A stretch of DNA of 64,000 nt from assembly GCA_027486655.1 (NCBI GenBank), contig JAIXOR010000086.1, positions 124,001-188,000 of the forward strand, written 5' to 3'. The notes below the pieces were generated by a model. It made no database searches. It worked only from the letters and a program-made list of their open reading frames with translations, and was not told the origin of the DNA. Positions 1-64,000 of the stretch are shown here, one piece after another. The stretch's first letter is position 1, and each line of letters starts with the position of its first letter. A program made the position numbers and the translations under genes. This DNA comes from Verrucomicrobiaceae bacterium (lineage in GTDB: Bacteria; Verrucomicrobiota; Verrucomicrobiia; Verrucomicrobiales; Akkermansiaceae).

Positions 1-1
1 C

Positions 2-1684
2 CTGCTCAACCGCGGTGAGACGATGGGCGTGTTCCAGCTTGAATCCGGCGGCATGGTGGAAACCTGCCGGAAGTACCAAATCGAGAAGATCGACGACATC
101 ATCGACCTGCTCGCCCTCTATCGTCCCGGCGCCATGCAGTTCATCGATCAGATGATCGAGGTGAAAAAGGGCAGGAAGAAGGCGGTTTACGAGCATCCGC
201 TGCTTGAGACCGTGTGCGGCAACACCTACGGGGTGATGATCTATCAGGAACAGGTGCAGAACGCCGCAAAGCTGCTCGCAGGATACACGCTCGGCGGTGC
301 GGACCTTCTGCGCCGGGCGATGGGCAAGAAAGACCCGGAAAAGATGGCCAAGGAGCGCGGCACCTTCGTCGCGGGATGCGAGAAGACCAATGGCATCGGT
401 GCCAACCTCGCCAGCCAGATCTTCGACAAGATCGAGATGTTCGCCGGCTACGGATTCAACAAGTCGCACTCGGCCTGTTATGGTCACATCTCCTACTGGA
501 CGGCCTGGCTCAAGGCGAACCATCCGGTCGAGTTCATGGCGGCGCTTCTTTCCAACGAAATCCACAACACGGACAAGATCGGCGTTTTTGTTTCCGAATG
601 CCACCGCATGGGAATCGAGATCCTGCCCCCGGACCTCAACGCCTCGCTGCTTCGCTTTGCGCCGGAAACCACTCCCAACGGAGCACGCGGAATCCGCTAC
701 GGGCTTGCAGCGATCAAGAATTGCGGCGAAGGCGCGATGGCAGCCGCCATCGAGGAACGAAAGGCGAGGGGACCATTCGCATCACTCGAAGACTTTTCCA
801 CCCGCCTTGATTCCAAGGTGGTCAACAAGCGCATCCTGGAAAACCTGATCAAGGCCGGAGCGGTCGACTGGACGGGTGAAACCCGTGCCGGCATGGCGGC
901 TCGGTTGGAGCAGGTGGTCGCCTCCGCTTCATCCGCACAAAAGGACCGCGCGTCCGGGCAGGTTTCAATGTTCGATGCCATGGAGTTCGTCGCTCCCGCT
1001 CCGGTTGCCAAGTCGGGCCCGGAATTTGTCGAAGAGTGGAGCAAGGACGATCGCCTCGCCCACGAGAAGGAATTGCTTGGGTTCTACGTCACCGGACACC
1101 CGCTGGACAAGTTCCGCGGAGTGATCGATTCGGAGAAATACAAACGACTCGGATTGATCGATGATCTCGACGTCACCAATCCCCGCGAGCGATTTCCCTT
1201 TGCAGGCATGATCCGCTCACTGGAGTCCAAGGTCACCAAAACCGGCAAGCCCTTTGGAATCCTGATCCTTGAGGACTTCACTGGAAGCGCCGAGATCATG
1301 TTATGGGGCGAGACCTTCGTGCCTGCCCGCGACGCGGGATTGCTCGAGGTGGGCAGGATCATCCGTCTCAAATGCGCGGTGCAAGTGGACGACCGCACCG
1401 GCGGCCGCAGGCTCACCGGATACGAGTTGTCCGAACTCAAGGCCCGCAAAGCCTCGGCAAACGGCAAGGGTCCCTTGGAACTGATGCTTTGGACCACTCG
1501 CCATGGGGAAAGAGACCTCAACGAGATCCTGGATGCGGTTTCCGCACACCCGGGAAACACGCCGCTTCTCCTGCATTTCCAAAACAGCGCGGGAAGACGC
1601 GTCACCGTGGCGGCGGACGATTCGTTTCATGTGAAACGATGCGACGCCCTTCTGGCGGCTCTCGATCGCTGGATCGAGGATTGA
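2..1684 (+). CDS. dnaE: DNA polymerase III alpha subunit, C-terminal part (5' end outside window)
   Basis: This is the replicative polymerase of the DNA polymerase III holoenzyme, acting at the fork. The reading frame is open from base 2 and starts inside the conserved GVFQLESGGM block, so the PHP domain and the catalytic aspartates of the palm lie upstream of the window. About 560 residues are visible: the rest of the fingers, including FNKSHSACYG; a helix-hairpin-helix region around residues 230-270 (GLAAIKNCGEGA); an OB fold around residues 395-470 (FAGMIRSLESKVTKTGKPFG); and a C-terminal tail. It ends in TGA and faces the DUF1802 gene 12 bp away. The assignment is firm; only the 5' truncation limits the description. 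Confidence 0.96.
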   Translation: MLNRGETMGVFQLESGGMVETCRKYQIEKIDDIIDLLALYRPGAMQFIDQMIEVKKGRKKAVYEHPLLETVCGNTYGVMIYQEQVQNAAKLLAGYTLGGADLLRRAMGKKDPEKMAKERGTFVAGCEKTNGIGANLASQIFDKIEMFAGYGFNKSHSACYGHISYWTAWLKANHPVEFMAALLSNEIHNTDKIGVFVSECHRMGIEILPPDLNASLLRFAPETTPNGARGIRYGLAAIKNCGEGAMAAAIEERKARGPFASLEDFSTRLDSKVVNKRILENLIKAGAVDWTGETRAGMAARLEQVVASASSAQKDRASGQVSMFDAMEFVAPAPVAKSGPEFVEEWSKDDRLAHEKELLGFYVTGHPLDKFRGVIDSEKYKRLGLIDDLDVTNPRERFPFAGMIRSLESKVTKTGKPFGILILEDFTGSAEIMLWGETFVPARDAGLLEVGRIIRLKCAVQVDDRTGGRRLTGYELSELKARKASANGKGPLELMLWTTRHGERDLNEILDAVSAHPGNTPLLLHFQNSAGRRVTVAADDSFHVKRCDALLAALDRWIED

Positions 1685-1696
1685 CCCCCGCGGGAC

Positions 1697-2254
1697 TCAG
1701 CCCAGAAGCGGGCGGATGGACTCGAGCGCTTCCTCGGAAACGACGCAAGTCGCCGCGTCGAGGCAGAGGCTCGGTGGCTCCGGGAGCGAAAACCAACTGC
1801 GACAACCTCCGAAGCTCTTTTCGTAAGGGAATTCCCAAGGGCTCTGGAGCTTGCGGACCTGAATGAGCGCCGCGTGGATGCTCCCGGCTGCCATGCCCTT
1901 TCCCTCCCAATCAAAACGATCCCTGACCGTACTTTCCGAATAGATATGGTGAGGTGCCAAGGCGAGAACCTTCTCCCAATCGGTCAGCGTCACCGCACAC
2001 AGGGCCTGGACATGGTGGGTGATGCGCACGGTTTCGCCGGGCTGCCACTCCGGCAGCGGTTCGACGTGCCCTTCCCGCACTTGGTCGCCCTGAGCGTGAA
2101 AGCGGGTAGGGAACAGAAAAAACGATTCATGGGCGAAGGAGAATCCGGCGCGTCCCTCGTGGATGCCGCCCTTGCGGAGGATGAGCGTTTGCCTGCCGGA
2201 TGCGATCGCCTCGCAAACCACCTGCCACTCCTTGAATCCTATGGCCTCCTTCAT
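1697..2254 (-). CDS. DUF1802 family protein
   Basis: This is a 185-residue protein of the uncharacterised DUF1802 family. The N-terminal block (KEWQVVCEAIASGRQTLILR, then a KGGI motif) and the later FLFPTRFHAQ segment are typical of it. I chose the ATG at 2254 because the protein then begins MKEAIGFKEW, close to the family N-terminus. A start at 2290 would add 12 residues and overlap the zinc-ribbon gene upstream. It lies 22 bp downstream of that gene on the same strand, so the two may share a transcript. The molecular role is unknown, and I see no catalytic motif, signal peptide or membrane segment. Confidence 0.8.
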   Translation of the reverse strand: MKEAIGFKEWQVVCEAIASGRQTLILRKGGIHEGRAGFSFAHESFFLFPTRFHAQGDQVREGHVEPLPEWQPGETVRITHHVQALCAVTLTDWEKVLALAPHHIYSESTVRDRFDWEGKGMAAGSIHAALIQVRKLQSPWEFPYEKSFGGCRSWFSLPEPPSLCLDAATCVVSEEALESIRPLLG

Positions 2255-2276
2255 GAAACAACGCCCGTTTTCCGGT

Positions 2277-2507
2277 TCAACCCAGATCATCCGCCGTCAC
2301 CGAGGTCTGTTCCCGGGCACCGAGAATCTTGGCCTGGAGGATCACACGCTCGGCCGATGTCTCGAAGCGATAGCTGTGGCAGTTCGGGCACAAGGCGGCT
2401 CCGGATCCCACGATCGAGTCGCACCCCTCGCAAACCTTGTAGGCGCCAGGGTTGGCAATGATCTTGGCTGCCGTGGCGGCCCGGTTTTGAGGTGGCGTTT
2501 CGGACAT
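2277..2507 (-). CDS. small zinc-ribbon protein, function unknown
   Basis: This is a 76-residue soluble protein with two CxxC pairs (CEGC and CPNC) about 16 residues apart, which would form a treble-clef or zinc-ribbon knuckle. The stretch between them (DSIVGSGAALCPNCHSYRF) resembles small zinc-ribbon proteins found beside translation genes. It lies between rpsT, from which it is separated by a strong terminator, and the DUF1802 gene, to which it is probably coupled. Nucleic-acid binding is possible but unproven. The reading frame is credible from its cysteine pattern and its position; no function can be assigned. Confidence 0.7.
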   Translation of the reverse strand: MSETPPQNRAATAAKIIANPGAYKVCEGCDSIVGSGAALCPNCHSYRFETSAERVILQAKILGAREQTSVTADDLG

Positions 2508-2518
2508 GGCGATTTACG

Positions 2519-2579
2519 AAAAAAGCGGCACCGGTGGTCCGGTCCGCTTGTTTCCGATCAGCCGGGATGAGCGGCTGAT
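2519..2579 (-). terminator. tandem hairpins, intrinsic terminator of rpsT
   Basis: Read on the minus strand after the rpsT stop, a perfect 8-bp stem (ATCAGCCG/CGGCTGAT, 2557-2579) is followed by a second hairpin (2523-2549). The second pairs AAGCGG with CCGCTT and ACCGG with CCGGT, with one bulged G, and runs into a six-T tract at 2519-2524. The second hairpin is a classic Rho-independent terminator. The first could be an additional stabilising or regulatory stem. Confidence 0.85.
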
Positions 2580-2590
2580 GTTAACCCATC

Positions 2591-2854
2591 TCAGGCGATG
2601 CCGGCGATTGCCTTGGAGGTCTTGCTCTTGAGGTTGGCAGCCTTGTTCGGGTGGATCACATTCTTCTTGGCGGCCTTGTCCACAGCGGACGAGAACTCGG
2701 AACTCGCCTTGGCGGCGGCTTCCTTGTCACCAGCAGCGATCGCGGCGAGCGTCTTCTTGCGAAGGGTCTTCATGCGGCTTTTTTCCGCACGATTCCGCTC
2801 GGTCCGGACGATGGTTTGGCGGGTGCGCTTGATGGAGGATTTGTGGTTGGCCAT
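2591..2854 (-). CDS. rpsT: 30S ribosomal protein S20
   Basis: This is an 87-residue basic protein of the small ribosomal subunit that binds the 5' domain of 16S rRNA during assembly. The start MANHKSSIKRTRQT and the tail HPNKAANLKSKTSKAIAGIA are characteristic of S20, and the length fits the family. It is monocistronic: a TTGACA-type promoter lies about 45 bp upstream and a double hairpin terminator follows. There is no obvious Shine-Dalgarno sequence before the ATG. Confidence 0.97.
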   Translation of the reverse strand: MANHKSSIKRTRQTIVRTERNRAEKSRMKTLRKKTLAAIAAGDKEAAAKASSEFSSAVDKAAKKNVIHPNKAANLKSKTSKAIAGIA

Positions 2855-2897
2855 GATGATGTCTTGGGAAGGTCGTGTGCCCTGAGGCGGGCCGGGG

Positions 2898-2925
2898 AAA
2901 TTACGGAATCCTTAGCGGCTGTCAA
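2898..2925 (-). promoter_or_regulatory. candidate sigma-70 promoter of rpsT
   Basis: On the minus strand a perfect -35 hexamer TTGACA (2920-2925) is followed by a 16-bp spacer and TAATTT (2898-2903). That places the transcript start about 36 nt before the rpsT ATG. The -35 match is exact and the -10 match is partial. The assignment rests on position and sequence only. Confidence 0.5.
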
Positions 2926-2945
2926 GCTTGTGTTTCCGAACTTTA

Positions 2946-3575
2946 TCAACCGTTGTAGCGCCCCCCGGGCCTGCTGTTCGAGGCGGCGGCGGAGTTGGAA
3001 GTTCTGGACTGGATCGAACCGCGGATGACAAACACATCGGCTCCATGGCCGATCCGGTTGAAAAGGTCTGCCACATCCCGGCTGCCCATCCGGATGCACC
3101 CATAAGAGGCCGGCGAGCCGAGGCGCCGCTCTTCGGGGGTGCCGTGGATGTAGATCGTGCGGGCGAAGGTATTGCGATTGCGGGATTCGGTGCCGGTCAG
3201 CCAAAGGATCCGCGTAACCACCGGATCGCGCCCGGGGGCGTTCGGTTTCAGGACTTCGCCCGTGGGCCTGCGGTTCTTGAAGACCGCGCCGATCGGGGCG
3301 TTGGCTCCGATTTTCTTGGCAACCTTGAGCCTGCCAAGCGGTGTGCAGTTGCTGCCGGGGCGGTCGCCAACGCCGAATTTAGAGGTCGAGATCCTGTAGG
3401 TTTTGACGGGCTTGCCATCACGAACGAGGAGCATTTTCTGGTCCCGCACGCTGACGATCATCTTGTTCCGGTTGTCCTTACCGAAGGGCGTCGATCCGCA
3501 GCTGCTCAGCACCAAGGCGGCCGCGAGGGCTGCCGCGGAGAGCAAAACAAGACGCGTCTTCTGAAACACGGCCAT
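2946..3575 (-). CDS. lipoprotein L,D-transpeptidase (YkuD family)
   Basis: This is a 209-residue envelope protein predicted to cross-link peptidoglycan through L,D-transpeptidation or to anchor proteins to it. A signal peptide ends in a lipobox (LVLSSC), giving a lipid-modified cysteine near residue 25. The YkuD catalytic core follows, with the conserved histidine in YIHGT and the nucleophilic cysteine in SYGCIRM. The C-terminal Ser/Asn/Gly-rich tail looks disordered. It lies 7 bp after the glycosyltransferase gene on the same strand, so the two may be co-transcribed, which would fit a cell-envelope role for both. Family assignment is firm; the substrate partner is not known. Confidence 0.92.
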   Translation of the reverse strand: MAVFQKTRLVLLSAAALAAALVLSSCGSTPFGKDNRNKMIVSVRDQKMLLVRDGKPVKTYRISTSKFGVGDRPGSNCTPLGRLKVAKKIGANAPIGAVFKNRRPTGEVLKPNAPGRDPVVTRILWLTGTESRNRNTFARTIYIHGTPEERRLGSPASYGCIRMGSRDVADLFNRIGHGADVFVIRGSIQSRTSNSAAASNSRPGGRYNG

Positions 3576-3582
3576 GGGCTTT

Positions 3583-5094
3583 TCACGGGGATTTCCGGTT
3601 CACCACCTTCGGCTGGGCCTCCGTGGGGCCGGAAGGCAGCATCCGGGCGATCGACGACAAGGAAGTGTAGAAGAAACCGATCGGGAAGGGGAGCAGCAGG
3701 ATGGCGGATGACCAGCTGCCACGCAGTGCGGCATCCACGACGATGAAGAGGAAAAAGCATCCGAAGAGAAGCTCCACAAACGGCGTCAACGTCTTCATCG
3801 CCTTGTAGCTGCTCTTTTTCCAGTCGCCGGAGCGCTTGGTCTGGTCGATGCCATACTTGGGAGTGCGGACAAACGCGGTCTGGTGGTTGCAGAGCGCCTC
3901 GATCACCGCCTTCGCGTTGCTGATCGACATGCCGATGCCGAGGGCGAGAAGCAGGGGAAGGTAGGGGATTTCCCGCCACCATGACCCTGGACGCAGGGCC
4001 TTTTGCGAAACGAGATAGAAAAGAATCACCGAGACTGAGGAGAAGAAGAAGATCGGAACGTTGATGATGTAATAGGTGAGCTTTCCGAAATCCGGTTGCC
4101 ACTGCTGATTGGGATAGATCAGGAAGCACAGAACGATGAGGAGCAGGTAAGCGAAGTTCGAAGTGAGGTGGGCGGTGGCCTCCATTTTGATGAAGAGGGG
4201 CACATCGGCCTTCCAGATCGCAGGCAGGACCTTTTTGCAGACCTGGATCGATCCTTTTGTCCAGCGGTGCTGCTGGCTCTTGAATCCGTCCATATCCACG
4301 GGCAATTCCGCGGGAGTCTCGACGTCGTTGAGGAAGATGAAGCGCCAGCCATTCAACTGGGCGCGATAGCTGAGGTCCATGTCCTCGGTGAGGGTGTCGT
4401 GCTCCCAGCCGCCCGCATCGGCGATGCAGGATTTTCTCCAGATGCCGCCGGTGCCATTGAAGGTGAAGAACCTGCCCGAGCGGTTGCGGGCGGTCTGCTC
4501 AAGCTCCAAGTGACCGTCCAGGAACATCGCCTGAATCCGGGTGAGCACGTTGAAGGTGCGATTGAGATGGCCCCAGCGCGTCTGGATCATCCCGATCTTG
4601 TCATCCGTGAAGTAATGGATGGTCTTCTGGAGCAAGTCCGGATTGGGGACGAAATCCGCGTCGAGAATCAGGAGAAACTCCCCTTTGGCGAACTTGGTGC
4701 CATTTTCGAGGGCCCCGGCCTTGAAACCGGTCCGGTCGGTCCGGTGGATGTGCTCGGCATCGAATCCGCGGGCCTTTAGGCGATCGATCCCGGCCCGGCA
4801 GATGTCCACGGTTTCATCGGTGGAATCGTCCAGAAGCTGGATCTGCATTTTGTCCTGTGGGTAGTCCAAGGCCGCCACGGAATCGAGCAGCCGGTCGACC
4901 ACGTGCATCTCATTGAAAACCGGGAGCTGGATGGTCACGAGCGGGAGCTCGGAGAAATGCTCCTTGGGCTGGGGCCGGTTCCGGGCGTGCTTCAGATACA
5001 GAAAGACGATGACAAGCCGATGGGAACCATAGCCGGCCAAGCCAAGCAAAACGAGGATGTAAGACGCGTACCAGAGGGGTGATTGCCAGTCCAT
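3583..5094 (-). CDS. membrane glycosyltransferase family 2, cellulose-synthase-like
   Basis: This is a 503-residue processive-type glycosyltransferase. It begins with one membrane segment, followed by a cytosolic GT-A domain with the nucleotide-sugar binding DDS motif (LLDDSTDE, about residue 89), the metal-binding DADF motif (about residue 145), and a QQHRW motif (about residue 275) matching the QxxRW signature of cellulose and mannan synthases. Several C-terminal membrane helices would form the export channel. Overall it resembles CslA-like beta-mannan or beta-glucan synthases. No PilZ domain or BcsB partner is visible nearby, so the polymer is unknown. An L,D-transpeptidase gene follows directly. 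Confidence 0.88.
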   Translation of the reverse strand: MDWQSPLWYASYILVLLGLAGYGSHRLVIVFLYLKHARNRPQPKEHFSELPLVTIQLPVFNEMHVVDRLLDSVAALDYPQDKMQIQLLDDSTDETVDICRAGIDRLKARGFDAEHIHRTDRTGFKAGALENGTKFAKGEFLLILDADFVPNPDLLQKTIHYFTDDKIGMIQTRWGHLNRTFNVLTRIQAMFLDGHLELEQTARNRSGRFFTFNGTGGIWRKSCIADAGGWEHDTLTEDMDLSYRAQLNGWRFIFLNDVETPAELPVDMDGFKSQQHRWTKGSIQVCKKVLPAIWKADVPLFIKMEATAHLTSNFAYLLLIVLCFLIYPNQQWQPDFGKLTYYIINVPIFFFSSVSVILFYLVSQKALRPGSWWREIPYLPLLLALGIGMSISNAKAVIEALCNHQTAFVRTPKYGIDQTKRSGDWKKSSYKAMKTLTPFVELLFGCFFLFIVVDAALRGSWSSAILLLPFPIGFFYTSLSSIARMLPSGPTEAQPKVVNRKSP

Positions 5095-5376
5095 GAAGAT
5101 GATTTCGCGGAAAAATTAAAGGTCACCCGATCTTGAATGGGGTGGGGAGGTTCAGGATGTCCTGGCGGTAACGGATTGAAAATCAGTCACCGGACGCCGT
5201 AGGCAAACATTCCGGGGACCCAATGTCAAGCTCCAAACCCGCCAGGGAAGCGGGCTTGAGTTACGGCCACCCCGCCCCTGACCTATCGGCGAAAAGGCCG
5301 GGGACCCGAGAATTTGGCGCACTCCGGGCGATCGGATTGGACCTCCTCCCGGGGTGCGCGTCGCGCGAGGGCAGCC
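5095..5376. other. intergenic region, 282 bp, no gene seen
   Basis: No conserved reading frame or RNA gene is recognisable here. A short hairpin at about 5236-5260 (CCCGC/GCGGG with a 7-nt loop), followed on the minus strand by a short T stretch, could weakly terminate transcription of the YugP gene. The words CGGGGACCC occur twice, near 5213 and 5301, without obvious meaning. The promoter of the glycosyltransferase gene should lie in the part nearest 5095, but no convincing hexamers are visible. Confidence 0.4.
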
Positions 5377-6117
5377 TCACTCCTCGCGGCGGCCGCCGAG
5401 GGCCATCATGATGAAGTAGAGCAACTGCGCCACCGATCCGACCGCCGCTGCGACGTAGGTCATCGCTGCCCAGAATAGAGCGTTTTTCGCTTTCTCGTGC
5501 TCCATGCTGGCGGCGAGTCCGCTGCTTTCCAGCCAGACCAAGGCCCTGCGGCTTGCGTCAAACTCCACGGGCAGGGTCACCACCGAGAACAGCGTGGTCA
5601 CGGCGAAGAGGGCGATCCAGATCCAGAGGAAGGTCGGATTCCCCATCAGGCCGACCCCGAGCATACCGGCGATCATCACGAAGTTGAGGAGGCTGCTCGA
5701 GAGTTGCACGGCAGGAACCATTTTGGAGCGGAAGCCCAGCCAAACGTAGGCCTGTTGATGCTGGATCGCGTGACCGCACTCGTGGGCGGCCACTGCGGCG
5801 GCGGCCACGGAGTTGATGTGGTAGACAGGTTCACTCAAATTCACGGTCCGGCTGACCGGGTCATAGTGGTCGGTGAGTTGTCCGGGCACGCTGATCACTT
5901 TCACGTCCGTGATCCCGTTCTGTCTGAGCATCAATTCGGCCACCTGGGCCCCGGTCAGTTGCAAGGGAATCTCCGAATACTGCCGGAAACGGCGCTTCAG
6001 CATTCCACTGATGAGCATGCTGACCGCGAAGGTGACGCCGATGATCAGCAGGTAGAGAGGGGAAAATCCACCCGGGAGGTAGGCGAGGGGTGGGAACGAA
6101 AGGAAGTTCGCAATCAT
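5377..6117 (-). CDS. YugP-like membrane zinc metallopeptidase (peptidase_M_neutral family)
   Basis: This is a 246-residue membrane protease of the YugP/DUF family. The zinc site HECGH lies in a predicted helix (AAAAVAAHECGHAIQHQQ), and the family's downstream block LPVEFDASRRAL is present. One N-terminal and about three C-terminal membrane helices frame the catalytic region. The frame stays open upstream, but the ATG at 6117 gives the family-typical N-terminus (short, then a membrane helix) and avoids overlapping the divergent gene at 6239. The physiological substrate is unknown; membrane protein quality control is the usual guess for the family. Confidence 0.88.
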   Translation of the reverse strand: MIANFLSFPPLAYLPGGFSPLYLLIIGVTFAVSMLISGMLKRRFRQYSEIPLQLTGAQVAELMLRQNGITDVKVISVPGQLTDHYDPVSRTVNLSEPVYHINSVAAAAVAAHECGHAIQHQQAYVWLGFRSKMVPAVQLSSSLLNFVMIAGMLGVGLMGNPTFLWIWIALFAVTTLFSVVTLPVEFDASRRALVWLESSGLAASMEHEKAKNALFWAAMTYVAAAVGSVAQLLYFIMMALGGRREE

Positions 6118-6238
6118 GGACGCGAGAATATCCGGCAAATCCGAATTCGCAATTGCAACCGGATTGGAAAAGAGGCCGCGGATTCCAATCGGGTAATCGG
6201 ATTGCCTTCGGTGGCATCCTCGGTGACCATGCGGTGCC

Positions 6239-7282
6239 ATGTCGGACGAGGAAGTCGAATCCAAGAAGAAGCAGAGGGGGCTCATCCCGCGGTTGTTTGC
6301 CTTTGTGTTTGCCTCAATCACCTGGTCCCTCGTCCTGATTGGCGGACTCTGGGCCTTCGGTGCCCTTTGGTTTGATTTCCCGGACGAGGCCATGAAACCC
6401 TGGGTTGCCTCCGGATTCGCTTTGTTCGCCCTGCTGGTGCTGTTTTCGATGCGCCCGGTTTGGAGGGCGAAGCTGGTGGTGGTGGTCTCAATCGTGCTCG
6501 TGATGGTCTGGTGGTTCACGATACCTCCGAGGCAATACCGGGACTGGAAAACCGAAGTGGCGCTGCTTCCATACGCCCAGATCGAGAACGAGATCGTCAC
6601 CATTCACAACGTCCGGAATTTCGATTACCGGACGGACAAGGAGTTCACTCCGGTCTATGAAACCCGCCGTTACGACCTCCGGAATCTGCGGGGGGTGGAT
6701 ATGTTCATCAACTACTGGGGTTCACCCTACATGGCTCATCCGATCGTTTCGTTCGATTTCGGCCGCGACGGTCACGTCTGCTTCAGCATCGAGACCCGTC
6801 CGGAAAAGGGGGAGGCTTACTCGGCGATCGGCGGACTCTACCGTCAGTTCGAGTTGATCTACATCGTGGCCGACGAGCGGGACGTGATCCGCCTTCGCAC
6901 CAACTACCGCAAGGGCGAGGATTCCTATGTCTATCGACTCAATGCGCCGAAAGCGCGTGAGTCGTTCATGGAGTATGTCCGCACCGTCAACGAGCTCAAG
7001 GAGACTCCCCGTTGGTACAATGCGATCACCAACAATTGCACCACCGCGATCCGGCACCAAAGGGCGGCCGATGAGAGGGCTCCATTCGACTGGCGCATGA
7101 TCGTCAACGGATTCGGGGACCAGCTGCTGTATGACCGGAAAGTGGTCAACACGGCTTTGCCCTTCAATGACCTCAAACGGGCCGCCCACATCAATGAAAG
7201 GGCCAAAGCGGCGGATTCTGATCCGGCGTTCTCAGCGAGAATCCGTCAAGGCGTGCCCGGAATGCCAACGACGGCACCTTGA
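6239..7282 (+). CDS. DUF4105 membrane protein
   Basis: This is a 347-residue protein with a lysine-rich N-terminus, about three membrane helices (residues 22-45, 57-72 and 78-95), and an extracytoplasmic DUF4105 domain (about 115-300). A conserved NNCTT motif places a candidate catalytic cysteine at C267, with a possible partner histidine at H167 (MAHP). DUF4105 is related to papain/NlpC-like folds, and some members (Lnb) act as lipoprotein N-acyl remodelling enzymes. Whether this one does so cannot be told from sequence. It is divergent from the YugP gene and convergent with clpX, 3 bp apart. Confidence 0.8.
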   Translation: MSDEEVESKKKQRGLIPRLFAFVFASITWSLVLIGGLWAFGALWFDFPDEAMKPWVASGFALFALLVLFSMRPVWRAKLVVVVSIVLVMVWWFTIPPRQYRDWKTEVALLPYAQIENEIVTIHNVRNFDYRTDKEFTPVYETRRYDLRNLRGVDMFINYWGSPYMAHPIVSFDFGRDGHVCFSIETRPEKGEAYSAIGGLYRQFELIYIVADERDVIRLRTNYRKGEDSYVYRLNAPKARESFMEYVRTVNELKETPRWYNAITNNCTTAIRHQRAADERAPFDWRMIVNGFGDQLLYDRKVVNTALPFNDLKRAAHINERAKAADSDPAFSARIRQGVPGMPTTAP

Positions 7283-7285
7283 AAA

Positions 7286-8563
7286 TCAGGCGGCGTCCTG
7301 GTCGGCCCGCTTCCGGCGGATGGCGGGAGGTTTTTCGCCGGTCACCACCTGACGGCTGATCGTCACCGACTCGATGTCGTCTCTAGACGGGATGTCGAAC
7401 ATCACCTCGAGCATCATCTTCTCGAAAATCGAGCGCAGGGCGCGTGCGCCGGTTCCGCGGCGGACGGCTTCCTCGGCGAGGGCCCGCAGGGCATCGCGTT
7501 TGACGTGAAGCTTCACGTTGTTCATCGCGAGTTGCTTTCCATACTGCTTCACCAGCGCGTTTTTCGGCTCGGTGAGAATGGACATCAACTCGTCCTCGGT
7601 GAGCTTGCGCAGCGAGGAAATGACGGGCAGGCGACCGATGAACTCGGGGATGAGGCCGAAGTGCAGGAGATCCTCCGGTTGCACCTTGTCGAGCACGTTG
7701 ACACCGGGATCGTCCAAGGTGTCCGCGCCGCCCGAGTGGAATCCCAGGGTGTTGCTGCCCAACCTGCGGCGAACCATGTCCTCAAGGCCCACGAAGGCGC
7801 CACCGACGATGAAGAGGATTTTCTCAGTGTTGACCTGGATGTATTCCTGCTGGGGATGCTTTCTTCCTCCTTGAGGCGGCACGTTGCAGACGGTTCCCTC
7901 GAGGATCTTCAGGAGAGCCTGTTGCACGCCTTCGCCGGAAACATCACGGGTGATGGACACATTCTCGGTCTTGCGGCCGATCTTGTCGATTTCGTCCACG
8001 TAGATGATGCCGCGCTCGGCGCGGGTCACATCGAAGTCCGCAGCCTGGAGCAGGCGCAGGATGATGTTTTCGACGTCCTCACCGACGTAGCCAGCTTCCG
8101 TCAGCGTGGTGGCGTCCACGATGCAGAATGGAACGTCGAGCACCCGAGCCAGGGTCCGGGCGAGCAGGGTTTTCCCGGAACCGGTCGGCCCGAGAAGCAG
8201 GATGTTGGACTTCTCGATTTCCACATCGCGGAACTCCTCGTCGACTTTCGCCTGGTCCTGCCGGAGGCGCTGATAGTGATTGTAAACCGCCACGGAGAGC
8301 ACCTTCTTTGCGTTCTCCTGACCGATCACAAACTCATTCAGCTTGGCAAGAATGGCGGCGGGCGAGGGGATCTTGAAACCCGGTTTTTCGGCGGCCGTCT
8401 TGCCCTTGGCGGGGGCCCCGCCGAGTTCCTTCTCGAGGATGTTCGAGCAGACGTCGATGCACTCGTTGCAGATGTACACCCCCGGCCCGGCGATCAGTTT
8501 TTTGACTTCCGAGTGACTCTTTCCGCAGAAGGAGCACATCGTCAAATTGGAGGCGCGGGCCAT
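7286..8563 (-). CDS. clpX: ATP-dependent Clp protease ATP-binding subunit ClpX
   Basis: This is the AAA+ unfoldase that feeds substrates to ClpP. It is 425 residues long, matching the family. The N-terminal zinc-binding domain has four cysteines (CSFC and CNEC). A Walker A motif (GPTGSGKT), a Walker B motif ([10 protein letters not shown]) and the sensor regions follow. I start at the ATG at 8563 ([14 protein letters not shown]); the frame is open further upstream but those residues are not ClpX-like and would overlap clpP. It is the last gene of the tig-clpP-clpX order, 22 bp after clpP, a conserved arrangement. Confidence 0.97.
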
Positions 8564-8585
8564 GATTGGGGGTGGGTAGGGGATC

Positions 8586-9260
8586 TCAGTCTTCGGATTT
8601 CTTCGGTTCCGCAAGAGCGGCCACGGCGTCGGGAAGCTGCTTGCGGCTCTCCAGCACCTTGTCGACCAGGCCATAGGCCACGGACTCCTCCGCGCTCATG
8701 TAGTTGTCGCGGTCCGAGTCGTGCTCAATCTGCTCGACGGTCTTGCCGGTGTGCTTGGCAAGGATTCCGTTGAGGCGTTTCTTGAGGTTGAACATGAAAC
8801 CGATGGTCCGTTCCACATCCGAGGCCGTGCCCTGCGCTCCACCGGAGACCTGGTGGATCATCACGTGGGAATTGGGGAGACAGAAGCGTTTGCCCTTGGT
8901 GCCGGCGGTGAGCAGCACGGATCCCATCGATGCGGCGATGCCGATGCAGTAGGTGTTCACATCGCAGGTGAGGAACTGCATCGTGTCATACATGGCCAGT
9001 CCGGCAGTGACGGAGCCACCCGGCGAGTTGATGTAGATGTGGATGTCCTTCTTGGGGTCCTGCATCTGCAGGAAAAGGAGCTGCGCGATCACTGAATTGG
9101 CCACGAAATCGTCGATCGGCGTGCCGATGAAGATGATGCGGTCCTTCAGGAGCCTCGAATAGATGTCAAATGAGCGCTCGCCACGACCGTCCTGCTCGAT
9201 CACGACCGGGACGTAATAGCTGTTGCGGGGGGCTTGGGAACTCATGGGCTGGAAAGTCAT
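8586..9260 (-). CDS. clpP: ATP-dependent Clp protease proteolytic subunit
   Basis: This is the tetradecameric serine peptidase of the Clp system. The catalytic triad is complete: S111 in AASMGS, H136 in MIHQ, and D185 in DRDNYMSA. The GGSVTAG loop is also present. There are 224 residues from the ATG at 9260; an internal ATG at 9245 (MSSQ) is an alternative, and a short propeptide is normal in this family. It starts 1 bp after tig ends, so translation is almost certainly coupled, and clpX follows. Confidence 0.97.
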
Positions 9261-9261
9261 G

Positions 9262-10593
9262 TTATTCTTCGGTCAACACCGCTTCGGCGGATTCCACAAC
9301 CTCTGCGTTTTCGACGAGGAAGTCAATGGCCTTGCCGATCGCGATCGAGCTGCGCACGGAGGAAAGGCGGCCGGCGCGCTGCATGTCCTTGATGAACTTC
9401 TTCGGCGACACCTTGCGGGATTGGGCCACACGGGCGAGGTGGTTGATCAACTCAGCGTCGCTGACGGTGATCTTTTCCACGCGGGCGATTTCCTGAAGAA
9501 TGAAATTGGTCCGCAGATTCGACACCGCCTGATGTCCGGCGCTGGCGAAGATTTCGTTCTGTTGGGACTCGATTTCCTCCTCGCTCATGCCGGCTTGCAC
9601 GCCGCGGCGGACCATCGCATCGGCCTGCGACTGGGTTTCCTGATTCACGAGGTCGTCGGGCAAGTCGAAATCGACGAGGCTGTTGAAGTGGGCGACGATC
9701 TGGTTGACCTTCATGTCATCGATCCTGCGCTTGCGCTCGCCGGCCATGTTCTCGCGGATGATTTCCGTGATTTCGGCCATGGTTTTGCCGGGAGCGAGCT
9801 TGGCGGCCATCTCGTCATCCAGTTCGGGAAGGATGGCCTCCTTGAGTTCCTTGAGGGTGGTGGAGAAGGTGATTTGTTTTCCCTGCAGGTCGGCGACCGG
9901 GAAATCATCGGGCAGCGTCACGGAGATCTCCCGCGTGTCGCCCGGGTTCATGCCCTCCATCTGAGCGGCGAAGCCGGGAAGAAAGGCTTTTTCGTCCAGG
10001 CGGATCCAGAAGCCCTCGCGCCCCGAGAGGTAGCCCGCGGGCTTTCCGATAAACTCCTCGGTGGGCTTGCCCTCGACGGTGGACGAATAGTCGATCACCG
10101 CAAAGTCGCCCATGGCGGCGGCACGTCCCTCGAGATCCTTGAAGTCCGCAAAACGCTCCTGGAGCGCCTTCAGTTGGGACTGCAATTCCTCCTCGGGAAC
10201 CGCGAGTGGCGGAACGGTCACCTGGATGCCCTTGTATTCGGGAATCTGCACTTCAGGGGCCAGCGTGAGCTTGGACACGAAGGAGATCGCTCCGTCTTCG
10301 GCAGTGGTCAGGTTTTCCGGCATGCCGAAATCAAGAACCTTGAGGTTTTCCTGCTTGAGGGCCTCGTCGTAGGCCTCGTTGACCAGCCGCTCGTTGAGTT
10401 CTTCGGTGATTTCGCGCTCGAACCGTTTTTCGACGATCGCCTTCGGAGCCTTGCCGGGGCGGAAGCCTGGCACGCGGGCCTTGCTGGCGAATCCGCGGAC
10501 GATCTGATCGCGCTGACCTTGGACTTTCTCCGCCGGAATCTCAACGCGAAGGGTGGCGACGCACTTGGGCTGCTTCTCAACAACAATGTTCAT
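9262..10593 (-). CDS. tig: trigger factor
   Basis: This is a ribosome-associated chaperone and peptidyl-prolyl isomerase that receives nascent chains at the exit tunnel. It is 443 residues long with the usual three parts: an N-terminal ribosome-binding domain ([15 protein letters not shown] holds the binding loop), an FKBP-like PPIase domain starting around [10 protein letters not shown], and a long helical C-terminal domain. It heads the operon with clpP and clpX. A TTGACA hexamer and a short stem-loop lie upstream. Confidence 0.97.
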
Positions 10594-10628
10594 GATGAAA
10601 TGGGGCCGACTTCACTGTCGGGGCGGGG

Positions 10629-10658
10629 AAGCTAGTGGATGGCAATGCTGCTTGTCAA
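10629..10658 (-). promoter_or_regulatory. candidate promoter of tig-clpP-clpX
   Basis: On the minus strand an exact TTGACA (10653-10658) is followed 18 bp later by TAGCTT (10629-10634), giving a leader of about 30 nt before the tig ATG. A small stem (CCGAC/GTCGG) lies in the leader. The -35 match is exact, the -10 match is weak and the spacer is slightly long. I see no sequence clearly resembling a heat-shock promoter or a CIRCE element. Confidence 0.4.
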
Positions 10659-10705
10659 ACGGGGTGTTCGAAAAGGTCTCCATCGCTCCGCAATGCGCAA
10701 AATAT

Positions 10706-10745
10706 GCGGGGCGACCCACTGCGTTCACGCCAAACGATGCCCCGC
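10706..10745 (-). terminator. inverted repeat after ispE, possible terminator
   Basis: GCGGGGC (10706-10712) and GCCCCGC (10739-10745) are perfect complements separated by 26 nt. On the minus strand they lie just after the ispE stop and run into ATATTTTG. The long loop and short T stretch make this a weak terminator candidate. Confidence 0.35.
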
Positions 10746-10750
10746 AGGCA

Positions 10751-11590
10751 TCAAGACGCAATCGATCCGCACCAATGCCACAGGTTCGGATCCAGCTCAT
10801 GGCGTGCGGAAGCCGCCAACGCCTCGCCGTCCGCATCCGGGAACAATACGGCGAAGATCGTGGAGCCGGACCCGCAAAGAAGGGCGGCCGCCACCTCGTT
10901 GCGGGCGAGCAGCCACATTTTGGTCTCGGCGAGAAACCGGTGCTTCTCGAAGACCGGGCGTTCGAGGTCGTTGATCAACTCCACCGAGTCGAGACTTTGA
11001 ACAGAGTAGCGAACCCCCGGGATTTCCCTGGATCGGCTCCAGCGGCCATAGGCATCCGGTGTGGGAACCCCGAAGGACGGCTTGAGCAGGAGCAGCCGGA
11101 AATTCGGGGGTTCCGGTGCCTTTTCAAGGATCTCGCCCCGACCGGTGCATCTGGCGGTTCCTTCCAGCAGGAAGAACGGGATGTCGGATCCCAGTTCCGC
11201 GGCCATTTCGGAAAGGCGTGCAAGCCCGAGTTGGCCGCCGTTCAAGCGGTCGAGCCCCAGCAAGGCCGTGGCCGCATCGCTGCTCCCGCCCCCAAGGCCC
11301 GCACCGTGGGGGATGCGTTTGATGAGGTGGATGGCATATTCGCACCTTGTTCCAGTCGCCTGCTCATAGGAGCGGACGGCCTTGACCACGAGGTTGCTTT
11401 CATCGGTCGGCAAGGAGGGGTCGTCACAGGTGAATGCAAACCCGGGGCTCTCGGAAAACACAAGCTCGTCGGCCAGGTCCGGAAGTCTCACCATGACGGT
11501 GTCCAGCTCATGAAAGCCATCGGCCCGTTTGCCGATGACTTTCAGGGAAAGGTTGATTTTGGCAGGCGCTTTGAGAACGAGAGGGCTCAT
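10751..11590 (-). CDS. ispE: 4-diphosphocytidyl-2-C-methyl-D-erythritol kinase
   Basis: This enzyme phosphorylates CDP-ME in the MEP pathway of isoprenoid synthesis. It is a 279-residue GHMP kinase: the ATP-binding glycine-rich loop (PHGAGLGGGSSDAA) is intact, the N-terminal APAKINLSLKV block is diagnostic, and the C-terminal GSGSTIFAV motif is present. The start overlaps the stop of the upstream pgeF gene by 4 bp (ATGA at 11587-11590), so the two are translationally coupled. Confidence 0.96.
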   Translation of the reverse strand: MSPLVLKAPAKINLSLKVIGKRADGFHELDTVMVRLPDLADELVFSESPGFAFTCDDPSLPTDESNLVVKAVRSYEQATGTRCEYAIHLIKRIPHGAGLGGGSSDAATALLGLDRLNGGQLGLARLSEMAAELGSDIPFFLLEGTARCTGRGEILEKAPEPPNFRLLLLKPSFGVPTPDAYGRWSRSREIPGVRYSVQSLDSVELINDLERPVFEKHRFLAETKMWLLARNEVAAALLCGSGSTIFAVLFPDADGEALAASARHELDPNLWHWCGSIAS

Positions 11591-12264
11591 GGCATGGGAT
11601 CGCGAACGATAAGGGCCATCATGCGGCCGGTTTTTCCGAGCTCCTTGCGGTAGCTGTAAAACCGCGAAGGATCAGATGCGGTATTGAGCCCGCAGTCGAT
11701 GAAATTTCCCACCCGTGCCCGGGCTGCCTGCCGACCGATCTCACGGGCAAAGTCGACCTCGTAGTCGGGTGGACGGATGCAGGGGCCCAACGCCACGCTG
11801 AGATCCTCCGGCCGGGTGCCAAAGGATTCCTCCATCCGCGCGATGGCCCTGCCGAGGATGTCGGACTCCGTGCCTTTCTTGCCGCTATGGAGCAATCCAA
11901 TGGCCCCGGTCCGGCGGTCGGCGAGCCAGATGGCCCCGCAGTCGGCCACGTAAATCGCGAGCACGATCCCGGATTCGGCCGTCAGCAGGCCGTCCACCCG
12001 CGGAACCACCGGCAATCCGTCGGGCGCGATGATCGTCGAAGCCCCGGGAACCACTGCCACTTCGCTGCCGTGGACCTGTTCGGCACGCCACCATGCGCTT
12101 CCAGGGGAAAACCGGGTCACCTCCGTCTCATGGAGTGGTCGCAGGGCGCGCATCGCTTCGTCGCGGTCGCCCGTGATCTCAAGATCCGTGACACTTCCCA
12201 CCCAGGCCGCCTTCACGCCCGGGATTCCGTTCAGTCCATCCAGAAAGGGGAACGCCTCCGTCAC
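11587..12264 (-). CDS. pgeF: PgeF/YfiH family peptidoglycan-editing (laccase-fold) protein
   Basis: This is a cytosolic protein of the YfiH family, linked to removal of wrongly built UDP-MurNAc-serine and also reported to act on purine nucleosides. The three zinc-site positions are visible: H in EQVHGS, C in VADCGA, and H in LLHSGKKG (canonical HAGWRG is altered here to HSGKKG). I place the start at a GTG (12264), giving VTEAFPFLDG and 225 residues. The longer open frame would run into marR and encodes nothing family-like. That start lies inside the 3' arm of a perfect 15-bp hairpin. It overlaps ispE by 4 bp. Confidence 0.8.
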   Translation of the reverse strand: MTEAFPFLDGLNGIPGVKAAWVGSVTDLEITGDRDEAMRALRPLHETEVTRFSPGSAWWRAEQVHGSEVAVVPGASTIIAPDGLPVVPRVDGLLTAESGIVLAIYVADCGAIWLADRRTGAIGLLHSGKKGTESDILGRAIARMEESFGTRPEDLSVALGPCIRPPDYEVDFAREIGRQAARARVGNFIDCGLNTASDPSRFYSYRKELGKTGRMMALIVRDPMP

Positions 12265-12287
12265 CCGGGGACGGTGACGGAGGCGTT
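12251..12287 (-). promoter_or_regulatory. perfect 15-bp hairpin over the pgeF start region
   Basis: Positions 12251-12265 and 12273-12287 are exact reverse complements (stem AACGCCTCCGTCACC on the plus strand) around a 7-nt loop. On the minus strand the element lies 48 bp after the marR stop, and its second arm includes the likely GTG start of pgeF. It could terminate marR transcription (only CCCCTTTCTG follows, a poor T tract) or mask the pgeF start. Both readings are inference. Confidence 0.6.
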
Positions 12288-12334
12288 TAGATTCGCCAAG
12301 CTGGTTTTTGTGAATCAGGTTGTTCTGCCTCCGA

Positions 12335-12790
12335 TCACGCCATCGCGCGGCCGTTGATGGCACGCTTGGTGTGTTCGAGGGCTTCCGCCTGGTCCTCATC
12401 GAGACCTGCAAGAATCCCAGCCAAATCGTTCGCAATTTCGGAACGCATCTTCGAAACGAGTTCAACTCCCTTCGCAGTGATGCGGACCATGATTTTGCGG
12501 CGGTCCTCAGCAGCGTGCACACGCTCGACGTACGACAGCTTCTCCAATCGATCGACGAGGCCCGTGGCCGCGGCGGTCGAGTGGCCCATCTTCTTCGCGA
12601 TATCGGACATGGTCAGGTATTCTTCGCTGGACAGATAGGTCAGAAGGAAAAACTGGGGGAACGAGATGTTTCCTTTGTTGAGTTCCGTAGACAGGTTGAG
12701 GATGCAGCTCCGCTGAGTAAACAGGACGAAGTCAGCAAGACGGTCCGCATCGGCTTTCACCGAAGCGCCCGAGGCGTTCATGGTTTTCAT
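12335..12790 (-). CDS. MarR family transcriptional regulator
   Basis: This is a 151-residue winged-helix regulator, dimeric by family. The DNA-binding part reads LTMSDIAKKMGHSTAAATGL, and the wing is VHAAEDRRKIMVRIT with the DRR signature. N- and C-terminal helices would form the dimer interface. An ATG at 12781 is an alternative start three codons in. A palindrome with CATGT/ACATG arms lies 20 bp upstream of the start and is a likely autoregulatory operator. The ligand is unknown. The next genes on this strand are pgeF and ispE, though a strong hairpin separates them. Confidence 0.92.
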   Translation of the reverse strand: MKTMNASGASVKADADRLADFVLFTQRSCILNLSTELNKGNISFPQFFLLTYLSSEEYLTMSDIAKKMGHSTAAATGLVDRLEKLSYVERVHAAEDRRKIMVRITAKGVELVSKMRSEIANDLAGILAGLDEDQAEALEHTKRAINGRAMA

Positions 12791-12807
12791 TATGGCTGGT
12801 TGTAGTG

Positions 12808-12827
12808 TTCATGTTTCGGGACATGTA
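12808..12827. promoter_or_regulatory. candidate MarR operator
   Basis: CATGT (12810-12814) and ACATG (12821-12825) form an inverted repeat with a 6-nt centre, flanked by T-rich and A-rich sequence, 20 bp upstream of the marR start. Size and symmetry suit a MarR dimer. The role is inferred from position alone. Confidence 0.45.
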
Positions 12828-12879
12828 AGGGGGCACAGCCATTGCGGATGAGAAGCTACCCGGAGAGCCGGATAGTAAT

Positions 12880-12934
12880 CAACCCTAAAATTAAAAAACT
12901 TTTTAGTTGATGGTCTGTGCTGGTCGGGACAGAC
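12880..12934 (-). terminator. possible terminator after the lipoprotein gene at 12985
   Basis: On the minus strand a 6-bp stem (GTCTGT/ACAGAC, 12913-12934, 10-nt loop) is followed by a second AT-rich imperfect stem and a T-rich run (AAGTTTTTTAATTTT). The pattern fits Rho-independent termination upstream of marR. The AT-rich part could equally be a marR promoter UP element. Confidence 0.4.
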
Positions 12935-12984
12935 GGAAATTACAGGATTCTGAACGGTTTTGGAAGAAAAGAATTCGCTGAATC

Positions 12985-13503
12985 TTAAATATTTTTTTGA
13001 ACATTTTCAGCAGGCGGTTCGGGCATGGGTTCCGGAAGCTCGGGCACCGGAGCGGTGGAAGGAGGCGAGGCAGGGTCAGTTTTTGGATCCGGAGTTGTGC
13101 TCTCGGGAGTCCCGCCGCCTGGCCCGGAGGGCAATGGGGAAGGGGCGGGAGGCACGGCAACCGGTTTGGGCACGTGGAGGGAATAGACGGCGTCGCCGAG
13201 CTCGACCGTTCCGGACTGCACGTCGGCGGCCGCGAACTGGCCCATCTTTTCGCCGGTCACCTTGAGGTTTGCGGTGCGCTCGTCCGTCCCGCGGGTGGTG
13301 AGGATGGTTCCGGGTTCGAGGGCCCAGCGCTCGTAGCTCTGGATCAGGACGAATTTGCGGTCCGGAGGCAGGGAGGCGATCCTGCCGATCAAGGTGAGCG
13401 ACTTCGCGGCAGTCGGGGGATCCGGTTTTTTTTTCGAATGGAAGCCCGCACATCCGGATAGCACGCCGGTACAAACCATCAGGATAGGAAGAAAGGATTT
13501 CAT
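12985..13503 (-). CDS. secreted lipoprotein with proline-rich tail, function unknown
   Basis: This is a 172-residue protein starting MKSFLPILMVCTGVLSGCAG, a clear lipoprotein signal with lipobox LSGC. A small beta-rich domain of about 85 residues follows (LTLIGRIASLPPDRKFVLIQ and TILTTRGTDERTANLKVTGE), then a long Pro/Glu/Thr/Ser-rich tail that is probably disordered. The frame continues upstream, but the signal peptide fixes the start at 13503. It lies 64 bp downstream of the octaheme cytochrome gene on the same strand and might be co-expressed. I recognise no named family. Confidence 0.75.
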   Translation of the reverse strand: MKSFLPILMVCTGVLSGCAGFHSKKKPDPPTAAKSLTLIGRIASLPPDRKFVLIQSYERWALEPGTILTTRGTDERTANLKVTGEKMGQFAAADVQSGTVELGDAVYSLHVPKPVAVPPAPSPLPSGPGGGTPESTTPDPKTDPASPPSTAPVPELPEPMPEPPAENVQKNI

Positions 13504-13567
13504 GGGGGTAATGTGCGCGAGGGCTGAAGATTGGGATCTCCGGAATTTCAGGGCTCCGGGGCCCGGT

Positions 13568-15847
13568 CTACCTGGAAAGGGCGCGCAGCAGCTGGATCGC
13601 CTCCGGGAAATCCTGTCGAAGCTGCAGGGCCTGGGTGACCGCCTGAATGGCCAGGTCCCGCTGGCCGAGGCGTGCGTGGATGGTCGCCCGGGCATAGGGA
13701 ATTGAGGCGTCGGAAGGGGCGGCCCGTTCGCCACTGACCAACGCGGCGATGGCCTCCTGAGGCTGGTTCATCGCGCTGCGTGCCAGACCGAGATTGTACC
13801 AGGCGCGGCCGTTTCCGGGGTCGAGCTCGACGGTTTTCTCAAGGGCCTTCAAGGCCCCCTGGGTGTCGCCGGATTCATTCAGGGCGAGTGCGAGTTTGTA
13901 GCGATACTCACCTTCCTCCGGGGCGAGTCGGATGGCTTCCTGCAAGGCGCGGATGGCCCCTGCGGAGTCGCCTGTGGTGCTCAGCAGGATGGCGAGATCG
14001 TGATGGAAAGGCGGCGAGTTGGCATCCCACTCGATGGCTTTGCGGATCTGCTTGATGGCCGAGGCGCTGTCTCCCCGAAGGAAGGCGAACTGGCTGAGCT
14101 GCATGCGGCCGGTCGGTTGATCGGAGTTGAGGTCCAGCATGTGAACAAGCTCCTTGCCGGCCTTGCTGTCGAGGTCGAGTGTGTCGACCAAGGACCAGGC
14201 AGCGGCGATTCGGACCGACCGGGACGGGTCCGCCAGCAGCGGCTGGAGGGCCATGCGGATGCGTTCGTCGCGATTGCGGCTTGGATGGATGAGACTGCGG
14301 ACGGCGGCCTCGCGGACCAGCGGGCTCGGGTCGGCCAGTTGCGAAACCAGGGCGGTGGAGGCTGCCGGATCCATCGACCATTGTTCGAGGAGGTGGCAGG
14401 CGCTTGCTTTCCACGCGGCGATGGGCTCGGTCTTGAGCAGGGCGATGAGACCGTCCCGGGCAGAAGGTTCGCCCTGACGTGCCTTGGCGATGAGGATGGC
14501 CCGGGTGCGGGTGGGGCGGTTCATGCGCTCGCCGTACCATTCATCGGTCTTCTTGAGTGCCCAGTCGGCGTCCTTGTCGGTGTGGCAGCGGTTGCAAGCG
14601 TTCGGCACGCCGAATTCCTTGGTGAGCAGAGGATCGGGAATGGTGAAGCCATGATCATGACGCGGATGGCGCTGCATGTAGGTGGTGACCGGCATGTGGC
14701 AGGCCGTGCAGTCGTTGCCCGGGCTGCCTTCCCCGTGTTTCCCATGGGTGAGGGGATCGATGATGGTGGCCGGTGGCTCGGTGCCGCCGCCATGGCAGCG
14801 CATGCAGAGCAGGTTGCCCTGCACCAGGCGCTTGCCGCTGTGGGGTTCGTGGCAATCGCCACAGCGGATGCCCACGTGATGCATCCTGCTGGAGAGAAAC
14901 GACGCGTATTCATAGTTCTCGTCCCTCACCTGGCCGTCGGGATGGTAGGTGTCCGTTGCGTCGGTGACGGTGAGAGAGAAGTGGTCGAAGAAGGACTCGC
15001 CGGGGACCATGTCGCCGGTGAGTTCGCCGCGCCGGGCGTGGCAGGCGGCGCAGGTTTCCAACATCTGATCGCGGCTCTGACGTTTGAGGGTTGGGTCCTT
15101 GGCTCCCTTCGAAGTGCCAGGAGGCGGGTTCCGGTGCCACTCGACGTGATCCTTCATCGGCCCGTGGCAGGCTTCACAGCCCACGCTCATTTCCGCCATG
15201 CGGGTGTGGTAGCTGTTGGTTTGCGGATCGTAGTTTTTCCGGAGGCGGGTGTTGTGGCATCCGGCGCACATCGAGTTCCAGTTCATGCCCTGGCCGGTCC
15301 ACGCACCCCAGTCCCCGGGTTCGCGGGGGTCATTGCCATAGACGTCGAACAACTCGTTCCGGTGGGGATCGTAGCTCACATCCAGAGTTTGAAGACGGTT
15401 TCCGGGTGCGGGAACGAGGAACTGGCGCAGCGGGTTGTTGCCGATGATGCGCACGACCGGGTAGGCACGGCGCTCGTTGCCAAGACCTCGTGTCAGCACC
15501 TTGGCGAGCCCGTCCGCGTCGAGAAAGGCCTCGGAGCTGTCTTTGCCGTGCTGCAGAGTCTGCTTGGGCGAGAACGCCTTTTCATCCATGTCCTGACGGT
15601 AATCGCGCTCGGCGAGGCCGTGATTGGAGTCCATCCAAGCGGTGTATTCCGCTTGATGGCAATCGAGACAGGTCTTCGAACCCGCGTATCCGGCGTGGGT
15701 CACATCATCCGGAGGCAGGATGGCATCGCTCGCGATCTTGGACTTCGCTTCAGGGGCGGAAGCGGTGCCGCCGCGGAAGAAAAAAAATCCGGCCGTGCAG
15801 GCCGCGACGAGTCCGGCCGTGATGAGGAGCTTTTTGCCGAATGCCAT
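13568..15847 (-). CDS. octaheme c-type cytochrome with HEAT and TPR repeats
   Basis: This is a 759-residue exported protein with an N-terminal signal anchor (KKLLITAGLVAACTAGFFFF). Eight CxxCH heme sites can be read in the first 430 residues: CLDCH, CAGCH, CEACH, CAACH, CGDCH, CMRCH, CTACH and CNRCH. A HEAT-like region follows (LADPSPLVREAAVRSLIHPS) and then three to four TPR units (EEGEYRYKLALALNESGDTQ onward). This architecture is seen in Verrucomicrobiota and Planctomycetota proteins annotated as cytochrome c554-like or TPR proteins. The redox substrate is unknown; the repeats probably recruit partners in the periplasm. No quinol oxidase or nitrite reductase genes adjoin it. Confidence 0.88.
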   Translation of the reverse strand: MAFGKKLLITAGLVAACTAGFFFFRGGTASAPEAKSKIASDAILPPDDVTHAGYAGSKTCLDCHQAEYTAWMDSNHGLAERDYRQDMDEKAFSPKQTLQHGKDSSEAFLDADGLAKVLTRGLGNERRAYPVVRIIGNNPLRQFLVPAPGNRLQTLDVSYDPHRNELFDVYGNDPREPGDWGAWTGQGMNWNSMCAGCHNTRLRKNYDPQTNSYHTRMAEMSVGCEACHGPMKDHVEWHRNPPPGTSKGAKDPTLKRQSRDQMLETCAACHARRGELTGDMVPGESFFDHFSLTVTDATDTYHPDGQVRDENYEYASFLSSRMHHVGIRCGDCHEPHSGKRLVQGNLLCMRCHGGGTEPPATIIDPLTHGKHGEGSPGNDCTACHMPVTTYMQRHPRHDHGFTIPDPLLTKEFGVPNACNRCHTDKDADWALKKTDEWYGERMNRPTRTRAILIAKARQGEPSARDGLIALLKTEPIAAWKASACHLLEQWSMDPAASTALVSQLADPSPLVREAAVRSLIHPSRNRDERIRMALQPLLADPSRSVRIAAAWSLVDTLDLDSKAGKELVHMLDLNSDQPTGRMQLSQFAFLRGDSASAIKQIRKAIEWDANSPPFHHDLAILLSTTGDSAGAIRALQEAIRLAPEEGEYRYKLALALNESGDTQGALKALEKTVELDPGNGRAWYNLGLARSAMNQPQEAIAALVSGERAAPSDASIPYARATIHARLGQRDLAIQAVTQALQLRQDFPEAIQLLRALSR

Positions 15848-15924
15848 GAGGAGAAAACCGCTGGGTGATTCAATTGCCCGGGCCCCATGGTGTCAACGTG
15901 CGAGTGCGGATCCGGACCTCGTCA

Positions 15925-18900
15925 TCAGGGAGGCTCGGGCAGGTCCTTCAGGATGCGAAGGGCTTCGCCAAGTTGGGGGTCACGTCCTGCGTCTTCGTCG
16001 CCGGGACCTAGATTCGATGGATGGTCGGGACGGGCTCCATTGAGATCGAGATTTTCGCCGGTTTTCAAATGAAACCAGGATCGGTAGGGAACCTGGAGCG
16101 TGCCCACGTCGGGAATCCCCACGCCCACTGCGGAGATGACTCCACCGGCCGTGGCGGTGCCTACCAACGGGGCGCGGCCACATGTTTTCAGTGCGTGGCA
16201 GAAGATCTCGGAATTCGAGAAGGTATGTTCATTGCAAATCACCACCATGGGCCGCCACCAGGATGGGGCGCTCAGGCGGTCCGATGGATAACCCCGTGGG
16301 CCGCCACGGGTCGTGGTGTAAGAATGCCTCACCTGCGTGAACAGGTTGAGCATCCGGTCCGCCTCGCGCCCGCCGCCGTTATGGCGAAGGTCGAGGATCA
16401 ACCGCTTCGAGGATTCGTTGGCACGGTGGATCTCGATGGCGAGTTTCTCCAGCGATCGGCGGCTCATGTCTTCCACCCGGAGATAGGCGGTGTCGGCGGA
16501 CTGCCCATGGACCCGCCGGGCGGCTCGGTCCGCCGAGGCCGCCTCGTCCAGCCTTCGTGCTTTCGAATAGGAAACACAGCGCAACTCGAGGACCCTCTCG
16601 TTGCCGGAAGACTCACGGATGACGATCGGCAAAGGTCGGTTCTCGGCTCCATCAAGAATGCCGTGCAGCGGAGTGAGGTGCTTGACCTCTTGGCCGGCGA
16701 TTCTGACAACGATGTCCCCAGCCTTTGGAGCATGCGCGCTTTCCGCAAGTGGACTGCCCGGGAGTACTTCGGCGATCACGAGTGGCGACTTCGCATCCGT
16801 CGATCGATCATCGAAGCGGATTCCCGGAAATGCAGTGGATTGCTTGGGTTTTCGGGGAGCCTCCTCACCGGGCCATGAGTTACGCAGGAAGGAAAGGTGG
16901 GATGCATTCAACTCGCCGAGCAAGCGGCTGACGACCAGATCGAACTGGCGGGAGTCGAGGGCGGCCACAGCCTCCTTCTCGTAGGTTTCGAGGCATGAAC
17001 GCCAGTCCGCTCCATTCATTCGTGGATCGTGGAAGCGAGTTTCGAGTGTACGCCAAATCCTCCGGAATCCGAGACGCAGCACCTCCTCTCTGGTGCGGGT
17101 GTGTTCGACCTCGATGGGGAACGAAGTGCTGCGATCCCCAGCAAGTGCCTCCGGCCGACGCTTTACCCGCCACAGAATCGTGCCGTCCGGTGCGACGCGG
17201 ATGGGAACGCCCCTTTGCCGGGCGACGATCCTGCGTTCCTCTCCATCGATCGTCAGGGAGATCAGTTCCTCGTCTTTCGAATCCCGGCTTTGCAGGAGTA
17301 TCCGCCTGGAATCCGGAGCCCACATGACGCGGCTCGGCTCGATGCCTCCGGTGGGGATCTGCTTGGCCGCTTCTCCCACACGGATCAAGGATGCCTCGGA
17401 TCGTGACGCGCCGATGCCTCCTTTTCCAAAATCCATCCTCCACAAGGTGGCTTGCGCGCTTGGCTCCCGTCGTGCGGTAAAGACCAGCCAGCGCCCGTCG
17501 GGTGACCATTTGGGAGATCCTTCGAACCCGGGGTGTCTTGTTAGATTCAGCGGCTTTCCCGAGCCGTCCGCCCGGCACAAAACAAGGTCGCGGTTCGCAT
17601 GGTGGTCCTCCGCGGCGATCGCGAGCCAGATTCCATCCGGTGACCAATCGATCGTCGGCTTGTCCCGGCAAGGGAAAACCGTCCTAACAGAAGATCCGTC
17701 CGCGTTCGCGGTCGAAACATCGCCCGTTCCGCTGATCCAAGCGATCCTCGAACCGTCCGGGGACAGTTTGAAGGAGTGCTTGGGCGAGCCATCCTTTGTA
17801 ATCGCCGTCCATCCCATGGCCCGCCCATCCTGCCATCGGGCTCTGCGCAGATCCGAGCGCAAGCCGTCGTCGTGAAGGCAATACACCCACTGCCCGTCCG
17901 GGGAAAATCGCGGTTGATCCTCGGCTTCGGGGCTTTCGGTGAGGTTGCGGGCCTTTTCACCAACCCCGCCGATCCACCACAGGTCGCCGCCTGCCGAGAA
18001 GACCACTTGAGTGTGATCCCTGGTGAAGTCCGCATCGTCGCATCCACGGTGGATCCGGGTGATTTTCGAGCGATCCGGCAGGACTTCCCGGGTTCGGAAG
18101 TGGATCCTCTCGGGCTCGCTTCTGCGGCCCGGGTTCATCCGATAGACGCCGGATCCTCTCCGGAAAACCATCGTCGAACCATCCGCCGACAGATCCGGAG
18201 TGATCATGCCGTCGCCCTGGAAGTCCGTGAGGCGCTCAGCCGCCCGGCCATCCCGCTTGAGCCAGAGGTTGGCGGTGCCGCTCTCATTGGAGACGAAGTA
18301 GAATCCCGTGCCGTCCGGCAGCCACATCGGTGAGCGGGCTTCGAAGTCACCCGGGGTTTCGGAATGAAAACTCCGGTCTGTCGGATGGAACCTCCAAATC
18401 CGGGATGCCCGCGCGCCCTTGTAGCCCTTGCGGTAAAGCTGCTCTCCGCCCCTGCAGAACAGCAGTGTGCTGCCATCCGGCGACCAGGCGGGCGAGTGTG
18501 CCGTGGCATCCATGATGCGCCTCTCCCTGCGGTCTTCCGTGAGGTCGACTTCCATCAAACGGGTCGCTCGGAAACCGGATCGCTCACGGAGACCGCGCAC
18601 GACCGCACGCCGACCGTCCGGTGACAGGCACTCCAGTTCGTTGCCTTCGGAATGATGGGTGTGCCGCAGGGTTTCCCCGCCGGTGATGGCCCGCGAGTAA
18701 ACTTCCATGGATCCGCTCCGGTCGGACGAAAACACGACGCGTTTCCCGTCCGGCGTGAACCGCGGGTAGGCATCGCGTCCCGGGTGATCGTCGAATCGTT
18801 TCGCCTCACCGCCTCCGCTTGGCGCGATCCACAGGTCCTGGCACCACTCGAAAACCACCTGCTCGCCATTCGCAGAGAGACTCGGGGCTGAAATCAGATC

Positions 18901-18969
18901 CATTTCCATGCCTTCGCCGCGGCACGGGAAGACAAGCAGGGAAAACAGCGCCAGCACGCGGAAACGCAT
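15925..18969 (-). CDS. exported Tricorn protease homologue (S41 family)
   Basis: This is a 1014-residue peptidase. I begin at the ATG at 18969 because MRFRVLALFSLLVFPCRG is a signal peptide, so it probably acts in the periplasm. Two beta-propellers follow, shown by repeated WSPDG, FSPDG and FTPDG blades. A PDZ domain comes next (about residues 750-830, VLPGSPLAESAHAPKAGDIV) and then an S41 catalytic region. The likely nucleophile serine lies in HTFSNSEIF. Tricorn hydrolases trim peptides released by larger proteases. It lies alone between a cytochrome gene on the same strand and the divergent alr. Confidence 0.9.
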   Translation of the reverse strand: MRFRVLALFSLLVFPCRGEGMEMDLISAPSLSANGEQVVFEWCQDLWIAPSGGGEAKRFDDHPGRDAYPRFTPDGKRVVFSSDRSGSMEVYSRAITGGETLRHTHHSEGNELECLSPDGRRAVVRGLRERSGFRATRLMEVDLTEDRRERRIMDATAHSPAWSPDGSTLLFCRGGEQLYRKGYKGARASRIWRFHPTDRSFHSETPGDFEARSPMWLPDGTGFYFVSNESGTANLWLKRDGRAAERLTDFQGDGMITPDLSADGSTMVFRRGSGVYRMNPGRRSEPERIHFRTREVLPDRSKITRIHRGCDDADFTRDHTQVVFSAGGDLWWIGGVGEKARNLTESPEAEDQPRFSPDGQWVYCLHDDGLRSDLRRARWQDGRAMGWTAITKDGSPKHSFKLSPDGSRIAWISGTGDVSTANADGSSVRTVFPCRDKPTIDWSPDGIWLAIAAEDHHANRDLVLCRADGSGKPLNLTRHPGFEGSPKWSPDGRWLVFTARREPSAQATLWRMDFGKGGIGASRSEASLIRVGEAAKQIPTGGIEPSRVMWAPDSRRILLQSRDSKDEELISLTIDGEERRIVARQRGVPIRVAPDGTILWRVKRRPEALAGDRSTSFPIEVEHTRTREEVLRLGFRRIWRTLETRFHDPRMNGADWRSCLETYEKEAVAALDSRQFDLVVSRLLGELNASHLSFLRNSWPGEEAPRKPKQSTAFPGIRFDDRSTDAKSPLVIAEVLPGSPLAESAHAPKAGDIVVRIAGQEVKHLTPLHGILDGAENRPLPIVIRESSGNERVLELRCVSYSKARRLDEAASADRAARRVHGQSADTAYLRVEDMSRRSLEKLAIEIHRANESSKRLILDLRHNGGGREADRMLNLFTQVRHSYTTTRGGPRGYPSDRLSAPSWWRPMVVICNEHTFSNSEIFCHALKTCGRAPLVGTATAGGVISAVGVGIPDVGTLQVPYRSWFHLKTGENLDLNGARPDHPSNLGPGDEDAGRDPQLGEALRILKDLPEPP

Positions 18970-19020
18970 GGCTCCAAGGCAAACCCGGAGCTCTAGCCTC
19001 GGCAAGCCGAATGCGGAGTC

Positions 19021-19048
19021 TTGCCAGCAGGCCCGCTACGCCTAGGCT
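19021..19048 (+). promoter_or_regulatory. candidate promoter of alr
   Basis: TTGCCA (19021-19026) is separated by 16 bp from TAGGCT (19043-19048). This would place transcription start at about the GTG start codon of alr (19055), implying a leaderless or near-leaderless mRNA. The -10 match is weak. Confidence 0.35.
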
Positions 19049-19054
19049 CGTCAC

Positions 19055-20170
19055 GTGAACGATCCGATGCCCGTCTCCCCGCCGCGTGCCTGGGCGGAAA
19101 TCCATCTCGGAGCCCTCCTCCACAATCTGGAGGTGGCCCGCACCGCCTGCGGAGGTGAACTCATGGTGGTGGTCAAGGCCGGCGCCTACGGTCACGGGTT
19201 GGAGGAGATCGCACGCACCCTGGCCAATGAGCGCATCGCCTTTTTCGGCGTCGCCAATGTCGGCGAGGCCCGCCGGATCCGCAATGCGGGCGTGGATACC
19301 CCGATCTATCTGTTAGGTCCCGCCTGGGCGGGAGAGCGCGAGGAAGTGGTGGCCCGCGGCTTGACGCCCTTCCTGTCGTCGTTTGAAGACGCGGCGCACT
19401 ACGATGAACTGGCCGGTCGATCCGGGAAACGTCTGCGGGTCCACATTGGCGTGGATACCGGAATGGGCCGCGGCGGCTTCATCCAGGAACAGATCCCCGG
19501 CTTGATGAAGAAACTCGAAGCTTATCGTCATCTTGAGATCGAAGGCATCGGCTCCCACCTCCCATCCGCGGATGAGGACCGCGAGTTCACCTGCTCCCAG
19601 GTCTCCCGCTTCCGGGAAATCATCGGCGAGCTCGGTGGCCCGGAGCGTTTCCGCTGGCGCCACTTGCTCAACAGCGCGGGCCTCCTCGGATACGAACGGG
19701 AGCTCTGCAATCTCGCCCGGCCGGGACTCATGCTCTACGGCGTGTCCCCTTTGCCGGAGTATCAGGACCGCCTGGCCACCGTGATGAGCCTCAAATCCCG
19801 CGTCACTCTGGTCCGCACCCTGCCCAGTGGCCACGGGGTTTCCTATGGCAGGCAATACGTCACCACACGCCCGACCCGTGTGGCCACCATCGGTGTGGGC
19901 TATGGCGATGGCTACCCGCGCCATGTCTCGGGTCAGGGGGCGAGCGTCTGGGTGGGCGGCAAGGCCTGCCCCATTCTCGGGCGGGTGACCATGGACCAGA
20001 TCATGGTCGACGTCACCGATGCCGGCGACGTGGGAGCCGGGGATGAAGTCGAGATGTTCGGCTCGCGGATTCCAGTGACCGACGTGGCGGCGAGGGCCGG
20101 CACGATCGCCTGGGAGATCTTCACGGGCATCACCCCGCGGGTGGTCCGCTGCTACGGGGGCAAACGCTGA
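19055..20170 (+). CDS. alr: alanine racemase
   Basis: This PLP enzyme interconverts L- and D-alanine for peptidoglycan. It is 371 residues long. The PLP lysine is K41 in VVVKAGAYGHG; the usual Asp/Asn after KA is Gly here, a small departure from the signature. The second catalytic residue, a tyrosine, is in GHGVSYGRQY, and the IGVGYGDGYPR block is present. The first start is GTG at 19055, with an ATG at 19067 (MPVSPPRAWAE) as alternative. It is divergent from the Tricorn gene and followed 63 bp later by fmdB. Confidence 0.96.
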   Translation: MNDPMPVSPPRAWAEIHLGALLHNLEVARTACGGELMVVVKAGAYGHGLEEIARTLANERIAFFGVANVGEARRIRNAGVDTPIYLLGPAWAGEREEVVARGLTPFLSSFEDAAHYDELAGRSGKRLRVHIGVDTGMGRGGFIQEQIPGLMKKLEAYRHLEIEGIGSHLPSADEDREFTCSQVSRFREIIGELGGPERFRWRHLLNSAGLLGYERELCNLARPGLMLYGVSPLPEYQDRLATVMSLKSRVTLVRTLPSGHGVSYGRQYVTTRPTRVATIGVGYGDGYPRHVSGQGASVWVGGKACPILGRVTMDQIMVDVTDAGDVGAGDEVEMFGSRIPVTDVAARAGTIAWEIFTGITPRVVRCYGGKR

Positions 20171-20190
20171 TCTCGAGGGCCTTTCCGGGC

Positions 20191-20218
20191 TTGCAGGGCG
20201 GCGGAAACGTGGTATCCG
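20191..20218 (+). promoter_or_regulatory. weak promoter candidate before fmdB
   Basis: TTGCAG (20191-20196), a 16-bp spacer and TATCCG (20213-20218) lie 15 bp before the fmdB ATG. The spacing equals that of the rpsT, rpsA and alr candidates, but both hexamers are poor, so this is tentative. Confidence 0.22.
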
Positions 20219-20233
20219 TCTCCGCCCAAAGCC

Positions 20234-20542
20234 ATGCCGAACTACGACTACGAATGCCAGAAATGTGGAAATCGCTTCGAGGTCTTCCAAAGCATGAACG
20301 ACGCGAAGCTGACCGATTGCCGGGTGGAATCCTGTGACGGCCAGGTCAAGCGCCTCCTGGGCACGGGTGGCGGCATCATCTTCAAGGGCTCCGGTTTCTA
20401 TCAGACCGACTACCGCTCGTCCTCGTATCAGGCGGGAGCCAAGGCGGATGGAGGCGGCTCCGCGAAATCCGACGCTTCGCCCGCACCGTCCGCTCCCTCT
20501 TCATCATCGTCCTGTTGCGGCGGTGGCTCCTGCAGCCAGTGA
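20234..20542 (+). CDS. FmdB family zinc-ribbon protein
   Basis: This is a 102-residue protein. The N-terminus MPNYDYECQKCGNRFEVFQS is the FmdB/CxxC regulatory domain, and the second half of the zinc site is CRVESCDG. The C-terminal half is a low-complexity Ser/Ala/Gly tail ending in CCGGGSCSQ, whose cysteines could bind a second metal or form disulfides. The family was first linked to formamidase regulation, but general roles are unknown. Its TGA directly abuts the stop of the convergent radical SAM gene. Confidence 0.9.
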   Translation: MPNYDYECQKCGNRFEVFQSMNDAKLTDCRVESCDGQVKRLLGTGGGIIFKGSGFYQTDYRSSSYQAGAKADGGGSAKSDASPAPSAPSSSSSCCGGGSCSQ

Positions 20543-21598
20543 TCAGAAAAGCTCGCACTGGCCGGGCATGATCCGTCTGAACATCGAGGTGTCCATCTTT
20601 GGCGTTCCAAGGTGGAGTTGGTTTCTGCGGCAGCAGGCATGGAATAGGGTCTTCCATTGCTCCGCTGCCTGGCCGCTGCCCCTCATGCGGGTGACTGCGG
20701 TGCCCTGGTTCAGCGCCCCTCCGTGTGCGGCGCGGATCCTGCCGAGGATTTTCTCTTTGGCCAGCGGTTGGTGCCTTTCCAGCCAGCCTGTGAAAACATC
20801 AGCCACGGCTCCTGGGAGACGGACGATCGAATACGCGGCAAAACTCGCGCCATGATCCGCCGCGGCCTTGAGGATCGCCGGCATTTCCGAATCATTCAGG
20901 CCCGGAATCATCGGTGCCGCGCTCACCCCGGTCGGAATGCCCGCATCCGCCAGCCTGCGCAGGGTTTCCAAACGCAAACGCGGTGAGGAGGCGCGGGGCT
21001 CGAGGACTCTTGCAAGAGCCGGGTCCAGCGTGGTGATCGAAAGATAGACCGCCACCGCCTTGTGTCTTGCCAATTCGCCGAGGTGGTCAATGTCCCTCGC
21101 AACGAGTGCGTTCTTGGTGATCACGATCACCGGGTTCCTGAAGCGGGAAAGCACCTCCAGGCAGCGCCGGGTGAGCTCCAGCTTCCGCTCCACAGGCTGA
21201 TAGCAATCCGTCGCTCCGGAAAGGCTGATCAAGCCCGGCTTGTAGCCCGGGGCCGCCAGGGTTCTCTCTAACAGATCCGGCGCGTCGGGTTTCACCACGA
21301 TTTTGGATTCGAAATCCAGTCCCGCCGAGAATCCGAGGTATTCGTGATAGGTCCGGGCATAGCAATACGCGCAGCCATGTTCGCAGCCGCGGTAGGGATT
21401 GAGCCCGTAGTCGAAACTCAGGTCCGCGGCGTCGTTCGGACTGAGAACCGACTTGGAGTCGTCCTTCAGGAAAACCGTGCGGAGCGGACGCGGATCCTCA
21501 TCCACCCAGGCATCCTCATCGGTTTCGACGCGCAGGCTTTCGAATCGGTTGGGCGGGTTGGCATCCGCACCGCGGCCTCTTGGCGGATCCGGGGTCAT
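20543..21598 (-). CDS. PA0069-type radical SAM protein
   Basis: This is a 351-residue radical SAM enzyme. The [4Fe-4S] motif is CEHGCAYCYAR, and the preceding SFDYGLNPYRG segment marks the PA0069/SplB-like group. The ISLSGATDCYQPVE stretch and the C-terminal region fit the same family. The reaction is unknown; the relationship to spore photoproduct lyase hints at nucleic-acid chemistry, but that is inference. I start at the ATG at 21598, which overlaps the stop of the DUF2256/DUF3253 gene by 4 bp, so the two are probably coupled. Confidence 0.9.
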   Translation of the reverse strand: MTPDPPRGRGADANPPNRFESLRVETDEDAWVDEDPRPLRTVFLKDDSKSVLSPNDAADLSFDYGLNPYRGCEHGCAYCYARTYHEYLGFSAGLDFESKIVVKPDAPDLLERTLAAPGYKPGLISLSGATDCYQPVERKLELTRRCLEVLSRFRNPVIVITKNALVARDIDHLGELARHKAVAVYLSITTLDPALARVLEPRASSPRLRLETLRRLADAGIPTGVSAAPMIPGLNDSEMPAILKAAADHGASFAAYSIVRLPGAVADVFTGWLERHQPLAKEKILGRIRAAHGGALNQGTAVTRMRGSGQAAEQWKTLFHACCRRNQLHLGTPKMDTSMFRRIMPGQCELF

Positions 21599-21966
21599 GT
21601 TTGCCGGGATTTTCTCAAACGAATCGGCCCCTTGGCGGTTGATGGATCCACCACCCGACCTCCCTGGGTGATGACGATTCGGCCTGCTTCGACGAGCCGC
21701 CGCGCCGCTCGTCGGGTGGCCTCCATTTGATCCTTCCAGCCGTCCGGGAAAAGCTGCCGCGCCGCCTCGCTCGGGCAGATCGTCGCCGCGGCCGGGCGTG
21801 AGGCGAGGAGTTCGAGAATGGTCTGCTCGATCCGTGCATCGCACGACGAGGGTTTGGACTTTCGGCAGGCATCCGAGCAGTAGCGGACCTCGTCCCAGCA
21901 ATCGGCCCACTTGCGCCGCCACTCGATGGTGCGGCCGCAGCTCCGGCATGTCTTGGTTTCAGTCAC
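21595..21966 (-). CDS. DUF2256-DUF3253 two-domain protein
   Basis: This is a 123-residue protein. A DUF2256 zinc-finger module comes first (KTCRSCGRTIEWRRKW, then YCSDACR). A DUF3253 winged-helix-like module follows (RIEQTILELLASR, ICPSEAARQLF, then VVDPSTAKGPIRLRK). I use GTG at 21966, which begins VTETKTCRSCG. An ATG at 22092 would overlap the divergent helicase gene and adds non-conserved residues. The domains suggest nucleic-acid binding. It overlaps the radical SAM gene by 4 bp and is divergent from the Lhr-like helicase; such genes often lie near photolyase or repair genes. Confidence 0.82.
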   Translation of the reverse strand: MTETKTCRSCGRTIEWRRKWADCWDEVRYCSDACRKSKPSSCDARIEQTILELLASRPAAATICPSEAARQLFPDGWKDQMEATRRAARRLVEAGRIVITQGGRVVDPSTAKGPIRLRKSRQT

Positions 21967-22051
21967 ATGGAAACGATGCCGGGGATCGGTCGTTTCGCAA
22001 GCCGCACTGTGCGGTTGCCCGCCGCCCTTGTGTGATCGATGATCCGGCCGC

Positions 22052-24478
22052 GTGCCGACGGTTCCCAGTTCTCTCGCCCCCTTCTTCTCCAAGAGGGGTT
22101 GGAAGCCCTTTGCCTTTCAGAAGGAAACCTGGAAGGCGTATCGCGATGGAAAATCCGGGCTCCTTCATGCTCCGACCGGGCAGGGGAAGACGCTGGCTGT
22201 GTTCCTTGGACCGCTCGCCGATTCGCTTAATCGGACCGACGCCTGCTCGGTGATCTGGATCACACCGCTCCGAGCCCTGGCCGCGGACACCCTCCGCGCC
22301 CTGAGGGAACCCATGGCCGAACTTGCGCCCCGGCTGAGTGCCGAGGCTCGCACCGGCGACAGCAGTTCCGCCGTTCGAGCGAAGCTCCGCAAGCGACTTC
22401 CGCACACGCTGGTCACCACCCCGGAGTCGCTCTCGCTGATGCTCACCCATGATGACTTCCGTGATCGGGTCTCCGGGCTCCGTTGTGTGATCGTGGATGA
22501 ATGGCACGAGCTGTTAGGCACCAAGCGTGGGGTGCAGACGGAGCTCTGCCTCGCACGGCTCCGGGCATGGATGCCGAGCCTCCGCATCTGGGGCCTATCC
22601 GCCACGCTCGGCAACCTCACCGAAGCCCGCCAGACGCTCCTGGGTTCGTCGTTTCCGGATTCGGTTGAAATCGCCGCTTCCACCCGCAAGCCGATTCTCA
22701 TCGAAACGCTGATACCGCGCGAGATCGACCGATTTCCGTGGGCCGGGCACCTTGGCTTGAAGCTGGGCGCGGATGTGGTTCGAGAGGTGGAAAGAGCGGG
22801 AACCACACTCCTCTTCACCAACACGCGCTCGCAGACCGAGATCTGGTATCAGGAAATTCTCGAACTGCGGCCACAATGGAAGGATCTCATCGCCATGCAC
22901 CACGGATCGCTTGATCCCGAGGAGCGTTCCAAGGCGGAACAAGGACTGCGTGACGGCTCCCTGAAATGCGTGGTCGCCACCTCATCACTGGACCTGGGGG
23001 TGGACTTCTCTCCGGTGGATCAAGTGATACAGATCGGCTCACCGAAAGGCGTGGCCCGTCTGCTCCAGCGTGCCGGACGGTCCGGCCACCAACCCGGGAA
23101 GGAATCCAGAATCCTCGGTGTGCCCACCCATGCCGTCGAGTTGATCGAATTCGCCGCGGCCAGGGATGCTGCGGCCGCGAAACGGATCGAGAGCCGCCAG
23201 CCACTGGGGAAACCGCTCGATGTCCTCGTGCAGCACCTCGTCACCTGCGCGATCGGCGAGCCGTTTGCCGCGGATGTCATGTTTGATGAAATCCGATCCA
23301 CACACGCCTACCGCGATCTAACAGATATTGAGTGGGGTTGGGCGCTCGATTTCATCACACGCGGTGGCTCCGCACTCTCGTCCTACCCCCGCTACCGGAA
23401 AGCCATGGTGGATGAGGGGGGGCGGTTCAGGGTTGATGACAAACGGCTCATCCAACAGCACCGTTTCAGCATCGGCACGATCACCAGTGACTCGACCGTG
23501 AGCATCCGCTTCGCCAGCGGCAGGACGCTTGGGACGGTGGAGGAAGGTTTTGTATCCAAGCTCAAGCCCGGCTCCGTGATGGTGTTTGCGGGCAGGCACC
23601 TGGTCCTTGTCCGCCTTCATCAACGGGTGGCCACAGTGAAGGCCGCGCCGAAGCATACCCGCGGCCACGTGGCGATCTGGGGGGGCAGCAAGATGCCGCT
23701 TTCCTCCGAGCTCGCCCACGCCGTCTCGCTCCGGCTCAGAGGGCAGGGGGCGCCCTGTCCCGAGATGCATGCGCTGGCACCGATTCTTTCGATCCAATCC
23801 GCCTGGTCCCGCCTGCCTGACGATGAATCGCTTCTGATCGAGCACGCGTCATCGAAAGAGGGCGAGCACCTCTTTGTTTATCCGCTGGCCGGGCGGCTCG
23901 TGCACGAGGGACTCGCCGCGTTGATGGCCTACCGTCTCTCGCTGGAAAGCGGGGAGTCCATCCAGACGACCCAAAACGATTACGGATTTTCCCTGACCGC
24001 CCGCCGGGGCTTGTGCGTCTCGGTGGACACCTTGCGAGCCGCGCTTTCCGCGGACTCCCTGCTTGAAGACCTCGTCTCCTGCATGAACACGGCGGAACTC
24101 GCCAGACGCCAGTTCCGCGAGATCGCGCGGGTCTCCGGTCTGATCCTCAATCCGCCACCGGGATCGGCTCCTCGTGGCCAGCGCGAACTGCAGGCGAGTT
24201 CCTCCCTGCTCTTCGAGGTGCTGGAACGCTACGATCCGGACAACCTGCTTCTCCACCAATCACGCCGCGAGATTCTTGAGCGGCAGTTGGAACTCACCCG
24301 GCTCAACGCGGCGATCCTCGCCTTGCAGGATCGTCCGATCCATTTTATCGAAACCCCGCGCCTGACCCCGATGGCCTTTCCCTTGTGGGCGGACCGCCTC
24401 TCGGCTTTGCTTCCCGCAGGTGATGCCGCAAGCCGTCTCGAAGCCATGCTCCAACAACTCAACCAAGCCGCCGGATGA
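22052..24478 (+). CDS. Lhr-like ligase-associated DEXH helicase
   Basis: This is an 808-residue superfamily 2 helicase of the type called ligase-associated DNA damage response DEXH box helicase. Visible motifs are Walker A (APTGQGKT), motif Ia (ITPLRALAAD), DEWH in VIVDEWHELL, SAT in LSATLGN, and motif VI (LQRAGRSGHQPG). A winged-helix and Lhr-core region follows. The start is GTG at 22052 (MPTVPSSLAP). It is coupled to pdeM by a 4-bp overlap. The usual partners of this cluster, an ATP-dependent ligase and an MBL-fold exonuclease, are not in the window. Confidence 0.92.
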   Translation: MPTVPSSLAPFFSKRGWKPFAFQKETWKAYRDGKSGLLHAPTGQGKTLAVFLGPLADSLNRTDACSVIWITPLRALAADTLRALREPMAELAPRLSAEARTGDSSSAVRAKLRKRLPHTLVTTPESLSLMLTHDDFRDRVSGLRCVIVDEWHELLGTKRGVQTELCLARLRAWMPSLRIWGLSATLGNLTEARQTLLGSSFPDSVEIAASTRKPILIETLIPREIDRFPWAGHLGLKLGADVVREVERAGTTLLFTNTRSQTEIWYQEILELRPQWKDLIAMHHGSLDPEERSKAEQGLRDGSLKCVVATSSLDLGVDFSPVDQVIQIGSPKGVARLLQRAGRSGHQPGKESRILGVPTHAVELIEFAAARDAAAAKRIESRQPLGKPLDVLVQHLVTCAIGEPFAADVMFDEIRSTHAYRDLTDIEWGWALDFITRGGSALSSYPRYRKAMVDEGGRFRVDDKRLIQQHRFSIGTITSDSTVSIRFASGRTLGTVEEGFVSKLKPGSVMVFAGRHLVLVRLHQRVATVKAAPKHTRGHVAIWGGSKMPLSSELAHAVSLRLRGQGAPCPEMHALAPILSIQSAWSRLPDDESLLIEHASSKEGEHLFVYPLAGRLVHEGLAALMAYRLSLESGESIQTTQNDYGFSLTARRGLCVSVDTLRAALSADSLLEDLVSCMNTAELARRQFREIARVSGLILNPPPGSAPRGQRELQASSSLLFEVLERYDPDNLLLHQSRREILERQLELTRLNAAILALQDRPIHFIETPRLTPMAFPLWADRLSALLPAGDAASRLEAMLQQLNQAAG

Positions 24479-25140
24479 ACCGCTTTGATTTCCACGGTCA
24501 TCACGTCCTGTTATCCGCGGATGGAGTCGTTTTTCTAACAGAAACCTCCACTCTGGTGGCAGCCGATCTCCACCTCGGCAAATCCGCGGTCTTTCGCGCC
24601 AATGGCCTGCCCGTGCCGGAGGGAGACACATCCCGCGACCTGCAGCGCCTCGAACAACTGGCGGCCGAACATCAAGCTGCGGAAATCGTCATCGCCGGTG
24701 ATCTCTTCCATGGTACAGCCGGCATCACGCCGGAGATCACCCACGAACTCGACGCATTCATCCGTCGCATCGGCATCCCTTTCCTCCTCACCGGGGGAAA
24801 CCACGACGCGAAGATCGCGACGCTTCCCTGCGGACTGGTTTCCGAGCCCTTCATGGATCGTGCGGGTGTGCGGATTCTCCATGATCCCGCGGACTCTTCC
24901 GATCCCGGTGTCCTGCACCTCGCCGGGCATTGGCACCCGGTGGCGAAGATCCGCGATGGGAAGCGGACCACGCTGCGTCTCCCGTGTTTTCTTCTCCGGA
25001 AAAACCTGCTGGTGCTGCCCTCCTTCGGAAGCTTCACCGGCGGCGCGGTCGTCCCGGACGAGGCGGGCGATCGGTTGTTTGTCGCCCTGAGAGACCGGGT
25101 GGTCGAACTCCCGCCGGAACTCCGGGGAAAGAACGGATGA
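24475..25140 (+). CDS. pdeM: ligase-associated metallophosphoesterase PdeM
   Basis: This is a 221-residue calcineurin-like phosphoesterase. Metal-binding motifs are ADLHLGK, AGDLFHG, GGNHD and AGHWHP, all intact. It belongs to the ligase-associated DNA damage response endonuclease group, which is normally encoded with the Lhr helicase, ligase and exonuclease. Its ATG overlaps the helicase TGA (24475-24478), and its own stop overlaps an ATG of the following frame. Probably a DNA or RNA nuclease or phosphodiesterase acting with the helicase. Confidence 0.9.
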   Translation: MNRFDFHGHHVLLSADGVVFLTETSTLVAADLHLGKSAVFRANGLPVPEGDTSRDLQRLEQLAAEHQAAEIVIAGDLFHGTAGITPEITHELDAFIRRIGIPFLLTGGNHDAKIATLPCGLVSEPFMDRAGVRILHDPADSSDPGVLHLAGHWHPVAKIRDGKRTTLRLPCFLLRKNLLVLPSFGSFTGGAVVPDEAGDRLFVALRDRVVELPPELRGKNG

Positions 25141-25163
25141 CCTGTCGTGAGTATCCGGATCCC

Positions 25164-26054
25164 ATGCGACTTCCCGCCCTTTCCATTCTGCCGATCCTCG
25201 CCTCGTCCGCCGCCATGGCGGGTGTGCCCTCCGCTCCCGGTGCGGAGCTCAAGCTGGTTTCCGAGGGATTCCAATTCACCGAAGGCCCCGCTGCGGATGC
25301 GAAGGGCGATGTCTTCTTCACCGATCAGCCGAATGACCGCATTCTGAAGTGGTCGGCCCGCACCGGTGAAATCCAGACCGTGATGCAACCCAGCGGCCGT
25401 GCCAACGGCTTGTATGTTGAGCCCGGCGGTGGGCTCATCGCCTGCGCCGATGAAAAGGGGGAATTGCGGCGCGTGGACCCCGCGAGCGGACGCTTCACGG
25501 TGCTCGTCGATGGCTTCGATTCCAAACTGCTCAACGGGCCCAACGACGTCTGGCCCCATCCCAAGGGCGGACTCTATTTCACCGACCCGTTCTACAAGCG
25601 GCCCTACTGGAAGAATCGCGAGAAGCCCGATCAGGAGAAACAACGGGTCTTCTTTCTGCCAAAGGACGCCAAGGTTCCCCTTGTGGCGGATGACACCCTG
25701 ATCCAACCCAACGGAATCATTGGCACACCGGACGGTTCAAAGCTGTTCGTCGCCGACATTGGTGACCGCAAGACCTACGTCTATCAGATTGCTGCGGACG
25801 GTTCTCTCAGGGATCGGAAACTGTTCTGTGACATGGGCTCGGATGGCATGACGCTCGACTCGCAGGGGAACCTCTATCTGACAGGAAAAGGGGTTTCAGT
25901 TTTCGACAAGGATGGGAAACCTCTCGGAAACATCGCCGTGCCGGAGTCATGGACGGCGAATGTGACCTTCGGCGGCAGGGAGGGACGCACGCTTTTCATC
26001 ACCGCGATGGACTCGGTTTACACGCTGGAGATGGCGGTCAGCGGTGCCCGTTAG
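25164..26054 (+). CDS. SMP-30/gluconolactonase-like secreted protein
   Basis: This is a 296-residue six-bladed beta-propeller of the SMP-30/gluconolactonase/LRE family. Repeated blades such as GPAADAKGDVFFTD, GPNDVWPHPKGGLYFTDP and NGIIGTPDGSKLFVAD are typical; the Glu in FTEGPA and the Asn and Asp in NGPNDV match metal-site positions. I begin at ATG 25164 because MRLPALSILPILASSAAMA is a signal peptide. An in-frame ATG at 25137 overlaps the pdeM stop and would allow coupling. Lactone hydrolysis in sugar catabolism is the usual role. It faces the GH116 gene. Confidence 0.87.
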   Translation: MRLPALSILPILASSAAMAGVPSAPGAELKLVSEGFQFTEGPAADAKGDVFFTDQPNDRILKWSARTGEIQTVMQPSGRANGLYVEPGGGLIACADEKGELRRVDPASGRFTVLVDGFDSKLLNGPNDVWPHPKGGLYFTDPFYKRPYWKNREKPDQEKQRVFFLPKDAKVPLVADDTLIQPNGIIGTPDGSKLFVADIGDRKTYVYQIAADGSLRDRKLFCDMGSDGMTLDSQGNLYLTGKGVSVFDKDGKPLGNIAVPESWTANVTFGGREGRTLFITAMDSVYTLEMAVSGAR

Positions 26055-26066
26055 AGATGGCGCGTC

Positions 26067-29000
26067 TCAGGAAAGAACGAGCGTGTCGCCTTCGACGAGC
26101 GTCAGCTTGACGGATTCCACGGGCTTGCCGTTGAGCATCGCCTTCGGTTTGCGCTCCTTGAAGAGGGCCAGCTGGAGTTCACGGATCTCCAAGCGTCCAT
26201 GCCGGATGGTCAGGGTGGCGGATCCACCTTTTTGCTCGTAGGTGCCCCAGGCCGCACTGGTGGTGAAGGGCGCCCGGAACGAGTCCTTGCCGATCACCGG
26301 GTCAAATGCCAGGAGCCCGCGCGATTGGTCGAATTGGAAGCCGCAGAGGGCCAGGAAGACCGCGTAACTTGATCCCGCACGGGCGTAGTGGTCCGAGCAC
26401 TCGATTTCGTTGTAGGGATTTCTGCCGCGGGCGGCGGAATAACGGTCGTGTACGGCCCGGGCGACGGCGAGCCCGTTGAGGACAAGATCGTCGTCCCGCT
26501 CGGCGATCATGTGCGCGGCGGCCTCATACTCGAAGCCGGTCATGAACTCGTTGAAGTAGGCATAAGCCCAATGGCTCTTGAAGTTTTCCTTCAACCCGCC
26601 CTTGGGCCAGGTGCACATGACCAGACCGGAATCCCCCCGGGAGGCGTAGTGTCGGCCCTGGCGGAAGGCCTGGCGGAAACTTCCGTATTCCGGGACGAAG
26701 TTGTATTTCCAAAGCGATCGCAGCGCGGACTTCTGATGCTCTGCGGAGTAGAGCCGGCCGAGGCCCACCTGGTTGGCCCAGAACTGCCCCATCACCTGGT
26801 CGATGTAACATCCCTTGCCCACGCCGATGGATTGATCGTGCTGGGGATCGAGGATTTGCTCGTAGTATTCTCCGTTGAAGAGGCTGCCGATGTTCTTTGC
26901 CCCAAGTTCATAAACCGAGCGTGTCCGGGCGGCGAAGGAGGAGTCACCCACCGCCTTGGCGAGCTCTTCAGCGGCGCGCAGTGCGGCGAGATACATCGAA
27001 CAAAGGACGTGAACCTTGCCATACCAGTCCGCATCCAGAGTGTTGTGCTGTTTGCCATCGAGCAATCCGTCCAAACCACCGCGCGCATCGGCTCCGTCGA
27101 AGCGGATCAGGTATTCCGCTGCGGATTTCACGCCGGGCCAGATCTTGCGGATGAAGTCGGGATCCTCGCTGAGTTGGTGGTCACGCAGCGAACGGAGAAT
27201 GTAGCCGGCCTGCGAATCGATGGCGGAATCCCGGTTGTTTTCCCCGCGGAAACGGATGGAGCCGTCGGGTTTCTGGGCGATCTTGAAATCGGTCATCGTG
27301 CGCAGGCGCCGCTCGATCTCCGGGAACAGCCGGGCGTGTCCCTGGGAATACTCCCAAACGTGGCCGCAGGTGCCTTGGCAGCAGCCGATGCCCTCCCAAG
27401 CCCAGAATCGACCGTCCTCGAACATCAGGCAGTTCTGCGTCTGGAGTGTGTTGGTGGTGAGGATCACCCGGTCAAGCAGCCACTGGGGCAGGGTGGAGTC
27501 ATTCCATGTGTCCACCCATTTCCTGGTGTCCCTGCAAAGGCGCTCGCCCTCTTTGGCAAGATGATGCATCACAGCCGTGGAATCCGCGAAACGGGTGGAG
27601 TAGTGGCGCTTTTTGTTAGGGATGCCGGTGGCGTTGTTGAGGTTGGGCAGGTGCCATGTGATGGCGATGCGGACCGTCCGGCGGCCCTTGGGCGGAAGCG
27701 TGACACGAAGGCTGAGATTCGGGTTTTCGACCGTTGCGGGCGAATCCCCGGCGTCGAAGATGGCCATCGACATCGAACCGAAGTCAGGTTGTGCCGAAGG
27801 GACACCCTTGGACGGGGGTGTATCGCTCTGTACAAAGTGATCGCATCCGATGTTGGCCCAGGGGCGCTTGGCGGCCTGGTCATCGATGACGATCCGGGCC
27901 TTTCTGCCGATGAGCGTCGAGGTTTCAAAACACGCCGGACGCATCGCATTCGAGGAATGGCCGGTCACCGGTTGGATCCTGCGGCCATCGACAAGCAAAG
28001 AAACCGAGAGCAGGGGTTCGGAGGTAATGCTTTTGTGGTTTCCGCCGCCGATAAGGAAGTTGATGTAATCCCGCTCTATCAGAAACTCAGGAGAAGTGAG
28101 GGTGCCTGTGGCGTCGTCGCGGACCTCCACACCTTCGCCCGGCGCGCTGGCGTGAGAGTTGATGTAGCGTTTGCCCTGCAAGCCGGTGTCTCCCTGATAG
28201 GCCGGAGTGGTTGCAGCCTCTGCGGGTGCACTGCCAAAGGCCTTGCCCTCGATCGTCCAGCCATCGTAAGTGCCGTTTTCAAAGTCGAAGAGAATCTGGT
28301 CCGGCCGCTTGTTCACTTCATCGGGTTTTCCGCTCAGATCGTGCTGGATCCCGCGGAAGCCCTTGCCTTCGATGGCTTTCGTGGCCCTGAGGTGCTTGAG
28401 GTTGGAAAACGCTCCAAGCGGATTGGTGAGGTGCGCGCGCAGGGTGACCGCCTGCTCCTTTTCGGTCGTGTTCTCCAAGGTGTAATCTAGGATTGTAACG
28501 GGGAGGGAGGAGTCCTCCAGTTGAAGAGGGATGAAGGGCGAGAAGGCCTCCAAGTCCACCGCTACGGGTGCCGTGGGATCTTCGTAGCGGACCCGCCCGA
28601 TAGGCCAGTGACCGGTGAAGTGGACCTTGCTCCACCCGGATGCGTCCATCCGCCGGGATCCCCCTTGATGATCGAGTGTCACGTGGAAATCCACGCCTCC
28701 CGTGTGTTCGCTGGCGCGGGGAGGCAGCACGAAGTTGGAGCCATCCCGCTCACGAATCGGCTGGCCCTGGATGTTCTCAAGGCCTTCAGGGGTCTTCGCC
28801 TTGCGGTTGGCGACGACTCCTTCGTGGTGTTGGTTGAAGATGTCCCAAACCCATAGACGGCCGTCGCCTGATAGATAGACGGTGCCGCAGCCGATGCCTC
28901 CAGTGGTCATGCCGATCACCTCCAGATCCGCATCGCCCTTGGCATGCGAGATACCCGCGTCGAGCGCGTGACCGCGGGTGGTCAGTGAGGCGATCCAATC

Positions 29001-29150
29001 CGCCGAGAGGTTCTTTTCAGCCGGAATGAATTTCGCATAGAGCGAGGCCACAGCATCGCCGCTGTCCGCTCTTGAATGCGAGAAACCCAGGCCCCAACCG
29101 AGGCTGGTGGCGGAGGTGAGCTTGAGGAAATCCCGGCGTTGCATCGACAT
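26067..29150 (-). CDS. Tat-exported GH116-family glycosidase with inserted beta-sandwich
   Basis: This is a 1027-residue protein related to GBA2/non-lysosomal glucosylceramidase (glycoside hydrolase family 116, formerly DUF608). The N-terminus MSMQRRDFLKL is a Tat signal (single RR). The N-terminal beta domain begins at GMTTGGIGCGTVYLSGDGRL, and the C-terminal (alpha/alpha)6 catalytic barrel includes FWAWEGIGCCQGTCGHVWEY and NPYNEIECSDHYARAGSS. Residues about 284-443 interrupt the beta domain with a separate beta-sandwich (FDFENGTYDGW to CDHFVQSD) like modules found on GH32 enzymes. It probably cleaves beta-glucosides or beta-xylosides outside the cytoplasm. Confidence 0.88.
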   Translation of the reverse strand: MSMQRRDFLKLTSATSLGWGLGFSHSRADSGDAVASLYAKFIPAEKNLSADWIASLTTRGHALDAGISHAKGDADLEVIGMTTGGIGCGTVYLSGDGRLWVWDIFNQHHEGVVANRKAKTPEGLENIQGQPIRERDGSNFVLPPRASEHTGGVDFHVTLDHQGGSRRMDASGWSKVHFTGHWPIGRVRYEDPTAPVAVDLEAFSPFIPLQLEDSSLPVTILDYTLENTTEKEQAVTLRAHLTNPLGAFSNLKHLRATKAIEGKGFRGIQHDLSGKPDEVNKRPDQILFDFENGTYDGWTIEGKAFGSAPAEAATTPAYQGDTGLQGKRYINSHASAPGEGVEVRDDATGTLTSPEFLIERDYINFLIGGGNHKSITSEPLLSVSLLVDGRRIQPVTGHSSNAMRPACFETSTLIGRKARIVIDDQAAKRPWANIGCDHFVQSDTPPSKGVPSAQPDFGSMSMAIFDAGDSPATVENPNLSLRVTLPPKGRRTVRIAITWHLPNLNNATGIPNKKRHYSTRFADSTAVMHHLAKEGERLCRDTRKWVDTWNDSTLPQWLLDRVILTTNTLQTQNCLMFEDGRFWAWEGIGCCQGTCGHVWEYSQGHARLFPEIERRLRTMTDFKIAQKPDGSIRFRGENNRDSAIDSQAGYILRSLRDHQLSEDPDFIRKIWPGVKSAAEYLIRFDGADARGGLDGLLDGKQHNTLDADWYGKVHVLCSMYLAALRAAEELAKAVGDSSFAARTRSVYELGAKNIGSLFNGEYYEQILDPQHDQSIGVGKGCYIDQVMGQFWANQVGLGRLYSAEHQKSALRSLWKYNFVPEYGSFRQAFRQGRHYASRGDSGLVMCTWPKGGLKENFKSHWAYAYFNEFMTGFEYEAAAHMIAERDDDLVLNGLAVARAVHDRYSAARGRNPYNEIECSDHYARAGSSYAVFLALCGFQFDQSRGLLAFDPVIGKDSFRAPFTTSAAWGTYEQKGGSATLTIRHGRLEIRELQLALFKERKPKAMLNGKPVESVKLTLVEGDTLVLS

Positions 29151-29218
29151 GGGATCCCGATACGCCGACGGGTGAGCTGTTTATCACCCCGGGGAGAAAT
29201 TGGGTGGCGCAGGGCGAC

Positions 29219-30910
29219 TCAGACCTTGAACAGGCCCCCGCGCTTCCCGCCGAGGATGGCGGCTCCCATGATGGCCGTGGAAAGGAAGACCATCGCCCAG
29301 ACGCCCAGTGCCGCGGCGAGTTCCGTGCCATTGCCGAGCGTCGAGAGCAGCGTGTAGATCGCCTTGGTAATCGGGAAATGCTGGGCTTGCTGGGCAAGGA
29401 TCAGGCTGTCGCTCACCTCCAGCATGGCAAAGGCGAAGGCGAGGATGCAGCCTGCCGCGAGATTGGCACCGATCAGAGGAATGCCAACCCGCCGCAAGGT
29501 GCGAAAGGGGGTGGCACCCAGGGATTTGGCCGCCTCTTCGAGCGTGGGATTGCTCTGTTGAAGTCCGGCCACCGCGGAACGGACGACATACGGCAAGCGG
29601 CGGATCGCGTAGGCAATCACCAACAGCAGGAAGGGACTGCCGCCTGGACCCACCAGGAAGTGGAAAGGCTTTCCATCCTGCGACAAGGCGAGATATCCGA
29701 ATGCCATCACCAGACCGGGCACCGCGAGGGGAAGCATCACGACCGCATCAAGAAATCCACGGATTTTCAGGTCCGAGCGCACCACCACCCACGCCACGCC
29801 CAAGCCGATCAGCAGGGCGACGATCGTGGCGCAACCGGCGTAAAGCAGGCTGTTCTGGATGGATGGAACCACCAGCCCGTTGCCCAGGGCCTCGATGTAG
29901 TGGCGGGCCGTGAACTGGTCCGGGACGACCGTGCCATACCAACGCTCCGCCAGCGAAAGCATCACTACACCGATGTGCGGGATGGTTGCGAGCAGGAAGA
30001 CTCCGAGGAAAAGCGAGGCGCAGGCCAGCGAACGAATGCCACGCAGCTTCAGTGAATTCGAACGCCCTTTCGGCCGCGGTGCGGTGCCCAGCGGAGAGCG
30101 GCCGATGACGATCTTGGAGATGGCAAACACGGAAGCGGCTACGATGAGCAACACGCTGGTGAGCGCATAGGGGATCGGATTCTTGTCGAGTCCCTTGAGT
30201 CCGTCGAAAATCTGGACGGATGCCGTGCGGCCATAGTCAAACACCAGAGGCACTCCCAGTTCGGTGAAGGCCCAGATGAAGACGATCGACGCTCCCGCGA
30301 ACACGCCCGGCATGGCCAGGGGAAGGGTGATGCGGAAGAAGCGTTTCCAAGGTGGGCAGCCGAGGTTTTCCGCAGCCTGCTCCATCGCCGGATCGAGATT
30401 CGAGAGGGCGGCGGCGATGTTCATGTAGAGGATCGGATAGAGGTTCAGGGCGATCATCAGCACGATGCCCACGAAGCGGCCTTCCGCCAGCCAGTCGTAT
30501 GGAGCAGTGGCGTCCATCCATCCAGCCTCGATCAACGCCGCGTTGAATGCACCGTTCACGCCGAGCATTTGTTTGATGCCCACCGCGCCCACGAAGGGCG
30601 GCAGGATCATCGGTGCGAGAACGAGAACTCCGAGAGCCGGTTTGCCGATGAAATCGTAGCGATGCCCGACGAGTGCGAGCGGAAAGGCGATCGCCAGAGC
30701 TGCCAGAGTGGATGCCGCGCCAAGTGCAAACGAGTTCCACAGGCCTTCCCGATAGATCGGATTGCGAAACACGGCGGCGAAGAACTCCAGCGTGAAGCCC
30801 TTGGGGCCCTCGAAGGCCTGCTTCACAACCATGCCCGCCGGATAGATGAAGAAGGCGGCGAAAAGCGCGCAAACGATGAACGTGATGAGGAGTGCGGGTC
30901 CGCGTTTCAT
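29219..30910 (-). CDS. ABC transporter permease, fused double-permease (FbpB type)
   Basis: This is a 563-residue inner-membrane protein with two permease halves of about six helices each. Each half has a coupling EAA loop: AAENLGCPPWKRFFRITLPL and AAKSLGATPFRTLRRVGIPL. This fused form is typical of ferric-iron, thiamine or phosphonate importers. I start at ATG 30910 (MKRGPALLITF), which overlaps the stop of the substrate-binding protein gene by 4 bp. It is the last gene of the three-gene importer. Substrate is not determined. Confidence 0.9.
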   Translation of the reverse strand: MKRGPALLITFIVCALFAAFFIYPAGMVVKQAFEGPKGFTLEFFAAVFRNPIYREGLWNSFALGAASTLAALAIAFPLALVGHRYDFIGKPALGVLVLAPMILPPFVGAVGIKQMLGVNGAFNAALIEAGWMDATAPYDWLAEGRFVGIVLMIALNLYPILYMNIAAALSNLDPAMEQAAENLGCPPWKRFFRITLPLAMPGVFAGASIVFIWAFTELGVPLVFDYGRTASVQIFDGLKGLDKNPIPYALTSVLLIVAASVFAISKIVIGRSPLGTAPRPKGRSNSLKLRGIRSLACASLFLGVFLLATIPHIGVVMLSLAERWYGTVVPDQFTARHYIEALGNGLVVPSIQNSLLYAGCATIVALLIGLGVAWVVVRSDLKIRGFLDAVVMLPLAVPGLVMAFGYLALSQDGKPFHFLVGPGGSPFLLLVIAYAIRRLPYVVRSAVAGLQQSNPTLEEAAKSLGATPFRTLRRVGIPLIGANLAAGCILAFAFAMLEVSDSLILAQQAQHFPITKAIYTLLSTLGNGTELAAALGVWAMVFLSTAIMGAAILGGKRGGLFKV

Positions 30911-32388
30911 GGGATGGGCGATTTGGAGTTCGCGATGGCTTCGGCCTTGCGGTAGTTCGAGCGGAACCACTCGCCGATGCGTGCCGCGTGCTCGGCGGTC
31001 TTGAGCGCGTCGGTGCCGTCGAAGCCCGGATCGCCCTTGCCTCCGAGGGCGTAGGGCATGATCGACACGTCGCTGAACACCGCGAGGGCATCTGGCGGCA
31101 TGCCGGCTCGCTTCATGGCAAGCCAGGCGGACTTCATTTCCTCATGGGAATCGATGCACATCACCTTCACCAGTTGCCGCAGCGTGTTGAACGAGGAGCC
31201 GGTGAGTTCCTTCTGATAGGTGAAGTTGCCGGGGTCCTCGTAGGGAAGCACCTTGGAAATGGTCGAGCGGGAGAGGTTCTCCGGGGTGTAAACGTCCCGG
31301 CGGATCGGCGTGCGGTGAAGGGCCCGCTCCTTGGGACCACCGGGAGCGCCCGGCTTCAGGAACCACAGCACCTGGGCCTCCGGGCTCAGACAGAACTCGG
31401 CGAATGCCTGCGCGACTTCCATGTTGGGGGCGCCCTTGAGCACGGCGATCGGGTCCGCGCTGAGCGTGGTTCCTCCTTCCGGGGCGATCCAGACCACCCG
31501 AGGTCTGCCGCTGGGGCTTTTCAATTCATCCGCATACGATCTGCCGTAAAAATCGATGCACATGCCCGCGGCGGCATTGCCCTGCCCGACGTCATGCGGG
31601 ATCTTCGAAGCGCTGTCCGTGAAGTAGCGTGAGTTTGCCGCCATCTTCTGAATGAGCTGAAGACCCTGGCTCCATCCCTGGGCGATCGCCTCGTCCCTGC
31701 TCCCGGGATCGTTCTTGAGGCAACGAAGGATTTCCCCCTGGACCAGCAACTCGAAGGCCCTCGCGACCGATCCACTCTTGGTGGGGTCGGCCAAAGCAAG
31801 ACTTCCAGCGTATCCCGGGTCCGCGAGATCCCGCCAGGAAACGGGGAGGGGAAGTTTCATCCGCTCTAACACCTCAGGATTATAACAGATACCAAACTGC
31901 GACATGCAGGTGCCCACCCAATCGTGCTCGGCAGGATAGTAGCGTTCTCCGGTGAAACTCTGCGGGATCGGCCCACCTTCCGCGAAGAGTTCGGGGCGAG
32001 TCTCGAAAACCTTGAGCGGCACCAGACGACCCTTTTTTGCCTGACTGGCGAAATCCGGTTCTCCTCCGCCGAAGAAGACATCCACGCCAATTCCATCTCG
32101 ACCGGTGTCCGCGGCAGCCTTGAATCCGGCATCCAGCACCATGCGGATTTCCGAGGTGCCGCCGGGCGTGCGCCAGTCGATGTGCATCGAGCGCCCGGTG
32201 TGGCCTTTCCACCACGCGGCGAAGGCCTCTCCGAATTCCTGGCGGATCGATTCGTTGTGCGGCGTCAAGACCACCAGGTGATCATCCGCCTTGCGGGAAC
32301 TCGTCGTCGCCGTCTCACGTCGCATCGTGATCGGAAGCGCCACGATGAACGCAAGCAGCCCGAAGATGATGAAGGCCCGGGTTCTCAT
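30907..32388 (-). CDS. ABC transporter substrate-binding protein (FbpA-like)
   Basis: This is a 493-residue extracytoplasmic binding protein. A signal anchor (FIIFGLLAFIVALPI) is followed by a type II periplasmic-binding fold (LVVLTPHNESIRQEFGEAFA, then VFFGGGEPDF). It is longer than a typical FbpA (about 340 residues), with additional C-terminal sequence. A tyrosine-rich stretch (GERYYPAEHDWVG) lies where iron-binding members carry ligands, but I cannot confirm iron. I use ATG 32388 (MRTRAFIIFG) rather than an upstream ATG because it gives a clean signal sequence. It lies 4 bp after the ATPase gene. Confidence 0.87.
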   Translation of the reverse strand: MRTRAFIIFGLLAFIVALPITMRRETATTSSRKADDHLVVLTPHNESIRQEFGEAFAAWWKGHTGRSMHIDWRTPGGTSEIRMVLDAGFKAAADTGRDGIGVDVFFGGGEPDFASQAKKGRLVPLKVFETRPELFAEGGPIPQSFTGERYYPAEHDWVGTCMSQFGICYNPEVLERMKLPLPVSWRDLADPGYAGSLALADPTKSGSVARAFELLVQGEILRCLKNDPGSRDEAIAQGWSQGLQLIQKMAANSRYFTDSASKIPHDVGQGNAAAGMCIDFYGRSYADELKSPSGRPRVVWIAPEGGTTLSADPIAVLKGAPNMEVAQAFAEFCLSPEAQVLWFLKPGAPGGPKERALHRTPIRRDVYTPENLSRSTISKVLPYEDPGNFTYQKELTGSSFNTLRQLVKVMCIDSHEEMKSAWLAMKRAGMPPDALAVFSDVSIMPYALGGKGDPGFDGTDALKTAEHAARIGEWFRSNYRKAEAIANSKSPIP

Positions 32389-32392
32389 GCGC

Positions 32393-33460
32393 TCAGGGTT
32401 TGATGATGACGACGTCGTCGTGGCGCGAGTGCAGCGTGATCTGTTCATCGCCGGGCTCGTGGATCACGTGGGGATTCATTTCGACCACCTGCTGCCGGCC
32501 GATGGGGGTCTCGATCCAATACTGGATGCGCTGTCCGAGATACGAGCGTTCGACAATCCGGCCGCTCACCGGGTTGTCGCCGACCTCCTTGTGCAGGCGC
32601 CAGGCTTCCGGGCGGATCGAGAGCCGCACGTTCTCTCCAGGGACCGGAGTCCAGTCATCCGCGGTGATGCGTCCGGCGATGGGACCGGCGGCCGTGCTGA
32701 CCAATGCGAAGCGATCGCGTGTCTCGATGGCCGTGCCCTCGATGATGTTGGTCTCCCCAATGAAGTGGGCCACGTAGGCGCTGCGCGGTGTTCGATAGAT
32801 TTCCTCCGGCGTGCCGATCTGGCCGATCTTACCGCGGGTGAGCACCGCCATGCGGTCTGCCATGGCAAGGGCCTCCTCCTGGTCGTGAGTGACGTAGATG
32901 CCGGTCAACCCGTTCTCCTTGACGATGCGGCGGATCTCGCGGCGCATCTCGACGCGAAGCTGGGCGTCGAGGTTTGAGAGCGGTTCATCGAGGAGCAGGC
33001 ACTTCGGTTTCACCACCAGGGCGCGGGCCAGGGACACGCGCTGCTGCTGGCCGCCGGACATCTGGTCGATCGAACGATCACCAAAGCCCGGGAGCTGGAC
33101 CATTTCGAGAGCCTCCTCGACCCGCCGCTTGATTTCCGCACGGGGAACCTTCCGCTCTTCAAGCCCGAAGGCGATGTTCTGGCCCACCGTGAGATGGGGC
33201 CACAGTGCATAGCTCTGGAAAACCATGGCCGCCTCCCGCTTGTGCGGGGCCAGTTTTGTGACATCGCGGTCGCCAAAATAAATGCTGCCGCTGGTCGGTG
33301 TCTCCAGGCCCGCGATGCAGCGCAGCAGGGTGGTCTTGCCGCAGCCGGAGGCTCCGAGGAGGAAAAACAGCTCGCCCGGCAGGATATCGACGCTGATTTC
33401 ATCCAACGCGCGGACGGTTCCGAAGGATTTTACGACTGAGGCGGCTCGGATGGATTCCAT
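32393..33460 (-). CDS. ABC transporter ATP-binding protein (FbpC/PotA type)
   Basis: This is a 355-residue ATPase with Walker A (GASGCGKTT), signature (MSGGQQQR), Walker B (CLLLDEP) and switch histidine (VTHDQEEA), followed by a C-terminal TOBE regulatory domain (about 240-355). It is the first gene of the importer with the binding protein and fused permease. The start at 33460 (MESIRAASVVKSF) fits the family. No Fur-box-like palindrome is visible in the region upstream, so iron control is unsupported. Confidence 0.93.
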   Translation of the reverse strand: MESIRAASVVKSFGTVRALDEISVDILPGELFFLLGASGCGKTTLLRCIAGLETPTSGSIYFGDRDVTKLAPHKREAAMVFQSYALWPHLTVGQNIAFGLEERKVPRAEIKRRVEEALEMVQLPGFGDRSIDQMSGGQQQRVSLARALVVKPKCLLLDEPLSNLDAQLRVEMRREIRRIVKENGLTGIYVTHDQEEALAMADRMAVLTRGKIGQIGTPEEIYRTPRSAYVAHFIGETNIIEGTAIETRDRFALVSTAAGPIAGRITADDWTPVPGENVRLSIRPEAWRLHKEVGDNPVSGRIVERSYLGQRIQYWIETPIGRQQVVEMNPHVIHEPGDEQITLHSRHDDVVIIKP

Positions 33461-33562
33461 AGAGGGGATGTGCGATGTCAATCCACCCGCTGGCACAGCA
33501 GGAAGCAAGCCATAAGGGAGGGCGCAATCGTCAGGTCCACCCGGGAGTGGAATCCAGGACGC

Positions 33563-33597
33563 AAAAAAGCCGGGAAGGTTTCCCCTCCCGGCTTTCT
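33563..33597 (-). terminator. intrinsic terminator of rpsA
   Basis: On the minus strand, AAAGCCGGGA pairs with TCCCGGCTTT (about 33567-33595), followed by a T run (33563-33568). It begins about 20 bp after the rpsA stop and separates it from the ABC importer genes. Confidence 0.85.
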
Positions 33598-33616
33598 GCG
33601 ATGATGGTTCGATCGA

Positions 33617-35326
<1,710 letters not shown>

Positions 35327-35393
35327 GGTGTTTGGTTTGGGGTTAGGTTAGGGGTTCGTTTTCCTTCCGACATTGCCCCGGATAAGGATTTCC

Positions 35394-35422
35394 CTCAGGC
35401 ACCGGGGCTCCAACCGCCTGAG
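35394..35422 (-). promoter_or_regulatory. stem-loop in the rpsA leader
   Basis: CTCAGGC and GCCTGAG are perfect complements around a 15-nt loop, in the predicted 5' untranslated region about 70 nt before the rpsA start, next to a pyrimidine-rich tract (CCGTTTTTCTTTCTCTCT on the minus strand). By analogy with E. coli, S1 may bind its own leader. That role is inference. Confidence 0.45.
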
Positions 35423-35444
35423 AGAGAAAGAAAAACGGAGCGCG

Positions 35445-35472
35445 AGACTAGGCCCCGGAGACCCCATGGCAA
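35445..35472 (-). promoter_or_regulatory. candidate promoter of rpsA
   Basis: On the minus strand TTGCCA (35467-35472), a 16-bp spacer and TAGTCT (35445-35450) predict a leader of about 110 nt. Spacing and -35 are the same as for alr (TTGCCA, 16 bp, TAGGCT). Confidence 0.42.
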
Positions 35473-35556
35473 GGCCAAAGCCGGACATTTCGGCAGAAAA
35501 TGCGGAAAAATCGGCCGGATTTCCCGATTCCAACGGATTTCCGAGGGGTTTTCCAA

Positions 35557-35988
35557 TCACGGGGAGGGCGAAGCCATCTTCGGGAGCAGCCCTCCGCGGG
35601 CAAAAAGAAGGCCGATGAAGTTGAGGACAGGTGAGAGAAACAGAAACCATCCGCCGATCGGAAGCGGGTCGTTCGGCGGTTCCAGGGCGAGCAGGATCCA
35701 GAATCCGGAGGCGGCCGCACCGCTGCAGGCGAGTGCGATTCCCCATGCGAGGCGGGATTTCTGCCAGATGGCCGATAGAAAAGGCGCAGCGAGAATGAGC
35801 AGTGCGAAGTTCAGAAAGGAGGCCAAAGCGATCATCTGCCTCACGCTGCTGAGGATATCGAGCGGGTTCTGAAGAATTCGCCAAACATCGCGCCAGATGG
35901 TCCAGCCACGGAGATCGTCTCCGCAGGGCAGGAAATGGAAGGCGACAAACATCACTAGAGACGCCGCCAGAAAAGTCATCGACACCAT
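35557..35988 (-). CDS. small integral membrane protein, function unknown
   Basis: This is a 143-residue protein with about four hydrophobic helices (TFLAASLVMFVAFHFLP; QMIALASFLNFALLILAA; GIALACSGAAASGFWILLAL; WFLFLSPVLNFIGLLFA). I start at ATG 35988, with 35979 possible. No family is recognised. It lies upstream of rpsA on the same strand but before the rpsA promoter, and is divergent from the sigma factor gene. Confidence 0.6.
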   Translation of the reverse strand: MVSMTFLAASLVMFVAFHFLPCGDDLRGWTIWRDVWRILQNPLDILSSVRQMIALASFLNFALLILAAPFLSAIWQKSRLAWGIALACSGAAASGFWILLALEPPNDPLPIGGWFLFLSPVLNFIGLLFARGGLLPKMASPSP

Positions 35989-36116
35989 CCGTGATCCGCG
36001 TTGGGGCATTCCGCAGGTTGAGCGGGGCACCGTTGCGAAACAAGGGGGGATTCCGCCGCAGCGCTGTAAATCGGAATCCGAAAAGATCGATTGCCCGGCG
36101 GGTGCCGCTTCGCCTC

Positions 36117-36641
36117 ATGAAGCGCCTTTTCATGAACCCCGATCCCGATGCCGACTCGAAACCGTTGCCCTGGCCGCAGTGGGTGGAGCGGCATGGCAGG
36201 GTGTTCTTTCTTTATGCACGGCAACAAACGCGGTGCGAGTCGGATGCCAAAGACGTGCTTCAAGAGGCACTTGCCGAAGCCTGGCGCCGCAGTCCGGACC
36301 GGTCACCCGACAAAGCCGTGGTCTTCGCCACGATCCGCCGTCGCGCGATCGATCTGGGACGCAGCATGGATCGCAGGCAGAAACGGGAACTTGCCGTCGG
36401 CCACCCGGGCGAGGATTGGTTCTATCCCGATTTTTCGGAAGGTGACACCCGGGAAACCCTGGCGGCGGCACTTGCCCGCTTGCCCGCGGATTTTCGGGAA
36501 GTGCTCACTCTTCGAATCTGGGGCGGGCTGACTTTTCCTGCGATTGCCCAACTGACCGGCGTGCCCTGCGCAACCGCCACCTCCCGCTATCGTTACGCCA
36601 TCGAACATCTTCGCGAACACCTGGCCGAACTCCAGCCATGA
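36117..36641 (+). CDS. ECF-type RNA polymerase sigma factor
   Basis: This is a 174-residue sigma factor. Region 2 is at FFLYARQQTRCESDAKDVLQ and AVVFATIRRRAIDLGRS, and region 4 is LPADFREVLTLRIWGGLTFP with the helix-turn-helix. An internal ATG at 36132 (MNPDPD) is an alternative. It overlaps the next gene, a likely anti-sigma factor, by 4 bp, and is followed by a PDZ protein, suggesting a small envelope-response module. Target promoters are not identified. Confidence 0.9.
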   Translation: MKRLFMNPDPDADSKPLPWPQWVERHGRVFFLYARQQTRCESDAKDVLQEALAEAWRRSPDRSPDKAVVFATIRRRAIDLGRSMDRRQKRELAVGHPGEDWFYPDFSEGDTRETLAAALARLPADFREVLTLRIWGGLTFPAIAQLTGVPCATATSRYRYAIEHLREHLAELQP

Positions 36642-37063
36642 AAGCACCCGACGATCTTGAATCCCTCCTGCGCAGCCTCACTCCGAACACTCTTCCGGAG
36701 GATCTGAAGGCCCGCCTCGCCGTGGAACCATCGCCCGCACCCTCGCCGCGGGAGCCCGCTCACCGCCGGATGATGATCGCGGGATTCTCGCTTGCCGCGG
36801 CCGCTGCCCTGGTCCTGGTGGTTCGTGAACACGGCGCACCGCCATCCTCGCCCGCCCGCCCTACGGTCACGGTGCTTCACCGCGATTCGTCGCTGGTCGC
36901 CACGCGCAAACTCGGCTTCGTGGAGAAGGATGGCCGCGTGTTCCGCGTCGAGGAACGCCACTGGCGCGATGAGGAGGAAGCGCTCTGTTCCAGCAGCCCG
37001 GTCAGCGTCCGGCTTCACGAGGACCGCCGCGAGATCATCTATCAACCTGTCCGTTTTGATTGA
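36638..37063 (+). CDS. putative membrane anti-sigma factor
   Basis: This is a 141-residue protein coupled to the sigma gene by a 4-bp overlap. A short acidic N-terminus (LESLLRSLTPNTLPEDLKAR) could bind the sigma factor. One membrane helix follows (MMIAGFSLAAAAALVLVV), then a C-terminal extracytoplasmic part (about 80 residues). There is no HxxxCxxC zinc anti-sigma motif. The role is inferred from position and topology only. Confidence 0.6.
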   Translation: MKAPDDLESLLRSLTPNTLPEDLKARLAVEPSPAPSPREPAHRRMMIAGFSLAAAAALVLVVREHGAPPSSPARPTVTVLHRDSSLVATRKLGFVEKDGRVFRVEERHWRDEEEALCSSSPVSVRLHEDRREIIYQPVRFD

Positions 37064-37093
37064 AAATGCCCAACCCAAACTCCCAACTCCATC

Positions 37094-37978
37094 ATGAAAC
37101 CACTGATATCCACCACGATTGCCATTCTGTTAGGAAGTGCCGCATTTGCATCCGCCGAGACCCGGGTCTTCAAGCAATCCAGCGCCGAGGCCCATGCCGA
37201 GGTATCCACGGACTGCGATTCGTCCGTTACCCGCAAGACCGTCACCGTCACATCCGACGGCGAAAAGACCATTCGCAAGACCGTCACGGTCAGGAACGGA
37301 AAAGAGGAGGTGGTCACTGAGATCATCGATGCCAACGGAAAAGTCACCCGCAATGGCGGGGAGGCGGAGGAGAAACCCGGTGAGCCCGAGCCCGCCGATA
37401 CTGCCGGTGCCGCTTGGCTCGGCGTGCATGTGCGCCCGGCTCCCGATGCCCTGCGCGACCAACTCGGCCTCGCCTCCGATGAAGGCGTGGTCGTGGAAGC
37501 CCTCGCGGCGGACGGCCCGGCAGCCAAAGCGGGCATCCGCGTCAATGACGTCCTGCTCTCGCTCGACGAAGCGAGGCTTTCCGACGCCGATGACCTCCGC
37601 GCCGAACTCAAGCGCCGCGAACCCGGGGCTTCGGTGACCCTCGAACTCCTTCGAAAGGGCCAGAAGAGCACCGAATCGATCGTGCTCGGCGAAAAGAAAG
37701 ATCAGAGCGGGAAACCACGCGCTGCAGGCAAACCCGATGCCCGCAAGGACGCCGGACCCGCCAGAGCGGAAATCGAGATCGATGGAGCCGGTGGGCATGC
37801 CGAGGCCCATGCGGAGGCTGGTGATGGACTCGATGCCGTGCTCGACGATCCGAACGTGCCGGAGAACTTCAAAAAGAGCGTCCGCGAAATGAAGGAGCGT
37901 GCGGAAAAGATGAAGGAACGCGCCGGCAAGATCCGCGAACTGATGGAAGAGGATTCTACGGAAACCGAGGCTCAGTGA
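37094..37978 (+). CDS. secreted PDZ-domain protein
   Basis: This is a 294-residue protein with a signal peptide (MKPLISTTIAILLGSAAFASA), a Thr/Val-rich segment with the repeated TRKTVTVTSDGEKTIRKTVT pattern, a PDZ domain (about residues 108-200, AWLGVHVRPAPDALRDQLGL then AAKAGIRVNDVLLSLDEARL) and a charged C-terminal coiled-coil (MKERAEKMKERAGKIREL). It has no protease domain, unlike DegP. It follows the sigma/anti-sigma pair and may bind envelope proteins. Its TGA abuts the stop of the convergent SGNH gene. Confidence 0.82.
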   Translation: MKPLISTTIAILLGSAAFASAETRVFKQSSAEAHAEVSTDCDSSVTRKTVTVTSDGEKTIRKTVTVRNGKEEVVTEIIDANGKVTRNGGEAEEKPGEPEPADTAGAAWLGVHVRPAPDALRDQLGLASDEGVVVEALAADGPAAKAGIRVNDVLLSLDEARLSDADDLRAELKRREPGASVTLELLRKGQKSTESIVLGEKKDQSGKPRAAGKPDARKDAGPARAEIEIDGAGGHAEAHAEAGDGLDAVLDDPNVPENFKKSVREMKERAEKMKERAGKIRELMEEDSTETEAQ

Positions 37979-38725
37979 TCATTTCGACGCCCCGCCGATG
38001 ATCCGGGCAAGCTCGCTCTCGATCCTCACATATCCGCTCTCGTTGAGGTGCAGGGTGTTCAGGACGTAGTCCTCACGCATCCGGGTGGCAGAGCCGAACC
38101 ACTGCGAGCAATCCACCACCGTCACTCCGGGCGGAGCATTCCAGCGCAGGAGCGCTTCATTCACTTTGCGCACTTCCTCGCGGATCCTCTCGCTCCAGAC
38201 CAGCCGACGCACCCATTCAGGATCCGACGGGGGGAATATCGTCATCAGGTAAACCCGCGCTCCGCCGGCCGCCGCCTTCGTGCTCGATGCCTTGAGATGC
38301 TCCACCACGCGACGGCTGATCTCCGGGGCCAGCTCCGCCGAGGTCATGCCCGCGACGAGGTCGTTGATGCCGCTTTGCACAATCACGAGGTCCGGCTTCA
38401 GGGCCAACACGTCATCCGGAAATCTCAGACGCATCTGCGCCGCCGTCTCGCCGGGGATGCCCCGGTTGACCACTTGAAAGTGCTCCCCGAATCCGGCGGC
38501 CTTCATCGCGTGAATGCGAGAGTCACCGATCAAAACCATCCGCGGCTTTCCAGCGGGGGTGGCCTCAAGGCTCGCGTTGTCCAACGCATAACGATCGATG
38601 GCCACGGGATCCACAGCCGCCAGCTTGTCCCGGAAATAATGATGCCTCGCCAAAACCGCCATCGATGCCAGTCCGGCAAGCCCGATCCCGATGATCGCCG
38701 CCAATCGCAGTTTCGTGATCCTCAT
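37979..38725 (-). CDS. SGNH/GDSL-family hydrolase
   Basis: This is a 248-residue esterase-like protein with a signal anchor (LAAIIGIGLAGLASMAVLA). The four SGNH blocks are readable: GDSR (Ser nucleophile; the usual L is R), GIPG, GIND and the C-terminal LNTLHLNESG with the catalytic His. It probably acts outside the cytoplasm on an acetyl or acyl ester of a glycan or lipid. It overlaps the upstream acyltransferase gene by 4 bp (38722-38725); an acetylation and deacetylation pair is possible but not shown. Confidence 0.87.
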   Translation of the reverse strand: MRITKLRLAAIIGIGLAGLASMAVLARHHYFRDKLAAVDPVAIDRYALDNASLEATPAGKPRMVLIGDSRIHAMKAAGFGEHFQVVNRGIPGETAAQMRLRFPDDVLALKPDLVIVQSGINDLVAGMTSAELAPEISRRVVEHLKASSTKAAAGGARVYLMTIFPPSDPEWVRRLVWSERIREEVRKVNEALLRWNAPPGVTVVDCSQWFGSATRMREDYVLNTLHLNESGYVRIESELARIIGGASK

Positions 38726-39267
38726 GACTCACCCGCGGCGTCCTCGGCATCCTCGACGGCTTTCACAGCATCGTAAACATCCAGCAGGATGCCGCACTCT
38801 CTCGTGCGAATGCCCGATTTGATGATGCGCGCCGGGTTTCCCACACAGATCGAATGCGACGGCACATCCTTGGTCACTACCGAGCCGGACCCGATAATGC
38901 ATTCGTCTCCAATCGTCACTCCCGGCAGAATGATCGCGTGCGCTCCAATGAAACAGTTCCGGCCGACCCGTGTGTCGACGTGCAGGAGCCTCGACATGTC
39001 ATGCGAAAGGATCACCGCGTGAAACGCCACATACGTGCCCTCTCCAATGTGAATCCCCTTGGGATGGGTGGTGTCGAAATGCGCCTTGAGTGAAAAACGG
39101 CAGCTCGGGTGGATGTCCATCTTGAGCACCTTCCGCAAATGCCAGCTGCGCGCCGCAATCACCCGATCCCTCGCAAAGTGGACGAATTTCCGCAACAGTC
39201 CGCGCTTGCTCATCCGAGGCGGCTGCGGCCGGCCGGTGATCGGGTTGATGGAAACGTCATCCGTCAT
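38722..39267 (-). CDS. left-handed beta-helix acyltransferase (CysE/LacA/WcaF type)
   Basis: This is a 181-residue hexapeptide-repeat acyltransferase. Repeats such as [32 protein letters not shown] and [17 protein letters not shown] form the beta-helix; the PARII end and the catalytic-type histidine are typical of colanic acid or polysaccharide O-acetyltransferases. It is coupled to the SGNH hydrolase gene downstream, which suggests surface-glycan modification. The acceptor is unknown. Confidence 0.85.
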
Positions 39268-39443
39268 GTGGGGGGCGGGGGAGGCATGCGGTATCCACGA
39301 TTCCGCGCACCGTCAGAGTAAAGGCCCCCGACGCCCTGCCAAGGCATCTTTTCAACGCGAACGCGCGGGGTGACCCGGTGCTCGTCCAAAATCCGCGCTT
39401 CTCTCCTGGCCCGGCTTCGTTTCCAATCCGCGCCAGCCCACCG

Positions 39444-40475
39444 ATGTCCGAGAACTTTTACCAGCAGACCACGTCCGCGCCCTCCACGGCCTTCGACGTC
39501 TCGTTGCGGCCGCCCGCATTCTCCGAATTCATCGGGCAGGAAAAGGTCAAGGAACGCATCCTCCTGATGCTCGAAGCCGCCAAACGGCGGGGCGACGTGC
39601 TCGACCACGTACTGCTCTCCGGCCCTCCCGGCCTCGGCAAGACCACCCTCGCCAACCTCATCTCCAAGGCCGCCGGCACCCAACTCCACACCACCTCCGG
39701 CCCACAGATCGAAAAAGCCGGCGACCTGGCCGGCATCCTCACCAACATCCAGAAGGGCGACGTGCTTTTCATTGATGAAATCCACCGGCTCCACCCCGCC
39801 ATCGAGGAGTATCTCTATCCGGCCATGGAGGATTTCCGGCTCGATATCATCATCGACTCCGGCCCATCCGCCCGCTCCATCCAGATCAACCTGCCCCGCT
39901 TCACGCTCGTCGGTGCCACCACGCGCTCCGGCATGCTCACCGCGCCGCTGCGCTCCCGCTTCGGCCTCGCCAACCGGCTCGATTACTACACTCACGACGA
40001 ACTCGCCTCGATCATCGAACGCTCCGCAGGCCTCCTCGATGTCCCCATCGAACGCTCCGGTGCCCTCGAAATCGCTTCCCGCGCCCGCGGCACGCCCCGC
40101 GTGGCCAATGCGCTGCTCCGCTGGGTCCGGGACTTCGCCCAGGTCCGCGGTGGCGGCCATATCGATGGTCCCATCGCCGATGCCGCCCTTGCGATGATCG
40201 AGATCGATTCCCAGGGACTCGATGAAATGGACAAACGCCTCCTCGAAGTCCTCATCTACAAGTTCCACGGCGGACCCGTGGGGCTCAACTCACTCGCCGT
40301 CGCCGTCGGCGAGGACGCCGCCACCATCGAAGAGGTCCACGAACCCTTCCTGATCATGAAGGGCTACCTGATGCGCACCCCGCGTGGCCGGATGGCCCTT
40401 GCCAGCGCCTACGAGAAAATCGGTGCCCAACCACCCCCGCAGGGCCCTGAGGATCCCCAGCAGGCGCTTTTCTGA
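39444..40475 (+). CDS. ruvB: Holliday junction branch migration ATPase RuvB
   Basis: This is a 343-residue AAA+ motor that drives Holliday junction migration with RuvA. Walker A (GPPGLGKTT), Walker B (LFIDEIHR), the arginine finger block (GATTRSG), and the winged helix (about residues 255-330) are present. I start at ATG 39444 (MSENFYQQ), typical of the family; the frame is open further upstream. RuvA and RuvC are not adjacent. It is divergent from the acyltransferase gene. Confidence 0.97.
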
Positions 40476-40527
40476 AAATCCCGGTTTTCCTCAACGCCGC
40501 GCAGACCCTAGCATCCGCCGCATCGCC

Positions 40528-40953
40528 ATGAACCCCGTCATCAAGGAAACCGTCGACCGCTGCCGCAAGGTGGGCCTCCGCCGCACCAAAGCGCTCGAGG
40601 AACTCATCGCCACCCTGCTCGAAAGCGGTCGGCCGATGACACTCTCCGAACTCGCCGCCTCCAAGCGCCTGTCCGAGCAATGTGACAAGGCCACGGTTTT
40701 CCGCCTCCTTCAGCGGCTCGCCGGTCATGGCATCGTCCGCCGGCTCGGCCTGCACGAGCGCGCCGCCTACTTCGCCCTGCTCATCCCGGGAAATCACAGC
40801 GACTACCTGATCTGCACCTCCTGCGGCAGCATTGAGGCCATTCAAGCGCCTTGCCCGGTCCATCACCTGGAAGACGAAATCCGCGAGAAAACCGGCTTCA
40901 GAAATCTCTATCACGAACTCGAGTTCTTCGGCGTCTGCCCGAAATGTGCCTGA
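40528..40953 (+). CDS. Fur-family metalloregulator
   Basis: This is a 141-residue repressor with the N-terminal winged helix (GRPMTLSELAASKRLSEQCDKATVFRLL) and C-terminal dimerisation domain. Structural zinc cysteines are in CTSCG and CPKC. The usual HxHH metal-sensing motif is reduced to NHSDYL, so it may sense a metal differently from Fur proper or be a Zur/PerR-like member. It lies 52 bp after ruvB and is convergent with the LysR gene. Targets are unknown. Confidence 0.88.
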   Translation: MNPVIKETVDRCRKVGLRRTKALEELIATLLESGRPMTLSELAASKRLSEQCDKATVFRLLQRLAGHGIVRRLGLHERAAYFALLIPGNHSDYLICTSCGSIEAIQAPCPVHHLEDEIREKTGFRNLYHELEFFGVCPKCA

Positions 40954-40998
40954 CGCGCCGGCTGGCTCTTCTAACAGTTTCGAATTGCAGCCGATGCT

Positions 40999-41901
40999 TC
41001 AGGCATCGCCCAGTTCCGCCGCACGTTCGCGGATCAGGGCGATCAACCCGGCGAGCTCCTGGCTGGGTGCCTGCTTCCCAAGCACCAGCAACAGCTGGGT
41101 GGTGATGACCGGCGCCGCAAGTGGCAGGATCACGCATCCGGAATGCGGAAGTTTGCGCGCGTGCGCAGGGATCAGTCCGACACCGCCGGTGGTCGCGATG
41201 GTGGCAAGCATCAGCGGCAGCGAGTCGGGCTCCGCCGTGATCCGCGGAACGAACCCCGCCTGGCGGCAGCATTCGGTCAGGAAATCCCGCCTGCCCGGAA
41301 AGAAGGTGTTGGAGAGTGAGACCCACTCGTCATCCTTCAACGTGGCGAGCTTCACCGATTTCCGGCGGGCGAGGGGATGGGCTTCCGGCAGCACGGCCGC
41401 CATGCGGTGCTTCGAAAGGCGCTTCACCACAAAATGGTCGCGATCCCGATCATCCAGATTGCCGAGAATGGCGGCATCGAGTTCGTTCTGCCTGAGCCGC
41501 TCGATCTGCGCGCTCGGCGGAAGATCGAAGAGGCTCACCCGCGAGTTTGCATGGCGCTGCTGGAATTCGCGCACGGCCGGCGCGACCAGGTCATCGAGAA
41601 ACGGCCCGATGAATCCCAGGCGCAGCGTCCTACGAACCCCGCCGAACTGCTCGCGTACCTGCTGCACCCCGGACTCGGCATCGCACAGAATCTGCCGCGC
41701 CTTGTTGAGAAAGAATGCGCCCGCCTCGGTCAGGTGAATGCGCTTCCTCACCCGGTCAAACAAGGCCACGCCGATCTCATCCTCTAACAATGCAATCTGA
41801 CGGCTCAGGGCGGGCTGGGAGACGTGAACCCGGAGCGCCGCCCGTGACATGCTCATTTCCTCCGCCGCGGCGACGAAGTAGCGCAGTTGGTGAAACTCCA
41901 T
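40999..41901 (-). CDS. LysR-family transcriptional regulator
   Basis: This is a 300-residue regulator with an N-terminal helix-turn-helix (LRYFVAAAEEMSMSRAALRV then SQPALSRQIALLE) and a periplasmic-binding-like effector domain. I start at ATG 41901 (MEFHQLRYF), the family norm. The divergent gene is pirin, and a T-N11-A box lies in the shared 114-bp region, so it probably controls pirin and itself. The effector is unknown. Confidence 0.93.
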   Translation of the reverse strand: MEFHQLRYFVAAAEEMSMSRAALRVHVSQPALSRQIALLEDEIGVALFDRVRKRIHLTEAGAFFLNKARQILCDAESGVQQVREQFGGVRRTLRLGFIGPFLDDLVAPAVREFQQRHANSRVSLFDLPPSAQIERLRQNELDAAILGNLDDRDRDHFVVKRLSKHRMAAVLPEAHPLARRKSVKLATLKDDEWVSLSNTFFPGRRDFLTECCRQAGFVPRITAEPDSLPLMLATIATTGGVGLIPAHARKLPHSGCVILPLAAPVITTQLLLVLGKQAPSQELAGLIALIRERAAELGDA

Positions 41902-41940
41902 GGCGCATCGTCGCACGCGTCAACCGACTGGGCAAGAAAG

Positions 41941-41961
41941 TTCATAACCTGAGAGCATGAA
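41941..41961. promoter_or_regulatory. LysR-type T-N11-A box between lysR and pirin
   Basis: TTCAT (41941-41945) and ATGAA (41957-41961) are perfect inverted arms around exactly 11 nt, fitting the classic LTTR recognition box, in the middle of the divergent intergenic region. Confidence 0.6.
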
Positions 41962-42015
41962 GTTCGGAGGCAAGTGGCATTGGCGGGTTCCTCCGGGAAA
42001 TGAAAGCATCGTCCC

Positions 42016-42720
42016 ATGATGAAAACCAAAGTCCGCAGATCCACCGAACGAGGCCACGCCCGTCACGGCTGGCTGGACAGCCACCACACGTTCAGCTTCG
42101 CCGATTACTACGATCCCGACCACATGGGCTTCCGCAGCCTGCGAGTGATCAACGAGGACCGCGTCGCGCCGGGAGGTGGATTTCCAACCCACCCTCACCG
42201 CGACATGGAGATCTTCAGCTATGTGGTCGCAGGCACTTTGGAACACAAGGACAGCATGGGCAACGGCCGCCAACTCAAGCCCGGGCAGATCCAGTTGATG
42301 AGCGCCGGCTCCGGTGTCGCCCATTCGGAATTCAATCCTTCACCGGGCGAGCCCGCCCATTTCCTGCAAATCTGGATCAAACCCCGGACGCACGGGCTCA
42401 CCCCATCCTACACGGAATGGCATCCCGCTCCCGGGACGGAGGGTTCATCCAAGGTGCTCGTCATTTCCCCGGACGGCCGGGATGACTCAGCCACGATCCA
42501 GCAGGACGCGGAAATCTATCGGATCCGCCTCGCTGCCGGCTCCTCGGTCGGGCACCCGCTCGCCGAGGGCCGCGGGCTCTGGCTTCAGGTGATCCGCGGA
42601 CAACTCGCCGCCGCAGGTGAAGAACTCGCTGCGGGGGATGCCCTGTCCGCCGAAGGTGCGGGCCATTTCGAAGTGCGCGCCATCGAGGACTCCGAGGCCC
42701 TGCTCTTCGATCTCCGCTGA
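42016..42720 (+). CDS. pirin family protein
   Basis: This is a 234-residue bicupin. The N-terminal metal site is clear: THPHRDME and later AHSEFN give the three His and one Glu expected. Length and RFADYYDPDHMG-like block fit the YhhW-type bacterial pirins, some with quercetin 2,3-dioxygenase activity. It is divergent from the LysR gene with a shared operator candidate, so probably induced by that regulator's ligand. Confidence 0.92.
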   Translation: MMKTKVRRSTERGHARHGWLDSHHTFSFADYYDPDHMGFRSLRVINEDRVAPGGGFPTHPHRDMEIFSYVVAGTLEHKDSMGNGRQLKPGQIQLMSAGSGVAHSEFNPSPGEPAHFLQIWIKPRTHGLTPSYTEWHPAPGTEGSSKVLVISPDGRDDSATIQQDAEIYRIRLAAGSSVGHPLAEGRGLWLQVIRGQLAAAGEELAAGDALSAEGAGHFEVRAIEDSEALLFDLR

Positions 42721-42806
42721 ACATCAAACCTCTCCAACGAAATCCATTGAAAAATCCGAAACACGCTCCATTCGTCACAAACCGCAAACCATACTCCCAT
42801 CCCACC

Positions 42807-43421
42807 ATGAAAGCCACACTCCTCCCCATCGTCTCCGCCCTCGGCATCGCCACCGGCTTCGCTGCGCCGCAAACCTTCGACTTCAAGGATCCCAAAGGCG
42901 TCAATCATGCCAAGTTCACCTTGGACGCACCGCTCGAAACCATCAGCGGCGTCGCCAACGGCGTCAGCGGCACACTCACTGTGGATCCCGAAAAACCGGA
43001 AGCCACCAGCGGAACCATCACGGTCGATACCGCCTCGCTCCATGTGGAAAACCCGGTCATGAAGGAACACATGCTCGGCTCCGATTGGCTCGATGCCACC
43101 AAGCACCCAAAGATCACGTTCACGGTGAAGTCACTCAAGGACGTCAAGATGAGCGATGGAAAGGCCTCCGCCACCGTGGTCGGGACCTTCTCTCTCAAAG
43201 GCGTGGATAAGGAAATCTCGGTGCCCGCAACCGTCTCCCTGCTGCCCGGCAAACTCGGGGACCGCACCGGGGGCAAAATGCAGGGTGATCTCGCCGTGAT
43301 CCGCACTTCCTTCACCCTGAAACGCTCGGACTTCGGCATCAATCCGAAGGCCCCCGAAGACAAGGTCTCCGATGAAGTCGCGGTCTCGCTGGCGATCGCC
43401 GGAGCCTCGCCGAAGAAATGA
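42807..43421 (+). CDS. exported YceI-like protein
   Basis: This is a 204-residue protein with a signal peptide (MKATLLPIVSALGIATGFAA) and a YceI lipocalin-like barrel that binds polyisoprenoid or amphiphilic lipids in the periplasm. Typical blocks are MLGSDWLDATKHPKITF and TSFTLKRSDFGIN. I start at ATG 42807 because it gives the signal peptide; an ATG at 42747 is in frame. A strong hairpin terminator follows. A second YceI domain is encoded at 44859. Confidence 0.93.
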   Translation: MKATLLPIVSALGIATGFAAPQTFDFKDPKGVNHAKFTLDAPLETISGVANGVSGTLTVDPEKPEATSGTITVDTASLHVENPVMKEHMLGSDWLDATKHPKITFTVKSLKDVKMSDGKASATVVGTFSLKGVDKEISVPATVSLLPGKLGDRTGGKMQGDLAVIRTSFTLKRSDFGINPKAPEDKVSDEVAVSLAIAGASPKK

Positions 43422-43435
43422 AGCTCTAACAGCCC

Positions 43436-43464
43436 ACGTGCCCCGGTTCCCCACCGGGGCACGT
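43436..43464 (+). terminator. intrinsic terminator after yceI
   Basis: A perfect 11-bp stem (ACGTGCCCCGG/CCGGGGCACGT) with a 7-nt loop lies 14 bp after the yceI stop and is followed by TCTCACCTC, a weak T tract. The CTGTTAGR-type motif (CTAACAG, 43426-43432) immediately precedes it. Confidence 0.7.
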
Positions 43465-43487
43465 TCTCACCTCAAGCCCACCCCGTC

Positions 43488-43763
43488 ATGCGTCTGCTGC
43501 TCCGCTCCATTTCCGTGATGCTTCTCGTCACTGCCATCGCCTGGTGGTGGAAGGCAGGGGCCCACCCGGGTTGGACCAAGACCACCGACAAGGTCTGGAA
43601 ATACGACGAAATCACGGAAATTTCTTATCCGGAAACCGTCGAGCGTTTCACCCCGGGCGTCGATTTTCTCGCAAGCGCCGCTTTCGCATCCGCGATCCTC
43701 GCGGGCGTCTCATTCTTCTTCGGCCGCAAGGCTGGCTACCCGCCCCTTGGCGCGAATTCCTGA
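43488..43763 (+). CDS. small membrane protein, function unknown
   Basis: This is a 91-residue protein with a hydrophobic N-terminal segment (LLLRSISVMLLVTAIAWWW) and a second helix near the C-terminus (FLASAAFASAILAGVSFFFG), with a soluble loop between. It lies after the yceI terminator and 28 bp before the old yellow enzyme gene, so it probably belongs to that transcript. No family is recognised; it is kept because of its clean topology and position. Confidence 0.55.
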   Translation: MRLLLRSISVMLLVTAIAWWWKAGAHPGWTKTTDKVWKYDEITEISYPETVERFTPGVDFLASAAFASAILAGVSFFFGRKAGYPPLGANS

Positions 43764-43791
43764 TCACCCACACCAACCTCTCACCACCTCC

Positions 43792-44862
43792 ATGGCCTCA
43801 TCCCTCTTCGAGCCCCTCCAAGCCGGAGCCAACTGGCTTCCCAACCGCATCCTGATGGCACCGCTCACCCGCTGCCGCGCCGAGGCGGATCATGTGCCCG
43901 GCCCGCTGATGGCCGAATACTACGCACAACGGGCAAGCGCCGGGCTGCTCATCGCGGAGGCCACCATGGCCATGCCGGGAAACTCCGCCTTCTGGATGGA
44001 ACCCGGCATTCATTCCGAAGCGCAGGTCGCCGGCTGGAAACTCACCACCGATGCCGTGCACGACGCAGGCGGGCGCATCTTCCTGCAACTCTGGCACGGC
44101 GGCCGCGCCTGCCATCCGCTGTTGAACGGCGGCGCGCTCCCGGTCGCTCCCAGCCCTCTTGCCATCCTCAATGACGAGGTGCACACGCCGGAAGGAAAGA
44201 AACCCCACGTCGTCCCCCGCGAGTTGCGGGATGACGAGATTCCCGGCATCATCGAAGGCTTCCGCAAGGCGGCCCGCCATGCCAAGGCCGCCGGATTCGA
44301 TGGCATCGAGGTGCATGGTGCCAACGGCTATCTCCTGGATTCCTTCCTCCGCGATGGATCGAACCAGCGCAGCGGGCCCTACGGCGGATCCCTGGAAAAT
44401 CGCGCGCGACTCCTGTTAGAGGTGGTCGAGGCCGTGTCCTCGGTGTGGGGCCCCGATCACGTCGGCCTGCGGATTTCCCCGCTGAACAGCTACAACAGCA
44501 TGATTGACAGCGATCCGGTGGGACTGGCCACCTGGCTTGCAAAGCGGCTCAACGACTCGCATCTCGCCTACCTCCATGTGATGCGGGGGGACTTCTTCCA
44601 ACAGCAGACCGGCGATGTCCTCACGCCCATCCGCGAGCACTACCGGGGCGTGCTGGTGGCCAACATGGGCTACTCCCCGGGCGAGGCGGAATCGGCGATT
44701 GCGTCCGGTCTTGTGGATGCGGTTGCCTTTGGCACCGCCTTCCTGGCCAACCCCGACCTCCCGGCCCGGATTCGAGCCGGCGCTCCGCTCAACGCTCCGG
44801 ACCCCTCGACCTTCTACTCTCCGGGGCCCGCCGGTTACACGGATTATCCCGCACTTTCATGA
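43792..44862 (+). CDS. old yellow enzyme family flavin oxidoreductase
   Basis: This is a 356-residue FMN-dependent ene-reductase (NemA/OYE type). FMN and substrate residues are in APLTRCRA, QLWHGGRA and EVHGANGYLLDSFLRDGSN, with the catalytic His and Asn visible in VHGAN. It would reduce activated alkenes or nitro-esters. It overlaps the rhodanese-YceI gene by 4 bp (44859-44862), so the two are translationally coupled. Confidence 0.93.
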   Translation: MASSLFEPLQAGANWLPNRILMAPLTRCRAEADHVPGPLMAEYYAQRASAGLLIAEATMAMPGNSAFWMEPGIHSEAQVAGWKLTTDAVHDAGGRIFLQLWHGGRACHPLLNGGALPVAPSPLAILNDEVHTPEGKKPHVVPRELRDDEIPGIIEGFRKAARHAKAAGFDGIEVHGANGYLLDSFLRDGSNQRSGPYGGSLENRARLLLEVVEAVSSVWGPDHVGLRISPLNSYNSMIDSDPVGLATWLAKRLNDSHLAYLHVMRGDFFQQQTGDVLTPIREHYRGVLVANMGYSPGEAESAIASGLVDAVAFGTAFLANPDLPARIRAGAPLNAPDPSTFYSPGPAGYTDYPALS

Positions 44863-45752
44863 ATGCGGAGGAACTCAACTCGCTCAGGATTTCCGGGCAA
44901 CCGCACCTGCTCGTGCATGTGCTCCCGGAAGAGGTTTTCGCCGCGGAGCGCATTCCGGGATCACTGAATGCCTGCGTGTATGAGATGGGTTTTGTCGATC
45001 GCCTCAGGGAGCTCTCTCCGGATCCCCACACGGTCATCGTCGTCTACGGAGCCGGTGCGGGCTCGATGGATGCGGAACAGGCGCTCGCCAAACTGGTCTC
45101 GGCAGGTTTTCTCAATGTGATGTCTCTCAAGGACGGCCTCGATGCCTGGCGCGCCGCGGGTTTTCCGGTCGAGGGCCACGGACGGCTGCCGGCGGATCCG
45201 GTGATCGATGGGATCTATCAGGTCGATACGGCCGGGAGCGTGATCCGTTGGACCGGTCGCAATCTTTTCAACCACCACCACGGCACCGTCGGACTTCTCG
45301 CGGGGGAGATTCATGTGTCCCATGGCCGGCTGGTCTCCGCTTGTTTCGAGATCGATCTGACATCGGTGCTCTGCGAGGATCTAACCGATCCGGCATGGAA
45401 CCGGATGCTCATCCGCCATCTTCAGGACAGCGACTTCTTCGACATCCGGTCGCACCCAGTCGCGAGGTTTGTCGTGGATTCCGCGGAGGCCCTTCCGGGT
45501 GCCACGCCCGGCACTCCGAACTTCCTGCTCCGCGGGGCACTGACGCTCCGCGGCGTGACCCGGGAGCTCGGGTTCCCCGCCGTGATCGCCAGTGCGGATG
45601 GCACCCGCGTCACCGGTCAGGCGCAGGTGGAGATCGACCGGACGGACTTCGGCAGCATCTACGGCTCCAGCCGCTTCTTCCGCTTTCTTGGCAAGCATGT
45701 GGTCAACGACCACATCCAGCTCCATCTGAAAATCCACGCGGATCGACCGTGA
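44859..45752 (+). CDS. rhodanese-like (no catalytic Cys) - YceI fusion
   Basis: This is a 297-residue two-domain protein without a signal peptide. Residues 1-105 form a rhodanese-like domain (VIVVYGAGAGSMDAEQA, then LKDGLDAWRAAGFPVEG). The loop cysteine expected after VVY is Gly64, so sulfur transfer is unlikely. Residues about 115-297 are a YceI barrel (FDIRSHPVARF, RTDFGSIYG). It probably acts in the cytoplasm, unlike the exported YceI nearby. It is coupled to an old yellow enzyme. The function is unknown. Confidence 0.85.
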   Translation: MNAEELNSLRISGQPHLLVHVLPEEVFAAERIPGSLNACVYEMGFVDRLRELSPDPHTVIVVYGAGAGSMDAEQALAKLVSAGFLNVMSLKDGLDAWRAAGFPVEGHGRLPADPVIDGIYQVDTAGSVIRWTGRNLFNHHHGTVGLLAGEIHVSHGRLVSACFEIDLTSVLCEDLTDPAWNRMLIRHLQDSDFFDIRSHPVARFVVDSAEALPGATPGTPNFLLRGALTLRGVTRELGFPAVIASADGTRVTGQAQVEIDRTDFGSIYGSSRFFRFLGKHVVNDHIQLHLKIHADRP

Positions 45753-45813
45753 TCCGGCCTGCTCTCCGGAAATTGACGTCACTCCGGATTTCAGTCATCG
45801 TGAAGTCCCCTCG

Positions 45814-46380
45814 ATGCCCTCCCGCCGCGTTCTCGTTCTCCACGCCCATCCCGCACCTCACAAGTCCCGGGTGAACCGGCGGCTTGTTGCGGAGGCGGAA
45901 GGGGTCGACGGCGTGACCGTCCGGCACTTGTATGAAATCTATCCGGATTTCCTCATCGATGTGAGGGAGGAGCAGCGGATTCTGGAGTCTCATGACGCCA
46001 TTGTTTTCCAGCATCCATTCTATTGGTACAGCGCGCCCTCGCTGGTGAAGGAATGGATGGATCTGGTGCTTGAACATGGTTGGGCCTACGGAAGTGGTGG
46101 CACGGCCCTGCATGGCAGGATCTTCGCGCAAGCCGTCACCTGCGGCGGCGGCAGGGATGTTTACTGCAGCGAAGGGAGAAACCGTCATTCGGTGCGCGAT
46201 TTCCTGCTGCCCTTCGAACAGAGCGCCCTGCTCTGCGGAATGGACTGGCGGCCGCCCTTTGTGGTCCATGGCACCGGCGATCTGAAATCCGCAGGAGAAA
46301 TCGAACCCTTTGCACTCGACTACCGCACATGGCTGGAATCCTTGCGCGACGGCGATGGCAGATCCCAGGAGACACGCTGA
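45814..46380 (+). CDS. KefG/KefF-type NAD(P)H oxidoreductase
   Basis: This is a 188-residue flavodoxin-fold quinone reductase. Typical blocks are VLVLHAHPAPHKSRVNRRL, QHPFYWYSAPSLVKEW and the AVTCGGG stretch. It overlaps the kefC-like gene by 1 bp (TGATG), so it is probably the cytosolic ancillary subunit that activates this K+/H+ antiporter and detoxifies electrophiles. Whether it corresponds to KefF or KefG cannot be decided. Confidence 0.9.
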   Translation: MPSRRVLVLHAHPAPHKSRVNRRLVAEAEGVDGVTVRHLYEIYPDFLIDVREEQRILESHDAIVFQHPFYWYSAPSLVKEWMDLVLEHGWAYGSGGTALHGRIFAQAVTCGGGRDVYCSEGRNRHSVRDFLLPFEQSALLCGMDWRPPFVVHGTGDLKSAGEIEPFALDYRTWLESLRDGDGRSQETR

Positions 46381-48248
46381 TGGATGATCCCACCGCATTT
46401 TTCGAATCCGCGCTCGTCTATCTGGCCGCAGCGGTGGTGTCCGTGCCCGTTGCGAAACGTCTCGGGCTCGGATCCGTCCTCGGTTATCTCGCCGCCGGTG
46501 TGGCGATCGGCCCCTTCGCCCTCAATCTGGTGGGCGATGCCGGGAAGACCGGCGGGCTGATGCACGTGGCGGAGTTCGGGGTGGTGGTGATGTTGTTCAT
46601 GATCGGCCTTGAACTCCGTGTGCCCGTCCTTTGGCGGATGCGCGGCTCGCTGCTCGGCCTCGGTGGGATGCAGGTGCTTCTATCAGGTCTTGCCCTCGCC
46701 GGCGCGGCGATGGCGTGGGGCGTCGGGTGGAAAGCTTCGCTGGCCGCCGGCTTCATCCTGTCCCTGAGCTCGACGGCGATTGTTCTGCAAAGCCTCCGGG
46801 AGAAATCGCTGCATGGCACCCCCGGTGGCAGGCATGCCTTCGCCACGCTTCTCTTCCAGGACATCGCGGTGATTCCGATGCTCGCGCTGCTGCCCTTGCT
46901 CGGCACCGGCAACGACTCTGCGGGGCACGGCGGGCTCTCCGGGCAACCCGGTTGGCTGCGTGCGCTGGCGGTGGTGGCTGCGGTATCCGGGGTGGTGTTC
47001 CTCGGTCGCTGGCTGGTGCCCCGACTGTTCGGATTCATCGCGAGGTCCGGCCTTCGCGAGATGTTCACGGCGGCGGCCCTGCTGCTGGTCATCGCCATTG
47101 CCGTGCTGATGACCCGGGTCGGTCTCTCACCGGCACTCGGTGCCTTCGTCGGCGGCGTGGTGCTCGCAGGCAGTCCTTACCGGCACGAACTGGAAGGGGA
47201 TCTGGAGCCGTTCAAGGGAATTCTGTTAGGCTTGTTCTTCGTCAGCATCGGGGCGGCGATGGATCTGAGCCTGCTGCTCGTGTATCCGATGGAAGTCGCG
47301 GCGATGGTCGGAGCGCTCGTGCTCGTCAAAGGCGGCGTGCTCGCCTTGCTTTCGCGGGTGTTCCGATTCGGTCCGGATACCGGGGCGCTTTACACGCTTT
47401 CCTTGTTTCAAGCGGGAGAGTTCGCCTTTGTGCTTCTCGGCCAGGCCAACGGCATGGGGGTGCTCAATCAGTCGCTCACAGGCAAGCTCAACCTGGTGGT
47501 GGCCTTGTCCATGGTGCTCACCCCGCTGGCGCTCTTGGTCTATCAGTTTTTGTGGATGCCTCGTTTCGGCAAAAGCTCCGCAATCGCCCCCCGCGAGGCG
47601 GACAAGGTGGATCACGCGTCACCGGTGATCCTGGTCGGTTTTGGCCGCTTCGGAAACTACGTGGGCCGCCTGCTTCGTTCCCAAGGTCATCGCCCGGTGA
47701 TTCTCGAGACCGATGCCGAGCATGTCGAACTCACCCGGCGGCTCGGCTTCGAGGTGCACTATGGCGACGCCACTCGACTCGAACTTCTGGAGGCTGCCGG
47801 AGCGGCAAACGCGAAACTCATGATCATCGCAGCCGGTGACGAGGAGACCATCGACCGTCTTGTGGAAACCGCCACCCGGCACTATCCGCAGCTCAAGCTG
47901 GTGGTGCGCGCCAACGGGATGAACCACCGGATGGCGCTCTACAACCGGGGCGTGGAGCATGTGTTTCATGAAATGTCCGGCAGTGCGCTGGATGCCGGGG
48001 CCGCTTCGCTGCGATTGCTGGGTCTGCCTGCATTCACCGCCGAGCGCGCCGCACGCCGGATGGCCCGCCATGACCTGCAGTCTGCCCGGGAACTTGCCCC
48101 GGTGATGCACGACGAATCCGCCTACACCGCGATGGTGCGAGAACGGGTCGCGAACCTGGAGAACCTTTTCCGGATGGACCCGCTTCATCCTCACGGTGAG
48201 GACGATCACGCCTGGGAGGTGGATGCGAAGCGCCGTGGGGATCGTTGA
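46380..48248 (+). CDS. glutathione-gated K+ efflux-type antiporter (KefB/KefC)
   Basis: This is a 622-residue membrane protein: about 12 helices of the CPA2 family (SVLGYLAAGVAIGPFA; FMIGLELRVPVLWRMRGSLL) and a C-terminal RCK_N NAD-binding domain (VILVGFGRFGNYVGRLLRSQ). In E. coli such proteins release K+ to acidify the cytoplasm during electrophile stress. The neighbouring KefG-like gene supports that role. Start at ATG 46380; the stop shares TGATCA with ribE. Confidence 0.92.
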   Translation: MDDPTAFFESALVYLAAAVVSVPVAKRLGLGSVLGYLAAGVAIGPFALNLVGDAGKTGGLMHVAEFGVVVMLFMIGLELRVPVLWRMRGSLLGLGGMQVLLSGLALAGAAMAWGVGWKASLAAGFILSLSSTAIVLQSLREKSLHGTPGGRHAFATLLFQDIAVIPMLALLPLLGTGNDSAGHGGLSGQPGWLRALAVVAAVSGVVFLGRWLVPRLFGFIARSGLREMFTAAALLLVIAIAVLMTRVGLSPALGAFVGGVVLAGSPYRHELEGDLEPFKGILLGLFFVSIGAAMDLSLLLVYPMEVAAMVGALVLVKGGVLALLSRVFRFGPDTGALYTLSLFQAGEFAFVLLGQANGMGVLNQSLTGKLNLVVALSMVLTPLALLVYQFLWMPRFGKSSAIAPREADKVDHASPVILVGFGRFGNYVGRLLRSQGHRPVILETDAEHVELTRRLGFEVHYGDATRLELLEAAGAANAKLMIIAAGDEETIDRLVETATRHYPQLKLVVRANGMNHRMALYNRGVEHVFHEMSGSALDAGAASLRLLGLPAFTAERAARRMARHDLQSARELAPVMHDESAYTAMVRERVANLENLFRMDPLHPHGEDDHAWEVDAKRRGDR

Positions 48249-48845
48249 TCAGGAACGGCCAAGGCGTGCTTCCATCAACTTTGCCACATGCTTCGCCAGC
48301 ATGTCGGCTTCCAGGTTTACCGTTTGACCGGGCACCGCCTGATGAAGGTGGGTATGTTGCCAGGTGTGGGGAGTGATCCAGAAAACCGCTTCCGCCTCGT
48401 GAAGCTCGGCGATGGTGAGCGAGATGCCGTCGATGGAGATCGAGCCCTTGTCCACGCAGAGCTGGTGGATGTGCGGCGGTATGGAAACCCCGAGGATGTG
48501 ATCCTGACCGTTCCGTTCCAAGCGGGTGATGGTTCCGGTGGCGTCCACATGGCCTTGGACGAAGTGTCCGCCAAAGCGGTCACCAAGGCTCATGGCGCGT
48601 TCGAGATTCACGATCGAACCCGGGCGCAGGCTGCCCAGAGAGGTGACCCGGAGCGTTTGCGCCAGCAGGTCGAAAGCCACCCCATCGCCGAGATCCGCCA
48701 CGGTCAGGCAACAGCCGTTGACCGCCACGGAGTCACCGAGCTTGAGCTCGTCCGCAAACGGGATTTGCATCGTGAGGCGCGCCTGTTCGCCCCGATCTTG
48801 AAGGGCGAGCGTGGTTCCGAGGGCTTCGACGAGTCCGGTAAACAT
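48249..48845 (-). CDS. ribE: riboflavin synthase alpha chain
   Basis: This is a 198-residue trimeric enzyme that dismutates two 6,7-dimethyl-8-ribityllumazine molecules to riboflavin. The MFTGLVE start and the two lumazine-binding halves (SVAVNGCCLTV and KGSISIDGISLTI) are clear. Other rib genes are not adjacent. It lies 3 bp after the Na+/H+ antiporter gene on the same strand and converges with kefC. Confidence 0.96.
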   Translation of the reverse strand: MFTGLVEALGTTLALQDRGEQARLTMQIPFADELKLGDSVAVNGCCLTVADLGDGVAFDLLAQTLRVTSLGSLRPGSIVNLERAMSLGDRFGGHFVQGHVDATGTITRLERNGQDHILGVSIPPHIHQLCVDKGSISIDGISLTIAELHEAEAVFWITPHTWQHTHLHQAVPGQTVNLEADMLAKHVAKLMEARLGRS

Positions 48846-48848
48846 GGA

Positions 48849-50489
48849 TCAATGGGGAGTGACAGGTTGTTCAATCACGGGTTTTGCCTTTTCGCCGACC
48901 GGTTCCTCCTTGGCAGGGCCGCTGGGAAGGAAGACGAAACAGGCGTAGACGATGAGGGTCGGGACCAGGGCTCCGAGGAACAGACCGAGCGGCGAGATGC
49001 CGTCCTTGAAGAACTTCGCCAGGATGCTCTGCCCGGCCGGGTTGGGGGCGTTTGCAATCACGGTGAGCCCGCCACCGGTGACAGCTCCCGCCACAACCGC
49101 GTGTTTGGCACTTGGCGAGATCCCCTGCACCTGGGCGGCAAGATAGGTGATCGCCGCATTGTCATTGAAAGCCGTTAGAACCGTCGCTCCGAACATCAGC
49201 GCCTGATCGTTGAGCGAGGTGATCACCGGGGCGATCCACCACGACTGGCAACCACCGTGGATGACCAGCCCCGCGAGGAAAAAGCCGACGAGAATCGGCC
49301 CGCGCAGGGAAATCGGGTTTTGGTGATGCTGGGTGGCGGTCGTGAATGCCATGAAGAACAGGAACCCTCCGATGAACAAGACCGGGTAATGCGCGTTGGC
49401 GACGGTCCATGCGAGGAACACCAGGTGGACGAAGGTGACCCATCCTGGCACCGGAACCTCCCGTTCCGCCCACGGAGTGGCTTCCACCACTCCATCCTCA
49501 CACCCATCCGCGCGATCCGAAAGCTTGAACAGCTCCTTGCGGAAATAGAGGAAATAGAGGCCGCTCGAAAGGAGAACCCCGGTCACGGCTTTCCACCCGA
49601 AGTGTTCCATCATGAAAAGCGTGTCCCAACCCCACTTGCCGGCGACCATCAGGACCGGCGGTGCCGCGAAGTGAGTGAGGGTGCCACCCACCGAAATGTT
49701 TACAAACAGGAGTCCCAGCGTCGCATAGGCAAGTTTGGCCGGCGGGCGGTGGCGGTAGAAACGTTTTGCAAGAAGCAGGGCACCGATGGTCATCGCCGCG
49801 GGCTCGGTGATGAAGGAACCCAGGATCGGAGCCAGGATCAGCACGCTGAGCCACCAAGCGGACGGGGAGCCTTTGCCGAGAGCGGCCGCCTTGGACATCA
49901 TCATTTCCGCAAAGCGAAGCACCGGGCGGCTTGATGCGATCGCCATGACCACAACGACAAACAAGGGTTCGATGAACACACGGTCCTTGCCCACATAGAG
50001 CTTGAAGTCCTCCCACGAGTGGTAGTGCACGGCGGCCGCCGCCAGGGCGATGACCCAGAGGCCGAAGACCGCCTCGACCTCACCGAGAAAATGGAAAAGC
50101 GTGGCTTTGAAGGAAACCTCCGGAACCCCGTCCGGATGGTCCGCATCCTTGCGGCCGCGACGCTTCAATTCCTCCTCGTGCTCGTGTTCATATCTGTGGG
50201 AGAGTTTGAGGAAGGTGCTGGATGCGAAGGTGTGCAGGATGGCGAGCAGGAAGATCACGCTGGCCGCGACATTGAATGGATCGGCCGCCGCGCGCGCCTT
50301 GATCACATCCCAAGCGCTGCCCTCCACCTTCGGATAGGATTCAAGCGGCTTGGGGAAGTGGGCATACTGGACCGCACCGTCGGAAAGACCGGTAAACGCT
50401 GGCTTCACGACATCGGCGGCCATCGACGTCAGGACGCACGAAATCAGGAGAATCGCGATGAGGAAGAGCGGATGGGTGAATCGTTTCAT
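48849..50489 (-). CDS. putative Na+/H+ antiporter (Na_H_antiport_2 family)
   Basis: This is a 546-residue membrane protein with about 12 helices and an acidic cytosolic loop (RYEHEHEEELKRRGRKDADH). Conserved ITEPAAMTIGALLLAKRF and FNDNAAITYLAAQV blocks match the putative Na+/H+ antiporter family (Pfam Na_H_antiport_2). Two stretches are typical for the substrate pathway, TLTHFAAPPVLMVA and VIANAPNPAGQ. It would support sodium or pH homeostasis. Confidence 0.88.
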   Translation of the reverse strand: MKRFTHPLFLIAILLISCVLTSMAADVVKPAFTGLSDGAVQYAHFPKPLESYPKVEGSAWDVIKARAAADPFNVAASVIFLLAILHTFASSTFLKLSHRYEHEHEEELKRRGRKDADHPDGVPEVSFKATLFHFLGEVEAVFGLWVIALAAAAVHYHSWEDFKLYVGKDRVFIEPLFVVVVMAIASSRPVLRFAEMMMSKAAALGKGSPSAWWLSVLILAPILGSFITEPAAMTIGALLLAKRFYRHRPPAKLAYATLGLLFVNISVGGTLTHFAAPPVLMVAGKWGWDTLFMMEHFGWKAVTGVLLSSGLYFLYFRKELFKLSDRADGCEDGVVEATPWAEREVPVPGWVTFVHLVFLAWTVANAHYPVLFIGGFLFFMAFTTATQHHQNPISLRGPILVGFFLAGLVIHGGCQSWWIAPVITSLNDQALMFGATVLTAFNDNAAITYLAAQVQGISPSAKHAVVAGAVTGGGLTVIANAPNPAGQSILAKFFKDGISPLGLFLGALVPTLIVYACFVFLPSGPAKEEPVGEKAKPVIEQPVTPH

Positions 50490-50550
50490 GGCGATGCATG
50501 CGAGTCTTACCGGGGGGGCAGCAGCGCCGCAAGGGGAACTTGATCCAGCC

Positions 50551-51399
50551 TCAGACCGTCACGGACTTCAGCCATTTCTCGCGTCGGAACCAGGTTTCCT
50601 GACGCTTTGCATACTGCCGCGTCGCGGCGTTGATCCGCTCCTCGCAGGTTGCCCGGTCCATCTCCCCAATCAACAGGGAGCGGATCTCCCGGAAGCCGAT
50701 GGCTTTCTCGCAGTTGGTGGAAACCCTTGCCAGTGCGGCCACCTCCTCGATGGCACCGCCATCCAGCATGGCCCGGGTTCGTTGGGCGATCCTGGCGTGC
50801 AGGTCGGCCCGGGTGCGCTGGATCAGCAGTCCGCGAAGACCGGCGGTGATCTCACGGGTGCGCGATTCCCAGCAGTCCCGGAGGTCGGACGCCTTTGCTC
50901 CGGTGAGCAGGCAGATTTCCAGGGCCCGGGAAACGAATCGACGGTTCTTCAAGGCGGTGCGTGAAGCCTCGACCGGGTCGACCCGTTCCAACTCCGCCAC
51001 CAGGTCCTCCAGCGGCCGGGCATCCAGCGAGGCGCGCAACTCCGGGTCGCCGGCGGGCAATGGGGCCGGACCGTGGGTGAGGAATTTCAGATAGAGCCCC
51101 GAACCGCCCGTGACGATGGGGGTCCTTCCCCGTCGCCGGATCTCCTCGATCACCGGTTGGGCCATGCGCATGTAAGTCCCCGCATCGGCGGCTTCGGTGG
51201 GATCGAGCACGCCGTAAAGATGATGCGGCACACCCCGCATGTCCTCCGCGCCGGGTGCCGCGCTGACGATTTCCAAGCCGCGATAAAGCTGGAATGCGTC
51301 CGCATTGACGATTTCCCCATCGAGCTCCGCCGCCATTTTCAAGGCCAGCGCCGACTTTCCGGATGCGGTGGGTCCGCAGATGTAAAACGGCTCCTGCAT
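50551..51399 (-). CDS. miaA: tRNA dimethylallyltransferase
   Basis: This is a 282-residue enzyme that adds the isoprenyl group to A37 of tRNAs reading UNN codons. The P-loop (GPTASGKSALA) and the TGGSGLYLKFL and KNRRFVSRALEI blocks are typical. It lies between the antiporter gene and ffh on the same strand. A CTGTTAGA motif lies immediately upstream of its start (51403-51410). Confidence 0.96.
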   Translation of the reverse strand: MQEPFYICGPTASGKSALALKMAAELDGEIVNADAFQLYRGLEIVSAAPGAEDMRGVPHHLYGVLDPTEAADAGTYMRMAQPVIEEIRRRGRTPIVTGGSGLYLKFLTHGPAPLPAGDPELRASLDARPLEDLVAELERVDPVEASRTALKNRRFVSRALEICLLTGAKASDLRDCWESRTREITAGLRGLLIQRTRADLHARIAQRTRAMLDGGAIEEVAALARVSTNCEKAIGFREIRSLLIGEMDRATCEERINAATRQYAKRQETWFRREKWLKSVTV

Positions 51400-51429
51400 T
51401 CCCTGTTAGATCGTTCTTCCGATGATCGG

Positions 51430-52803
51430 TTAGAACGGGAACTTGCCGCCCATGCCCTTCATCATGTCCTTCATCCCGGAGAGTCCGCCAAGCTGGTTCA
51501 TCATGCCGCGCATCTTGTGGGGCGATTTCATCAGCTTGCGCATCTCGCCGAACTGCTTGATCAGCTGGTTCACCTCCATCAGCGAGGTGCCGGAGCCGGC
51601 GGCAATGCGCTGGCGGCGGGATCCCTTGATGATCTCCGGCCTCCTGCGCTCCTCCAGAGTCATCGAGAGCACGATGGCTTCCGTGCGCTTGATCCTGGAG
51701 GTGTCCAAAGTCCCGCCGGGCAGTTGTTTCTTGATCTTGTTGAAACCCGGAAGCATGCCGAGCAAGCCGTCCAGAGGACCCATGTTGCGGATCATCTTCA
51801 TCTGGTCCAGGAAGTCGGTGAAATCGAATTTCCCTTCCTGCATGCGCTGCATCGAACGCATCGCATCCTGCTCGTTCACTTTGGAGGCGACCTGCTCGAC
51901 CATGCCGACAATGTCACCCATGCCGAGAATCCGGTCCGCCATGCGCGAGGGGTGGAACTCGAACAACTGATCGAGCTTCTCGCCCTCGCCGGCGTATTTG
52001 ATCGGCTTGCCGGTCACCGCACGCATTGAAAGCGCCGCACCGCCGCGGGCATCGCCGTCGAGCTTGGTGAGGATGATGCCGGTGATGCCGACCGCCTCGT
52101 CGAAGTGCCTGGCCACGGACACGGCCTGCTGGCCGGTCGCCGCATCGGCGATGAGCAGGGTTTCCTTGGGCTGCACGAAATCATGGAGCCGCTTGAGCTC
52201 CGCGACGAGTTTCTCATCGATTTCCTGGCGCCCGGCCGTGTCGAAGATGAGCACGGTGCCGCGCTGGTGTTCCGCCCAGACGATGGCATCACGGGCCACC
52301 TTCACCACGTCGGTCTCGCCGGCATCGGGAGTGAAACAAGGGACGTCGATCTGCTTGGCGAGCGTCGCCAACTGGTCGATCGCGGCCGGACGGTAAAGGT
52401 CGCAAGCGATGAGCAAGGGGCGGCGGCCCTCCTTCTTGAGGCGGTTGGCCAACTTGGCGGATGTGGTGGTTTTTCCGGCACCGTTCAGGCCGCAAATCAG
52501 AATTCGGGCGGGAGGATTGAGATCGAGAGGGGACTGGTCGCCACCTAACAGATCCGCGAGTTCGTCATGGAAGATCTTGACGATCTGCTCGCCCGGTTTG
52601 ATTGACTTGAGGACGTCCTCGCCCATCGACTTCTCCTTGACCCGGGCGATGAAGTCCTTGGCCGCTCCGAATTCCACATCCGCTTCAAGCAAGGCGATCC
52701 GGATCTCGCGGAGGGCGTCCGAGATGTTCTTTTCCGAGATCTTTCCAACGCCGCGCAGGTTGCGGAAGGTCTTGTCGAGGCTGTCTGCAAGTGAGGAGAA
52801 CAT
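51430..52803 (-). CDS. ffh: signal recognition particle protein
   Basis: This is a 457-residue SRP GTPase. It has an N domain, a G domain (GLNGAGKTTT P-loop, DTAGR, TKLDGDARGG) and a Met-rich M domain (LMEVNQLIKQFGEMRKLM) that binds 4.5S RNA and signal peptides. The C-terminus ends MKGMGGKFPF. The 4.5S RNA gene is not visible nearby. It is upstream of miaA on the same strand. Confidence 0.97.
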   Translation of the reverse strand: MFSSLADSLDKTFRNLRGVGKISEKNISDALREIRIALLEADVEFGAAKDFIARVKEKSMGEDVLKSIKPGEQIVKIFHDELADLLGGDQSPLDLNPPARILICGLNGAGKTTTSAKLANRLKKEGRRPLLIACDLYRPAAIDQLATLAKQIDVPCFTPDAGETDVVKVARDAIVWAEHQRGTVLIFDTAGRQEIDEKLVAELKRLHDFVQPKETLLIADAATGQQAVSVARHFDEAVGITGIILTKLDGDARGGAALSMRAVTGKPIKYAGEGEKLDQLFEFHPSRMADRILGMGDIVGMVEQVASKVNEQDAMRSMQRMQEGKFDFTDFLDQMKMIRNMGPLDGLLGMLPGFNKIKKQLPGGTLDTSRIKRTEAIVLSMTLEERRRPEIIKGSRRQRIAAGSGTSLMEVNQLIKQFGEMRKLMKSPHKMRGMMNQLGGLSGMKDMMKGMGGKFPF

Positions 52804-52966
52804 GTGGGTGTGGGCGTTTCAGGGGCCGGGGGCGTGCGCGTTTCCAATTGATCCCGCGGATCCGCCCGGCGCTAGGGCTGACATGGAACGGCCCATGATG
52901 CAAGAGCTCACACCGGGACCGCCCGGCCGATTGCCTGCCGAAAAGAGGAGCGCAAGCGGATCCTGA

Positions 52967-54196
52967 TCACTCGCCATCCGGAAGATAGGCCGCCTCGCGG
53001 TCGAGTTGAAAGGACCAGCGCAGCGGTGCTTCCACGGCCTTGCCTGCCTTGTCCTTCCAGCTCACGGAAACCTGGCACGTGGGTTGGCGCAGTTTCCGGT
53101 TCACTTGCCAGGAGAACTTTCCGGTCTCCGCAGCGAATTTCGCGGGCACCTCACCGAATCCCGAGACCTTCATCACCAACGTCGCGGGGTCGAGATCGGT
53201 GACCTTGGACAGGTCCGCCGAGATTTCCGGTGTGCGCGAGTTGACGATGGCCCCGGGCTCGGGAACGACCGGGTGGGGTGTGGTCTGGATCATCCCGGCG
53301 ATCGCACCTTCGGGGGCGGCGGCCGGGTTTCCGGATTCGCGGAAGGTGGTGGCGAATTCGAAGATCTTGTCGTAGTTCCCGAGGATCATGTAGCGCGGCA
53401 GGTTTGCATCCGGCATGGATCGTTTCACCTTGCCCGGCTGCACGGTGAAGGCGTGCGTGTAGCCGAACTCCTTGGCCAGCGGCAGCATTTCCTCGGTGAA
53501 AAAGCCACCGGGATACGAATAGGTGGCGGCCTTGACCTTGAACTTGGACTCCAGAAAGCGCTTTGATTCGCCCATTTCCTTGCGCAGATATGCGTCGTAG
53601 GCGTCCGGTCCCTTTTTGCGATGGCTTTTCACCGTGAGCGGATAGGGGTGGCTCACCGAGTGGCTGCCGATGGTGGCGCCGGAGCGGATCATTTCCTCGA
53701 TCATCGCCGTGGTCAGCGCCTTGCCTCCGCCGTCGACGTAGTTTTTGTAGAGGTAGAGGGTGTAGGGATAGCCGAACTCCTTGAGGATCGGAAAGGCATC
53801 GGTGTAAACCGACTTCCACCCGTCATCGAGGGTGATCACGATCGACTTGTCCGGGATTTTGCGTCCGCCGCGTTTCCATTCCGAGAAGTCTTCCAGGGAC
53901 ACCACGCTGATTCCGAGCTGGCGGATGGTTTCCATCTGCTTGCGGAACTTGGAGGTGCGGATGCGCATGGCAGTCTCCGGTGCGGTCTCCGAAAAATCGT
54001 GATATCCGAGCACCGAGACCCGGACGCCGTCATCCGGTTCCTCCTCGACGACGGTGGCGACCGGCGGCGCTGCGGGGGCGGCCTCGGCCGAAGGAGCCGC
54101 GGCAGGCGTCTCCGCCGGCGGAATGACCGGGGCGGGTTCCTGGGCGAGCAGTAGTCCCGCGCTCAGGTGAAGAAGGAGAAGGGTGCGTCGCATCAT
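52967..54196 (-). CDS. exported polysaccharide deacetylase
   Basis: This is a 409-residue protein with a signal peptide (MMRRTLLLLHLSAGLLLA), an Ala/Pro-rich linker (about residues 20-55) and a NodB-homology domain. Metal and catalytic motifs are TLDDGW (Asp pair), HSVSHP (His pair) and the YSYPGG block. It probably removes acetyl groups from a surface glycan or peptidoglycan. I use ATG 54196; the following ATG at 54193 is equally likely. Confidence 0.9.
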   Translation of the reverse strand: MMRRTLLLLHLSAGLLLAQEPAPVIPPAETPAAAPSAEAAPAAPPVATVVEEEPDDGVRVSVLGYHDFSETAPETAMRIRTSKFRKQMETIRQLGISVVSLEDFSEWKRGGRKIPDKSIVITLDDGWKSVYTDAFPILKEFGYPYTLYLYKNYVDGGGKALTTAMIEEMIRSGATIGSHSVSHPYPLTVKSHRKKGPDAYDAYLRKEMGESKRFLESKFKVKAATYSYPGGFFTEEMLPLAKEFGYTHAFTVQPGKVKRSMPDANLPRYMILGNYDKIFEFATTFRESGNPAAAPEGAIAGMIQTTPHPVVPEPGAIVNSRTPEISADLSKVTDLDPATLVMKVSGFGEVPAKFAAETGKFSWQVNRKLRQPTCQVSVSWKDKAGKAVEAPLRWSFQLDREAAYLPDGE

Positions 54197-54270
54197 CGAT
54201 ATTGGAAACCTAGCCGGGGGCGGAGGGATAGGGAAGTCCCAAGAATCCACGCAGCAGTCCGGGTGCGGGA

Positions 54271-56187
54271 TCACTTGAGATCAGAGAGAAAGCCAACGAT
54301 GGCTCCCTGGACGTGCGGGCTGGCGAGATTTCCGAGGTGGCCACCGTCCGGGAACACCCTGAGGTTTTCACGACCCAGGGTGGAGCCGAGCCAGGCAAGG
54401 TCTCCTGGAGCCAGAAGGAAGTCGTTGCGATTGGTGATGACCCGCGCCTTCGATTGACTGCGCAAGGGCGCAGCGAAGTTCCTGAGGGTGACCTGCCGCT
54501 GGAACTCAGCCTGGCTGATTCCCTTGGAAGCGAGATAGGGAACCGCGAAGATGCGGACGTAGTCCTTGAACGAGTAATCCATGATCTCCTCGTAAGCCGG
54601 CTCCCTGCGCCACTTCGAGAGCGGGGTTTGCAGAATACCGAGGTTTTCCCGCGTCTGGCTGCTGAAGATGATGTCGCGAAGGGTCAGGCGGAAATTCGCG
54701 CCGATGAGAAACTTCGACTCGATCGCATCAAACGGCGGAGCCGCCAGTGCGGACGGGGGCAGGGCGGTGAGCCCGCCGACCTTGTGAACGGCATTGTTGA
54801 CCCGTTGCTGCCTGCGGTCCGCAGGCCAGGCGAGCGGAGCATCGTGGAAGCTGTCCACGCACTCGACTCCGTGATGGAGGCTGATCGGCGTGTTGATGCC
54901 GATGTAGCGGTCGAAGCGGAGAAGGTCTGCCGCCTGCCGTTTTTCGTGGGCGGCGAGATAGAGTGCTTGATAGCCGCCCATCGAGCAGCCGACCAGCGCA
55001 CGTTTGCCGAGACGCTCCGGGTGCTGCTTTTCCAGACTGCGGTCGATCGCCGTGAGGGCCGTCAGGAGGTCACCCGTATCCGTCGGCGGATAGGCGGGGA
55101 TCGCGGCGGTCGACGCGTTCTCCATGAACTCCGGGTGGAACACGCTGGCCACGGCGACCACGCTGAATCCATTCTGATAGAGCGCCTCGGCGACGGAAAG
55201 GGTGGTGGTGGAGAGCCGGTGGGAACCGAGCCCGGGCGTGACGTAGACAAGGGGTGCCTTGTGCTTCTGGAGCCAGACATTGAAAGCAAGCCTGCGTCCG
55301 GTCGTGGGAACGACCACGCTTGTCTGCCGTCCGGCATGGGCGAAGCCCGGGTTCTTCGTCTGAATGGCGGCCACTGCCAGCGTCTGCAGGGTGGCCGGGT
55401 CCCGAGGTCCGCGCAAGGTCCAGTCGGGAGCTTCATCCTTGGAGATGTAGGACCAGGCCAGGCGGGTAAGCGAATAGGGATCCGCCTCGGAGCGGACCAT
55501 CCGCGCGGTCTCGCCGCTGCGTTCGGTGATACGGTTGTAGGTGGTGCCGTAGGAGATCCTGCGATAAACGCCCACGTAGTTCCAGGGCTCCGTGGCTTCA
55601 TCGAGAACGCTGCCGGTGGCGCTGCAATCGTCGCTTGGTCCGAGGAACGGGAGCATGACGTAGGTGGATGGTTTCCAGCCCCAACCCTTGAAGGTCTGTG
55701 CGAAATCCGCGCCGGGTTTGGGCATATTCCACCTTGATGCCACGTCGAAGAATCCGGCCACGCCCACGGTGCTGTTGGTGAGGAAACGCAGCGAATCGTC
55801 GCCAGCGTCCTTCCAACGGCCTTGCAGCGTCTCATTCACCAGGCGGCCGGGGTAGAGCACGTTGTGGCTGAAATGGTTGATCGACGAGCGGACCGGCCTC
55901 GGCACGATTGTCTGATAGACACGTCCGGTTGGTTCGATCACGCCAAGCAGGAGGCCCCGGTTCAATCCCCACACCCCGCGGTTCACGGGTTCGAGGGGAT
56001 CCGCGAGGAAGTCCGGAAGGATGGCCGGGGCCTGGGGCCTGCGCGCCTGGACCTGCGGCGGTGGCCCGGCCGTGGGGGAACACGAGGAAGCCCAACCCAT
56101 GGCAAGGATCGAAGTGGTCCGCAGGGCTTTTCCGAACCGGGAGGAGCGGCGGTGCTTAGGGAGGGAACGGGAAACTCGGATGGACAT
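54271..56187 (-). CDS. MlaA (VacJ) lipoprotein fused to an alpha/beta-hydrolase
   Basis: This is a 638-residue two-domain protein. Residues 1-35 form a signal with a weak lipobox (ASSC, C36). Residues about 60-215 are MlaA (DPLEPVNRGVWGLNRGLL, FLTNSTVGVAGFFDVAS, and YVMLPFLGPS), the outer-membrane lipoprotein that removes phospholipids from the outer leaflet. Residues about 285-638 are an alpha/beta-hydrolase with the nucleophile elbow GCSMGG (S402), a candidate acid D589 and H617 in DGGHLGN. I use ATG 56187. No other mla gene adjoins it. Expected in the outer membrane or periplasm, possibly degrading lipids it extracts. Confidence 0.88.
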   Translation of the reverse strand: MSIRVSRSLPKHRRSSRFGKALRTTSILAMGWASSCSPTAGPPPQVQARRPQAPAILPDFLADPLEPVNRGVWGLNRGLLLGVIEPTGRVYQTIVPRPVRSSINHFSHNVLYPGRLVNETLQGRWKDAGDDSLRFLTNSTVGVAGFFDVASRWNMPKPGADFAQTFKGWGWKPSTYVMLPFLGPSDDCSATGSVLDEATEPWNYVGVYRRISYGTTYNRITERSGETARMVRSEADPYSLTRLAWSYISKDEAPDWTLRGPRDPATLQTLAVAAIQTKNPGFAHAGRQTSVVVPTTGRRLAFNVWLQKHKAPLVYVTPGLGSHRLSTTTLSVAEALYQNGFSVVAVASVFHPEFMENASTAAIPAYPPTDTGDLLTALTAIDRSLEKQHPERLGKRALVGCSMGGYQALYLAAHEKRQAADLLRFDRYIGINTPISLHHGVECVDSFHDAPLAWPADRRQQRVNNAVHKVGGLTALPPSALAAPPFDAIESKFLIGANFRLTLRDIIFSSQTRENLGILQTPLSKWRREPAYEEIMDYSFKDYVRIFAVPYLASKGISQAEFQRQVTLRNFAAPLRSQSKARVITNRNDFLLAPGDLAWLGSTLGRENLRVFPDGGHLGNLASPHVQGAIVGFLSDLK

Positions 56188-56338
56188 GGGTGCGCCGGAA
56201 TCAAAGGACATCCCGCAAGGCAACGCAATCCTGCGCACCTGCGGGGCGGCCATCATCGGACGGAAAACCCTCCACGCAAGGGGAAAGCGGACGAATCCCG
56301 CCTGAATGCCCCTGCGTGGTGATCTGCCGGCTGCGAAA

Positions 56339-59300
56339 TCAAGCGAGGGTGATTTTCACCAGAAGGTCATCGCTGTCCACCTGGTCGCCCTTCTTGACGA
56401 GCACTTCCGCGATGGTGCCATCGCCACCAGCGCTGACGGTGGTGAGCATTTTCATCGCTTCGAGCACCACCAGTTTGTCGCCCGCCTTGACCTCCTGACC
56501 AACGGAAACCGCCACCTCGGTGACCATGCCCGGCATCGGTGCGCAGGCTTGCGACGGGTCGTTGGCATCGCCCTTCACACGGCTGGCTTTGGAGACCGAC
56601 TTGAGCGACTTGTCCAGCACCACGGACTCGCGGGGCATGCCGTTGAGTTCGTAGAAAAGGGCGCGGCGTCCGGAGCTGTCCGCTTCACCGATCGAGATGA
56701 GCTTGATGATGAGGATCTTGCCGGGATCGATCTCGATCTCGATCTCCTCTCCAATCTGAAGCCCGTAGAAGAAGGCGGGAGTGGGCAGGCCGCTGAGGTC
56801 GTCGTATTGGTTCTTGAACGCGGTGAAGTCGGCAAACACCTGAGGATACATCAGGTGCGAGTAGAGATCGTCCTCGTTTGCCGCACGACCCAGCTTGGTG
56901 GAAAGCTCGGTGCGGGTGGCTTCGAGATCGACGGGTTCGGCAAGTTCTCCTGGGCGTTTGGTGGTGGCCTTGCGGTTGCCGAGAACGACCTTCTGCACCT
57001 CGGCGGGCCAACCGCCGTCGGGCTGTCCGAGACCGCCGGCGAGCATGTCGATGACGGATTCCGGGAAATCGATTGTGCCCGGCTTGAGATTGGGCACATC
57101 GGCCGCCTTGATGCCACGGGTGACAAGGAACATGCACATGTCACCCACCACCTTGGAGGAGGGGGTGACCTTGACGATGTCGCCGAAGAGTTGGTTCACC
57201 TCGGCGTAGGTGCGGGCGATTTCGCGCCAGCGGTGGCCGAGGCCCATGGCATTGGCCTGCTCGCGGAGGTTCGTGTACTGGCCGCCGGGCATTTCGTGTT
57301 CATAAACCTCCGCCGTGCCGGAGCGCGGGGCGGAGTCGAAGGGTTTGTAGAATCCGAGCACCTCTTCCCAATAGTCGGAGAACTCGTTGAGCGAATCGAA
57401 GTCCAGCCCGGGATCGCGCTCGGTCTTGGCGAGGGCGGAGGAGACCGAGTTGAGATTCGGCTGTGAGGTCGATCCGGACATCGAGGCGATCGCGAGGTCC
57501 ACGATATCGACTCCGGCGTCGCTGGCGGCGAGCACGGAAGCGGCGTTCAGGCCCGAGGTGTCATGGGTGTGGAAATGGATGGGAATGCCGATCTCCTGTT
57601 TGAGCGCGGTGACCAGCTTGCGGGCGGCGAGCGGTTTGCAAAGGCCGGCCATGTCTTTGATGGCGAGGATGTGGGCTCCCATCTTCTCGACTTCCCTGGC
57701 CTTCTCGACGTAATATTTGAGCGAATACTTGTCCCGCTTCTCGTCGTTGATGTCGCCGGTATAACAGATCGCGGCCTCGCAAAGCACCTTGCCGTGCTCG
57801 CGTGCGGCCTGCATGGCCACCTGCATGTTGGGAAGGTAATTGAGCGAATCGAAGATCCGGAAGATGTCCATGCCCGAGTCCGCCGAGTGCTTCACGAATC
57901 CGGCGACCACATTGTCCGGATAGTTCGAGTAACCCACCGCATTGGAGCCGCGGAAGAGCATCTGGAAGCAAAGGTTCGGGATCTTTTCGCGCAGGCGGCG
58001 CAGCCGGTCCCAGGGGCACTCGGAGAGGAAGCGCATCGCCGTGTCGAAGGTGGCTCCACCCCACATTTCCAACGAGAAAAGCTGGGGCAGACGATGGGCG
58101 ATCGCCTCGGCCACGCGGAGCATGTCGTAGGAACGCATGCGGGTGGCGATGAGCGACTGGTGGGCGTCGCGAAGCGTGGTGTCGGTGATCAGCAGGCGCT
58201 TTTCATCGAGGATCCATTTGGAGAATTGATCCGGGCCGAGTTCGCGGAGCAGGTCGCGGGTTCCCTTGGGCACCTCGGCATGGTGTTCGATGACGAGCGA
58301 GTCCGGCACATGCGCCTTGGGCATGGCGGCCGCGGGTTTCCAGCCTTTGGCGGTGGCGTTGCCGTTGATGGTGATGTCCGAGAGGTAGGAAAGCGTCCTC
58401 GTGGCCCGGTCGCGGCGGGTGCGGAACTGGAACAGCTCGGTCTTGGTATCGATCAGCTTGGTGTGTGCCTGGCCGGAGCGGAAGGTGTCGTCCGCGATGA
58501 CGTTCTCCAGGAAGGGAATGTTGGTCTTCACCCCGCGGATGCGGAACTCGCGCAGGGCGCGGTCCATCCGTTGGCAGGCCATCGGGAAATCCCGGCCCAT
58601 CGCGGTGATCTTCACCAGCATCGAGTCGTAATACGGCGTGACCACCGAACCCGCGTCTCCCGATGCGGCGTCCAGACGGATGCCGAAACCGGCGGCCGAG
58701 CGGTAGTTGAGAATGCGTCCGTAGTCCGGCGCAAAACCCTTCTGTGGGTCCTCCGTGGTGACGCGGCATTGGATGGCGAAGCCGTTGCACGGGATTTCGT
58801 CCTGCGGAGGGATCGCCACCTCGCCGCCGAAAAGCGGACTGCCCTGAGCGATGAGGATTTGCGAGCGGACGAGGTCGATGCCGGTCACGCACTCGGTCAC
58901 GGTGTGTTCGACCTGGATGCGCGGGTTCATCTCGATGAAGAACCAGTCGTTCTTGTCCATGTCGTAGAGGAACTCGACGGTGCCCGCATTGTTGTAGCCG
59001 ATGCCTTTGGCGAGAGCCACGGCGGCGTCGCAGAGCTCCTTGCGCACCTTCGGATCCAGGTTCATCGCCGGGGCGACCTCGACGACCTTCTGATAGCGGC
59101 GCTGCACCGAGCAATCGCGCTCATGCAGGTGGACGACGTTGCCGTGCTGGTCCCCGAGGATCTGCACCTCGATGTGTTTCGCACGGGAAATGTAACGCTC
59201 GAGGAAAACCGCGGGATTGCCGAAGGCATTGAGCGCCTCGTTCTGGGCCTCCGCCAGCAAGCCGGGAAGCTGCGAGGGTTTCTCGACCACGCGCATGCCA

Positions 59301-59818
59301 CGGCCGCCGCCGCCGAAGGCCGCCTTGATGATGAGTGGAAATCCGATCTCGTGCGCCACAGTGAGCGCCTCGTCGGGATCGGTGATGGGCTCCTCGGTGC
59401 CAGGGAGCGTGGGAACTTGGAACTTGTGCGCCAACGTGCGGGCGGCGGTCTTGTCCCCCATGTTTTCCAGGAGTTCCGGAGAGGGACCGATGAAGATGAT
59501 GCCCTCACGCGCGCAGGCCCGGGCGAAGGCGGCGTTTTCCGAAAGGAAGCCGTAGCCCGGGTGGATCATCGTCACGCCCTTTTGCTTGGCGAGGGCGACG
59601 ATGCCCTCGACGTCCAGATAGGCACCCACCGGGCCCTTCGAGGCATCGAGCTGATAGGCTTCGTCCGCCTTGAAGCGGTGGATCGAGAAGCGGTCCTCCT
59701 CGGCAAAGATGGAAACCGTGCGCAAACCGAGTTCGTTCGCGGCACGGAAGATGCGGATCGCGATTTCGCCGCGGTTCGCGGCCATGAGTTTTCCGGGTCG
59801 AATGGGCTTTTCGGACAT
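56339..59818 (-). CDS. pyc: pyruvate carboxylase
   Basis: This is a 1159-residue single-chain biotin enzyme that makes oxaloacetate from pyruvate and bicarbonate. It contains a biotin carboxylase domain (KAAFGGGGRGMRVV, ATP-grasp), a carboxyltransferase domain (DTTLRDAHQSLIATRM), and a C-terminal biotinyl domain with the lysine in LEAMKML. I use ATG 59818 (MSEKPIRPGKLM); the frame is open upstream but without homology. It is anaplerotic. Confidence 0.97.
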   Translation of the reverse strand: MSEKPIRPGKLMAANRGEIAIRIFRAANELGLRTVSIFAEEDRFSIHRFKADEAYQLDASKGPVGAYLDVEGIVALAKQKGVTMIHPGYGFLSENAAFARACAREGIIFIGPSPELLENMGDKTAARTLAHKFQVPTLPGTEEPITDPDEALTVAHEIGFPLIIKAAFGGGGRGMRVVEKPSQLPGLLAEAQNEALNAFGNPAVFLERYISRAKHIEVQILGDQHGNVVHLHERDCSVQRRYQKVVEVAPAMNLDPKVRKELCDAAVALAKGIGYNNAGTVEFLYDMDKNDWFFIEMNPRIQVEHTVTECVTGIDLVRSQILIAQGSPLFGGEVAIPPQDEIPCNGFAIQCRVTTEDPQKGFAPDYGRILNYRSAAGFGIRLDAASGDAGSVVTPYYDSMLVKITAMGRDFPMACQRMDRALREFRIRGVKTNIPFLENVIADDTFRSGQAHTKLIDTKTELFQFRTRRDRATRTLSYLSDITINGNATAKGWKPAAAMPKAHVPDSLVIEHHAEVPKGTRDLLRELGPDQFSKWILDEKRLLITDTTLRDAHQSLIATRMRSYDMLRVAEAIAHRLPQLFSLEMWGGATFDTAMRFLSECPWDRLRRLREKIPNLCFQMLFRGSNAVGYSNYPDNVVAGFVKHSADSGMDIFRIFDSLNYLPNMQVAMQAAREHGKVLCEAAICYTGDINDEKRDKYSLKYYVEKAREVEKMGAHILAIKDMAGLCKPLAARKLVTALKQEIGIPIHFHTHDTSGLNAASVLAASDAGVDIVDLAIASMSGSTSQPNLNSVSSALAKTERDPGLDFDSLNEFSDYWEEVLGFYKPFDSAPRSGTAEVYEHEMPGGQYTNLREQANAMGLGHRWREIARTYAEVNQLFGDIVKVTPSSKVVGDMCMFLVTRGIKAADVPNLKPGTIDFPESVIDMLAGGLGQPDGGWPAEVQKVVLGNRKATTKRPGELAEPVDLEATRTELSTKLGRAANEDDLYSHLMYPQVFADFTAFKNQYDDLSGLPTPAFFYGLQIGEEIEIEIDPGKILIIKLISIGEADSSGRRALFYELNGMPRESVVLDKSLKSVSKASRVKGDANDPSQACAPMPGMVTEVAVSVGQEVKAGDKLVVLEAMKMLTTVSAGGDGTIAEVLVKKGDQVDSDDLLVKITLA

Positions 59819-59888
59819 GTGTGCGGGCTGTCTTAGGGGGGGGGATTGCCGGAGTGAAGAGAAATCCGAAGCCCCCCATGAAAACGGC

Positions 59889-61148
59889 TCAACCCCGGTT
59901 CCAGGATGGCAAGGTCTCTGCAAGAATCTTCATGATCCTCGCCCGCTCCGGGCCCCGGAGGTCCGGGTGGCTGCCCGAACCGGGCGGCGCGGTCAGGACC
60001 TCCCGCAGTTTGGCCATAACGGCCGATTCCAGCCGGTCCGGCATGGACTCGAAGGCCTTGGAATACACCATGAACGAACAGCGGTGCTTGAAAAGGCGGG
60101 TATGCAGCTGGAAGTCCGCCAGCGATCGGCCATCCCGCGATTTCGGGAAGCGCCTGGCGAAGGCCTCCTGAAACGCCGGATCCCCCTCGATCCCGCCCTC
60201 GCCGGGGTCCGCTTCTCGGGCAAAGAGGAGCGCATCCACGATCTTGACCGCCGCCGCATCCGCCTGCCGACCGGCTCCACCTTGATCCGGGTCTCTGGTG
60301 GGATCCAGCGATTTTTCCAGCCAACTCACCCGCCGGTAGTTCATCGAGGCGGATGTGATCAGGTTCTGGACGCGGCATTGGTGTTCGAGGATCATCAGGG
60401 CGACCACATCGCTGGTGCTGCGGAGATAGCGGGTGGGTTCGACTTTTCCAGCCACGCTGGAAAGTTCCGGGGATGGGGTGGGGGCTTCGCGTCCTGCATC
60501 TTCCGCGTAGGTGCGGTTTCCCAAATGGGGCTTTCCGATCCGTCCTGTCACATAATACCCGCCCCAGCGCTCCTCGATGGGGCTTTCGTGATCGATCTGA
60601 TAGGTGCCCAATGGCAGGATCGGCTGCCCCGATGCATCGGGAAACACCGAGCGCACCAACACGCCGGGAACCGACTCGGTCCGTGCGGTGCCGTGGCATG
60701 AAAGGCAGTCCGAGCTGTCCCGCTCCACCCTCATCGGCGCTTCGCCCAGACCGCCGCTGACGAGATAGAACACCTGGCCAAGGAGCGGGTCATGGGCCGC
60801 CACCTCGATGTCGCCTCCGGGGACGTAACCGACGTAGGAGTTTTCGTTGAAAAACAGGCAGCGCGGATTTCCCGGATGAATCAGCGAGTTCTGTTTGCTG
60901 GTCTTGGAAAATACGAGCACCTGCGACTCTTCGGGGATCTCCAACAGTTTCAAAACGAAGCGCAACCGATCCAGAGGCGACATCGCCGTGATTCGCCGTC
61001 CCTCACGGATTTCGGTCTCCAGACGACCCACCGGGCCGGAGGCGGACGTCTCCGAATAGCGAACCGGCGGCAGCTCCCAGGGATCCGTCGCTCCTGCCAG
61101 CATTCCGATGAGACCGGCGAAGGCCACACACCCGATTCTCCAACTCAT
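59889..61148 (-). CDS. exported monoheme c-type protein, function unknown
   Basis: This is a 419-residue protein with a signal peptide (MSWRIGCVAFAGLIGMLAGA) and one heme c motif (CLSCH). The surrounding DDVYLVSGGLGEAPMRVERD-like segment and VRSVFPDASGQPILPLGTYQ are conserved-looking but I do not recognise a named family. Similar long single-CxxCH proteins occur in Planctomycetota and Verrucomicrobiota. I use ATG 61148 rather than one further upstream. It lies 70 bp before pyc on the same strand. Confidence 0.75.
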   Translation of the reverse strand: MSWRIGCVAFAGLIGMLAGATDPWELPPVRYSETSASGPVGRLETEIREGRRITAMSPLDRLRFVLKLLEIPEESQVLVFSKTSKQNSLIHPGNPRCLFFNENSYVGYVPGGDIEVAAHDPLLGQVFYLVSGGLGEAPMRVERDSSDCLSCHGTARTESVPGVLVRSVFPDASGQPILPLGTYQIDHESPIEERWGGYYVTGRIGKPHLGNRTYAEDAGREAPTPSPELSSVAGKVEPTRYLRSTSDVVALMILEHQCRVQNLITSASMNYRRVSWLEKSLDPTRDPDQGGAGRQADAAAVKIVDALLFAREADPGEGGIEGDPAFQEAFARRFPKSRDGRSLADFQLHTRLFKHRCSFMVYSKAFESMPDRLESAVMAKLREVLTAPPGSGSHPDLRGPERARIMKILAETLPSWNRG

Positions 61149-61189
61149 ACTCGTAGATTTACGCCGCCAAACCCGCCAACCTTGCGTGC

Positions 61190-62665
61190 TCAGGGTCGGC
61201 TGGTGATCTCGGAAAGCAGGGTCGCAAGGCGGGTGCACAGTTCGGGCTGGGACTCCGCGAGATTGTCGGTCTCGCCCGGATCCTTGGACAATTGATAGAG
61301 CTGGGGCCGCCCGCTGTTGCCGGAGCGCATGTCCTTGAAGGTCGGCGCGCCCTTGGACGCGGGGATGAATTTCCAGTCCCCCTCGCGCAGGGCAAGGCCG
61401 GACATCCCGTGCTGGACGACGTGGCTGCGGCCGGTCCGGTTTTTCCCTAACAGGACGTCGAGCGCATCCAGCCCGTCTCCCGGTGGCGGCCGGTGCCCGA
61501 CGAGCGCGGCGAAGGTGGCGGTGAAATCCACCTGCGAGAAAAGCGCATCGCTCACCCCCGTGGAAATCCGCCCCGGCCAGGAAACGATCATCGGCACGCG
61601 GGTGCCGGCTTCGAGCTTGGAATACTTGCCGCCACTCAGCGGGCCGGCGGGCTTGTGGTCCCCGTTCATCGCCACCGCACCATCCTCGTAGCCGTCGTCG
61701 AGGACCGGTCCGTTGTCACTGCTGAGGATGATCAGGGTGTTTTCTAACAGTTTCAACCGTTCAAGCCGTTCCACCACGGCCCCCACATGCGAGTCGAGCT
61801 GGACGATCGCATCCCCGCGCGGTCCGAGGCCGGATTTTCCGACAAAACGGGCCGCCGGAACCCGCGGGACGTGCGGCTCGTGAAGCGCGAAAAAGAGGAA
61901 GAAGGGCCGCTCCTTTTCCCGCTCGATGAACTTCAGGGCCTGGGCGGTGAATTCATCGCCAAGCTCGTCATCCTTCCACATGGCCTTCGCGCCTCCCGAC
62001 ATGAAACCGATGCGGCTCACCCCGTGGGTGATGGTGTCGCTGTGCTGGTCGTCCGCGCCGAACTTCCGTTGGCCGGGGTTTTCACGCCCGGTGGGCAGGT
62101 TGCCGACCTTCTGCTTGTAACTCACCTGGATGGGGTCCGCGGGGTCGAGGTTGCGGACTCGGTCGTTCTCCACGTAAACGGTGGGCACGCGATCCCCGGT
62201 GGCGGCCATGATGAAGCAGTGGTCGAAGCCGATCTGCTGCGGCCCCGCCTTGATGGATGCATTCCAGTCCACCGGCTCGCTCGCGGTCCCGAGACCGAGG
62301 TGCCATTTGCCGACCACGCCAGTCCGGTATCCGGCCGCTTTCAAGACCGAGGCGAGCGTGGGACTGCCCGGTGGAATGATCATCGATGCGTCACCCGGCA
62401 GGATGCCCGTGCCCTCCCGCTTCCAGGGATAGCGGCCGGTGAGCAGTGCATAGCGGGAGGGGGTGCAGGTCGAGGACGTGGCATAAGCCGAGGTGAAACG
62501 CATGCCGTTTGCCGCGAGCCGGTCGATGTGGGGGGTGGGGATGGACCTGCCTCCATAACATCCCGGGTCGCCATATCCGAGGTCGTCCGCGTAGATGAGG
62601 ATGATGTTGGGTGCGGCCGCGGCTTGGAGGATGAGCGCCGGAAGGATGAGGAGCTTGCGGATCAT
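61190..62665 (-). CDS. secreted formylglycine sulfatase
   Basis: This is a 491-residue arylsulfatase-type enzyme. A signal peptide (MIRKLLILPALILQAAA) precedes the alkaline-phosphatase fold. The sulfatase signature CTPSR (in SSTCTPSRYALLTGRY) holds the cysteine matured to formylglycine; DDLGYGDPG and the FALHEPHVP block hold metal-site residues. I start at ATG 62665. ATG 62692 (MKHGLP) overlaps the pseudopilin stop (ATGA) and is an alternative. It is likely used on sulfated polysaccharides. No maturase gene is nearby. Confidence 0.93.
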   Translation of the reverse strand: MIRKLLILPALILQAAAAPNIILIYADDLGYGDPGCYGGRSIPTPHIDRLAANGMRFTSAYATSSTCTPSRYALLTGRYPWKREGTGILPGDASMIIPPGSPTLASVLKAAGYRTGVVGKWHLGLGTASEPVDWNASIKAGPQQIGFDHCFIMAATGDRVPTVYVENDRVRNLDPADPIQVSYKQKVGNLPTGRENPGQRKFGADDQHSDTITHGVSRIGFMSGGAKAMWKDDELGDEFTAQALKFIEREKERPFFLFFALHEPHVPRVPAARFVGKSGLGPRGDAIVQLDSHVGAVVERLERLKLLENTLIILSSDNGPVLDDGYEDGAVAMNGDHKPAGPLSGGKYSKLEAGTRVPMIVSWPGRISTGVSDALFSQVDFTATFAALVGHRPPPGDGLDALDVLLGKNRTGRSHVVQHGMSGLALREGDWKFIPASKGAPTFKDMRSGNSGRPQLYQLSKDPGETDNLAESQPELCTRLATLLSEITSRP

Positions 62666-62688
62666 GGAGGTGGATGGCAGCCCGTGTT

Positions 62689-63432
62689 TCATTCGAACCT
62701 GCGTTTGGGAATCGGGGTTCCGATCTGTTCGATGTGCCCGTCGAGAAACGAGGCGAGGGCCCTGCGGTCGTCCTGATAGAAAATGTTGTTCTTCGGAATG
62801 GTCTTGTCCTTCGGGATGGGGACGTAGGACTTGCCGTCCTCCTCGTTGAAGAATCCGTATCCGTAGGCCGCGTAGATGACCGACCCGGGATCGCTGAAAC
62901 TGGCGACCTTGAGAAACTGGCCCCACTTGTGAAGGTTGCTGTTGAATCCGATGGGCACCGGCAGTCCCGAGCCATCGTGATAGATTCGGGCTCCCTGCAG
63001 CATCGTGTTGGCCATGGTGTTGGAATCGGGAGTGTTGAACAGGTTGTCCAGCCTGCGTTCGAGCTCTTCCTTGAGTTTGCGTTGGTCGGTGATGGAGACC
63101 TCCGGAAAGAGATAGGGCTGGAGGCGGCCCCAGAACGAATTGCGGACCCAGGAATTGCCGCCGCCTTCCTTGGGGTCGCCGACCCAGCGCAGGGTGTTGA
63201 TGTCGCCGTTGTTCTCGATCGAATAGGCGGTACTCACCGCTGCGACCTGCCGAAGTGAGGAGAGTGCGTTGGCTTGATGGGCTTTTTTACGGACATTGGA
63301 AACAATCATCAGGATGAGTCCCGCGAGCACCACGACAATGGTGATCACAACAAGGACCTCCATCAGGGTGAATCCGCGGTCGCCCGGGCTTCCGGCCGAT
63401 TGGGAATGCGAGTGGGTTGGGTTGGGTTTCAT
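62689..63432 (-). CDS. type II secretion-like pseudopilin
   Basis: This is a 247-residue protein with a prepilin peptidase site (DRGFTLMEVLVVITIVVVLA), followed by a long soluble domain and ending with LASFLDGHIEQI, close to the H-X9-DG pattern of planctomycetal and verrucomicrobial pilin-like proteins. Such proteins are highly paralogous in these phyla. It overlaps or abuts the sulfatase start, so the two may be co-expressed. It may be a surface pseudopilus subunit. Confidence 0.88.
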   Translation of the reverse strand: MKPNPTHSHSQSAGSPGDRGFTLMEVLVVITIVVVLAGLILMIVSNVRKKAHQANALSSLRQVAAVSTAYSIENNGDINTLRWVGDPKEGGGNSWVRNSFWGRLQPYLFPEVSITDQRKLKEELERRLDNLFNTPDSNTMANTMLQGARIYHDGSGLPVPIGFNSNLHKWGQFLKVASFSDPGSVIYAAYGYGFFNEEDGKSYVPIPKDKTIPKNNIFYQDDRRALASFLDGHIEQIGTPIPKRRFE

Positions 63433-63522
63433 GGGAGGAGGGAAGTCAGCCAGGGCCGCCGACCGTGAAAAGGCCGGACGCCGGGTGAGGATGGGGCCGG
63501 AGAATCCGGATGGGTTTCCAGG

Positions 63523-64000
63523 TCACTCGCCGCCGTCGCCGGTGCGTGCAAGGCGGCGGATCAAGTCCGGGGAGAGAGCCCGGGTGAAGAGGGCCAGTTC
63601 GTCGATGTGGCCGACCATTCCCCGGGCTTCCGGGCGGGACTGGGTGGAGTTGCCGTTGAGGCGGCCGATGAAGAGTTCGGGGCAATCGAGCGGAATGGCT
63701 TCGGCGGCTTGCCTGGCAATGACCTCGCCATCCAGATAGATGCTCACCGAGTTTTGATCGCGGGTCATGGCGATGTGGTGCCAGCGGAGTGGTTGCAGCC
63801 GTGCCGGGCCCAGAGTGACCAGTCCTCCCTCCCAAGCCGGAGGATTGCGGAGTTCCGAGTGAAGTGCGGATCCCTCGATGCCAATCTTGGACAACGAGGC
63901 ATAACACTGGAGGATGAGCGAGTGCCCCTGGATCCGGCGGTCATAGCGCATGCCGGAGACCAGGCAGAAGTTCTGCAGCCATGAGAATTGGGTGAAGAAG
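63523..64000 (-). CDS. LamG-domain protein, C-terminal part (5' end outside window)
   Basis: The frame is open to the window edge; about 159 residues are visible. The block WHHIAMTRDQNSVSIYLDGE and the ending GHIDELALFTRALS are a LamG/concanavalin-like jelly roll. In Verrucomicrobiota such domains sit at the end of FecR-like anti-sigma or secreted proteins, but the N-terminal part is not in the window. It lies 90 bp upstream of the pseudopilin gene on the same strand. Confidence 0.82.
   Translation of the reverse strand, partial: FFTQFSWLQNFCLVSGMRYDRRIQGHSLILQCYASLSKIGIEGSALHSELRNPPAWEGGLVTLGPARLQPLRWHHIAMTRDQNSVSIYLDGEVIARQAAEAIPLDCPELFIGRLNGNSTQSRPEARGMVGHIDELALFTRALSPDLIRRLARTGDGGE

What the first reader, a model, noticed from the sequence alone, without database searches (positions are those of the whole stretch)
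54271..56187. MlaA lipoprotein fused to a complete alpha/beta-hydrolase
MlaA normally stands alone and passes outer-leaflet phospholipids to MlaC. Here the MlaA domain (about residues 60-215) is followed by a hydrolase with GCSMGG nucleophile (S402), a candidate Asp (D589) and His (H617). A lipid extractor carrying its own hydrolase would suggest degradation of mislocalised phospholipids at the outer membrane instead of, or in addition to, retrograde transport. No other mla gene lies nearby. The function is inference; the fusion is in the sequence, on one uninterrupted frame.
Basis: partly seen in the sequence, partly recalled or inferred. Interest (0 to 1): 0.62.

Follow-up and report, generated by a model that had tools for sequence, protein, structure and literature searches.

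The report
Fused lipid extractor and lipase gene
One gene joins a protein that pulls misplaced fats out of the bacterial outer membrane to an enzyme that probably digests them; the same two parts are known as a two-gene pair in Pseudomonas, so this is a fused version of a known clean-up route rather than a new one.

Summary
The fusion is real: one minus-strand frame (54271-56187, 638 aa) with an MlaA domain (residues 62-246, E 1.3e-48) and an alpha/beta-hydrolase with S402, D589 and H617. It is no assembly accident. In a 387-genome sample of its phylum (Verrucomicrobiota, by named relatives), 84 of 105 genomes with this hydrolase show both domains in one frame and 10 have them as adjacent genes.

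The hydrolase is homologous to MlaY (PA3238) of Pseudomonas aeruginosa (E 9e-27), whose partner MlaZ is an MlaA homologue and whose proposed job is to destroy outer-leaflet phospholipid. The published MlaY triad aligns with this one. So this is a fused MlaZ-MlaY.

All 105 hydrolase genomes have MlaA. Of 152 MlaA genomes, 104 have the hydrolase only, 44 MlaC only, 1 both, 3 neither. The window's genome shows no MlaC and no PldA but keeps one MlaE. Extraction plus degradation instead of MlaC-dependent transport is most likely. Activity and substrate are inferred. Novelty: a new variant (fusion, partner swap) of a known kind.

The parts
54271..56187 (-). mlaZ-mlaY fusion gene, 638 codons plus stop (alternative in-frame ATG at 56256, 661 aa)
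   Evidence: relatives
56080..56187 (-). N-terminal signal with candidate lipobox (WASSC, Cys36); the Cys is invariant in the 8 sequences of alignment A3
   Evidence: C7 of A3 = residue 36; the lipobox pattern itself is recalled
55450..56004 (-). MlaA (VacJ) domain, residues 62-246
   Evidence: Pfam PF04333 E 1.3e-48; PDB MlaA chains 8i8r, 5nuo, 5nuq at E 9.8e-12 to 2.3e-10 and 1.1e-21 to 9.3e-21 with profile A3
55318..55449 (-). linker between the two domains, about residues 247-290
   Evidence: between the matches
54274..55317 (-). MlaY-type alpha/beta-hydrolase domain, about residues 291-638
   Evidence: profile A2 match 425.7 bits, the profile includes this sequence; blastp to P. aeruginosa MlaY E 9e-27; mostly confident alpha/beta-hydrolase model
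54982..54984 (-). codon of Ser402, candidate nucleophile (aligned with MlaY Ser187)
   Evidence: invariant in 24 of 24
54421..54423 (-). codon of Asp589, candidate catalytic acid (aligned with MlaY Asp388)
   Evidence: 90% or more of 24; Glu in Fusobacterium L046
54337..54339 (-). codon of His617, candidate catalytic His (aligned with MlaY His415)
   Evidence: invariant in 24 of 24

Best explanation
The gene encodes a single-chain version of the MlaZ-MlaY system. The N-terminal MlaA/MlaZ domain sits in the outer membrane, probably lipid-anchored through Cys36, and lets phospholipids that have strayed into the outer leaflet pass into its channel. Instead of handing them to MlaC, it passes them to the tethered periplasmic MlaY-type serine hydrolase (S402-D589-H617), which cleaves the acyl esters; the products are recycled. 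Shown: the fused frame, homology of both halves to MlaZ and MlaY, conservation of the triad, near-mutual exclusion with MlaC across the phylum sample, no match for MlaC or PldA in this genome. Inferred from the P. aeruginosa work: lipid extraction, direct hand-over and phospholipase activity.
For: Window protein against the P. aeruginosa hydrolase: 27% identity over 345 aligned columns, E 9e-27; against its VacJ neighbour: 33% over 166, E 2e-16 (blastp, database size set to 1e6). That hydrolase carries S187, D388 and H415 exactly where a paper places the MlaY triad (passage). The same passage says that MlaY together with MlaZ rescues the SDS/EDTA sensitivity of an E. coli pldA mutant. In the plasmid collection the hydrolase half hits 6 of 72,556 records, and in 6 of 6 a VacJ/MlaA gene lies next to it (for four; coordinates for the other two). 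Phylum sample of 387 genomes: MlaA in 152, MlaC in 47, MlaY-type hydrolase at E <= 1e-12 in 105. Overlap: 105 of 105 hydrolase genomes have MlaA; of 152 MlaA genomes 104 have hydrolase without MlaC, 44 MlaC without hydrolase, 1 both, 3 neither. Of the 105, 84 show both domains in one frame and 10 have adjacent separate genes. Catalytic Ser and His invariant in 24 of 24 aligned hydrolases. Own genome: no MlaC, no PldA.
Against: No activity, substrate or localisation is shown for any verrucomicrobial member. Identity to MlaY is only 27%. The genome keeps an MlaE permease and MCE proteins, so transport is not excluded. Neither AlphaFold job gave a usable MlaA domain (pLDDT under 50), so channel and interface are untested. 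In P. aeruginosa the genes stand in the order hydrolase then MlaZ, the reverse of the domain order here. In the MlaA tree the Pseudomonas/Skermanella/Fusobacterium MlaZ rows fall among stand-alone MlaA, not with the verrucomicrobial fused or split ones, on weak branches. Exceptions to the partner rule: 2 MlaC genomes have no MlaA (G155, and G357 whose MlaC match is below cut-off), 3 MlaA genomes have neither partner, G172 has both. Absences rest on a loose first look of which only a few candidates per genome are scored, in genomes that are partly drafts.
Confidence: 0.76

Rival explanations
1. The fusion still feeds retrograde transport: the MlaA half hands lipid, or the lysophospholipid and fatty acid products, to the MCE (MlaD/MlaE) transporter without MlaC, and the hydrolase is an accessory or editing step.
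For: G000 has one MlaE-type permease and MCE proteins; 360 of 387 genomes have MlaE. Long MlaD forms that may bridge the envelope without MlaC are described in PMC10665443 (section 9 read).
Against: Reading the table against the table, 10 of the 105 MlaY-type genomes have no MlaE match (G014, G031, G058, G097, G144, G164, G200, G232, G258, G331; all drafts, 80-97% complete; the last three are inferred from their absence from the table of matches). 360 genomes have MlaE but only 152 have MlaA, so MlaE is not tied to the fusion. The same paper finds no beta-barrel MlaD in the PVC group.
Confidence: 0.2
2. The hydrolase is an acyltransferase or acts on another lipid (hopanoid or neutral lipid ester, acylated surface glycan) rather than degrading glycerophospholipid.
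For: Fold searches give many kinds of alpha/beta-hydrolase (esterases, thioesterases, dehalogenases) with no specific family (the 50 VIA rows have Z 16.7-18.7); no specific Pfam or NCBIfam family for the hydrolase half or for 5 relatives scanned.
Against: Homology to MlaY, and the strict tie to MlaA, a phospholipid channel. Passages of PMC11977310 report that MlaY mutants do not degrade cardiolipin on sphingosine treatment and that MlaY with MlaZ rescues an E. coli pldA mutant.
Confidence: 0.15
3. The fusion is an assembly or frameshift artefact, or a decayed inactive hydrolase.
For: One of 8 named relatives, L008, is broken by frame changes in a low-coverage assembly.
Against: 84 genomes show both domains in one frame; Ser and His invariant in 24 of 24.
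Confidence: 0.01

Closest known systems
MlaZ-MlaY (PA3239-PA3238) of Pseudomonas aeruginosa
   Same: MlaA-family protein plus homologous alpha/beta-hydrolase with the same triad; separate from the MlaC route
   Different: Two genes, hydrolase first, in a species that also has a canonical Mla pathway (passage). Here one chain, MlaA half first, and no MlaC match in the genome.
Canonical Mla pathway (MlaA-MlaC-MlaFEDB)
   Same: MlaA domain; an MlaE permease exists in the genome
   Different: No MlaC match; MlaA carries its own hydrolase
PldA (outer-membrane phospholipase A, PF02253)
   Same: Removes outer-leaflet phospholipid by hydrolysis (passage)
   Different: PldA is a beta-barrel (recalled); no PF02253 match in this genome; here an alpha/beta-hydrolase on an MlaA domain

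Membership tests
MlaA (PF04333) | profile match above the curated cut-off over nearly the whole domain | tested here: met
   165.7 bits against cut-off 25, positions 2-189 of 195
MlaA (PF04333) | ring-shaped outer-membrane fold with a lipid channel | tested here: inconclusive
   sequence match to solved MlaA, but both AlphaFold jobs failed on this half
MlaZ-MlaY system | MlaA-family component | tested here: met
MlaZ-MlaY system | hydrolase homologous to MlaY with Ser-Asp-His triad | tested here: met
   E 9e-27; S402/D589/H617 align with S187/D388/H415; profile alignment
MlaZ-MlaY system | the two components genetically coupled | tested here: met
   coupled by fusion here; adjacent genes in the 6 plasmid-collection records and in 10 sampled genomes
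MlaZ-MlaY system | degrades outer-leaflet phospholipid in vivo | not testable with these tools
   needs wet work
Canonical Mla (MlaA-MlaC-MlaFEDB) | MlaC in the genome | tested here: not met
   no PF05494 match in G000, 98.5% complete
PldA (PF02253) | PLA1 beta-barrel domain | tested here: not met
   no Pfam PLA1 match in the protein or in the genome

The most novel reading that the evidence does not exclude
In a large part of the Verrucomicrobiota phylum, outer-membrane lipid asymmetry is kept mainly by in-place extraction and destruction through a single fused MlaZ-MlaY protein, with no MlaC-dependent retrograde transport. MlaA proteins have two alternative partners, MlaC or MlaY, that almost never coexist in one genome, and the MCE transporters left in these genomes do something else, perhaps anterograde transport.
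Probability: 0.4. Interest if true: 0.65.

Novelty: new variant of a known kind. Interest (0 to 1): 0.5.

Why it matters
In the passages seen here MlaZ-MlaY is discussed for P. aeruginosa (and reported as not detected in Stenotrophomonas maltophilia), and MlaABC is described as mostly proteobacterial (PMC10665443). Here the MlaY type is the commoner partner of MlaA in a phylum sample (105 of 152 MlaA genomes). A single chain fixes the stoichiometry and proximity of extractor and enzyme, which makes hand-over from channel to active site directly accessible to structure determination and mutants. The partner switch bears on the debate over transport direction: where MlaC is missing, MlaA cannot feed the classic route.

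Tried and rejected
Artefact: rejected. Canonical Mla: rejected, no MlaC match. PldA-type enzyme: rejected. Specific Pfam or NCBIfam family for the hydrolase: none above cut-off. Solved MlaY structure: none found; the profile's best PDB hits are esterases and other hydrolases at E 9e-4 to 7e-3, and the VIA list shows many kinds of esterase. Structure of the MlaA half and of the interface: failed twice with 8-row alignments, mean pLDDT 55.9 for the whole chain (residues 1-274 under 50, hydrolase half mostly above 60) and 36.3 for the MlaA part alone.

Number of fusion events: quick trees of the MlaA domain (78 rows) and the hydrolase domain (60 rows) put the fused proteins in two groups, one of them with the split pairs, but the AU test does not reject a single fused clade (p 0.53 and 0.063), so one or two origins is open. 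In the hydrolase tree the Pseudomonas/Skermanella/Fusobacterium set sits beside the window's fused group, in the MlaA tree among stand-alone MlaA, so a shared ancient MlaZ lineage is not shown. Rows left out before the trees: L008, L031, L065, L067 (broken or cut), L009 from the hydrolase tree, duplicates or short loci L001, L010, L011, L033, L034, L036-L038, L040-L043, and profile matches under 100 bits. The canon group in the MlaA tree included L057 and L058, whose genomes have no MlaC match, and plasmid-borne copies whose partner I did not check.

One search read the minus-strand loci on the wrong strand; one search replaced it for those. Distribution outside the phylum: only the plasmid collection was searched; whole genomes of other phyla were not. 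The founding MlaY/MlaZ paper (Guest and others, PNAS 2023) is not held; what I say of it comes from passages in PMC11131202, PMC11977310, PMC12569750, PMC10925693 and PMC10474453 and from recall. Searches in whose listings I saw no paper on an MlaA-hydrolase fusion: 2 of 2 listed; 15 of 23; 15 of 98; none found; 20 of 1,080; 10 of 23; 10 of 11; I saw titles and abstract starts of the listed rows, passages of six papers and one section of PMC10665443. Unlisted rows were not seen.

Full report
What is there. On the minus strand of the window, 54271-56187 is one uninterrupted frame of 638 codons plus stop. Residues 62-246 match Pfam MlaA at E 1.3e-48 and three solved MlaA sequences at E 9.8e-12 to 2.3e-10. 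The second half matches only generic alpha/beta-hydrolase models, all below their cut-offs, but an AlphaFold model of that half is mostly confident and aligns with solved esterases at Z up to 18.7 (5g59, rmsd 3.3, 242 residues).

Is it real? Eight loci from named Akkermansiaceae, Verrucomicrobiaceae and Verrucomicrobiales MAGs encode relatives at 48-59% identity. Six of the eight are one open frame over both domains, one is cut by its contig end and one is broken in a low-coverage assembly. In the 387-genome phylum sample the protein query finds matches in 152 genomes, many of them full-length and in several families.

What the hydrolase is. A tblastn of the hydrolase half against 72,556 plasmid records hits 6: three P. 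aeruginosa, two Skermanella, one Fusobacterium. Four were opened and each has a VacJ/MlaA gene directly after the hydrolase; the coordinates put one beside it in the other two. The same collection holds 66 records with an MlaA-family match to MlaZ, so a hydrolase neighbour is the exception there. The P. aeruginosa protein has S187, D388 and H415, the residues given for MlaY in PMC11977310 (passage), so I take it to be MlaY/PA3238. The window protein aligns with it at 27% over 345 columns, E 9e-27, triad on triad, and with its MlaZ neighbour at 33% over 166, E 2e-16. A profile alignment of 24 hydrolases (fused, split, Pseudomonas, Skermanella, Fusobacterium) keeps the catalytic Ser and His in 24 of 24 and the Asp in 90% or more.

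The partner switch. In the same 387 genomes MlaA occurs in 152, MlaC in 47 (46 over cut-off) and the MlaY-type hydrolase at E <= 1e-12 in 105. All 105 hydrolase genomes have MlaA, so none of the 235 genomes without an MlaA match has a hydrolase match. Among the 152 MlaA genomes, 104 have hydrolase only, 44 MlaC only, one (G172) both, three neither. Read off, MlaA and MlaC lie within 1 kb of each other in 44 of the 45 genomes that have both (G379 has them on different contigs). G172 carries two MlaA genes, one beside MlaC and one fused. Of the three with neither, G265 has an MlaA frame that runs off its contig end; G268 and G311 remain without a partner. A Fisher test gives p 1.9e-33, but it treats genomes as independent; by family code, of 33 families with MlaA 13 have the hydrolase, 21 have MlaC and 2 (f3, f39) have both. 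By frame, 84 of 105 show both domains in a frame of the same length, 9 have the hydrolase in a frame over 600 aa with the MlaA row unlisted or of different length, 10 are adjacent separate genes, G156 is fused but cut by its contig, and G364 is unresolved. The sample is of one phylum, drawn by the tool; absences depend on a loose first look and on draft genomes.

The window's genome. G000 (5.33 Mb, 98.5% complete) has this as its only MlaA match, no MlaC, no PldA, one MlaE and MCE domains in two frames. Presence is patchy around it: in the sampled family f1 only G000, G240 and G265 have MlaA, and G251 of the same genus has none. In named relatives the order pyruvate carboxylase, fusion, polysaccharide deacetylase, Ffh is complete in L003 and partly seen in L002 and L007; no such neighbour was found in the other five. 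Those gene names are my reading of the sequences, not from a family search.

How it most likely works. [quoted passage not shown] The analogy rests on homology, triad and coupling; extraction, hand-over and catalysis are inferred. Passages from three papers describe the P. aeruginosa route as extraction by MlaZ and destruction by MlaY; one of them cites rescue of an E. coli pldA mutant by MlaY with MlaZ.

What is new. The passages seen discuss MlaYZ for P. aeruginosa; one says that no similar system was detected in Stenotrophomonas maltophilia. PMC10665443 (section 9 read) scanned 1083 genomes for MlaA and MlaC and reports MlaABC as mostly proteobacterial; its text has no occurrence of 'hydrolase'. 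I saw no paper on the fusion in the searches listed under Tried and rejected, whose listings were capped. I therefore class it as a new variant of a known kind: a fused MlaZ-MlaY that in this phylum stands in for the MlaC route.

Noticed in passing
window 52967-54274 (-): A gene that reads like a polysaccharide deacetylase (my reading, no family search) follows the fusion; its longest frame overlaps the fusion's stop by 4 bases, and a relative lies within about 1.1 kb downstream of the fusion in L002, L003 and L007.
   Followed up: partly
L045 3740-9059 and L047 3740-9053: In Skermanella the hydrolase-MlaA pair is followed directly by an annotated TamB-domain gene, hinting at a link between lipid degradation and an AsmA-like transporter.
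   Followed up: no
L079 (G287:C372) and G325:C437: An MlaE permease gene lies about 3 kb from the fusion on the opposite strand in these two genomes.
   Followed up: no
G172:C1: One genome holds both a stand-alone MlaA beside MlaC and a fused MlaA-hydrolase about 1 Mb away: a natural comparison of the two routes.
   Followed up: partly
G268, G311 (L057, L058): MlaA without an MlaC match and without the MlaY-type hydrolase: a possible third partner.
   Followed up: no
family f1, genus g2: None of the sampled genomes of this genus has an MlaA match, and 10 of them also lack an MlaE match.
   Followed up: no
PMC11977310, passages: The paper calls MlaY a PldA homologue and integral membrane protein, yet also an alpha/beta hydrolase; in Pfam the P. 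aeruginosa sequence gives only sub-threshold alpha/beta-hydrolase hits and no PldA match.
   Followed up: partly
L092 (Azospirillum sp. B510 plasmid): An MlaA gene is followed by an annotated alpha/beta hydrolase, cut at the end of the stretch; my profile gave no match on the part held.
   Followed up: no
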